NCBI GenBank assembly: GCA_002706085.1
Contig: PAJO01000039.1
Span: 11,817-48,129, forward strand
Length of the DNA stretch: 36,313 nucleotides
Direction of reading: 5' to 3'
DNA from: Alcanivoracaceae bacterium
GTDB taxonomy: Bacteria > Pseudomonadota > Gammaproteobacteria > Pseudomonadales > Alcanivoracaceae
Part shown: positions 1 to 36,313 of the stretch, piece by piece
Numbering within the stretch: position 1 is the stretch's first letter
Layout: each line of letters starts with the position of its first letter
Position numbers and translations under genes: made by a program
The notes under the pieces: model-generated
Databases searched by the model: none
Seen by the model: the letters and a program-made list of their open reading frames with translations, nothing else
What the model was told of the DNA's origin: nothing

Positions 1-1
1 C

Positions 2-457
2 GCCATTTCGCCGGCATCGGATGCGCGAGGCACCCTGATGTCCAGACAGGCGAATAGCGACAGCGATACCATGCTTTCCCATGGCATGATTGAGGTGGCA
101 ACGGATATCTATCTGGCCGGCGCGGACCCCGCTCACCCGTATGCCTCACCAATCACCGCGGATTTCACCGGCTTGCCCCCTCTACTTTTCACTGTCAGTA
201 GCGAAGAGTGTCTGCGCGACGATACCCATGCAGCAGCACAATGCGCGCGAGATGCGGGGGTGCCCGTGCAGGTTCTGGAGCGCGATGATATGCCGCACGT
301 GTGGCCCGTATTCACCTTTTTGCTACCAGAGGCAAAGCAGGACTTCCCTACCATCGTCCGAATTCTGGAAAAGTATCTGACCAGCAATAACGTCGGCAAA
401 GCCCCATCCCAAACGGTCAATGCTAGCGATAGCGCCATAGTTGAGGTTGCATCATGA
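2..457 (+). CDS. alpha/beta hydrolase (HSL/esterase type), C-terminal part, cut by the window edge
   Basis: The frame is open to the left edge, so the ATG at position 38 is probably internal and only the C-terminal ~150 residues are present. The text around DFTGLPPLLFTVSSEECLRDD followed by MPHVW is the usual end of hormone-sensitive-lipase-like esterases (alpha/beta hydrolase fold 3). It supplies the catalytic Asp and His; the HGGG and GDSAG parts would lie outside the window. The stop overlaps the start of the flavin monooxygenase gene by ATGA, so the two are translationally coupled. A hydrolase coupled to a Baeyer-Villiger-type enzyme suggests that it cleaves the ester or lactone which that enzyme makes (inference). 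Family call is good; the substrate is unknown. Confidence 0.85.
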   Translation, partial: AISPASDARGTLMSRQANSDSDTMLSHGMIEVATDIYLAGADPAHPYASPITADFTGLPPLLFTVSSEECLRDDTHAAAQCARDAGVPVQVLERDDMPHVWPVFTFLLPEAKQDFPTIVRILEKYLTSNNVGKAPSQTVNASDSAIVEVAS

Positions 458-2097
458 ATATGGCTGCTGTTGCAATCCATAACCCTCGTCCCAGCGTTAC
501 TCCTGATCATGAAGTCATTATCATCGGCGCGGGAATTTCTGGAATTGGTGCGGCAATCCAGCTGCGTGCCGATGGCATCAAAGATATCTTGATCCTTGAG
601 CGAAGCAAGGATGTGGGAGGAACCTGGCGCGACAACCGTTATCCGGGAATCGCTGTCGACATTACCTCGTTTACCTATTCATTTTCCTTCGAACAAAACG
701 CAAATTGGTCTCGCGTTTTTGCGCCGGGAAACGAGCTTTACCAGTATACAAGACAGGTAACAAGCAAGTATGGCATCTACCCACTGATTCGCTTTGGTGT
801 CGAAGTCGCTAGCGCCCGTTTTGATCTCGACAGCCATGTCTGGTTGATCGATCTTACGGATGGCAGGCGACTTAGTGCACGCCATATTGTCTCGGCCTGT
901 GGCGGTTTGATATCACCCAAGATGCCAGATATTGAAGGGCTTGATACGTTCCAGGGCAATGTCATTCACACTGCACGCTGGCCAGATGACCTTGATCTTA
1001 GTGACAAGCGAGTAGCGGTAATAGGCACTGGCGCCACTGCAGTGCAACTGATTCCGAAAATTGCCGGCAAGGCCCGCCAATTGGATGTCTACCAGCGCAC
1101 CCCCATCTGGGTACTGAAAAAACCCGATCATAGCCTGCCCGGCTGGCTCAAGACTCTGTTCCGAACCGTACCGGGCCTGCAACGCACCCTTCGGGGCGCC
1201 ACCGATACCGCCAGTGAAACCCTGATGGTGCTTTCAGCAATTTATTATCGCCAGGCCCCCTGGCTGGTCCGCATGTGCGAAAAGGCGGGCATAAACAACT
1301 TGCGCGAACAACTGCCCAACCGCAAAGACCTGTGGGAGAAACTGACACCGAAATACGGCTTCGGCTGTAAAAGACCAACCTTCTCCAACGACTATTTCCG
1401 CACCTTCGGCCGGGACAACGTCGAGCTGGTGACGACGCCGATCAAACGCATCACCTCCCGTGGCATCACCACCGAAGACGGCCGCTCACGACGCATAGAT
1501 ACCTTGATCCTCGCCACCGGTTACAAAACCTTCGAGAAAGGAAATATTCCCTCGTTCGACGTCATCGGCAGCAACAACATCAATTTGGGCGATTTCTGGC
1601 ATGACTACCGTTACCAGGCCTATGAAGGGTTGACCATTCCGGGCTACCCGAACTTTTACATCATGCTCGGTCCCTATGCCCTTATCGGCACCTCTTACTT
1701 CAAGATGGTCGAAGGGAATGCCATCCACCTCTCTCGCTGTATTCGCGAAGCCAACCGACGTGGAGCCAGCCAAGTGGAAATACGTCAGTCCGTCCATGAC
1801 GCGTATTTCCGCAATATCCAGAAACGCCAGCAAAACACCGTGTTCCTTAACCACAACTGCGCGCTGTCGAACAGTTATTACTTCGACCATCATGGTGACG
1901 CGCCAATGCTGCGGCCCTCTACCTCTCTGGAAATGCTGTGGCGAGCCAAGCATTTACCGATGGATCACTACCGGTTCAGTGTACTGGCCGGGCACACTCC
2001 CAGCAGACACGACGGCGGGAGACAAGCCTGTGAGCCACATCCCCAGCTGCCAGAGAAGGGCATTCCGGCAAAACAAACAGATAACAATTCTCAGTGA
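454..2097 (+). CDS. FAD-dependent Baeyer-Villiger-type monooxygenase
   Basis: 547 aa. An N-terminal FAD Rossmann motif GAGISG is at residues 25-30. The Baeyer-Villiger fingerprint FxGxxxHxxxWP appears as F166-G168-H172-W176-P177. A second, NADPH-binding Rossmann motif GTGATA starts near residue 191. Known members insert one oxygen atom of O2 next to a carbonyl (ketone to ester) or act on long alkyl chains. The start is fixed by the ATGA overlap with the upstream esterase gene. The last ~40 residues are a polar tail beyond the usual fold. It differs clearly from the AlmA-type protein at 8035, so the island holds two flavin monooxygenase types. Substrate not determinable; ketones from subterminal oxidation or cyclic ketones are plausible. 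Confidence 0.88.
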   Translation: MNMAAVAIHNPRPSVTPDHEVIIIGAGISGIGAAIQLRADGIKDILILERSKDVGGTWRDNRYPGIAVDITSFTYSFSFEQNANWSRVFAPGNELYQYTRQVTSKYGIYPLIRFGVEVASARFDLDSHVWLIDLTDGRRLSARHIVSACGGLISPKMPDIEGLDTFQGNVIHTARWPDDLDLSDKRVAVIGTGATAVQLIPKIAGKARQLDVYQRTPIWVLKKPDHSLPGWLKTLFRTVPGLQRTLRGATDTASETLMVLSAIYYRQAPWLVRMCEKAGINNLREQLPNRKDLWEKLTPKYGFGCKRPTFSNDYFRTFGRDNVELVTTPIKRITSRGITTEDGRSRRIDTLILATGYKTFEKGNIPSFDVIGSNNINLGDFWHDYRYQAYEGLTIPGYPNFYIMLGPYALIGTSYFKMVEGNAIHLSRCIREANRRGASQVEIRQSVHDAYFRNIQKRQQNTVFLNHNCALSNSYYFDHHGDAPMLRPSTSLEMLWRAKHLPMDHYRFSVLAGHTPSRHDGGRQACEPHPQLPEKGIPAKQTDNNSQ

Positions 2098-2264
2098 CTG
2101 TGCCAGAGAAAGTGTGGAGCCTGCTTGTACATGTCACGCCAGCAGAGCTCTCCAGATCCAGTTGACCGTGCGCTTTAGCGCTGCCCAGGAGGCGTTACAC
2201 CACTCGATAACCCATGCCTGGTCAGCAACAGAACACGGCATCTCGTCATAGACGACGACTGGGC

Positions 2265-2284
2265 GTCACGCATTAATGTGTGAC
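2265..2284. promoter_or_regulatory. 20-bp palindrome, possible regulator site
   Basis: GTCACGCATTAATGTGTGAC is symmetric except for one base pair. It has no U-tract, so it is more likely a protein binding site than a terminator. It lies 67 bp upstream of the island operator and 148 bp before the porin start. The half-sites GTCAC/GTGAC point inward, opposite to a CRP site (TGTGA/TCACA), so CRP is not supported. Confidence 0.4.
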
Positions 2285-2350
2285 ATTACCGGAGCGCCAG
2301 AGCACAACGTCATTACAGTCATGGACACAGACAGCTAAGCCTGAGACCAA

Positions 2351-2370
2351 TATTGGTTGTTTAACCAAAC
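2351..2370. promoter_or_regulatory. Island operator, copy 1 (porin/lipoprotein unit)
   Basis: TATTGGTTGTTTAACCAAAC contains the perfect inverted repeat TTGGTT-N4-AACCAA. Aligned without gaps it matches copy 2 (7044-7063) and the reverse complement of copy 3 (19900-19919). The shared core is TTGGTT, a T-rich centre, then CCAAA. It lies 62 bases upstream of the porin start at 2432. Symmetry and size fit a TetR-like dimer, but the protein is not in the window. I see no clear -35/-10 pair around this copy. Confidence 0.7.
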
Positions 2371-2431
2371 AAACAGAAAATCAGAACAACTCACCATCTA
2401 TAACCAGAACAGCCCCCTTTAGGAGCCTGAA

Positions 2432-3793
2432 ATGTCTGCAAAAAAAACAAAACGGTTACCTCTCCTTTTCTTCACGTGCACTACAGCATTGCTCTCACCC
2501 GGCTTGGCCATTGGCGGTGCTGGCGACGGAGCGAGCACTTATGGGCTAGGCCCGATGAATGCCGGCACTGCCTTGGCATTCAGTCCTTTTGCATCCAACA
2601 GCTGGTCGGTGTACTACAACCCGGCCGCCATGGCCCGCTCCCCGGAGGGCGAACTGGGAGTCATTGTGCAGTATGGCGACCAGGAATTACGTGCCAAATC
2701 ACTGGGAGGAACAGACCCTTTGGAGCGAGAGAATGATATCCTCTCTGACACCAGTTCCGAACTATTATTAATCGGCTTCAAAAGCCGCGTCGCCGGCATT
2801 TCCAGCATCGACAAGCCCATTTACTTTGGCCTGAACGTGGGTGTAGACCAATACACATCCAACCTATTGCCCTATCAGGCCAATACCAGCCAGAAAGGGC
2901 AGTTTCTACGCTATGAATCTCAGCCACTTTATCTCGCCTTTGGTGGCGCTATCAGCAACGTCCTGAGGGGCGTTGACGTCGGCGCATCAGCACGTCTTAC
3001 CCTCCAGGCCAAAGCCAACCTGGAAGCAGTTTCAGACCTTGGCGGCAACACAGACTCTGAAAAACTTTCCCTGGAAGCCTCTCCATCCCTATCACCGGCA
3101 CTAGGTATCAATATCCGCTCTGGAGAAATGTTCTGCGGTACAAGCGAGTGCATGCCTTTTGGAATGGATAAGATGGAGCTGGCTCTTTTCTGGCGGGGGG
3201 AAAGTAGCTATGAGGTATCCGTGGATGCCAATGTGGTTGTGCCGGGAGTTATCCCTGAACCAGGCCTGAGCCTAGCGCTTAGTACAATTGATACCTATCA
3301 ACCTGAAGTTCTCGGCGCAGCCATTTTGCTTCCCGTTGGCAAATTCGAATTGACGGCAGGCATTGAGCAGCACAATTGGTCTGCGCTTGAAAGCGAGTTT
3401 GCCGACGATACTATTCGCGATCAGGCTAATCTAGCGTTTGACGACATCACCATTCCCCGAATTGGCGTTAGCTATCAGTGGTCGGAGTCCATGAAACTCT
3501 TTGCCGGCGCAGCCCTGGAGGACTCACCTTTAAAATCCAGCCGATCCCAGGACGTTAACTATCTTGACACCGATAAAAAGGTTTTCGGTCTGGGTGCCAG
3601 CTACCGTCTGTCCAGCGCGCCAATAATAGATATGCCATTAGAACTCTCCTTCGCTTACCAGTATCAAATGCTGGATGAAGCTGATTTCGAATTGACCTCC
3701 ATCAACTCTTCCACCGATCCAGCCCCTTATGAAACGGTAAGGGCTGATGGTGAAATAAACGTATTTTCTTCCTCCCTGTCGCTAAAGTTTTAA
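2432..3793 (+). CDS. FadL/OmpP1/OmpT-type outer membrane porin for hydrophobic substrates
   Basis: 453 aa, beginning with a basic N-terminus and a hydrophobic signal peptide ending near the GLAIGGAG segment. The mature start with GAGDGASTYGLGPMNAGTA and then YYNPAAMA is the FadL/OmpP1 family pattern (NPA motif after the N-terminal hatch). The rest alternates like beta strands, and the chain ends in Phe (LSLKF), as outer-membrane barrels do. FadL-type channels carry long-chain fatty acids, alkanes or other hydrophobic compounds across the outer membrane. The start has AGGAG six bases upstream. The next gene follows after 34 bases, so the two are probably co-transcribed from the operator-bearing region at 2351. 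It likely brings in the substrate of the island (inference). Confidence 0.88.
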   Translation: MSAKKTKRLPLLFFTCTTALLSPGLAIGGAGDGASTYGLGPMNAGTALAFSPFASNSWSVYYNPAAMARSPEGELGVIVQYGDQELRAKSLGGTDPLERENDILSDTSSELLLIGFKSRVAGISSIDKPIYFGLNVGVDQYTSNLLPYQANTSQKGQFLRYESQPLYLAFGGAISNVLRGVDVGASARLTLQAKANLEAVSDLGGNTDSEKLSLEASPSLSPALGINIRSGEMFCGTSECMPFGMDKMELALFWRGESSYEVSVDANVVVPGVIPEPGLSLALSTIDTYQPEVLGAAILLPVGKFELTAGIEQHNWSALESEFADDTIRDQANLAFDDITIPRIGVSYQWSESMKLFAGAALEDSPLKSSRSQDVNYLDTDKKVFGLGASYRLSSAPIIDMPLELSFAYQYQMLDEADFELTSINSSTDPAPYETVRADGEINVFSSSLSLKF

Positions 3794-3827
3794 CAACAGG
3801 CATGCGATTAATACCAGGAGAAGAGCA

Positions 3828-6800
3828 ATGAATAATAACCCCATCACAATCCACCAGTTTCTGATTAGTCTGGCGGTCGCCATAGCAGCCCTTCTGACCG
3901 GGTGCGGTGGCGATCAGGGCGATGTAAGCAATCCCTGGAGCACACCAGAGACATTAATTTTTTCTTACCCTTATCCTGGCCAGACCGAGGTTCCAGCTAC
4001 CGCGCCAGTAATCCTGCGATTTTCCTCTGCACTTGAGCAAGAGGTTATTGATGACATTGACTCACGCCTACAGCTGGTCAGTGATACTGATGGGAATACC
4101 GTCATGGTTGACTATCAGGTGGTAGACAATGGCAGAGGCCTGGCCCTGTATCCTCAATCGCGGCTGGCTCCGGCGGAAGCGTACCATCTGGTTGTCAACG
4201 ATGATGGCCTTGGAGCCATTGATGATAACTCCGTGGCCCGCGTTCGGTTTCGGACTGCAGGCAGTCAAGCCGGCGCATCGCAAACCATGGGAAGCGGCTC
4301 TTTCACCCTGCTTTCAGCCACTCCTCTAGACCAACCGTCATTGCTAGAGCCGATTGATGATGCCAGCCATCCCAACGACATGAGCACCTTCAGGATGTCG
4401 TTTAACCAAACGGTTGATCCGACCAGCACAGCATATGGCGAAACCGGATCGGTTCAACTTCGTGACAACCTCGGCAAGTTGGTTCCCGCATCGCTATTTT
4501 TGCAGGGTCGTTACCTGACACTGGATCCTGACCAGGATCTGAAACCTGTGGAACACACACTAACGATTGCTGGGCTGCGGGCCCAGACTACCGGTGAACA
4601 GTTGCCGGAGTACAATCGGACTTTTGTTCCGGAAGCCACTCTTCCCCGTGCTACATCCGTTCTAAAAGTTGGCAGTCTTGGAGCTGAGCAACCTGGACTA
4701 GTGTCAACTTTAACCGGCAACCCGATCAATCAGGTGCCAGTACAATCCTTTGTGCTGGGAGATGAATCATTTACCGGGTTGAGCGGGGATCTAGCTGCAG
4801 ATCTGGCTTTTGCTCCCAACTTTCCTAATGCCGTTCCACTGCGAGTACCCGCTGGTTCCGTACTCCGAGGCACCCCCGTGGACGTCAATATACTGGGCGA
4901 AATACCGTCCGGGCTGGAAACCGGTGAAGTCACCATCACGATACTCAGCGACGCTAATGGGTATCTGATCCCTAATCCATTCAGTGATTCCCCATCGGTT
5001 CCCCGCTATGCCCTGCTTAATATGGACGCAGCAATGACTGCAGCAGGTCAAGAGCCCAATGCGGCTCTCAGCCAGAACCTGCTTAATGTGCAGGTAGCGG
5101 GTTTAGCCGTTGTAAAGGATGGTGTACTAGTACTGGATGCGGTCAGTGTGGTTGAACCTGATGTACTGGGCCTGGAGAAGGCATCCGGTCTGCTCTCATT
5201 CCGCATGGAGGCCTATCAAAACCAGCGCCAAGCGCCTGCCCCAAGCCAAGACACTCGACCCTTGCAGCTTCAGTCTTGGGCACCGGGAGAAACGTTCCAA
5301 CCCAATGCAAGGCCTGGTGACCCCGTTATCCTGAACTTCAACAAACCATTAGACCCAGCTTCGGTGTTCCTTGACGGTGCCGTACAGGTTTCTGTTGATG
5401 ATGTAGTAAAGACGTACCCAATACGTCACGATGGAGCCACGATCATCATCGGAGGAGATATCCTTCAACACGGAAAAGACGTCGAGCTCACCCTCACCAG
5501 CCTGCTCCGAGATACGCAGGGAAACCCGCTCAACCAGGACCAGACACTCAACATCCGCCTACCGGACTTCGTGCTTCCCAATGGCAGCACCAATGAGCTA
5601 CGTGCACCACTTGTCGCTGCTGTTTTTCCCGGTTACCCCTGTGCGTTAACCGATGTCGATCTTACCGGCGAAAGAGAGACTTGGCGCAATGGCCGATGTG
5701 TAGGAGGTAAAAATAGCGACCCGCTCTATCCTGTACCGAATATGTTCAAGGATTTTAGTATTCGAGTCATCTTTAGCCGCAGTATCGACGGCGACACGGT
5801 TAATGATCAGACTTTTGTTGTTGAACACTTCGATACCGTTAATAACGTATGGCAACCCGTCAATGGTCGCCATAAAGTACTTTCACAGCGAATCGAATTT
5901 TTACCGAACAGTCCCTGGCGGGTTGGTGACCTTTACCGTTATACCCTGCACTCCGAGGAAGGAGCGCCGAACTGTGGAGTCAACGCCATATGTTCAAATG
6001 ATGGAGCCCCTCTGCAAACACGGCAAATTTCTCAGTCCAGCTCCACAGCGCCTGGCCTTAGACAAGGAGGTCCGGACCTGACCAATCACTTTGTGGTAAC
6101 AGGAGAAGAGGACAGGATTACCCGCGTATCATTACGGTCACTACCTGTAGCGGATGTCAACGCGAACCTCAGTCTCGATGACAATGAGCAAGGTGCGGTA
6201 CCCGATGGTAACGGCGGTGCCATTGCCGATGCCAACTACCTACAGCTTAGGCTAAAAAACAAATCGGGAGTAATAACCCATGCCAACATTGGCTGTGGTA
6301 TAGGCGACGATTGCCCGGAAAAGAAATTTGCCTTTGTCGGGTCAGGCGCCTTGCAAGCCGGGGTAAGCCAGTATGAGCCGGATGTCACCATCAACCGACG
6401 CCTCATCGACAGCGACCCAATGACATCAAATGAAGTCACCGGCGCCGTCATTGCCAAAGTCTTCCCTACCGTTCTCTCAACGACCAGTGTCTTTCTGGAA
6501 GCTCGCGCACTGGGATTAATCACAATACCGCTGGACACCGGTCCTCTGGTACTTCGATTGGGATACGAAAACAATCAACCCATTACGGGCTATATCACCG
6601 AAACCCCGGATGGCCCCTGGTTCAGTACTACGTTTGATCTCATGGTGGATGCACCAGAGTTAGAACCACGGCTAATTATAGAACTCGGGCATGACATCCG
6701 CAGCAAAGTAATTACCGGAGTCACCCTCGAAGGCCCCCTGCGCTTTGTCGATGATGGTCGTCTGATTCTCAAAGTCCGTAACCCCGACCCTCTCATCATA

Positions 6801-6908
6801 CCGGCCAACATTGATCTCTTGGGAATCGGCTTGGCGGGTGTTGAGCTGGAAGTCCCCCCCCTCGGCGTAGATCTGACCTTTACCTTTTTGCCGGTAAAAG
6901 ATTTTTAA
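3828..6908 (+). CDS. Large lipoprotein with bacterial Ig-like (Big_5/SbsA-type) domains
   Basis: 1026 aa. A signal peptide ends with lipobox LLTGC, so the mature Cys near residue 26 is probably lipidated. The segment SYPYPGQTEVPATAPVILRFSSAL, and later repeats such as PGDPVILNFNKPLDPASVFL and FKDFSIRVIFSRSIDGDTV, are Big_5-like Ig folds. I count at least four such units. An acidic Asp/Asn-rich loop near residue 780 (DVNANLSLDDNEQG) could bind calcium. AGGAG precedes the ATG. No enzyme motif is visible. Tight linkage to a FadL-type porin suggests a surface or periplasmic partner for capture of hydrophobic substrate or cell adhesion to oil; that is inference. A strong terminator follows directly. 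Confidence 0.8.
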   Translation: MNNNPITIHQFLISLAVAIAALLTGCGGDQGDVSNPWSTPETLIFSYPYPGQTEVPATAPVILRFSSALEQEVIDDIDSRLQLVSDTDGNTVMVDYQVVDNGRGLALYPQSRLAPAEAYHLVVNDDGLGAIDDNSVARVRFRTAGSQAGASQTMGSGSFTLLSATPLDQPSLLEPIDDASHPNDMSTFRMSFNQTVDPTSTAYGETGSVQLRDNLGKLVPASLFLQGRYLTLDPDQDLKPVEHTLTIAGLRAQTTGEQLPEYNRTFVPEATLPRATSVLKVGSLGAEQPGLVSTLTGNPINQVPVQSFVLGDESFTGLSGDLAADLAFAPNFPNAVPLRVPAGSVLRGTPVDVNILGEIPSGLETGEVTITILSDANGYLIPNPFSDSPSVPRYALLNMDAAMTAAGQEPNAALSQNLLNVQVAGLAVVKDGVLVLDAVSVVEPDVLGLEKASGLLSFRMEAYQNQRQAPAPSQDTRPLQLQSWAPGETFQPNARPGDPVILNFNKPLDPASVFLDGAVQVSVDDVVKTYPIRHDGATIIIGGDILQHGKDVELTLTSLLRDTQGNPLNQDQTLNIRLPDFVLPNGSTNELRAPLVAAVFPGYPCALTDVDLTGERETWRNGRCVGGKNSDPLYPVPNMFKDFSIRVIFSRSIDGDTVNDQTFVVEHFDTVNNVWQPVNGRHKVLSQRIEFLPNSPWRVGDLYRYTLHSEEGAPNCGVNAICSNDGAPLQTRQISQSSSTAPGLRQGGPDLTNHFVVTGEEDRITRVSLRSLPVADVNANLSLDDNEQGAVPDGNGGAIADANYLQLRLKNKSGVITHANIGCGIGDDCPEKKFAFVGSGALQAGVSQYEPDVTINRRLIDSDPMTSNEVTGAVIAKVFPTVLSTTSVFLEARALGLITIPLDTGPLVLRLGYENNQPITGYITETPDGPWFSTTFDLMVDAPELEPRLIIELGHDIRSKVITGVTLEGPLRFVDDGRLILKVRNPDPLIIPANIDLLGIGLAGVELEVPPLGVDLTFTFLPVKDF

Positions 6909-6938
6909 TATATTCCCCTTGTGCTAACGCACTTTCAT

Positions 6939-6961
6939 GCCCCCTTTATGGGGGCTTTTTT
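6939..6961 (+). terminator. Rho-independent terminator after the porin/lipoprotein unit
   Basis: Stem GCCCCC (6939-6944), loop TTTAT, stem GGGGGC (6950-6955), then six T residues (6956-6961). It begins 30 bases after the lipoprotein stop and separates this unit from the almA unit. Confidence 0.9.
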
Positions 6962-7043
6962 CTGTCCTCACCGTATGCCACACCGCTGAATGATCATCAA
7001 TATCGTCAAATAGGACTTTTCTTTGTGTAGAAGAAACGCTAAT

Positions 7044-7063
7044 ATTTGGTTGTTTGGCCAAAT
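7044..7063. promoter_or_regulatory. Island operator, copy 2 (almA unit)
   Basis: ATTTGGTTGTTTGGCCAAAT has perfect arms ATTTGG/CCAAAT with 8 bases between; adding one flanking base on each side makes the arms TATTTGG/CCAAATA. It ends seven bases before the first ATG of the hydrolase gene. The reverse complement of copy 3 differs at only three positions. A repressor bound here would block transcription start or translation entry of the whole 7070-11349 unit. Confidence 0.75.
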
Positions 7064-7069
7064 AAATAA

Positions 7070-8038
7070 ATGCCTATAATGATGCATCCTCACGACAGCC
7101 TCGCAAGCCTTGCCTACAGCGATTCAAAGCACTCACCGGAATCTGGCAGGGATATACAGTTCCCGGGAAACGGCGGGTTGGTTCTTAGTGCAACCCAGTT
7201 CGGGGACCCGAAGTCACCGCAGGTGCTTTTGCTGCATGGCGGCGGACAGACCCGTCATGCCTGGGCGCACACGGCAACAGCTCTGGCCAGATCAGGGTAC
7301 TGCGCTACCTGCATTGATGCCCGCGGTCATGGTCAAAGCCAGTGGTGCCCTGAAGGGGATTACAGCGGCACCGCGCTGGTATCAGACCTCCGCGCCATCA
7401 TCCAATCACTTCCCACATCACCTTATATCGTGGGAGCGTCAATGGGCGGACTGACGGCCATGCTTACCCTTGGGGAGGAGCCCCCCTTGCCCTGTCGAGG
7501 TCTGGTACTGGTGGATGTGGCCCCACGGCTTGAGACCAAAGGCGTTCGCCGGGTGATTGAGTTCATGCGCCGCCACCCTGACGGTTTCGACTCTCTGGAT
7601 CAGGTTCAGGATGCCGTGGCTGCCTATAACCCAACACGAAAAGCACCATCAAGCTCACAGGGCTTGCGAAAAAACCTCCGCCAGGACGCTAATGGCCGTC
7701 TCCATTGGCACTGGGATCCTGCGTTTCTTGATCATGCGGTAATCCCTGAAGCAAATGAAGGCATGTTCGGCCGAGCGCGACTCAATCTTGCAGCAAGCAA
7801 ACTCAAATTACCGATATTACTCATCCGCGGCCATCACAGTGATGTACTCAGCGAAGCAGGAGCCCAGGAATTATTAGCCCTGGTGCCACATGCCAAGTAC
7901 CGAGTAATCCATCAAGCAGGTCATATGGTAGCGGGTGACCGCAACAGTATTTTTACCGGAGCAGTGCTGGACTTTCTTCAGCACCTTGACCCGCAAGGAA
8001 ATCACATACGCTCCACCGATCGGAGACTTACACCATGA
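7070..8038 (+). CDS. alpha/beta hydrolase
   Basis: 322 aa from the first ATG. Typical parts: oxyanion motif HGGGQTRHAW near residue 60, nucleophile elbow GASMGG with Ser124, likely acid Asp258, and catalytic His285 in HQAGHMVAGD. The family covers esterases, lactonases and epoxide hydrolases. No cap domain decides the substrate. The start is unsure: no Shine-Dalgarno is visible, the operator abuts the start, ATGs also occur at 7079 and 7082, and TATAAT spans 7075-7080. The first ~30 residues do not look like part of the fold. The stop overlaps the almA start by ATGA. With AlmA it may hydrolyse an ester made by oxygen insertion (inference). Confidence 0.85.
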   Translation: MPIMMHPHDSLASLAYSDSKHSPESGRDIQFPGNGGLVLSATQFGDPKSPQVLLLHGGGQTRHAWAHTATALARSGYCATCIDARGHGQSQWCPEGDYSGTALVSDLRAIIQSLPTSPYIVGASMGGLTAMLTLGEEPPLPCRGLVLVDVAPRLETKGVRRVIEFMRRHPDGFDSLDQVQDAVAAYNPTRKAPSSSQGLRKNLRQDANGRLHWHWDPAFLDHAVIPEANEGMFGRARLNLAASKLKLPILLIRGHHSDVLSEAGAQELLALVPHAKYRVIHQAGHMVAGDRNSIFTGAVLDFLQHLDPQGNHIRSTDRRLTP

Positions 8039-9546
8039 AACATAAACACCTCGACGTGCTGATCATTGGCGCGGGCCTTTCCGGCGTCGGTGCGGCTTGT
8101 CACCTAAGCCGCAAGTGCCCAGATCTACGCTATGGCATCCTTGAGCGACGCAAGCGCGTTGGTGGCACCTGGGATTTATTTCGCTATCCCGGCATCCGTT
8201 CGGACTCCGATATGTTCACACTCGGCTATAACTTTCGGCCTTGGACAGACACCAAGATGCTTGCCGATGGCCCCTCTATTCGCAATTACATCGAAGAAAC
8301 CGCTGAGCATCATCAGGTCCACAAGAAAATTCATTTTGGCCTGAAAGTCACTGCCGAGGACTGGAGCAGCGAATTCAATCGCTGGACGGTTACCGCGTTG
8401 AACGAGGAAACCGGTGAAGAAGAAGTTTTCACCGCTGGGTTTGTCCTCAACTGTACCGGTTATTATAACTATGACGCCGGCTACACACCGAAAATTCCTG
8501 GAATCAATCGCTTTGGCGGCGACGTAATTCACCCGCAGCACTGGCCAGATAACTACGACTATACGGGTAAGCGAGTTGTCGTGATCGGCAGCGGCGCCAC
8601 CGCCGTAACACTGGTGCCCGCGATGACCGACCGCGCTGCGCATGTCACCATGTTACAGCGCTCCCCTACTTATGTTGCCTCCGTCCCTGAGCAAGATCTC
8701 ATCTCGAAAAACCTGCGCCGAGTACTGCCAGAAATGCTTGTTTACCGCATGGCGCGCACACGCAATATCCTGCTGCAGAGAACCGTATTTAACCTATCGA
8801 TTCGTAAGCCCAAAGCGATCCGCAGATTACTGCTGGCCGCTGCTCGCAAACAACTGGGGCCGGATATCGACATGAAGCATTTTCAACCTCACTACAACCC
8901 ATGGGAGGAACGAATGTGCGCAGTTCCCAAGGGGGATCTGTTCAAGGTGCTTCGTGAAGGCAAGGCTTCCGTGGTGACGGATCATATAAAAAATGTCACC
9001 AAAACCGGTATAAAACTGGAATCTGGGGATTGGATACCTGCCGATATTATCGTCACAGCTACCGGTCTGGATTTGCAAATGTTGGGCGGCGCAGAGCTAC
9101 GTGTTGATGGTACGCACGTCAATCTCTCAAACACCATGATGTACAAAGGCTTAATGCTTGAAAAAGTGCCTAATATGGCACTGGTCTTTGGCTATACCAA
9201 CGCGTCCTGGACCCTCAAGGCAGATATTGCCTCCGAATTTGTTTGTCGGCTTCTCAAGCATATGCGCAAGACAGGCGCAGAAAAGGTGACCCCTATCGAC
9301 GAGGAAGGGTGTGGCTCTGATGTCAACTTTCTCAACCTTCGATCTGGCTACATTCAACGTGCTGATGACCGCCTGCCACGCCAAGGCAACAAAGATCCTT
9401 GGCAAAACCTCAACGATTATCTTCACGACCTGCCGGCGCTTCGTTATGGAAAAATGAATGATGGCCACCTTAAATTCGAAACGACAAACCTACATAAAAC
9501 GAAACGCAATCTCGTCCAAAAACTTCTGAGCAACACATCAATATAG
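8035..9546 (+). CDS. almA: AlmA-type flavin monooxygenase (long-chain alkane/BVMO family)
   Basis: 503 aa. FAD motif GAGLSG lies at residues 12-17, then GGTWDLFRYPGIRSDSDM, which is a hallmark of the AlmA/EthA branch. The Baeyer-Villiger fingerprint is F160-G162-H166-W170-P171, and a second Rossmann motif GSGATA follows. The overall text closely resembles remembered Acinetobacter AlmA (for example CTGYYNYD, HPQHWP, QRSPTY, NPWEER, NASWTLK). AlmA is linked to growth on very long n-alkanes in Acinetobacter and Alcanivorax; whether it hydroxylates a terminal carbon or makes esters is debated. The start is set by the ATGA overlap, with CGGAGAC upstream. A dehydrogenase gene follows after 10 bases. 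The symbol is by family resemblance only. Confidence 0.85.
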   Translation: MKHKHLDVLIIGAGLSGVGAACHLSRKCPDLRYGILERRKRVGGTWDLFRYPGIRSDSDMFTLGYNFRPWTDTKMLADGPSIRNYIEETAEHHQVHKKIHFGLKVTAEDWSSEFNRWTVTALNEETGEEEVFTAGFVLNCTGYYNYDAGYTPKIPGINRFGGDVIHPQHWPDNYDYTGKRVVVIGSGATAVTLVPAMTDRAAHVTMLQRSPTYVASVPEQDLISKNLRRVLPEMLVYRMARTRNILLQRTVFNLSIRKPKAIRRLLLAAARKQLGPDIDMKHFQPHYNPWEERMCAVPKGDLFKVLREGKASVVTDHIKNVTKTGIKLESGDWIPADIIVTATGLDLQMLGGAELRVDGTHVNLSNTMMYKGLMLEKVPNMALVFGYTNASWTLKADIASEFVCRLLKHMRKTGAEKVTPIDEEGCGSDVNFLNLRSGYIQRADDRLPRQGNKDPWQNLNDYLHDLPALRYGKMNDGHLKFETTNLHKTKRNLVQKLLSNTSI

Positions 9547-9556
9547 AGGCGCAACG

Positions 9557-10423
9557 ATGAAATCATTTTCAGGAAAAGTCGCGGCGATCACTGGCGCCGG
9601 GTCGGGCATCGGGCAAGCCACGGCGATTGCTCTAGCAAAAGAAGGTTGCCACTTAGCGATCTCTGATATCAGCGAAGAAAGCCTAGAGAAGACGGTCGAA
9701 TTACTGGCAGGCTACGCCGTCAACATCAGCACTCATGTTGTTGATGTCAGCAACAAAAATGCGGTTTATCAATACGCGGAAGATACCGTATCAACACACG
9801 GAAAAGTAAATCTCATCATGAACAATGCCGGTGTGGGACTGGGTGAGACCGTCGAGAACATGAGCTATGAAAACTTTGAATGGCTGATGAATATCAATTT
9901 CTGGGGTGTCGTATACGGTACAAAGGCATTTCTTCCCCATCTCCAGAAAATAGGTGAAGGCCATATCGTCAATATCTCCAGCGTTTTCGGCATTATCGGT
10001 GTTCCAACCCAGTCAGCCTACAACGCCGCAAAATTTGCTGTTCGCGGATTTACAGAATCATTACGTGAAGAGCTGGATATCGCGGGCGGCCTTGTCAGCG
10101 CGACTTGCGTTCATCCAGGTGGAGTAAAGACTAACATCGCGCGTAATAGTCGCATGGGAGACATGGGCAGCATGAACATGGGCGACAAAGAAGAGATTGC
10201 CAGCATGTTCGAAAAAATTGCCATGACCACACCCGAAGCTGCCGCTAGAACCATCCTGAAAGGCGTGCGGAAAAACCGGCGAAGAGTTTTGGTAGGCGGT
10301 GACGCGGTCATGCTGGACACCACACAGAGACTGATACCCACAGGCTACCAACGCTTGCTTGAAATTATGTTTAAAAAACAGCAAAGCAGCAAAAATAAAA
10401 AAACGCATCAGGGCATGGCCTGA
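9557..10423 (+). CDS. Short-chain dehydrogenase/reductase
   Basis: 288 aa, classical SDR. The cofactor motif TGAGSGIG starts at residue 12, NNAG follows near residue 90, NISSVFG carries the catalytic Ser, and Y155/K159 sit in SAYNAAK. The Asp after the second beta strand (ISDIS) favours NAD(H). SDRs of this kind oxidise or reduce secondary alcohols, ketones and long-chain aldehydes. GAGGCG lies just before the start and the gene follows AlmA by 10 bases. It probably oxidises an alcohol made in the pathway or reduces an aldehyde or ketone (inference). The tail after residue 265 is basic and Lys-rich (KKQQSSKNKKTHQ). Confidence 0.88.
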   Translation: MKSFSGKVAAITGAGSGIGQATAIALAKEGCHLAISDISEESLEKTVELLAGYAVNISTHVVDVSNKNAVYQYAEDTVSTHGKVNLIMNNAGVGLGETVENMSYENFEWLMNINFWGVVYGTKAFLPHLQKIGEGHIVNISSVFGIIGVPTQSAYNAAKFAVRGFTESLREELDIAGGLVSATCVHPGGVKTNIARNSRMGDMGSMNMGDKEEIASMFEKIAMTTPEAAARTILKGVRKNRRRVLVGGDAVMLDTTQRLIPTGYQRLLEIMFKKQQSSKNKKTHQGMA

Positions 10424-10464
10424 CATTTTTCTCTTTAACTATCACATTATTGATTGGAGGCGAT

Positions 10465-11349
10465 ATGCGCTCGTCTAATACGGTAAAAAGCATTAAGAAA
10501 CTCAGCGGCGCGCTGGTGGGCATTCCACCGCGTCATATCAATTTTCAATTTCCGGATTCCATTCCAAAGTATTTTTATGCTGGAAATGCCACAGCAACGA
10601 CTTTCTTTGCCATGCTCTCCGGTTTTTTCCCACCTGGTGAACGCTATTTCATGGAGTCCGTTAGACACTTTCGTGGTCAGGTTAAGGACGAATCTCTACG
10701 GGCGGCCATATCGGGCTTCATGGGGCAGGAGGCCATTCACGGACGAGAGCACGACAGGCTGAACCAGATTCTCGCCGAGTACGGCTATGACATGCAGTCG
10801 CCAGATCGGTTTGTCAAAATTGGCTTGGCCATACTAGAGAAGTTGCCGCCGAGCACTCGGCTAGCCGCCACCACGTTTATGGAGCACTTTACTGCGCTTC
10901 TCGCCGAGCAGCTACTTGAAGACGAGAATTTTGTACGCCAGGCAGACCCTGAAATGCTCAAAATATGGCAGTGGCATGCGCTCGAAGAGCTGGAACACAA
11001 ATCTGTTGCCTACGACGTATATGAGCTTATTGGTAACAGCCGTACAGAGCGCGTGGCTGCAGCCCTCGCCTCGATGGTCGTCTTGCTGCCGATGCTGGGC
11101 ATCACCTGGAGCTGGATGCTTGTCAAAGACGGCCAGCTCGGCAACATCAGCGATAATGTTAAAGGTCTGAATATTTTGCTAGGTCGTAACGGGTTTGTAT
11201 CGCAAATCCTTTCGCGCCTTCCTGAGTTCATTCAGCCGGATTTCCACCCTGATCAACATGACACCAAAGGGCTGGAAAAACTGTGGCGTGAGAAGTTGTT
11301 CGCTGAAGGTGGCCAACTGCATGAGCTGTATAGCAATCCGGCGGCATAA
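10465..11349 (+). CDS. PF10118 family protein ('metal-dependent hydrolase'), probable diiron enzyme
   Basis: 294 aa from the ATG preceded by GGAGG (10456-10460); the upstream in-frame TTG lacks such a site. Family text includes PPGERYFMESVRHFRGQV, FMGQEAIHGREHDRLN and WHALEELEHKSVAYDVY. Possible metal ligands occur in the order E59, E89-xx-H92, E140, H171-xxx-E175-xx-H178. This equals the seven-ligand pattern of AurF-like diiron oxygenases, so a helical diiron oxygenase or desaturase is more likely than a hydrolase (inference). A hydrophobic helix lies near residues 200-220. It ends the almA unit, and a 289-aa paralog starts the convergent operon at 19850. No ferredoxin or reductase is nearby. 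Confidence 0.8.
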   Translation: MRSSNTVKSIKKLSGALVGIPPRHINFQFPDSIPKYFYAGNATATTFFAMLSGFFPPGERYFMESVRHFRGQVKDESLRAAISGFMGQEAIHGREHDRLNQILAEYGYDMQSPDRFVKIGLAILEKLPPSTRLAATTFMEHFTALLAEQLLEDENFVRQADPEMLKIWQWHALEELEHKSVAYDVYELIGNSRTERVAAALASMVVLLPMLGITWSWMLVKDGQLGNISDNVKGLNILLGRNGFVSQILSRLPEFIQPDFHPDQHDTKGLEKLWREKLFAEGGQLHELYSNPAA

Positions 11350-11422
11350 TAATGCTCAAGGGGGTTTAGGGAACCTCTGAATAGTTGACGACTCTGTCAC
11401 CACCGTTTGCTAAAAGACACAC

Positions 11423-11461
11423 AAAAAAATGCCGGAATTGCTTCCATGCAACTCCGGCATT
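11423..11461 (-). terminator. Terminator between the convergent catabolic operons
   Basis: Arms 11428-11441 and 11448-11461 pair over 14 positions with one mismatch around the loop TTCCAT. Read leftward, the stem is followed by seven T residues (the A-run at 11423-11429), so it is a strong terminator for the GMC-ended operon. Rightward it is followed only by ACACCTTTT, so it may also work weakly for the almA unit. Confidence 0.85.
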
Positions 11462-11495
11462 ACACCTTTTATCATAGCTTTTCTCTAGCCGATCT

Positions 11496-13097
11496 TTATT
11501 GCGCATCCTCTAGAATGAATTGTGCCGCTCGCTCGCCAATCATCATACATGGCGCGTTCGTATTACCACTGATCAACAGTGGCATGATCGAGGCATCGGC
11601 GACACGCAACCCCTTCACACCGTTTACCCGCAGACGGACATCCACCACCGCTTTTTCATCACTACCCATTCGGCAAGTGCCGACGGGATGGTAGATTGTT
11701 TCAGCGCGCTGGCGAATATCCGCGTCAATATGGTCATCACTCTCCACGCTGGAAGCCGGTTCGTCATCACCGCCAAAAGCAGAGCTGAAAGAATGACTGT
11801 GAAACACTTTTCTGGCTAGTTTCACGCCTTCACGGAGCACAAGAATATCGTCAGGATGAGAAAGATAGTTTGGGTCTATCAAAGGCGCAGCAAATGGATC
11901 GCTATTGGCCAATCGAATCTGTCCTCGACTCTTAGGCCTGAGTTGGCACACATGAATCGTACAACCAAACCCAGGCGTCAACTGACGTCCATGATCTCGA
12001 AGATAAGCCGGTAAAAAGTGTAGCTGAGCATCCGGACGATCCGGCTCGCTGAGCAGGCTGACAAAAGCCCCTGCTTCCGCCGCGTTACTGGCAAGAAAGC
12101 CGCGCCGATGACGAAAATACTGGTAGAAGGCACTAATCAGCCGAGGTATAAAAAACGGTGACATGCCGATTGATTGACGGCTTTTGTCCTTGATCATGAC
12201 GGTCATATCAAGGTGATCTTGAAGGTTCTCCCCAACTTCCGGCGAGTCTTGCAAACAGGTGATGCCGATTTTCGATAGGTGCTCTCGCTCTCCAATACCC
12301 GACAACATCAGCAACTGAGGGCTATTGATCGCCCCACCGGACAGGATGACTTCTTTGTTCGTACGAATGACCGATTGAGCACCATCACTATCACAAATTT
12401 CGACGCCAATCGCCCTGCCGCAATCCAGTAACACCTTGGTTACCTGCACATCCGTCATGATGTGCAGGTTATCGCGGCCACGTGCAGGATCCAGGAAAGC
12501 ACGCGCGGCACTCCATCGGCGCCCTTCTTTTTGTGTTACCTGAAACCGGCCAAAGCCTTTCTGTTCCGGCCCGTTAAAATCATCGTTTCGGGTATAACCC
12601 AGCTCTTCACCGGACTTAATAAACAGCGGGGTTAACGGGTTAACATCCCTGACTCGGGTAACATTCAGTGGCCCACCCACACCATGCCAATTGTCAGCGG
12701 AGTATTGTTCATTGTTTTCATGTGCATTGAATACCGGCTGCACATCTTTCCACGCCCACCCTGTTGCGCCTTGCGCTGCCCAGTCATCATAGTCTTGTTG
12801 TTGGCCTCGAATGTAGACCATGGCATTGATTGAGCTGCTGCCCCCCAGTGTTTTTCCTCGCGGCCAGTAGAGGCGCCTTTTATTAAGGTGACTCTGTGGC
12901 GCGGTGTCGTAGCCCCAGTTTCGCTTTCCTTGTTTAATTAGACCGATGAGTCCAAACGGAATATTAATAAAACCGCTATTATCGTGGGGGCCGGCCTCAA
13001 TAAGACAAACGGAATACTTGCCGCACTCGCTTAACCGGTTGGCAAGAACACAGCCCGAAGAGCCCGCCCCTACGACGATAAAATCAAACGACTTCAT
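11496..13097 (-). CDS. GMC-family alcohol dehydrogenase (AlkJ/choline dehydrogenase-like)
   Basis: 533 aa from the Met in MKSFDFIVVGAGSSG; GGGGGAGAAG lies just upstream on the coding strand, whereas a longer frame from 13151 adds only unrelated residues. The FAD motif GAGSSG is at residues 10-15. GMC signature 1 (PRGKTLGGSSSINAM) and signature 2 (SGGAINSPQLLMLSGIG) are both present. The catalytic pair is His470 (HPVGTCRMG) and Asn514 (GNTNAP). AlkJ-like members oxidise medium- or long-chain alcohols to aldehydes and pass electrons to the respiratory chain. Its start overlaps the upstream acyl-CoA dehydrogenase by 14 bases. It is the last gene of the leftward operon. Confidence 0.9.
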   Translation of the reverse strand: MKSFDFIVVGAGSSGCVLANRLSECGKYSVCLIEAGPHDNSGFINIPFGLIGLIKQGKRNWGYDTAPQSHLNKRRLYWPRGKTLGGSSSINAMVYIRGQQQDYDDWAAQGATGWAWKDVQPVFNAHENNEQYSADNWHGVGGPLNVTRVRDVNPLTPLFIKSGEELGYTRNDDFNGPEQKGFGRFQVTQKEGRRWSAARAFLDPARGRDNLHIMTDVQVTKVLLDCGRAIGVEICDSDGAQSVIRTNKEVILSGGAINSPQLLMLSGIGEREHLSKIGITCLQDSPEVGENLQDHLDMTVMIKDKSRQSIGMSPFFIPRLISAFYQYFRHRRGFLASNAAEAGAFVSLLSEPDRPDAQLHFLPAYLRDHGRQLTPGFGCTIHVCQLRPKSRGQIRLANSDPFAAPLIDPNYLSHPDDILVLREGVKLARKVFHSHSFSSAFGGDDEPASSVESDDHIDADIRQRAETIYHPVGTCRMGSDEKAVVDVRLRVNGVKGLRVADASIMPLLISGNTNAPCMMIGERAAQFILEDAQ

Positions 13098-14199
13098 TTT
13101 GCTTCTCCCCCGCCTGAATAAACCGTGACATGTGGTGCTCTCGGTCGCCATGACTCAATGATGCATGTGTCACCAGACGGAAGTAATGGCCAATGTTCAG
13201 CTCTTCCGTAACACCAACGCCACCATGGATCTGGATACCTTGCTGAGTGATACCAACGGCCCGGTTTGCGTAGTAAGCCTTTGCCGCCGCTGTCGCGCGC
13301 CCGCGCTCACAGACGTTTGCGCTCTCTCCTTTTACTGACACCATCAAGAGCATGGATTCCAGCTGCTGGAGATCAATAAACGCATCAACAAGGTAGTGCT
13401 GGATTACCTGAAAACTGCCAATCGTTGTACCAAACTGTTTACGCGTTCGAGCGTATTCCAGAGTGGCCTGATACACCTCTCGGCAGGCGCCGTACATACG
13501 TGCGCAGTCCAATGCGCACAGATAATCGAACCAGGCAGAAACCGCTTGCTTTGCCGCATCACCACGACACAAAACCATTTCGTCTGTGATGAGCACATCA
13601 TCAAGCGTCAAACTGGCAGCACGGCTTCCATCGAGCAGTCGATATCTTTCAACGTCACAGGCGTCGAAAGGTAGCGCGACAATGGCCAACTCATCACCAG
13701 ACATAGCGGAGACGAGCACGGCGTCTGCAACGCCACCATCAGACACAACGTGCTTCTGCCCGGAAAGTCGTTCTCCGTTTAGCCTCAAGGAAGGGTTCAG
13801 CACGTGATAACCGGCGTGCCGGTCATAAAGACCGCACGCTACACGTTCCTCACCAGCAATAATGCGATCAAGTAACGCTAAGGATGCTGGGGTATTGGCG
13901 TACTCCAGTAACTTACCGGGAGAAACAATTAAATCGACAAAAGGGTCAAGACAAAGCGCGGCTCCCAACTCCTTCACAATGGCGCAGACGTCAAGCAATG
14001 ATCCACCATACCCTCCAACGGATTCAGCAAAAGGAAGGCCAAACCAACCCAAATCATTCATGGACTGCCAGCGATTCGCTTCAAGGTGATTGCTCTCATT
14101 TAGCTGCGCAATGTAGGTGTCAAATGAATAGTTGTCTTTAAGATAACGGCGCGCCGTATCCGCAATCATGGTGGTATTTTCGGGTAACTTGAAATCCAT
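13084..14199 (-). CDS. acyl-CoA dehydrogenase, small/beta-type subunit
   Basis: 371 aa. The family order is visible: N-terminal helices (ETTMIADTARRYL-like), GWFGLPFAESVGGYGGS, a middle beta domain, then RKQFGTTIGSFQVIQHYLVDAFID and IQIHGGVGVTEELNIGHYFR. The middle domain is short and divergent and the C-terminal text is of the subclass that often pairs with a second acyl-CoA dehydrogenase. The partner gene lies 8 bases upstream (14208-15368). By analogy with alpha2beta2 dehydrogenases of steroid side-chain degradation, the two may form a heteromer for a branched or cyclic acyl-CoA; this is inference. GAGGTG precedes the ATG. The Glu in the GVTEE segment may or may not be catalytic. Confidence 0.87.
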   Translation of the reverse strand: MDFKLPENTTMIADTARRYLKDNYSFDTYIAQLNESNHLEANRWQSMNDLGWFGLPFAESVGGYGGSLLDVCAIVKELGAALCLDPFVDLIVSPGKLLEYANTPASLALLDRIIAGEERVACGLYDRHAGYHVLNPSLRLNGERLSGQKHVVSDGGVADAVLVSAMSGDELAIVALPFDACDVERYRLLDGSRAASLTLDDVLITDEMVLCRGDAAKQAVSAWFDYLCALDCARMYGACREVYQATLEYARTRKQFGTTIGSFQVIQHYLVDAFIDLQQLESMLLMVSVKGESANVCERGRATAAAKAYYANRAVGITQQGIQIHGGVGVTEELNIGHYFRLVTHASLSHGDREHHMSRFIQAGEKQNEVV

Positions 14200-14207
14200 T
14201 TTTCACC

Positions 14208-15368
14208 TCACAATCCGAGCAACATCTTCGCCAACACGTTTTTCTGGATCTCGTTAGATCCACCATAGATGGTGCACGCACGCAGGAAGTTATAGCGACG
14301 ACTGGCCTGATTAAAAATTTGCTCCCCGATGGGCTCCTCGTTATCCCATGGAAGAGACATCAAACCTCCGGTTTCTACCATCGCCTGGGAAACCCTTTGC
14401 TGTAGTTCCGTGCCTTTGATTTTCAGCCCTGACGATTCTGGGCCGAACGGTTTGCCTTCATCCGTGGCAGCAACGGTACGAAAGTTGGTGTATTCCAATG
14501 CCATAAGGTCTACTTCCAAGGCTGCCAGACGACGCTTCGCCTGCTCTTTATCATTTTCAGTTGGCAGGGCGGCCATCGCTGTCTTGAGGCGGCTGATCTC
14601 GTAGTGAATATCTGCCACACCAGCAATGGTGGTACGTTCGTGGGTAAGCAGGAATTTGGCGATGGTCCATCCCATCCCTTCTTTACCCACCATATTTCCC
14701 ACTGGGACTTTCACGTCGGTGAAATACACTTCATTGAGGTGATGATGCCCATCAATTGAATAAATCGGCCGCACCTCAATGCCCGGTGTTTTCATGTCGA
14801 TCAGCAGGAATGAAATACCCTGTTGCGGCTTCACGCTGCTATCTGTGCGCACCAGACAGAACATCATGTCCGCCCAATGTGCCTGCGTGGTCCAGATCTT
14901 CTGGCCATTTACCAAATAATGATCACCATTAAGCGTGGCACGAGTTTTTAATGAGGCCAGATCTGAGCCGGCATTGGGTTCGGAATACCCTTGGCACCAG
15001 AGCGTCTCGCCACTTTGAATACCGGGCAACCAGTGCGCCTTCTGTGCTTCGGATCCAAAGGTGTATAGCACCGGCCCGACCATGGCCACACCAAAAGGGC
15101 TTGTCGGAGGAGCACCTGCCAAAGCGCGCTCCAGATCGAAAATATATCGCTGGGTTGCGCTCCACCCTGGGCCACCGTACTGTTCCGGCCAGGTTGTCGT
15201 TAGCCAGCCCTGGCTGCCAAGTAAACGCTCCCATCGTTGCTGCATGCTCTTATCTGGCATCGCTCCTCGAGCAGTACAGCTCCGAATATCGTCAGGTACA
15301 TTTTCTTTCATCCATTGCCGGATACTCTTACGAAATTCTTTTTCGTCATTACTGAAATCCAGATTCAT
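14208..15368 (-). CDS. acyl-CoA dehydrogenase, large/alpha-type subunit
   Basis: 386 aa from MNLDFSNDEKEFR, chosen because GGAGG lies five bases upstream; the longer frame to 15386 would translate that ribosome site. Motifs: WPEQYGGPGWS, the FAD-contact segment QGYSEPNAGSDLASL, KIWTTQAHWAD, LLTHERTTIAG, and the C-terminal IYGGSNEIQKNVLAKMLLGL. The Glu of the MCAD-type YEG motif is replaced by Gly, as in dehydrogenases that carry the base on the earlier helix. It probably introduces the alpha,beta double bond in the acyl-CoA made by the upstream synthetase, acting with the smaller dehydrogenase encoded next. Confidence 0.9.
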   Translation of the reverse strand: MNLDFSNDEKEFRKSIRQWMKENVPDDIRSCTARGAMPDKSMQQRWERLLGSQGWLTTTWPEQYGGPGWSATQRYIFDLERALAGAPPTSPFGVAMVGPVLYTFGSEAQKAHWLPGIQSGETLWCQGYSEPNAGSDLASLKTRATLNGDHYLVNGQKIWTTQAHWADMMFCLVRTDSSVKPQQGISFLLIDMKTPGIEVRPIYSIDGHHHLNEVYFTDVKVPVGNMVGKEGMGWTIAKFLLTHERTTIAGVADIHYEISRLKTAMAALPTENDKEQAKRRLAALEVDLMALEYTNFRTVAATDEGKPFGPESSGLKIKGTELQQRVSQAMVETGGLMSLPWDNEEPIGEQIFNQASRRYNFLRACTIYGGSNEIQKNVLAKMLLGL

Positions 15369-15415
15369 GGAAGCCTCCAAGCCCATAAATTTCGCAATAC
15401 AAGGTCATCGATTAC

Positions 15416-16966
15416 TCAATTAACCTGTTTACCGTTGCTCTCCCAAAAGGGGGCTCGCAGTTCGTTTTTCAGCACCTTACCTGCCCCACTCACCGGCAAC
15501 GACTCTGCCTTAAAATCAACGCTACGAGGCACTTTGTAACCTGCAATTCTTTCACGGCAATGTTCGATAATCTCTGCCTCACTGGCGTGCTCTCCTTCAC
15601 GCAGCACCACGATTGCATGCACAGCTTCACCCCAGCGTTCATCGGGAATACCAATTACCGCGCACTCCTGTACCTCAGGATGGCTATAAATGGCACCTTC
15701 AACTTCAACAGAGAAAATATTTTCTCCACCGCTAATTACCATGTCCTTGGCTCGATCAACGATGAAGACAAATCCATCCTCGTCCATGTAGCCAAGGTCG
15801 CCGGTATGTAGCCAACCATTGCGCAAGGTATCAGCGGTTGTTGATTCCATTCCCCAGTAACCCAACATGACGTTTGGTCCCCGCGCACATATTTCGCCAA
15901 CCGTACCTTGAGATACCACCTGATCATTTTCATCAAGCACCACCACCTCCACACCCAGTGCTGCGCGACCGGCGCTACGTAATTTTTCTCCGCCGGGAAT
16001 GTGATGTTCTGGCCCGAGTGAGGTAATGATTGGGGAGGCTTCGGTCTGGCCATAGCCCTGAGCAAATGACACTGTCGGCATTTGTTCCATAGCACTAATC
16101 AATACCGCCTCTGGCATTGGCGAGGCGCCATACAGCATGCGTTTTATGCTGCTGACATCGTAATTGGCGATGCGCCCAGATGAGGCTAGAAGATTGACCA
16201 TGGTCGGCACCAACAGGGTGTTCGTGACTTTCTCCTGCTCAATGAAAGCCAGCACTTCATCAACATCAAAGCGAGGAACAATGCCATGTGTCCCCGCAGC
16301 CAGTGTCACGGCAAACGTGCTGGCCATATCAGCCAAGTGGAACATGGGCCCGGCATGCATATATATGGTGTCACTGTCATAGCCCATCTCGGCAACCACG
16401 TTCAGGGCATTGAATACCAGGTTGTCATGACTCAGCATCACGCCTTTTGACCGCCCAGTGGTACCACCGGTATAAAACAGCCCCGCCAGATCGTCACCGC
16501 CAGCATTGGCGTCACGGATTCGATCGGCGTTGGCGACAAGGGATTCATAATCAATACACCCTTGTGGACACTCACCCTCACCCATGAAGACAACATGCTT
16601 GATAGACTCAAGCTGTGGCTGTAGGGATGGCAGCAATGCTGCAAAGGTGTCATCAACGAAAAGCACTTTAGAACCTGAGTCATTCAAGGTATAGGCGATT
16701 TCAGGTGGTGCGAGCCGAATATTGACGGGATTCACTGCCGCACCGGCCCACGGCACTGCATAGAAATACTCCAGGTAGCGATCGCTGTTTAATGCCAGTA
16801 TGGCAACCCTGTCACCCGCATTGATGCCCAGACTTAGCAACCCGTTAGCAAGGCATGCGATACGGTCTTCAAACTCTCGCCAGGTTTGCCGCCGACCAGC
16901 AAAAACGGTAGCCGTACCTTGGCCGTTTAATTGAACCGCACGGCGCAAAGTCTGTGAAATATACAT
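15416..16966 (-). CDS. acyl-CoA synthetase (AMP-forming, FadD-like)
   Basis: 516 aa. The AMP-binding motif YTGGTTGRSKG is at residues 165-175, GYGQTEASP gives the A5 region, and HTGDLGYMDEDGFVFIVDR the hinge region. VPRSVDFKAESLPVSGAGKVLK near the end holds the catalytic Lys. It activates a carboxylic acid to acyl-AMP and then acyl-CoA. The N-terminus lacks a membrane segment, so it is cytosolic. GAGGAG precedes the ATG. The gene stands between the thioesterase (58 bases upstream) and the acyl-CoA dehydrogenase pair, and supplies their substrate. Chain length or ring structure of the acid cannot be read from the sequence. Confidence 0.92.
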   Translation of the reverse strand: MYISQTLRRAVQLNGQGTATVFAGRRQTWREFEDRIACLANGLLSLGINAGDRVAILALNSDRYLEYFYAVPWAGAAVNPVNIRLAPPEIAYTLNDSGSKVLFVDDTFAALLPSLQPQLESIKHVVFMGEGECPQGCIDYESLVANADRIRDANAGGDDLAGLFYTGGTTGRSKGVMLSHDNLVFNALNVVAEMGYDSDTIYMHAGPMFHLADMASTFAVTLAAGTHGIVPRFDVDEVLAFIEQEKVTNTLLVPTMVNLLASSGRIANYDVSSIKRMLYGASPMPEAVLISAMEQMPTVSFAQGYGQTEASPIITSLGPEHHIPGGEKLRSAGRAALGVEVVVLDENDQVVSQGTVGEICARGPNVMLGYWGMESTTADTLRNGWLHTGDLGYMDEDGFVFIVDRAKDMVISGGENIFSVEVEGAIYSHPEVQECAVIGIPDERWGEAVHAIVVLREGEHASEAEIIEHCRERIAGYKVPRSVDFKAESLPVSGAGKVLKNELRAPFWESNGKQVN

Positions 16967-17024
16967 AACAGAACTCCTCTATTGAGGCAGAAAATGAAGG
17001 GGGGAGGGTTGTTTATAGATTGGA

Positions 17025-17963
17025 TTAGCTGGAAGCGAAGGCTCTCTTATAAATGAAGCGACCTCGGGAAACCTGGGCGCCATCAAGAAACACATCCACA
17101 ACAACCACAATGAAGCGCTTTCCTTCACGAATAATGTTCGGCTTGGCCACCAACGTACCCGCAAAGGCCGGGCGCAAATAATCCAGAGTCATACTTGAAC
17201 ATACTGGCTTATTTTGTTCAGTCTGATTCGCTGTTAAGTGCGCGCCAGCAACAAGCTCCGCGAAGCTTGCGATAATACCGCCATGAAAAGTCTTGATCAG
17301 AGGGTTGCCAATGTGCTGCTCGCGAAACGGCATTTTATAGGTTGCTTCGCCGTTATCGTCCGAAGCCGTCATACCAAGAAATTTTTCGTATGGTGATACA
17401 TCGCCGACCACAGTAGAGAGAGCGGTTACCCTTTCTGTTTCGAAGCTGATGATTCCTTCATCATCGATTGTTTTTTTCTTGGAGGGGGCTCTCTTATTGC
17501 TAGGATTCACAGATTGATCAAAGGACGGGCCTGCCGTTCCTATCGCAAAACTGCCTGATACCGACGCCAGCAAATTGCCGCCATCACGCCCAAATGCCTC
17601 TCCACGGACATAGGCAATATTTTCTTCAACTGCAAAACAGGTGACATTACATGCCACCCCTTCGCCAGCCTCGGGGTTAGCGATGAAATCAACGCGCAAG
17701 TCAATTGTCGCAATTGGGCGCATGTCGCCGAGGCGCACAAAAATCGCCAAACCACATGCCGTATCAAGCAAGGTAGCGATGGCTCCCCGATGAAGCTTTC
17801 CCTGTTGATCACAAACCTCTTCCACACAAGGCATGCTCATTACCGCGCCATCTTTGGTAATGTCATCCATTGCGATACCAAAAACCCTGAACAACGGATG
17901 CCCTGAACCAAAAAAAGCCTTTGCGGCAAGCAGTTCTCTCGGGAGTGATGTCTCAGCTGTCAT
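17025..17963 (-). CDS. Tandem hotdog (PaaI-type) thioesterase
   Basis: 312 aa from MTAETSLPREL; earlier in-frame Met codons at 17999 and beyond overlap the upstream gene, and none has a clear ribosome site. Two hotdog units are visible. The first has HRGAIATLLDTACG near residue 80. The second has FHGGIIASFAELVAGAH near residue 245, then MTLDYLRPAFAGTLVAKPNIIREGKR. A Lys-rich linker joins them around residue 165. The HxG...D/E pattern fits PaaI-like acyl-CoA thioesterases, which release free acids or clear dead-end CoA thioesters. It lies 16 bases after the BtrH-like gene and before the synthetase, so the operon encodes both CoA ligation and CoA release. Confidence 0.82.
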   Translation of the reverse strand: MTAETSLPRELLAAKAFFGSGHPLFRVFGIAMDDITKDGAVMSMPCVEEVCDQQGKLHRGAIATLLDTACGLAIFVRLGDMRPIATIDLRVDFIANPEAGEGVACNVTCFAVEENIAYVRGEAFGRDGGNLLASVSGSFAIGTAGPSFDQSVNPSNKRAPSKKKTIDDEGIISFETERVTALSTVVGDVSPYEKFLGMTASDDNGEATYKMPFREQHIGNPLIKTFHGGIIASFAELVAGAHLTANQTEQNKPVCSSMTLDYLRPAFAGTLVAKPNIIREGKRFIVVVVDVFLDGAQVSRGRFIYKRAFASS

Positions 17964-17979
17964 AGTTAGCAACTTTTTA

Positions 17980-18981
17980 TCAGAATGTTGAAGCGGCATC
18001 CGCATACCGGGTCTCTGCAACACGCACAGATTCAATGGCGTCCGTTATTGCCTCTTCAGGGAATGTTTCACTTTCGGACCCCTTTCGCAGACAATCAGCC
18101 AGAGTGGACCATGCCGCAGCACTCGTTCGCATCAACTCGACCAAGCCTGCCTCATGTATTTCAGGAACAATTTCACTCGCTTCATCGAGAAATTCTGAAT
18201 ACATCGCTCTAAAGCCGCTGCCCCCCGTTCCACGCTTCTCGATCACTTGATAGGCGAAACGGAGCAACCATTGCCATTTATCCACTGCCTTCCAGCGAGG
18301 AAGTTCCTGGATCCAAGTTGTTAGCGCTTGAATACCGTGATTCCTGCTTCCTTGCAGGAGATTATCTGCATTCTTCACAATCGCACTGCGCACGTTATCG
18401 GCAGACACCTGAACCGAAACACTTTCGGGTGCGAACAATGAACCATGATGGATAAAGGGTGGCGACAAGGAGAATCTGGCTTCAACCAACTTGTCACGAG
18501 GCACCTCTAAAAGCCCTGGGCGCTCGGTATCGCTAACGAGCATCGTCTCGCCCTTCTCGGCTCGCTGCCAGGCGACGATGGCGTGACCGGGGAAATGTGT
18601 ACTGCTCTTGAAATAAGGAAGGTAAAAAATATCAGTTAAGAGAAGCGCAGGCCGCCCCGCATCAAGATGGGCATCCAGCGCATCGGCGGCAGCACATTTA
18701 TCTTGCCAAGTTTCCCAGCGAAACGGCACGCCCAGTGTAGAGAACACCGTTTCCTCAAATCCCATTGAACGGACATGGACAATAAACGGGGTGTCCGTGC
18801 CTGGTATTTCCACATAAGTAATACCAAGCCCGGCACCGAGACCGAAGCAGAAAGCTTCAGTTAAATTAAGCCCATGAAACTCCAGAAGATCCCTGATAGC
18901 TGAACTTCCACAGTGGCGTCCGGGCCTATGAGTGTGCCGAAAATCAAAGGCACCGGGGTTACCCTGATCGTTGGTCTGCAT
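17980..18981 (-). CDS. BtrH N-terminal/DUF4872 protein, papain-fold acyltransferase-like
   Basis: 333 aa. The first ~160 residues resemble the BtrH_N domain: Cys24 in GRHCGSSAIRDLL, FGLGAGLGITYVE, His133 in HFPGHAIVAW, and Asp151 in SDTERPG make a likely Cys-His-Asp set. The rest resembles DUF4872. BtrH of butirosin synthesis moves an acyl chain from a carrier protein to an amine; this distant homologue has no known job in lipid degradation, and no acyl carrier protein or amine synthesis gene is nearby. The start overlaps the upstream stop as TGATG, so it is coupled to the PF10118 gene. Possible roles are acyl transfer, amidase-like hydrolysis or pathway signalling (inference). Confidence 0.78.
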   Translation of the reverse strand: MQTNDQGNPGAFDFRHTHRPGRHCGSSAIRDLLEFHGLNLTEAFCFGLGAGLGITYVEIPGTDTPFIVHVRSMGFEETVFSTLGVPFRWETWQDKCAAADALDAHLDAGRPALLLTDIFYLPYFKSSTHFPGHAIVAWQRAEKGETMLVSDTERPGLLEVPRDKLVEARFSLSPPFIHHGSLFAPESVSVQVSADNVRSAIVKNADNLLQGSRNHGIQALTTWIQELPRWKAVDKWQWLLRFAYQVIEKRGTGGSGFRAMYSEFLDEASEIVPEIHEAGLVELMRTSAAAWSTLADCLRKGSESETFPEEAITDAIESVRVAETRYADAASTF

Positions 18982-19850
18982 CAGGCTGCCTCTCTCACAG
19001 GATCCGGACCATAAATGGTCTCCGATGCCTGCATTGGATCACCATGAGCCTCATACTCTGCCAACCAGGCGGCAACCTTCTCAGGCATACCGGTGTCCCA
19101 AGGGTGAAACCCGGGACGAAACCAGGCAAGAAAATCAGGCAACATTCCTGTGAGAATACCTTTTCGCCCATAAAGTTTGTTCAAACCCTTCAGAATCACA
19201 CCGGGCTGGCGCGTGACACCATCAAGCTTGAGCATATTCCAGAATACCGGTGCCACGACCAAATGAACCATCAGTGTCGCAACCACCAGCGCCGAGGCAC
19301 GAGTCAGGTAGCCCCCCCCAGCCGCTCCCTGATAAAGATCATAGGCCACAGCCTTGTGCTCTACTTCTTCAACCCCGTGCCAAAGAAATAGAGCCCTCAT
19401 TACCGGGTCGGCCTCGCGGAACATGTCGCTTTTCTCGCTGACCATTGTTTCGCCCAAGGTTGCCGTAAAGTGCTCAAACGCCGCAGTCATGGCGAGCTGA
19501 TACTTCTTCGGCAAGTACTTTTGTGTGGTGCGAATAAACGTCCTTAAATTCGTAGTGACCTTATCTACATCCACGCCCTGGCTGGCCATCACATCGTTGA
19601 AACGATCATGGACAATGCCGTGCTGACCTTCCTGGCGAATAAAGTGACGAATGTCCTCGATCAGCTGATCATCTGTCACCTGATCCTTGAAGTTACGCAC
19701 TGACTGGATAAAGAAGCGCTCTCCCTCCGGGAAATGTACCGAGAGGGCGTCAAAAAAGCGGGTCAGCACGGGATCACCGCCATTCCAGTGCCGCGGCACT
19801 GATGAGACATCAAAAGCAACTTTACGTGGCTGGATTGGCAAAGAAGTCAT
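18981..19850 (-). CDS. PF10118 family protein, second paralog, probable diiron enzyme
   Basis: 289 aa from MTSLPIQPRKVAFD; TTGGAGGAATT lies directly before this ATG, whereas the frame extended to 19955 would run through the operator and promoter. It is homologous to the protein at 10465. Candidate ligands appear in the same order and similar spacing: E44 (PEGERFF), E74-xx-H77, E126 (FEHF), H158-xxx-E162-xx-H165. Conservation of all seven across divergent paralogs argues that they matter. It is the first gene of the leftward operon, controlled by a promoter with the island operator in its spacer, and is coupled to the BtrH-like gene. Reaction unknown; oxygenation or desaturation of the pathway substrate is my inference. 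Confidence 0.8.
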   Translation of the reverse strand: MTSLPIQPRKVAFDVSSVPRHWNGGDPVLTRFFDALSVHFPEGERFFIQSVRNFKDQVTDDQLIEDIRHFIRQEGQHGIVHDRFNDVMASQGVDVDKVTTNLRTFIRTTQKYLPKKYQLAMTAAFEHFTATLGETMVSEKSDMFREADPVMRALFLWHGVEEVEHKAVAYDLYQGAAGGGYLTRASALVVATLMVHLVVAPVFWNMLKLDGVTRQPGVILKGLNKLYGRKGILTGMLPDFLAWFRPGFHPWDTGMPEKVAAWLAEYEAHGDPMQASETIYGPDPVREAA

Positions 19851-19894
19851 AATTCCTCCAATGAAACAGGTTGTCTTTAGGTTGACATCCTTCG

Positions 19895-19924
19895 ATGTTA
19901 TTTGGTCAACTAACCAAATGTCAA
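19895..19924 (-). promoter_or_regulatory. Promoter of the leftward catabolic operon
   Basis: On the minus strand a perfect -35 TTGACA (19919-19924) is followed after 18 bases by TAACAT (19895-19900), which matches four of six -10 positions. The 18-base spacer is itself the core of the operator palindrome. The predicted transcript starts near 19888, about 38 bases before the ATG at 19850. Confidence 0.65.
19900..19919. promoter_or_regulatory. Island operator, copy 3 (leftward operon)
   Basis: ATTTGGTCAACTAACCAAAT: arms ATTTGGT/ACCAAAT with six bases between. Its reverse complement is ATTTGGTTAGTTGACCAAAT, differing from copy 2 at three positions. It fills the -35/-10 spacer of the leftward promoter, the classical place for a repressor. 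A nine-base inverted repeat GGTTGACAT/ATGTCAACC (19880-19888 and 19918-19926) flanks it. It might also affect the divergent permease gene at 20148. Confidence 0.78.
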
Positions 19925-20147
19925 CCAGAACAAACCTACAAAGCGGCAAAACCACGTAAGTTTCATGCTTATAACTTTCGAAGTAGTGATTCGACCATGA
20001 AAGATGCGCTAAATATCAGCGCTATGGGCCGATCAAAAGCCAAGAAGTGAGAATCACCACATTTTACGAAATATTCAGAATTCCCTTAAACATTCGGTTC
20101 GACCCTGTCGTTTGTAACCGATAAATTTATAGAGCAAGGAAGTACCG

Positions 20148-22475
20148 ATGAATATTGCCAGTTTGAGCATGGCACAGCGATCTGCGGGAGAATGGCTTTC
20201 CTCCTTGCCAACCATAATCCTGCTATTGCTCACTATTTTTCTAGCCTCTGGCGAAGTGATTCATTCCCAGTTACTCAAGATTGGTGAGAGCACATGGGAA
20301 GGTTACTTCAAGCTGCGAACAGCGGGACTTGTCGGCGCCCCCACCTGTAATTCAGATCCTAACATTGAACAGGAGATCCAGAAGGCCATCACCGAGAAGA
20401 AAGCACGAATGGCGGCCGATCCATTAGCCGGAATTTTGGGATCAGAGGTGAACGAAGGAGCGATACGTCAATCGCTGGAGTCATCCCGCTCCATTTGTCG
20501 CAATAAATGGAGCGACTACAGGATGGTTCAAGAGAACGCCACTCCTGGAGTGATTGCCTTCCGCAACCTGGAAACAGGGGTCGCCCATCTGGTCACCACC
20601 CTTGGGGGTTACAAGCGCCTTTTACTCTGCCTACTTATCATAATCTGTGCAGCAACAGCTACATTCTCCCGACACCACATCGCACTTCGGCCTGCTCAAA
20701 CGCGCAAGGATCATTTGGTCTCAACTGTTGGTCAGCTAAGTGCAAACCTGATGCTATTGGCGTCAGCATGGGTTTATCGCAGTGCAGAATTATCCGCAGT
20801 GGCAGATGGAGTCAACGTTGATCACTTCTATCTTCATCAGTTCTGGATTGCAGGATTTAGTATTCTCAGCCTGGCAGCGTTCTACCAGTTGCTCCGTCCG
20901 CCGAAAGATCTAAGCGATGGCGGCTCTTGGGGGAAATCGCTGCTGACCATTCCGCTGTACAGCATCATGTGTATTTCCGCAGGTATCCAGTTCGCCCAAC
21001 AAGGTTACTATCACGGAATAAGTGTATACCTAGGTATGCTCATGGAGCTTTCCACACTGTTTTTGAGCCTCGCGCTGTATATCTGGATAGGCATGATGTT
21101 ACGTCAAACCAAACTCGCCCACCTGGTATTTGATGTACTGCGACCCTGGAAAATGTCTCCAGAGCTCATGTGTTTTGTCGTGCTAGCAATTACCGCAATC
21201 CCGACAGCGTTCACCGGCGCTTCAGGTATTTTTGTAATCGCAGCTGGCGCCACCGTTTACCATGAGTTGATTCGCGCCGGAGCCCGCAAGCAGTTAGCTC
21301 TGGCAGCCACTGCTATGTCTGGCTCTCTCGGCGTCGTTCTTCGACCTTGTCTTCTGGTAGTGATTATTGCCGCATTGAATAACGCAGTTACGACAGATGA
21401 GATGTTTTCCTCAGGCTTGAAGGTTTTCTCTTTGTCTTTGTTCTTGTTCTTCGTTTACAGCCAGTTTGTACGCACATCACCCGCCCGTATTGCACCCTTA
21501 TCTGAAGCAGTACCCGCCAGTCTTAAACGCCTGGTCCCACTGCTTCCCTATATAATCATCATGGGCACGGTGGTAGTATTTTTCCGAGATATTCTGGGTG
21601 CGGAGTTAAACGAAATCTACGCCCCCATCATTTTGCCTGTAATGATGCTGTCGATTCTGTGTTACGAGAAACTTAGCGTAAAATCTCTACACGTCTTCTC
21701 GTTGACGCTAGTCCCCCTCATTCTCTACTCCTCTTACAATATGGCTGGTATGCAGGAGGCCCTGAATAGCGGCAACATTCCTACTGGCACTTCAAAAAAT
21801 GAACTTAACAGCCTGTTCTGGGAGCTTTTCTGGCGCAATATGTTACTTAGTGTCAGCCTGATTCTGCAGCATCTAGTAAAAAAACCCTCGGCAAAACCTC
21901 ACCACCAGCCTGAACCAGGCACAGGAGAGAAGCTAGAGTCTTCACTGCGTTTTGCCACCAATGAAACCACCGGACATATCGGTGCCTTGTTGATTTTGAT
22001 GGGCATGTCGGTAAGCCTTGGTGGCATCGTAGAACGTTCTGGGATGATGGAAAACTTACCTGAAACTTTTGCCAATATCTGGGTTGCAATGACTATATTG
22101 GTGATCACTATGGTAATCATTGGCATGACCATGGATCCGATGGGCGCGGTGTTACTGGTAAACGCCACGATAGCTCCTGTGGCGTTCGCCAATGGAATTG
22201 AGCCCCTGCACTTCTGGATGATCACTCTAGCGGCCTTCGAACTGGGCTACTTGTCACCACCGGTGGCACTTAACCACTTATTAACAAGACAGGTGGTCGG
22301 CGACGAGGAAGTGGAATCCGCCAAAGTTCACGGAGGCAGCTTTTACCGTCGCCACGAGAAGTATCTTCTGCCTATTGCCGTGATGCTGACCGCTCTATTG
22401 ATGGTATCCTACCTGCCACTGATGTCAGATACGCTCCACGGCTATATGTTCCAGAAAATATCGCACGGTGGTTAA
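20148..22475 (+). CDS. TRAP-type transporter permease (DctM-like, probably fused with a DctQ-like part)
   Basis: 775 aa, strongly hydrophobic. An N-terminal membrane helix (residues 20-35) is followed by a ~110-residue polar loop with Cys67 and Cys117 that could form a disulfide. Several further helices up to about residue 300 would suit a DctQ-like part, and the DctM-like core begins near there, with FTGASGIFVIAAGATVYHELIRAG, MDPMGAVLLVNATIAPVAFANGIEPLHFW and LGYLSPPVALNHLLT. These segments recall TRAP large permeases. No DctP binding protein is near. AGGAAG precedes the ATG. It diverges from the leftward operon, so it probably imports a related acid or is merely adjacent. The fusion reading comes from helix layout, not an alignment. 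Confidence 0.72.
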   Translation: MNIASLSMAQRSAGEWLSSLPTIILLLLTIFLASGEVIHSQLLKIGESTWEGYFKLRTAGLVGAPTCNSDPNIEQEIQKAITEKKARMAADPLAGILGSEVNEGAIRQSLESSRSICRNKWSDYRMVQENATPGVIAFRNLETGVAHLVTTLGGYKRLLLCLLIIICAATATFSRHHIALRPAQTRKDHLVSTVGQLSANLMLLASAWVYRSAELSAVADGVNVDHFYLHQFWIAGFSILSLAAFYQLLRPPKDLSDGGSWGKSLLTIPLYSIMCISAGIQFAQQGYYHGISVYLGMLMELSTLFLSLALYIWIGMMLRQTKLAHLVFDVLRPWKMSPELMCFVVLAITAIPTAFTGASGIFVIAAGATVYHELIRAGARKQLALAATAMSGSLGVVLRPCLLVVIIAALNNAVTTDEMFSSGLKVFSLSLFLFFVYSQFVRTSPARIAPLSEAVPASLKRLVPLLPYIIIMGTVVVFFRDILGAELNEIYAPIILPVMMLSILCYEKLSVKSLHVFSLTLVPLILYSSYNMAGMQEALNSGNIPTGTSKNELNSLFWELFWRNMLLSVSLILQHLVKKPSAKPHHQPEPGTGEKLESSLRFATNETTGHIGALLILMGMSVSLGGIVERSGMMENLPETFANIWVAMTILVITMVIIGMTMDPMGAVLLVNATIAPVAFANGIEPLHFWMITLAAFELGYLSPPVALNHLLTRQVVGDEEVESAKVHGGSFYRRHEKYLLPIAVMLTALLMVSYLPLMSDTLHGYMFQKISHGG

Positions 22476-22573
22476 TCGCGAGTCAATTTTAAAAGTTGGC
22501 TTTCAATAACTGATTCCATCGCTCAGCGAAAATTAAAATGTAAACTGATTGCATTTACAATAAGACGAAAAAT

Positions 22574-22616
22574 TTTGGTCAGGAATAATCAAACTTTATC
22601 TGAACTCCTGACCAAA
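22574..22616. repeat. Inverted repeat TTTGGTCAGGA / TCCTGACCAAA
   Basis: Perfect 11-base arms (22574-22584 and 22606-22616) around 21 bases. No U-tract follows. It lies 98 bases after the permease stop. The outer TTTGGTC/GACCAAA resembles the half-sites of the island operator, but the spacing is far wider, so it is more likely a hairpin at the 3' end of the permease transcript or a separate regulator site. Confidence 0.55.
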
Positions 22617-23070
22617 TCCGCCCCCCCATCAACAGATGATGACCAGGGCAAACTCGACCGGCAACGTGCCGGGTTTGAGGCCCCAGCCACACCGCCGTGA
22701 TACGCCCCTACTCCTATTTTGTATATCACACTCTGTCGTGACTGGATGCCTACGAAATCTGCCGCTTTTGCATTAGAAAAGACGATGGAGAGGGCGATGC
22801 CATTACCTATTTCTGAGGTGGCAGGCTCAATGACGCACATTCACTGATCGGCGCGGGCAAATGTGGTGTCGCTCTGTACCATGCATCACCCAGAGAGCAA
22901 CGCCAGCATGACTGAAAACGATTCGCCGCCGCGCCAACTGATAGAACTCATGCCGGATAGTCGCGTGAAACCCCAATCGCCCCCCTGATTTAGGACTGAC
23001 GTGCGTTTTGGGGATGTCCTCAATTGAGAAAGGGAAAAGTCTCGCTCCCTAGAGCAATTTTCATATCATG

Positions 23071-23117
23071 CCCACTTTTATTTAATGAACCAATATTCGG
23101 AGGTAAAGTGGGTTTTT
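23071..23117 (+). terminator. Possible terminator-like inverted repeat
   Basis: CCCACTTT (23071-23078) and AAAGTGGG (23105-23112) pair, and TTTTT follows at 23113-23117. The 26-base loop is long, so this is only a weak candidate for ending rightward transcripts before the 23365 gene. Confidence 0.4.
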
Positions 23118-23219
23118 CTGATTCAACATACATCAATAATACAAAGGTCTATAAGACAGAAACCAAGGCTGTTTCAAAGTCTTCGGACTGAACTACTACA
23201 CTAAATGCTACACATTCTG

Positions 23220-23238
23220 GTTAGGTAGGGGACCTAAC
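23220..23238. promoter_or_regulatory. Small palindrome upstream of the 23365 gene
   Basis: GTTAGGT-AGGGG-ACCTAAC has perfect seven-base arms, 126 bases before the start of the orphan membrane protein gene. It could be an operator or a short hairpin; no promoter boxes around it are convincing. Confidence 0.35.
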
Positions 23239-23364
23239 ACAAATATCGTCATTCATCTTTCATTACTGTACTGGAATAGTTGACCACAACTGATAGACCA
23301 CGACAGGACAGTAGAGTAAAAATAGACTTTTAGACTACGGAACCACCTCTGGCACGGAGCCCCC

Positions 23365-24237
23365 ATGGCCTGGTATTCATCTGATTCCCCCGACTCTGAG
23401 CCAAACCACGTTCAAGTAAATAATTACCCCGATAGCATCCAAGCAGAAACTCCTCCGCCACCGAAGAATATTGAGCAAATTTCGGAGCGAATAGAAGAGT
23501 CAGCACGTCTATTTAACTTCAAAAGCCTAACATTCTGGTCTGGCGCGGCTCTTTTAGTCTTAGCTCTATCGGTTAAGGCGGGAGAAGCCTTTCTTATTAT
23601 CTTTGCCTTCTGGGTTCCCATTCACATCATCACAAGAAGATGGGACAAAGAACGTCGGTTCATTAAAATTAGCTATGATACAGGCTCACTTCCGGAACAT
23701 TACCGATCACTAATCCGTTCTTTTGGATTCCTGGAAGAAAACCATAAGCTATGGACTTTAGATAGATCCGAATCAATTTTCGGCTTTCATGAACAAAAAC
23801 GGCATGCGGGGGCCAGTTCACTGATTGATATGAGTCGTTGCAACGTCGGGAAACCCCCTCCGCCCTGGATCAGGAGCAACATAAACTTTCCCTCACTACA
23901 CACCAAGCAGGGATCATTCTATTTTCTTCCCGAGGGGATACTGCTTTTTAACGGCCTCAAGATCGAGCCACTCAACTATAGCGATGTAAAGCCCAGTTAT
24001 AGCTTTGAAAGCGTGATTGATGAAAATCCGCCAGAAGATGCCACGATCACAGGGAAAACCTGGAAGCACCCAAACAAAGACGGCAGCCCAGACAGACGGT
24101 TTTCTGTGAACTATCAAATCCCAATTTGCCTATACGGAAAGGTCATTTTCAAATTCGGTCCAGATATCAAGATCGAAGTAGTCACCTCTAAAAAGCAATC
24201 AGGAAAAGATTTCTACGAGTCTTACCTAAAGTCTTAA
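23365..24237 (+). CDS. Conserved hypothetical membrane protein
   Basis: 290 aa; function not recognised. A Pro-rich polar N-terminus (residues 1-45) leads to a hydrophobic hairpin around residues 53-90 (FWSGAALLVLALSV, then FLIIFAFWVPIHIIT), followed by RRWDKERR, so the soluble ~200-residue C-terminus is probably cytoplasmic. That part has the segments GSFYFLPEGILLFNG, YSDVKPSYSFESVIDENPPEDA and KTWKHPNKDGSPDRRFSVNYQIPICLYGKVIF, which recall a conserved but uncharacterised family. GGAG precedes the ATG. The gene is convergent to the DUF4011 helicase and shares a hairpin with it. It is visibly richer in A+T than its neighbour, a sign of separate acquisition. A link to the defence genes is possible but unproven. 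Confidence 0.7.
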   Translation: MAWYSSDSPDSEPNHVQVNNYPDSIQAETPPPPKNIEQISERIEESARLFNFKSLTFWSGAALLVLALSVKAGEAFLIIFAFWVPIHIITRRWDKERRFIKISYDTGSLPEHYRSLIRSFGFLEENHKLWTLDRSESIFGFHEQKRHAGASSLIDMSRCNVGKPPPPWIRSNINFPSLHTKQGSFYFLPEGILLFNGLKIEPLNYSDVKPSYSFESVIDENPPEDATITGKTWKHPNKDGSPDRRFSVNYQIPICLYGKVIFKFGPDIKIEVVTSKKQSGKDFYESYLKS

Positions 24238-24243
24238 ACGCCA

Positions 24244-24270
24244 CAGCCCCTCCTTGCTAAGGAGGGGCTG
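24244..24270. terminator. Hairpin between convergent genes
   Basis: A perfect 12-base stem, CAGCCCCTCCTT (24244-24255) with AAGGAGGGGCTG (24259-24270), closes on loop GCT. It sits 6 bases after the membrane protein stop and 18 bases beyond the helicase stop. No T-run follows in either direction, so it probably acts as a bidirectional terminator or 3'-end stabiliser without a classical U-tract. Confidence 0.6.
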
Positions 24271-24288
24271 AGGAGCTATCGACAATCA

Positions 24289-27200
24289 CTACTCTTGTCG
24301 ACTCCTATCCAGCTGAGTTCGCAGTGCAGCATCCACCTCTTCCAGAGCCTTGCTTTTATTAGTCCACCAATCCGTTGACCACACCCTGAACAGGGTCCAG
24401 CCTAGCCCCTCCAGCACACCCTGGCGGATCTTGTCCCGTTCGCGCGCATACGCCGAACTGTGATACATGGCACCGTCACACTCGATGCCTGCCAGATAGA
24501 TGCCCGGTTTGTCGGGGTGAACAATGCCCATGTCGATGCGGTAGGCAGAGACGCCAATTTGGGGATGCACTGTCCAGCCTTTTTCCTGTAGCCCTCTAGC
24601 CACGGCCACTTCGAAGGGGGATTCAAAGTCACCCATGGAGCCGTGTACCGCCGCGCCCAAGGCGGAGGCACCACGTTCAGCGTATTCCAGGAAGTGCTTG
24701 AGGTCCGCCACGGCGCGTGCCTGGGTGCGGGCCAGATCAATACGTTCCGGCGGCATGGTGGAGAACACCACCATTTCGGAACGGGCGCGGGTCATGGCCA
24801 CGTTCAAGCGGCGCTCACCACCGGTACGGTTGAGAGGGCCGAAGTTCATGGTGACGTGACCGGCTTCATCCGGACCATAGGTGATACTGAACAGGATCAC
24901 ATCCCGCTCATCCCCTTGCACGGTTTCCAGGTTCTTCACGAACACCGGTTCCAGCTCGTCCTCGGAGAAGGCCCATTCGATGCCCGGGTCTTCCGCTCTT
25001 GCCTTATCAAGCAGATCCTCAATCAGACTCTGCTGCTCGGTATTGAACGTCACCACCCCAATGGACTGGCTACGAACAGCGGGGTCGTCTGAAGTCAATC
25101 GACGCACGATCTCCGCCACGATGGCCTTGGCCTCACCTTGGTTATGACGCGCCTTGCCTCGGGCGTAGAAGCCTTCCGGTTTCACCAGTGACACCCCCTT
25201 GTCAGGGTGCACTGGCGCCGGGAAGGTAATCAGGGAGCTGTCGTAATAGCGGCTATTGGAGAAGGCAATCAGGCTTTCTCTTCGGGAACGGTAATGCAGG
25301 TTCAGCACGCGCTGGGGAATACTCGCACCGATCAGTTCATCCAGGATACTTTCCAGATCCCCCTCGCCGTCGATATCGCCATCCGGGTCATCATCAGAAC
25401 GACCAAAGAAGTTGGTGGGCGGCATCTGTTTCGGATCACCGGCCACAATCACCTGTTTGCCACGGGCCAGAGAGCCCACCGCATCCCACACGGTGATCTG
25501 GGAAGCCTCATCGAAAATCACCACGTCGAATTGAGCCTGCCCGGCGGACAGGAATTGCGCAATCGACAGTGGCGACATCATCAAGCAGGGGGCCAGCGTC
25601 GTGATCACGTCCGGGATGGTTTCCATCATTTCCCGCACCGGTTTGTGACGCATCTTCTTCTGCAGTTCATGCGCCAGCACGCCCCAGGACGATTTTTTCT
25701 TGGTGGTCTCCTGGTGCGGGATCTCACCCGCCAGATTTGCGGCAATATATTTCGCGGTCAGATCACTGAACCGGGTATCCAGCTCGCGGAAATTCTCAAT
25801 CGTCGCCTCATGCTCCGGAGAAGAGAAAGTACGCAGCACCTCATCCTCACCGATCACCGCCGACGACCACCAGCTGCAATAAGCGGCCTCGAAGACCTCT
25901 TCCACTTGGAAGGCGGGCACAGAGCCATTTTCGATGGCTTCGACCAGCGGGCCGAGCTGGAAGTCCAGTGCCTCGGAGCGACGGCGCACCCAAGCACACC
26001 AATCCCGCAGGGCGATGTGATGATCGATAATTTCCTGACATTGCACGCCCAGAGACTCAAGGGCGGCCACACCTTCAGGCAATCGACCATCCAGCGAGGC
26101 ACCGATCAGTGCTTCGAACTTTTCCTTGTTGGCAGAGAAGGCTTCGAAGGCCGCCTTGAAATCATTGATGGTTCGCCCCACTGGCGCATCCGGTGCCAAC
26201 AGGTCGTTGGCATCATAAAGCAACGTGCGAATCTTGCCGCGCAGGGTCGCCAGGGATTCCGCATCATCTGCCAGCTTGCCAACCGCAACACGAGCCCGTG
26301 AACCAAGCGCCTTCAGCGCGGCCATGGCGCTGGGGTCTGAATTATAGGAATTCCATTCCCGCAGGCCTTTCAGCACGCCATCGAGACGGTCGATATGGCC
26401 ACCGGTTTCCCGCAACTGTTTCAGCACGGGAATATCATTGATGGGGTCCGGATCACCCTGCGCCCCGCCTTCCCGCATTTGCTTGACGACCTTGCGCTTG
26501 GCAAACCAGCTCTTGGGCCACCAGGTGTCATTGGCTTCCGCCCAGGCTTGCCCCAGCACCGCCGCATTCAGCTTCTGCCAGGCCAACGGCTCATAGGTGC
26601 AACTCAGCTTCGCTTGCGTCTCAATGTAGGCCTTCAACTGTGTGACGGCTTCTTCCAGCGCATCCAGTCGATCCGTTGCATCCGGCTCCAGCGCAAAAGA
26701 GGCCGGCTGGCGGTAGGCGTCCAGCAAGACCTGACCACACTCGGCCATGGCAGCCAACTTGGCCAGGCTCACCACACCCAGGCTGATGCCCAGGGCTTTC
26801 TCAAGCGACGCCAATTTGTCGGTCAACTGCGCCCCACTGACTTTCAGGCTGCGGGCGGCACCCACCACCTCTTCTTCCCACTGAGGCCGCCAGTCAAAAT
26901 TGCTGATCAATGCCAGTGGGTGGTCTACCAGATTACCCACGGCCTTGGCCTGAACAGCCAGCAACTCAGCCATTTCACGCAGCTTCTGCAGTTGCGCTTC
27001 GTCGTGATAGGCCGCATTTGGCCAACTCAGCTTCACCTTGGCCGCTAGGTCGGCATCACGCACCTTTACACCGATGGCATAGTGCGCCGTCAGGCCATTA
27101 CGGTGGCGTTGATGCAGGGCATTCACCACTCGGTTCAGGCGGTCACGCAGTGCCTTTAGCCGTTCCGCCTCGGCCTTCCAGTCACTGACCGTGGACTGGG

Positions 27201-29508
27201 AAGCGCTATTCCAGGAGGTGCGCAGCTGATCCAGCACATCAGCCTTCCTGGCTTTGTTCGAGTGCAATTCAAGACAGAACTGGCCCAGGCCAATATCCTT
27301 GAGACGCCGGTGCACCACCTCCAGTGCGGCAGTCTTCTCGGACACAAACAGCACCTTCTTGCCCTTGCCCAGCATGTGCGCAATCAGGTTACCGATGGTC
27401 TGGCTCTTGCCGGTACCCGGAGGGCCAATAATGACGAAATCCTTGCCCCTGTCCGCCGTGGCAATGGCCGCCATCTGGGAAGAATCCGCCGGCAACGGCG
27501 ACAGCAGATCTGCCGGGGTGTATTCCTGGTCAATCTCCTTGGGGTCAACAAAGCGAATGTCGCTCTCATACGCCTCACGCGGCGTATCCAGCAGGTGCCG
27601 CACCACCGGGCTTTCTTTCAGCGCCTCGGAGCGATCCACCAGATCCTTCCACATCAGGTACTTGGCAAAGGAGAAGTGACCCAGCACCACCTCTTCCACC
27701 ACCTCGAATCCGGGTACTTCCTTGATGGCATGGCGCACCCGATTCCAGATGCCCGCCACATCCACACCACTGTCGTCCTCGGGCAAGGCACCGCTGAGGC
27801 CATGGATCTCGATACCGAAGTCCTTTTTCAGCAGCTCCAGCAAGGTGGTGTTGAAACGGGGCTCATCATCATTAGCCACCATTTTCACGCCACTGCGCAC
27901 AGACTTTCGCTCCAGAGAGACAGGCAGCAATATCAAAGGCGCCCGGTAGCGGCGATTATCCTTGTCCTTGGGCTTCCACAGCAGAAAACCCACTGCCAGA
28001 AACAGGGTGTTGGAGCCGCCTTCCTTTAGCGACGTCTGCGCCTTTCGGTAAATTTCCACCGCCCGCTTGTCCAGATCGTCCTGGGTCAGCTCCACCAGCA
28101 CCTGCTTCTTGGCCAGGGCATCACGGGCATACACTTCCTTCAGCTCTTCGCCGGTACGCTGACGGTGAATATCCGAATCCTGATCTTGGGTCTTTAACTG
28201 AGGGAAAGGCGCAATGGAAATACGCGCCCCGGTGGCCAGCACATCTTCCAGCTCACCGGGCTCATGGCACACCAGCGTCAAACTGCTTTTACTGGGCTTC
28301 TGATTCAGCAGCGGATTTCGCGCAGACAGATCCAGCAGCTTGCGCTGCCAGCGCTCAAGGCGACCACCCGGCGTATCCTCGGGCACATCCTCTTCCACAT
28401 GCACTGTGGCTGATGGCAAATCTACCGGCGCATCCTCCAGGCCCGGCTCGACCACACCCTCAACATCGGCTGGCTCGGCAAGCCCGGCAATCTGCGGCTT
28501 CAGGCTAATGGGATTGATACGGTGCGCCCGCGCCCGGCGAATATCGATAGCGGCGACAAATTCATTGTCCTTATCCAGCGCCACCTGCTTGTTGCCGTCT
28601 TTCACCGCCTGGGAGAAAGGTGGCGCTGGGTGATTGGTCAGGAACGTGGTTTCAATCAGGATCAGTTCTTTCAGGGGAATGCGCTGGCGCAGGGTTTCGG
28701 CCTCATCCACCACCACACTGGATAGGTCTTCCTTGTCCAGCCACAGCCCCACCAGCGCATGCCCCTGGGTAAGAATCACCAGCGGGTTCAACTGCGCTTG
28801 CTCAAGTGCCGCCGCAAACAACAGGGTGGTATCCAGGCAGGTGGCCACCTTGGCGCTTTCAATCTGGTTGGGCAGGCGGATTTTCTGGCCATTACTCTCG
28901 AAACTGGCGGGTGGCAACGCATAACCCACCTGCATTTTCACAATGGCGGAATAAATGGCCGACGCCATCAGCCACACCTGCTCACGGCTGCCAGAATCGT
29001 AGCCATTGATGCTGCCCGACTTACCCGCCTTGCGCAGAATCTGGCTGGCCTGGCCCAACAACCGGTCCACCGCCGGATCGTTCGGCGTGCAGAACGCCGC
29101 CAGCAATTCAGGAATATAGGTAGCTCCGCCCCACTCATTACAGGCCAGCAACTCCACCGGGATCACCAACTCGGCCAAGCACTGCTCAGCTTGGGTGACT
29201 CGAATCGTCACCGTACCGCGCATGGATTCCGTCAGCCCCAGCAGGAAACCGCCATTCAGCTCCAGGTCACGGTCCTTCATGGCCAGCAGACCACCCGCCG
29301 CCAACCGGTCAACCGTCCAGGTCTTCGACTTCACAAACGCCGGGGAGGCTTCTAATGTCACCGCCAGGTCTGACAGATCCTGCTCTTCATCCAGATTCTC
29401 GATCTGCAATTCACGCAGCACGGCAAAGGCGCTCTGGTGGCAGGCGAAGTTGATCTTCTCCACCAGAGTGGTGTGGATTTTTATTTTTGACGTTTCCTGG
29501 TCAGACAT
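24289..29508 (-). CDS. DUF4011/SF1 helicase/Vsr-like nuclease, antiphage-type (Hhe-like)
   Basis: 1739 aa. The N-terminal ~370 residues include a transglutaminase-like stretch (Cys224 in TCLDTTLLF, His250 in GHALVGLWL). ERWQRKLLDLSARNPLLN near residue 385 marks DUF4011. SF1 helicase motifs follow: Walker A GPPGTGKS at 695-702, DEAS at 1333-1336, GDPKQMPPT at about 1356 and RRLNVAMTRAR at about 1566, with a long helical insert between. The C-terminus has a PD-(D/E)xK-type Vsr/DUF559-like nuclease: E1633, D1659, then E1676-C-D1678. DUF4011-helicase-Vsr proteins were reported as a single-gene phage defence named hhe; this one probably unwinds and cuts invading nucleic acid (inference). G+C looks higher than in the other island genes. 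The start follows TAGGGATTAG. Confidence 0.88.
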   Translation of the reverse strand: MSDQETSKIKIHTTLVEKINFACHQSAFAVLRELQIENLDEEQDLSDLAVTLEASPAFVKSKTWTVDRLAAGGLLAMKDRDLELNGGFLLGLTESMRGTVTIRVTQAEQCLAELVIPVELLACNEWGGATYIPELLAAFCTPNDPAVDRLLGQASQILRKAGKSGSINGYDSGSREQVWLMASAIYSAIVKMQVGYALPPASFESNGQKIRLPNQIESAKVATCLDTTLLFAAALEQAQLNPLVILTQGHALVGLWLDKEDLSSVVVDEAETLRQRIPLKELILIETTFLTNHPAPPFSQAVKDGNKQVALDKDNEFVAAIDIRRARAHRINPISLKPQIAGLAEPADVEGVVEPGLEDAPVDLPSATVHVEEDVPEDTPGGRLERWQRKLLDLSARNPLLNQKPSKSSLTLVCHEPGELEDVLATGARISIAPFPQLKTQDQDSDIHRQRTGEELKEVYARDALAKKQVLVELTQDDLDKRAVEIYRKAQTSLKEGGSNTLFLAVGFLLWKPKDKDNRRYRAPLILLPVSLERKSVRSGVKMVANDDEPRFNTTLLELLKKDFGIEIHGLSGALPEDDSGVDVAGIWNRVRHAIKEVPGFEVVEEVVLGHFSFAKYLMWKDLVDRSEALKESPVVRHLLDTPREAYESDIRFVDPKEIDQEYTPADLLSPLPADSSQMAAIATADRGKDFVIIGPPGTGKSQTIGNLIAHMLGKGKKVLFVSEKTAALEVVHRRLKDIGLGQFCLELHSNKARKADVLDQLRTSWNSASQSTVSDWKAEAERLKALRDRLNRVVNALHQRHRNGLTAHYAIGVKVRDADLAAKVKLSWPNAAYHDEAQLQKLREMAELLAVQAKAVGNLVDHPLALISNFDWRPQWEEEVVGAARSLKVSGAQLTDKLASLEKALGISLGVVSLAKLAAMAECGQVLLDAYRQPASFALEPDATDRLDALEEAVTQLKAYIETQAKLSCTYEPLAWQKLNAAVLGQAWAEANDTWWPKSWFAKRKVVKQMREGGAQGDPDPINDIPVLKQLRETGGHIDRLDGVLKGLREWNSYNSDPSAMAALKALGSRARVAVGKLADDAESLATLRGKIRTLLYDANDLLAPDAPVGRTINDFKAAFEAFSANKEKFEALIGASLDGRLPEGVAALESLGVQCQEIIDHHIALRDWCAWVRRRSEALDFQLGPLVEAIENGSVPAFQVEEVFEAAYCSWWSSAVIGEDEVLRTFSSPEHEATIENFRELDTRFSDLTAKYIAANLAGEIPHQETTKKKSSWGVLAHELQKKMRHKPVREMMETIPDVITTLAPCLMMSPLSIAQFLSAGQAQFDVVIFDEASQITVWDAVGSLARGKQVIVAGDPKQMPPTNFFGRSDDDPDGDIDGEGDLESILDELIGASIPQRVLNLHYRSRRESLIAFSNSRYYDSSLITFPAPVHPDKGVSLVKPEGFYARGKARHNQGEAKAIVAEIVRRLTSDDPAVRSQSIGVVTFNTEQQSLIEDLLDKARAEDPGIEWAFSEDELEPVFVKNLETVQGDERDVILFSITYGPDEAGHVTMNFGPLNRTGGERRLNVAMTRARSEMVVFSTMPPERIDLARTQARAVADLKHFLEYAERGASALGAAVHGSMGDFESPFEVAVARGLQEKGWTVHPQIGVSAYRIDMGIVHPDKPGIYLAGIECDGAMYHSSAYARERDKIRQGVLEGLGWTLFRVWSTDWWTNKSKALEEVDAALRTQLDRSRQE

Positions 29509-29622
29509 GGCTAATCCCTAAAAAATTGTATCCCCAAGATCTTCTCTCAGAAACTCAGAGCTTTTGTGGCTTGCTATCTCATTGCTTTGAAGCACTAATC
29601 TTTGAAACCGCGCCAAGCCGCT

Positions 29623-30474
29623 TTAACGTACGCTTAAGGCACCGACAGTGGGCTCAGAAATGAGGGCCATTGTCATACCAAGTACGGAAAGTGCCTGGGA
29701 TCGTGTAAACGCCTCCCTTCCGTGCCCCCCGAGTTGACATACATTCTTCAACTGCTCTCTCAGACTAAGCAAACGCTCAATGGACGTCATGTCTTTACGC
29801 GAGTCACTATGAGCCATACGATTTGCTGCCGCAGCCTCACGTTTGTCACCACGCTGCTCCTCTAGCCACTCGATAATATGACGACATTGCATGACCGCAT
29901 CCTTGTAATGGCCAGTTTCAATGAACCCACGAGCCTTGGTAAGAAGGCTTTCAATATCAACATCAGAAGCAGGCAAGGGAATTTCGTACAGAACAGTTCT
30001 GCAGAACCCTGATGAGCTCAATGCCTTCAGCCAGACCTCTCGAGGAACAACCACTTCAGATCGCTCATAACTACGCTCAAGACCGGACGAGGAAGACAGC
30101 AAAGCCTTTAGCGTTACAACCAGTTTAAGATCTCCATCCTGACGAATTTCTTCGATTGCATTAATCTGCTCTAAAGTCAGAACCGCCTCAAAGTGAAAAC
30201 TCTCATTGCCATTGGAATACTGGGATGTCTGGCGAAGCGAGTCAGCATAAGGAATTGAAGGGACAATAAACCTGGATCCCTCAGAGTTATGTAGCCCTAG
30301 CTGAATGTCGAATATGTCGACATTTCTCTCGGATCCAGGACTGCTTCCTTTAAGAGAAAAAACCAACCCACAACCAGACACCGCCTTTCGGCCTTGTACA
30401 TCCAAACGGTCAAATTCAATAAGGTATCTGCCGCTATCCCTAATCGATAATCTCAACTCAGCCTCTTCACTCAA
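29623..30474 (-). CDS. Uncharacterised protein between two helicase-nuclease genes
   Basis: 283 aa; no family recognised with certainty. The first ~170 residues read as alternating beta strands (RYLIEFDRLDVQGRKAV, KLVVTLKALL, EVVVPREVWLKAL). The remainder is helical: ESLLTKARGFIETGHYKDAVMQCRHIIEWLEEQRGD, then a charged part and SIERLLSLREQLKNVCQLGGHG-REAFTRSQALSVLGMTMALI. The last part looks like a TPR- or HEPN-like helical bundle; the Arg and His that a HEPN nuclease would need are not clearly placed. Gaps of 114 and 100 bases separate it from the helicase genes on either side, all in the same direction. A sensor, adaptor or effector role in the defence-like cluster is inference. Confidence 0.7.
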   Translation of the reverse strand: MSEEAELRLSIRDSGRYLIEFDRLDVQGRKAVSGCGLVFSLKGSSPGSERNVDIFDIQLGLHNSEGSRFIVPSIPYADSLRQTSQYSNGNESFHFEAVLTLEQINAIEEIRQDGDLKLVVTLKALLSSSSGLERSYERSEVVVPREVWLKALSSSGFCRTVLYEIPLPASDVDIESLLTKARGFIETGHYKDAVMQCRHIIEWLEEQRGDKREAAAANRMAHSDSRKDMTSIERLLSLREQLKNVCQLGGHGREAFTRSQALSVLGMTMALISEPTVGALSVR

Positions 30475-30546
30475 TATAAATTTGACTACTTACTTAATAC
30501 TGCGACAAGTCGCCACCTTTACGCACTAAACATTCCGGATGTCTGG

Positions 30547-30561
30547 CCATGCGCAGCATGG
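30547..30561. repeat. Small hairpin after the SF2 helicase gene
   Basis: CCATGC-GCA-GCATGG, a perfect six-base stem, lies 14 bases beyond the helicase stop in the 100-base gap before the 283-aa gene. No U-tract follows in either direction, so it may be an attenuator or processing site rather than a full terminator. Confidence 0.4.
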
Positions 30562-30574
30562 ATAGTTAACCGAA

Positions 30575-33500
30575 TCAATCTGAACCTATCACCGATAGAT
30601 CTGCCAGAGTCGTCTTCTTGATATAGAGAGCAGTACTTCCAAGAAGCTTGAGCCCTTCATCATTGATCCTATGAATACTTAAGCCAGGCTGAACAATTTC
30701 AACATGAAAGCCAAGAGGCATGGTGCGAGATTTATCGCGGATTGCGGCAAGATCTTTGATAGACCCCTTGAGGAAACGCGTATATCCGTCAGCGCGCCAT
30801 TTCTCATCACGCCGCTTAATATGATGATAAAGGTAATTCAGGTTTAGGTGTTTCCATCGCACACTTCGCTGAGCCTGACCACAAACCTCGTAAAGATCCT
30901 TCAGTCGAGCACCGGGCTCATCACCACCAGAGTATTTTAAATGGACTAGAGATAATAGGATTCTGTCATCTAACACCTTCAATGCAACCAAGTCAGCTGC
31001 TTCCCCAGGTCCATCGTCATTTATAATAAGATCGTAATCGTCGACAATATGCTTGAAGTAGTTCCACTGGATGGAAAGATCGTTCTTATCTCTCCCCATT
31101 GACTCGATACGAATATCCGTTCCGCCCCAGTCGAATGGGACAATATCATCCTTTCTGTGCAACCCTACGTTTTCACTCACGCGGACAATCTGTGCATTGT
31201 AGGAAAACGCGCTGTCAGCGTAATGAACCGTGAATGGATCAGAAATCATGTACTCAGGCAAGGGGATTGCTCCTGCCGATCCCTTACTAATGGCAACCTC
31301 CGGCCCATCAACTAATATGTAGTCATAGCCCTTAGTATTTACCTCATTGCCAACAACGATCTTATAAACAGAGCGCAACGTATTAGAACCAATTGCAACT
31401 CGAACACTTCTGTCTTCATCTTGCCCGTCTACTTCTAAATCCACCTCATAGAGCGGGACCGGGACATCACCAAATAACACATCGACTTTATCTTCGAAGG
31501 CATTAAACAGCTGCTCACCAAACTGCACTGAGAGGGGGTAACTGGGATGCGGGCCATTCAAGCGCTCAGGCCTTAGAAAATTACGAACCAGGTTGTCAGC
31601 ATTTGGCTGGTCAGCAGCAACTTTATCCCAGGCTTTTCTGACCCAATCACACCAATCTGCGATAGAGCCACGCTTTTGCGGCGACCACACCTTTCCTTTC
31701 CGCTGAGAGCAGCCCCAAACCACCCGGTTTCCGAATTCGTACCCTAGAGCCGCAATATTGCTCAATGTTGAGCGTTCTGACTCGATGAGTGACAGCCCCT
31801 CCGTCACATTAGGCCCGAAGTATTGCGTAAAACTAATAGCGCCTTCTTGTGCAGTTCCGAGATTTCTCGCCAGTGGGTACTCAATGTCGTTAAAAACATT
31901 AAAAACTTGATCCCCTGTAAGCAACTCGCACTGATCTTGAGTTATTGCCTCAGCCAAAGACTCTACACGAAACACCTTGTAGTCATTCGAAAAAATGAAG
32001 AGGGCTTTTCGATCTTCGTCCCAATGGGCAATGAGTAGTTTAAAGTTGGTGTCCCTAAGATCTTTATAGGACCCCCACTTTACCGGCGCGGACTGGATTG
32101 CGAGCACAACCAGCATATTTTCATCGTCTGAGATGGCATGCCAACATTCATCAAATCTTGGCAGATTCTCAGAAAAATTATCAGGAGCCCAGGAATCACA
32201 TGAAGTCCGAAAAAGCATGGCGGAATATGAAGGCTCAAGATTCCATAACGATATTTGGTTATGTAAATCCCCTTTCTTCTTCAGCGAATCCACTACTTCC
32301 TGGAGTCGAACCTCACGCTCAATGCGATTCTCAGACAATCGCCTCAAAACACTATCCCAATCTGCACCCTGGGAGTACAGATTTTGCAGATCACCTTCCA
32401 CTTCTGGATCTGCGACATTCATGACAACACTCGCTTTACCCAAATTTTGATTGTGGCTGACCCTGGTAAAGCGTCCAATGAACTGGAGCGTTACAGCCAG
32501 GCTTTTGTGATGGTTATGTAATGCTGCAACTTTCAAATTGGGCAAATCATAGCCTTCACCTAACATATCCACGCAAATGACGATCTTCGAGTTTCCCAAC
32601 AACAACCCTTCAAGTCGCCTTCGGATCTCTGGCTTTCCGTAGGTCGAATGTACGACGATTGGATTCAAATCAGCAGCAATGTTCTCATAAACTGAGAGAA
32701 GAGCCTCAGCTTTTGACTTGCTTGAAGTTCGAGCCATCATCAGATGATCAAGCCCTTGCGCAAGATCCTCCCGCAAGCGCTGCACCGCCACTTCCGCTAT
32801 TTTAGTGTCAATCCGGTCTTCGTAATATTCCTCGACCGGCAGGAGATCTACATGGGTGAAATAATTAGCCCGCTGGGCTTCACCCATGGTGTAGTTATAG
32901 ATAATTCGACCGCCCAAGGCTTTTTTATCATTTCGGAAAGGCGTTGCGGTAAACTGGATGACTTTTTTTCCTTTAAAGCGTTCACGCACCTCCAACCAGG
33001 ACTTGGCTGAAATATGATGAGCTTCGTCAACAAAGAGGTGAGAACAGCGTTCGCATAGTCGATCGACAGCCCTCACGTCACCAGCCGAAAGAGCGCCAGT
33101 AGTTGCAATGACAACATTCGCCGCATCGACCAAATTATCGGCCTCTTCGGGAGTTTTTATTCCGGACTTAATGGTTGCTACAGCCGGCAAATTTATGTCA
33201 CTAGGCACAACCCCCAGCTCCGGGAGATATCCTAAGTTTAAAAACTTGTTAGATATTTGGGTTCGGAGTGAATCCGACGGAACGACAACCAATACCTTTT
33301 CGCATTCCTGATAGACCATGGTTGCCAACATGGTCTCGGTTTTTCCCGTTCCGGTTGGCAGAACAACGGTTGCCGGCTCTATCTCTCTATCAGTAGCGAA
33401 GTATGCTGATATTGCATGCAATGCACCAAGTTGAGGGCGGCGAAGACCGACGAGGTCCTGGTCTGGATCCTCTTCTTTGAAATGGAACCGGCCAGCCCAT

Positions 33501-33856
33501 GATCTATTTATCTCTTGCGCGGAAAGCCCGGCAATTTCATTTGGGAGTCTTTCCCAGACTAGTGAAATTTCTGGTGACAGCTCAGCTATATCGAATGCCG
33601 TCTTTCCTTTTAAAACTGGCACATCGTCCGGGCAACGCCCTCCAACACCAGGTTTCTTTAGGTAGATATAGTCAAAAGGAGGATTCAGCTGGCATTCCAG
33701 CTTTAGATGCCCCTTGAATTCTGAATCTTTTACTAATGCGTCAACACGCCTCGATCTCACCAGCAGTCGCCGCACTGAATTACTTCCTACCTTCTGATTG
33801 CGAACAAGCTTTTCAGGAAGCGCCACAGTAACCTTTAGTGGTTCAAACAAATCCAT
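30575..33856 (-). CDS. SF2 DEAH helicase with C-terminal nuclease-like domain
   Basis: 1093 aa. After a ~150-residue N-terminal region come SF2 motifs: Walker A PTGTGKT at 167-173, DEAHH at 277-281, FTATPFRND shortly after, and QFIGRFTRV from residue 458. A long middle part (about 480-900) has no recognised domain. The C-terminus has GPGEAAD (949-955) and VHLKYSGG, giving D955 and H972-L-K974, a layout like a PD-(D/E)xK nuclease with His in place of the usual Glu; E952 is nearby. Helicase-nuclease proteins of this size are common in phage defence (Hachiman and Druantia have related helicases), but I cannot place it in a named system. AAGGGGGG precedes the ATG. Lower G+C than the DUF4011 gene. 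Confidence 0.85.
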   Translation of the reverse strand: MDLFEPLKVTVALPEKLVRNQKVGSNSVRRLLVRSRRVDALVKDSEFKGHLKLECQLNPPFDYIYLKKPGVGGRCPDDVPVLKGKTAFDIAELSPEISLVWERLPNEIAGLSAQEINRSWAGRFHFKEEDPDQDLVGLRRPQLGALHAISAYFATDREIEPATVVLPTGTGKTETMLATMVYQECEKVLVVVPSDSLRTQISNKFLNLGYLPELGVVPSDINLPAVATIKSGIKTPEEADNLVDAANVVIATTGALSAGDVRAVDRLCERCSHLFVDEAHHISAKSWLEVRERFKGKKVIQFTATPFRNDKKALGGRIIYNYTMGEAQRANYFTHVDLLPVEEYYEDRIDTKIAEVAVQRLREDLAQGLDHLMMARTSSKSKAEALLSVYENIAADLNPIVVHSTYGKPEIRRRLEGLLLGNSKIVICVDMLGEGYDLPNLKVAALHNHHKSLAVTLQFIGRFTRVSHNQNLGKASVVMNVADPEVEGDLQNLYSQGADWDSVLRRLSENRIEREVRLQEVVDSLKKKGDLHNQISLWNLEPSYSAMLFRTSCDSWAPDNFSENLPRFDECWHAISDDENMLVVLAIQSAPVKWGSYKDLRDTNFKLLIAHWDEDRKALFIFSNDYKVFRVESLAEAITQDQCELLTGDQVFNVFNDIEYPLARNLGTAQEGAISFTQYFGPNVTEGLSLIESERSTLSNIAALGYEFGNRVVWGCSQRKGKVWSPQKRGSIADWCDWVRKAWDKVAADQPNADNLVRNFLRPERLNGPHPSYPLSVQFGEQLFNAFEDKVDVLFGDVPVPLYEVDLEVDGQDEDRSVRVAIGSNTLRSVYKIVVGNEVNTKGYDYILVDGPEVAISKGSAGAIPLPEYMISDPFTVHYADSAFSYNAQIVRVSENVGLHRKDDIVPFDWGGTDIRIESMGRDKNDLSIQWNYFKHIVDDYDLIINDDGPGEAADLVALKVLDDRILLSLVHLKYSGGDEPGARLKDLYEVCGQAQRSVRWKHLNLNYLYHHIKRRDEKWRADGYTRFLKGSIKDLAAIRDKSRTMPLGFHVEIVQPGLSIHRINDEGLKLLGSTALYIKKTTLADLSVIGSD

Positions 33857-33981
33857 TTGCCCCCCTTACAGATCGCCGGAAAATGCTTTTGGCTTATTGA
33901 ATCAAATCCCTTTTCCCCTGCCTGTCCCGGCACGACACCCCTATGCACCGGGAGGCGAGGATCCATAATGCTTGGAGATTC

Positions 33982-34830
33982 TTACACATTGTCAGAATCC
34001 CAATGCTCTTCGCTCTCCGCACTGACATCGCTTTCATGTAGAAGCTCAGCCAGACGCTCTTGGTCCCTCTCGCTGAAGTCTCTTGTGGAGTACAAAACCT
34101 TCCCATCCGGCCCATCCAGCTTTTCCACCATTACGATAAAGACCGCATCAGCAGGGACATCCACCTTCCCCCAGTCAGAAAAGCGGTTCGGTGCCAGCGT
34201 CCAGGTGGCTTCCTCACCCGGCTCCAAGCCACCGGAAATGCTGTAATTGAATTGATCTTCATGCCAGGGCACGCTCCGATCAGGACTAGCGATGGTGCCA
34301 GAGAAATAGGCACGAGAGATGGCCTGATCCGTGCCGTTCTTGACCGTTAGCTCAATGATCGGCTGCTCGCCAAGGTATTGCCTTTCCCGCATATAGAAGC
34401 GAGAGCGAACCACCTGGAATTTGTCCAGTTGCTGTTTGGCCTGCTCAGCCTTTTCCCGCTTGGTAACGAGTTCGCGGATCTCAGCCAGTGCCTGCTCTTT
34501 CTCCCGGGCTTTGCGTTCGGCCAGGATTTCCTCTGCCTGGGCCAGCACCTGCGCCGCCGTCTTGCCGTTCAGGGCGTCGCGCATTTTGCCTTCCATATCT
34601 CCCGCATCAGCACCGCCATTGGCAAACAGGCTTTTCATATCGATCTGACTAAAGGCGATCAACTGAACCGCCTGATCAAAGTCTGACCCCTTCGCCTCAG
34701 GCAATGACTCCCTAACCTTGGCCACAGACTCTTTCATCTTGGCCTCACTGGAGGCATCAATGGTCGGATCAGAACAGCCTGTAACGGCCATGACCGCGAG
34801 GACCAGCATCAATAGTGCATAGACTTTCAT
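33982..34830 (-). CDS. Coiled-coil lipoprotein (DUF6694-like)
   Basis: 282 aa from MKVYALLMLVLAVMAVTGCSD; AAGGAGAAAACA lies directly before this ATG, so the earlier Met at 34848 is not needed. The lipobox is AVTGC. Residues 25-100 (SSEAKMKESVAKVRESLPEAKGSDFDQAVQLIAFSQIDMKSLFA) recall DUF6694 lipoproteins. Then follows a charged helix (KAREKEQALAEIRELVTKREKAEQAKQQLDKF) that should form a coiled coil, and a beta-rich C-terminal half (PIIELTVKNGTDQAISRAYFSG...). It faces the periplasm. It is the first gene of the leftward unit next to the divergent WYL regulator, 125 bases before the SF2 helicase. It may be a housekeeping lipoprotein beside the island or part of it. Confidence 0.78.
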   Translation of the reverse strand: MKVYALLMLVLAVMAVTGCSDPTIDASSEAKMKESVAKVRESLPEAKGSDFDQAVQLIAFSQIDMKSLFANGGADAGDMEGKMRDALNGKTAAQVLAQAEEILAERKAREKEQALAEIRELVTKREKAEQAKQQLDKFQVVRSRFYMRERQYLGEQPIIELTVKNGTDQAISRAYFSGTIASPDRSVPWHEDQFNYSISGGLEPGEEATWTLAPNRFSDWGKVDVPADAVFIVMVEKLDGPDGKVLYSTRDFSERDQERLAELLHESDVSAESEEHWDSDNV

Positions 34831-34902
34831 TGTTTTCTCCTTCGCCACTTTTCCCTAAGTCAGATGCGGCATCCTGCCGCTTTTGTCTCATCCATGATGA
34901 CA

Positions 34903-34966
34903 CCCAAAGGCTATGTGCTTATTATTGTCATGTTGATACTGAATACATTAACACGTCGCCTTTTGG
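34903..34966. promoter_or_regulatory. Long inverted repeat in the WYL/lipoprotein divergent region
   Basis: The arm 34903-34922 (CCCAAAGGCTATGTGCTTAT) and the reverse complement of 34947-34966 (CCAAAAGGCGACGTGTTAAT) agree at 15 of 20 positions, with 24 bases between. The pair sits in the space between the divergent starts at 34830 and 34993. WYL regulators of the BrxR/CapW group bind inverted repeats at their own promoters, so this is a candidate autoregulatory site. A TTGTCA at 34925-34930 within the spacer could be a -35 box, but no convincing -10 partner is clear. Confidence 0.5.
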
Positions 34967-34992
34967 CACATATCGTTTTTTGGAGCATATCC

Positions 34993-35880
34993 ATGGCACG
35001 GACTGCGGGCAAAAACGCAGCGGACTGGCCGCTGCGCTGGGATCTGTTATTGCGCTACAGACTGATCGAGGTGATCGCCCTCTGGGAGGGGAGACTGACG
35101 ACCAACCATCTTCAGCGGGCATTCGGTATTGGCAGACAGCAGGCCAGCAAGGACATTAACCACTATCTTGCTGAATATGCGCCGGGCAATCTGATTTATG
35201 ACCGTTCCCTCAAGGGGTACAGGCCATCAGAGCAGTTCAACCCGATATTCACTCGAGGCGAAGCTGATGAATACTTGCAGATGATGCATGCCAGGGAGGA
35301 TCTGAGCTGTGCTTTTGAAGCTTTGGATGTGCGCGAGCTCAATACTGAGGTTCTGCTTCCCCCCTCCCGGGATCTACGCCCCGCAGTACTGCGCCCGATT
35401 CTTCTAGCCTGCCGGGAAAACCTACGTGTGGAAATCCAATACGCCTCCCTGAGCAATCCGGAACCGGAATATCGGGTCATCCAGCCCCACACAGTGGTAC
35501 ACAGTGGTCTGCGCTGGCATGTCCGTGCCTGGTGCGAAAAAAATAGTGGCTATCGGGATTTTGTGCTTAGCAGAATTCAGGATGAACCGGACATCAGTCT
35601 AGCTGGAGAGCATGGCCCAGAGCAGGATACCGCCTGGCAGCAAACGCTAACGCTAGACATCATTCCCGACCCACGACTATCGCCGGCTCAGCAGGCCGTG
35701 ATTGCTCGTGACTATGGCATGACAAGTGGCGTATTGGCCGTTACGTGTCGGGCAGCCATGGCTAATTACATCGTGCAACTTCTACGACTGGATGATCAGA
35801 ATCACCGTGAGGCCATAGCCCAGCAGGTTGTATTAGGAAATCGGAAAGCAATCCAAAAGTGGCTTTGGAAAGACAACTAA
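34993..35880 (+). CDS. WYL-domain transcription regulator (BrxR/CapW-like)
   Basis: 295 aa from MARTAGKNAADWPLRW; GGAG at 34982-34985 sits seven bases before it, and the longer frame from 34864 adds a hydrophobic stretch that looks like translated promoter. Residues ~12-75 form a winged helix (LLLRYRLIEVIALWEGRLTTNHLQRAFGIGRQQASKDINHYL). Residues ~130-195 hold the WYL core (LRVEIQYASLSNPEPEYRVIQPHTVVHSGLRWHVRAWCEKNSGYRDFVLSRI). A C-terminal WCX-like part follows. Such proteins repress BREX, CBASS and other defence loci and respond to a nucleic acid or nucleotide signal. It diverges from the lipoprotein-helicase unit, the usual place for a regulator of it. Confidence 0.85.
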   Translation: MARTAGKNAADWPLRWDLLLRYRLIEVIALWEGRLTTNHLQRAFGIGRQQASKDINHYLAEYAPGNLIYDRSLKGYRPSEQFNPIFTRGEADEYLQMMHAREDLSCAFEALDVRELNTEVLLPPSRDLRPAVLRPILLACRENLRVEIQYASLSNPEPEYRVIQPHTVVHSGLRWHVRAWCEKNSGYRDFVLSRIQDEPDISLAGEHGPEQDTAWQQTLTLDIIPDPRLSPAQQAVIARDYGMTSGVLAVTCRAAMANYIVQLLRLDDQNHREAIAQQVVLGNRKAIQKWLWKDN

Positions 35881-35933
35881 TATGGCAATCCCAGCTTTGA
35901 TTAAGGGGTAAAACAGTATTCCCTTCGCACATA

Positions 35934-35969
35934 AACGTTGATTGATACCCAAGATCAACAACCAACGTT
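35934..35969. repeat. Imperfect inverted repeat after the WYL gene
   Basis: AACGTTGATTG (35934-35944) and CAACCAACGTT (35959-35969) pair with one mismatch; ATTTTTT follows at about 35976. It could be a weak terminator of the WYL gene or a regulator site for the next gene. Confidence 0.4.
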
Positions 35970-36008
35970 AACCAAGATTTTTTCAGACACATATCACCTC
36001 CACGAAGC

Positions 36009-36029
36009 CAGGAAGGAATGACCTTCCTG
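36009..36029. repeat. Hairpin in the leader of the glycine-zipper gene
   Basis: CAGGAAGG (36009-36016), AATGA, CCTTCCTG (36022-36029): perfect eight-base arms, 20 bases before the ATG at 36050. It could be an operator or an mRNA hairpin; it does not cover the GGAGG ribosome site at 36041-36045. Confidence 0.5.
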
Positions 36030-36049
36030 ACCCATCGCATGGAGGTTTC

Positions 36050-36313
36050 ATGATCATTCAATGTCCCAGCTGCCAATCTATTCGGATAGCGGAACTCCAC
36101 AACGGACGCAGGGTGTGCGGCTCCGTCGGCACAGCTGCAGGTGCCGCTAGTGGGGTAGCTGCAGCCACCAGTGGCGCCCGGGTTGGCATGACACTGGGCT
36201 ATATCGCAGGCCCGGGAGGATCACTGCTCGGCGGCATCGCCGGAGCCGTGATTGGCGGTTTGATAGGGGGAGTAGCTGGCGGTGAGGCTGGCGCAGCCCT
36301 CGGTGACAAGCTC
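36050..36313 (+). CDS. Glycine-zipper protein with N-terminal CxxC, cut by the window edge
   Basis: 88 codons are visible with no stop. The protein starts MIIQCPSCQSIRIAE, a CPSC pair that could be half of a zinc ribbon (a later Cys is at residue 23). From about residue 28 it is a Gly/Ala-rich glycine-zipper region (GTAAGAASGVAAATSG, then GYIAGPGGSLLGGIAGAVIGG) likely to insert in a membrane or to oligomerise. GGAGG precedes the ATG by four bases. Proteins with this CPxC plus glycine-zipper layout occur widely without known function, often in accessory DNA. It lies downstream of the WYL gene in the same direction. Confidence 0.75.
   Translation, partial: MIIQCPSCQSIRIAELHNGRRVCGSVGTAAGAASGVAAATSGARVGMTLGYIAGPGGSLLGGIAGAVIGGLIGGVAGGEAGAALGDKL

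Follow-up and report, generated by a model that had tools for sequence, protein, structure and literature searches.

Several described defence systems lie close to the locus analysed here. Hachiman consists of two proteins, the HamA nuclease and the HamB SF2 helicase. PrrC is known as the guard of the type I enzyme EcoprrI, and the characterised BrxR/CapW proteins are the basis for expecting a WYL regulator to repress the operon that it faces. According to the main text of PMC9122601, BrxR homologues are found with BREX and with type I restriction-modification (R-M) systems, type I enzymes making up 34 of the 210 BrxR-associated systems (PMC9122601). The helicase-nucleases ProA (NCBIfam NF058533; PADLOC PDC-S37) and Hhe (NF042953) share an SF1 motor and a nuclease end.

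The window, the whole stretch of 36,313 nucleotides that was analysed, is part of a 48-kb contig of a 3.8-Mb genome of an Alcanivoracaceae bacterium. An initial annotation read five of its genes as a candidate undescribed defence cluster. All five open reading frames are present at the positions it gave, four on the (-) strand and one on the (+) strand, and the locus has the following features, in window coordinates:

24289-29508, (-): proA, 1739 aa, a DUF4011-SF1-MTES_1575 anti-phage helicase-nuclease (NF058533, 2101 bits)
29623-30474, (-): orphan accessory gene, 283 aa, TTG start; N-terminal beta-sandwich and C-terminal helical domain; mosaic
30575-33856, (-): SF2 helicase gene with a PD-(D/E)xK-like C-terminal domain, 1093 aa; ResIII and Helicase_C matches
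33854-33906, (-): second half of a scar, with the last codons of hsdS, its stop and a ribosome-binding site; precedes the SF2 gene
33904-34039, (-): first half of the scar, an hsdR leader to the probable hsdR start ATG; about 90% identity to G016
33982-34848, (-): DUF6694 lipoprotein gene, 288 aa (PF20404, E 1.1e-17), lipoprotein-like signal; first gene of the front end
34864-35880, (+), divergent: WYL-domain regulator gene (BrxR/CapW-like), 338 aa (PF13280, E 1.8e-14)

The lipoprotein and the divergent WYL regulator facing the cluster, both named in the initial annotation, are confirmed by the PF20404 and PF13280 matches. Its description of both helicases as having a nuclease-like end also holds, the end being of Vsr/MTES_1575 type in the 1739-aa protein and of PD-(D/E)xK-like fold in the SF2 protein. 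The remaining window genes that were scanned (ten and a TRAP transporter) have metabolism, transport or surface functions. Convergent to proA, positions 23365-24237 encode a 290-aa protein without a match in Pfam, PADLOC or NCBIfam at the limits used.

ProA and the distribution of the genes

The 1739-aa protein combines DUF4011, a split SF1 motor and a Vsr/MTES_1575-type nuclease end. It matches the ProA model with 2101.2 bits against a curated cut-off of 1500, and the match is nearly full length (residues 20-1738; model positions 1-1712 of 1903) and in the same domain order. The protein had been called Hhe-like; its domains were read correctly, but the Hhe identity is rejected with a score of 840.4 bits against a curated cut-off of 2000. 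The similarity to Hhe (E 3e-252) covers the SF1 motor and nuclease end common to both, which makes the protein a relative and not a member. No essential difference from the ProA family was found, the gene being here the last one of what is probably a type I island. The motor and nuclease motif strings that we chose to look for are present (Walker A at 695, DEASQ at 1333, ECDG at 1676). ProA of the window is 99% identical to that of G003 (genomes are designated G and loci L), with a dN of 0.009 against a dS of 0.12. Our guess is that ProA stands for "Prometheus", a system named in papers on Pseudomonas.

Among 193 relatives, ProA scores above the cut-off in 13, and in 12 of these it does so without the SF2 or orphan gene. 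Its surroundings were read in the window, G003, G016 and ten further over-cut-off loci, and also in G007, where the contig begins inside ProA; in the further loci the neighbours were compared with a small reference set that excluded Pfam. Type I genes precede ProA in G141, and a WYL gene and two other genes precede it in G018, while most of the other loci have no neighbour recognised with this small set. ProA is split over two frames in G178, and the contig ends within it in G040. ProA looks like a module of its own. We also note an 878-aa protein and a 374-386-aa partner encoded directly before proA in L082 (G018) and L084 (G036), with a WYL gene nearby in one of them.

The orphan (E ≤ 0.001) occurs in three of the 193 relatives and the SF2 gene (E ≤ 1e-20) in four, the latter having six matches in 389 genomes altogether. 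ProA overlaps with the orphan in one genome (Fisher p 0.19) and with the SF2 gene in one (p 0.25); the carriers are too few to give the test much power, and the gene contexts weigh more. Only the window's genome pairs an over-cut-off ProA with either gene. The orphan and SF2 genes reside together in two genomes, that of the window and G110, in the latter inside a type I operon. The co-occurrence check proposed by the initial annotation thus goes against its suggestion of one new system, since the genes do not travel together among these relatives; its caution that separate systems might adjoin each other is borne out by the independent distribution.

The WYL-lipoprotein front and the deletion scar

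The DUF6694 lipoprotein is 88-90% identical in six other genomes, and in all six the divergent WYL gene adjoins its gene as in the window. Similarity of the WYL regulator is 80-94% at five loci of the same genus and 71% in G041. The WYL domain itself (PF13280) scores 53.9 bits against a cut-off of 21.8, and the N-terminus gave only weak HTH matches in the Pfam scan (E about 0.1). Because four of the five complete relatives have 305-309 aa (the fifth has 338), the window protein perhaps starts about 30 residues inside the annotated frame. The divergent WYL gene adjoining a defence locus is a feature shared with the BrxR/CapW regulators; here, however, the DUF6694 lipoprotein follows the regulator in 7/7 close loci, the window included. 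The word "lipoprotein" is absent from the main text of PMC9122601.

The slot behind this front takes either a BREX or a type I core. The order hsdR-rmuC-hsdM-hsdS follows the lipoprotein in G001, where it was called by Pfam and PADLOC, and in G003 and G016, where it was called by similarity and, for hsdS, by tblastn; rmuC of G003 is only 31% alike. BREX genes follow it in G011 and G014 of the same genus and in G041 of a neighbouring genus (L028, L029, L117), as judged by BrxA, BrxC and PglX models in G011, BrxC in G014 and 30-40% similarity in G041. In G003 and G016, proA closes the island and, with the same front, encloses the hsd core. The cargo between hsdS and proA is different in each island: G003 carries ABC-3C genes; G016 encodes a HATPase, a Fic and a 181-aa protein; and G001 (L006) has AAA_13, the orphan, a further AAA protein and one of 291 aa. 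Behind the G001 cargo, only 50 residues of the ProA C-terminus (90% identity; L006 14711-14860) survive. A gene of the RmuC family is situated between hsdR and hsdM (L006 4504-6282, L007 1694-3589, L037 3023-4876), and its product in L006 matches the DRT-linked RmuC model of PADLOC. RmuC is reportedly also part of the Shield system.

The 125 bases that separate the lipoprotein gene from the SF2 gene in the window constitute a scar. Read on the coding strand, the sequence first tracks the hsdR leader of G016 (L027), with about 90% identity over 136 bases up to the probable hsdR ATG; L006 and L026 match 29 bases of this part too. The end of hsdS, with its last codons, stop and ribosome-binding site, comes immediately after the leader, the two halves overlapping by 3 bases. 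The hsdS part scores 43 against L037 (Marinobacter alexandrii) and 31 against L006 (G001), with none of 500 shuffles as good, and the usual hsdS tail can be read in two parts separated by a frame shift. Three of the five hsdS ends compared, those of L007, L026 and L027, match the scar no better than shuffles do, which is expected for a variable gene, yet is no proof. The joined sequences lie about 8 kb apart in L006; the window locus lacks hsdR, rmuC, hsdM and almost the whole of hsdS. The DNA match of the lipoprotein gene to close relatives ends near residue 269, and the last ~19 residues fall outside the matching stretch because the 3′ side of the gene is rearranged.

Elsewhere in the same genome, hsdM-like genes gave four matches, the best being 38% identical to hsdM of G001. 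Since the missing hsdM thus does not turn up at another place in the genome, misassembly is unlikely; these other, distant hsdM-like genes make a type I partner for the SF2 and orphan proteins possible. The 100-base gap between the SF2 and orphan genes was searched for AAA_13, which lies between the two in L007, and contained no trace of it. The closest relatives of the window's SF2 and orphan proteins are found in type I R-M operons with embedded accessories. In contrast to those operons, which require hsdR, hsdM and hsdS, the window keeps the hsdR leader and the hsdS tail.

The SF2 helicase-nuclease and the orphan protein

The AlphaFold model of residues 770-1093 of the SF2 protein (pLDDT 86) gave nuclease matches in the fold comparison. 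A helix-strand-strand-strand-helix core and its nuclease neighbours correspond to the PD-(D/E)xK superfamily fold. D948, E952, D955 and K974 are conserved in this domain, and H972 occupies the (D/E) place, giving HxK, in 16/16 and 10/10 rows of two alignments; the motor residues are conserved as well as the C-terminal ones. Unlike the separate HamA and HamB of Hachiman, the SF2 protein is one polypeptide with the nuclease at its C end. The HamB model matches it with an E of only 7e-4, over part of the motor, and no HamA was found among the six window proteins scanned with PADLOC, so that the two separate proteins of Hachiman are not present among them.

The SF2 gene is located directly behind hsdS in L007 (65% identical) and in E. 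coli, and in the same place with a split frame in Klebsiella (L040); in Vibrio, where it also lies behind hsdS, two genes separate it from hsdS. It also occurs without annotated hsd genes on seven plasmids, from Acinetobacter, Agrobacterium (two), Rhizobium, Phyllobacterium, Bradyrhizobium and Roseibium, as seen in the 12 of 168 matching plasmid records that were read and in a gene table that is incomplete. In E. coli, 15 of 5426 genomes have a match, 14 of them over most of the gene, and the best place was read in each of these 14, leaving out a second place in 52F4. The hsd core is broken in ten of the 14, with the SF2 frame open in all ten, and intact in four, with the SF2 frame split in one (H32). 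Nine of the broken cores share one deletion and the tenth is another event, so at least two events are represented. The upstream part of a plasmid SF2 copy is 99.97% equal to the broken E. coli type.

In the nine genomes sharing the deletion, the SF2 gene has 7 silent and 5 replacement changes. Under neutrality the P value for these 12 changes is 0.008-0.010 if rates are equal, rising to 0.044 under a sixfold transition bias, which is suggestive, though not strong, evidence for fewer replacement changes than neutral. In the window, the intact frames could be a sign of a recent deletion. A 421-aa protein, a possible partner, is encoded about 153 bases 3′ of the E. coli SF2 gene (L092 12435-13700 and relatives) whether hsd is intact or broken; it is split in L133.

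The 283-aa orphan is matched by no model of Pfam (E up to 1), PADLOC or NCBIfam (E up to 0.1). Because three of four aligned relatives begin at or near window residue 7, its real start may be the second TTG, at ~30456. Five relatives are found, two in G001 and one each in G110, M. alexandrii and strain IMCC1989. Four of them stand in type I operons, three right behind AAA_13 and one behind hsdS, and the fifth is right behind a GajA-GajB-like (Gabija-like) pair. An AlphaFold model from five sequences (pLDDT 72) consists of a beta-sandwich and a helical half. Relative to a G001 copy (L036), the N half is 44% and the C half 81% identical, and DNA identity along the gene climbs from about 0.45 to 0.91. 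Judging from this mosaic identity, the protein may combine a diversified half for recognition with a conserved half for docking. In distribution, the orphan is an uncommon accessory of type I operons.

Origin and possible functions of the locus

The stretch is probably a decayed, WYL-regulated type I R-M island of which independent modules remain. In its ancestor, a WYL gene would have been divergent from lipoprotein - hsdR - rmuC - hsdM - hsdS - accessory cargo - proA. A deletion of ~8 kb would have fused the hsdR leader to the hsdS end and brought the SF2 gene right behind the leader, from which it may be expressed. The SF2 and orphan genes, formerly regarded as additions that formed a new arrangement, would then owe their place to the loss of a type I core and not to the assembly of a new system. 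By analogy with BrxR/CapW, the WYL protein would repress the operon until infection. The SF1 motor of ProA would move along invading DNA while its Vsr-like nuclease cuts, and the SF2 protein may translocate DNA and cut it with its PD-(D/E)xK-like domain, HsdRMS not being needed. Most speculatively, the orphan might be a binding adaptor, with a diversified beta-sandwich to grip a partner and a conserved helical tail to dock on another, common partner.

It is highly improbable that SF2, orphan and ProA constitute one new multi-gene defence system, as the initial annotation saw it. The shared strand, the gaps of 100-125 bases and the single upstream regulator fit such a system, as do the SF2 and orphan genes standing two genes apart in one type I operon (L007, G110) and the orphan with a ProA remnant in the same hotspot of G001. 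The trio, however, is found only in the window, that is, in one of 13 ProA, one of three orphan and one of four SF2 genomes; a deletion scar accounts for the small distance to the lipoprotein; and neither gene was recognised beside ProA in the ten further over-cut-off loci (G040 ending within ProA).

The SF2 and orphan genes might instead be decaying debris of the type I enzyme, with a deletion too recent for stops and ProA as the sole working module. A neutral gene can remain open for some time, the SF2 frame is split in L040 and H32, and the closest SF2 relatives are in type I operons or beside their remnants. We regard this as unlikely, since the frame is open in every broken-core E. coli genome and the split E. 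coli copy is one of the four with an intact core, since plasmids carry the gene without annotated hsd genes, and since replacement changes are below the neutral level. Retention after breakage bears equally on the idea that the SF2 and AAA_13/orphan genes are guards that strike when a phage disables HsdRMS. Their position inside type I operons behind hsdS and a partial PrrC match of the AAA_13 neighbour in L006 (E 2.8e-12) agree with guarding, but we find it quite improbable: in the window and in E. coli the SF2 gene was kept after loss of the enzyme to be guarded, plasmid copies have no annotated hsd genes, and the orphan also stands behind a Gabija-like pair.

Within the decayed-island reading, we tentatively propose that the SF2 protein may belong to an undescribed single-protein defence family with an HxK nuclease, which would ride behind hsdS and on plasmids and protect after enzyme loss. 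It would then be a one-chain counterpart of Hachiman, a second defence layer that the deletion placed behind the WYL-lipoprotein leader.

In kind, the locus is ordinary, a defence island with interchangeable modules, in a hotspot whose WYL-lipoprotein front is followed by BREX in some genomes and by type I restriction in others. It is unusual in that a mapped deletion made a type I island look like a new system. That a tidy gene cluster can result from a deletion is relevant wherever new defence systems are called by neighbourhood. What may be new is the candidate SF2 helicase-nuclease, so far undescribed, which appears to outlive its restriction system; the remaining helicase-nuclease genes look whole and may be able to work alone. 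In the window, and through no fewer than two events in E. coli, the enzyme is broken while the helicase-nuclease is open; this amounts to a natural test of whether a gene inside a restriction operon needs the restriction enzyme.
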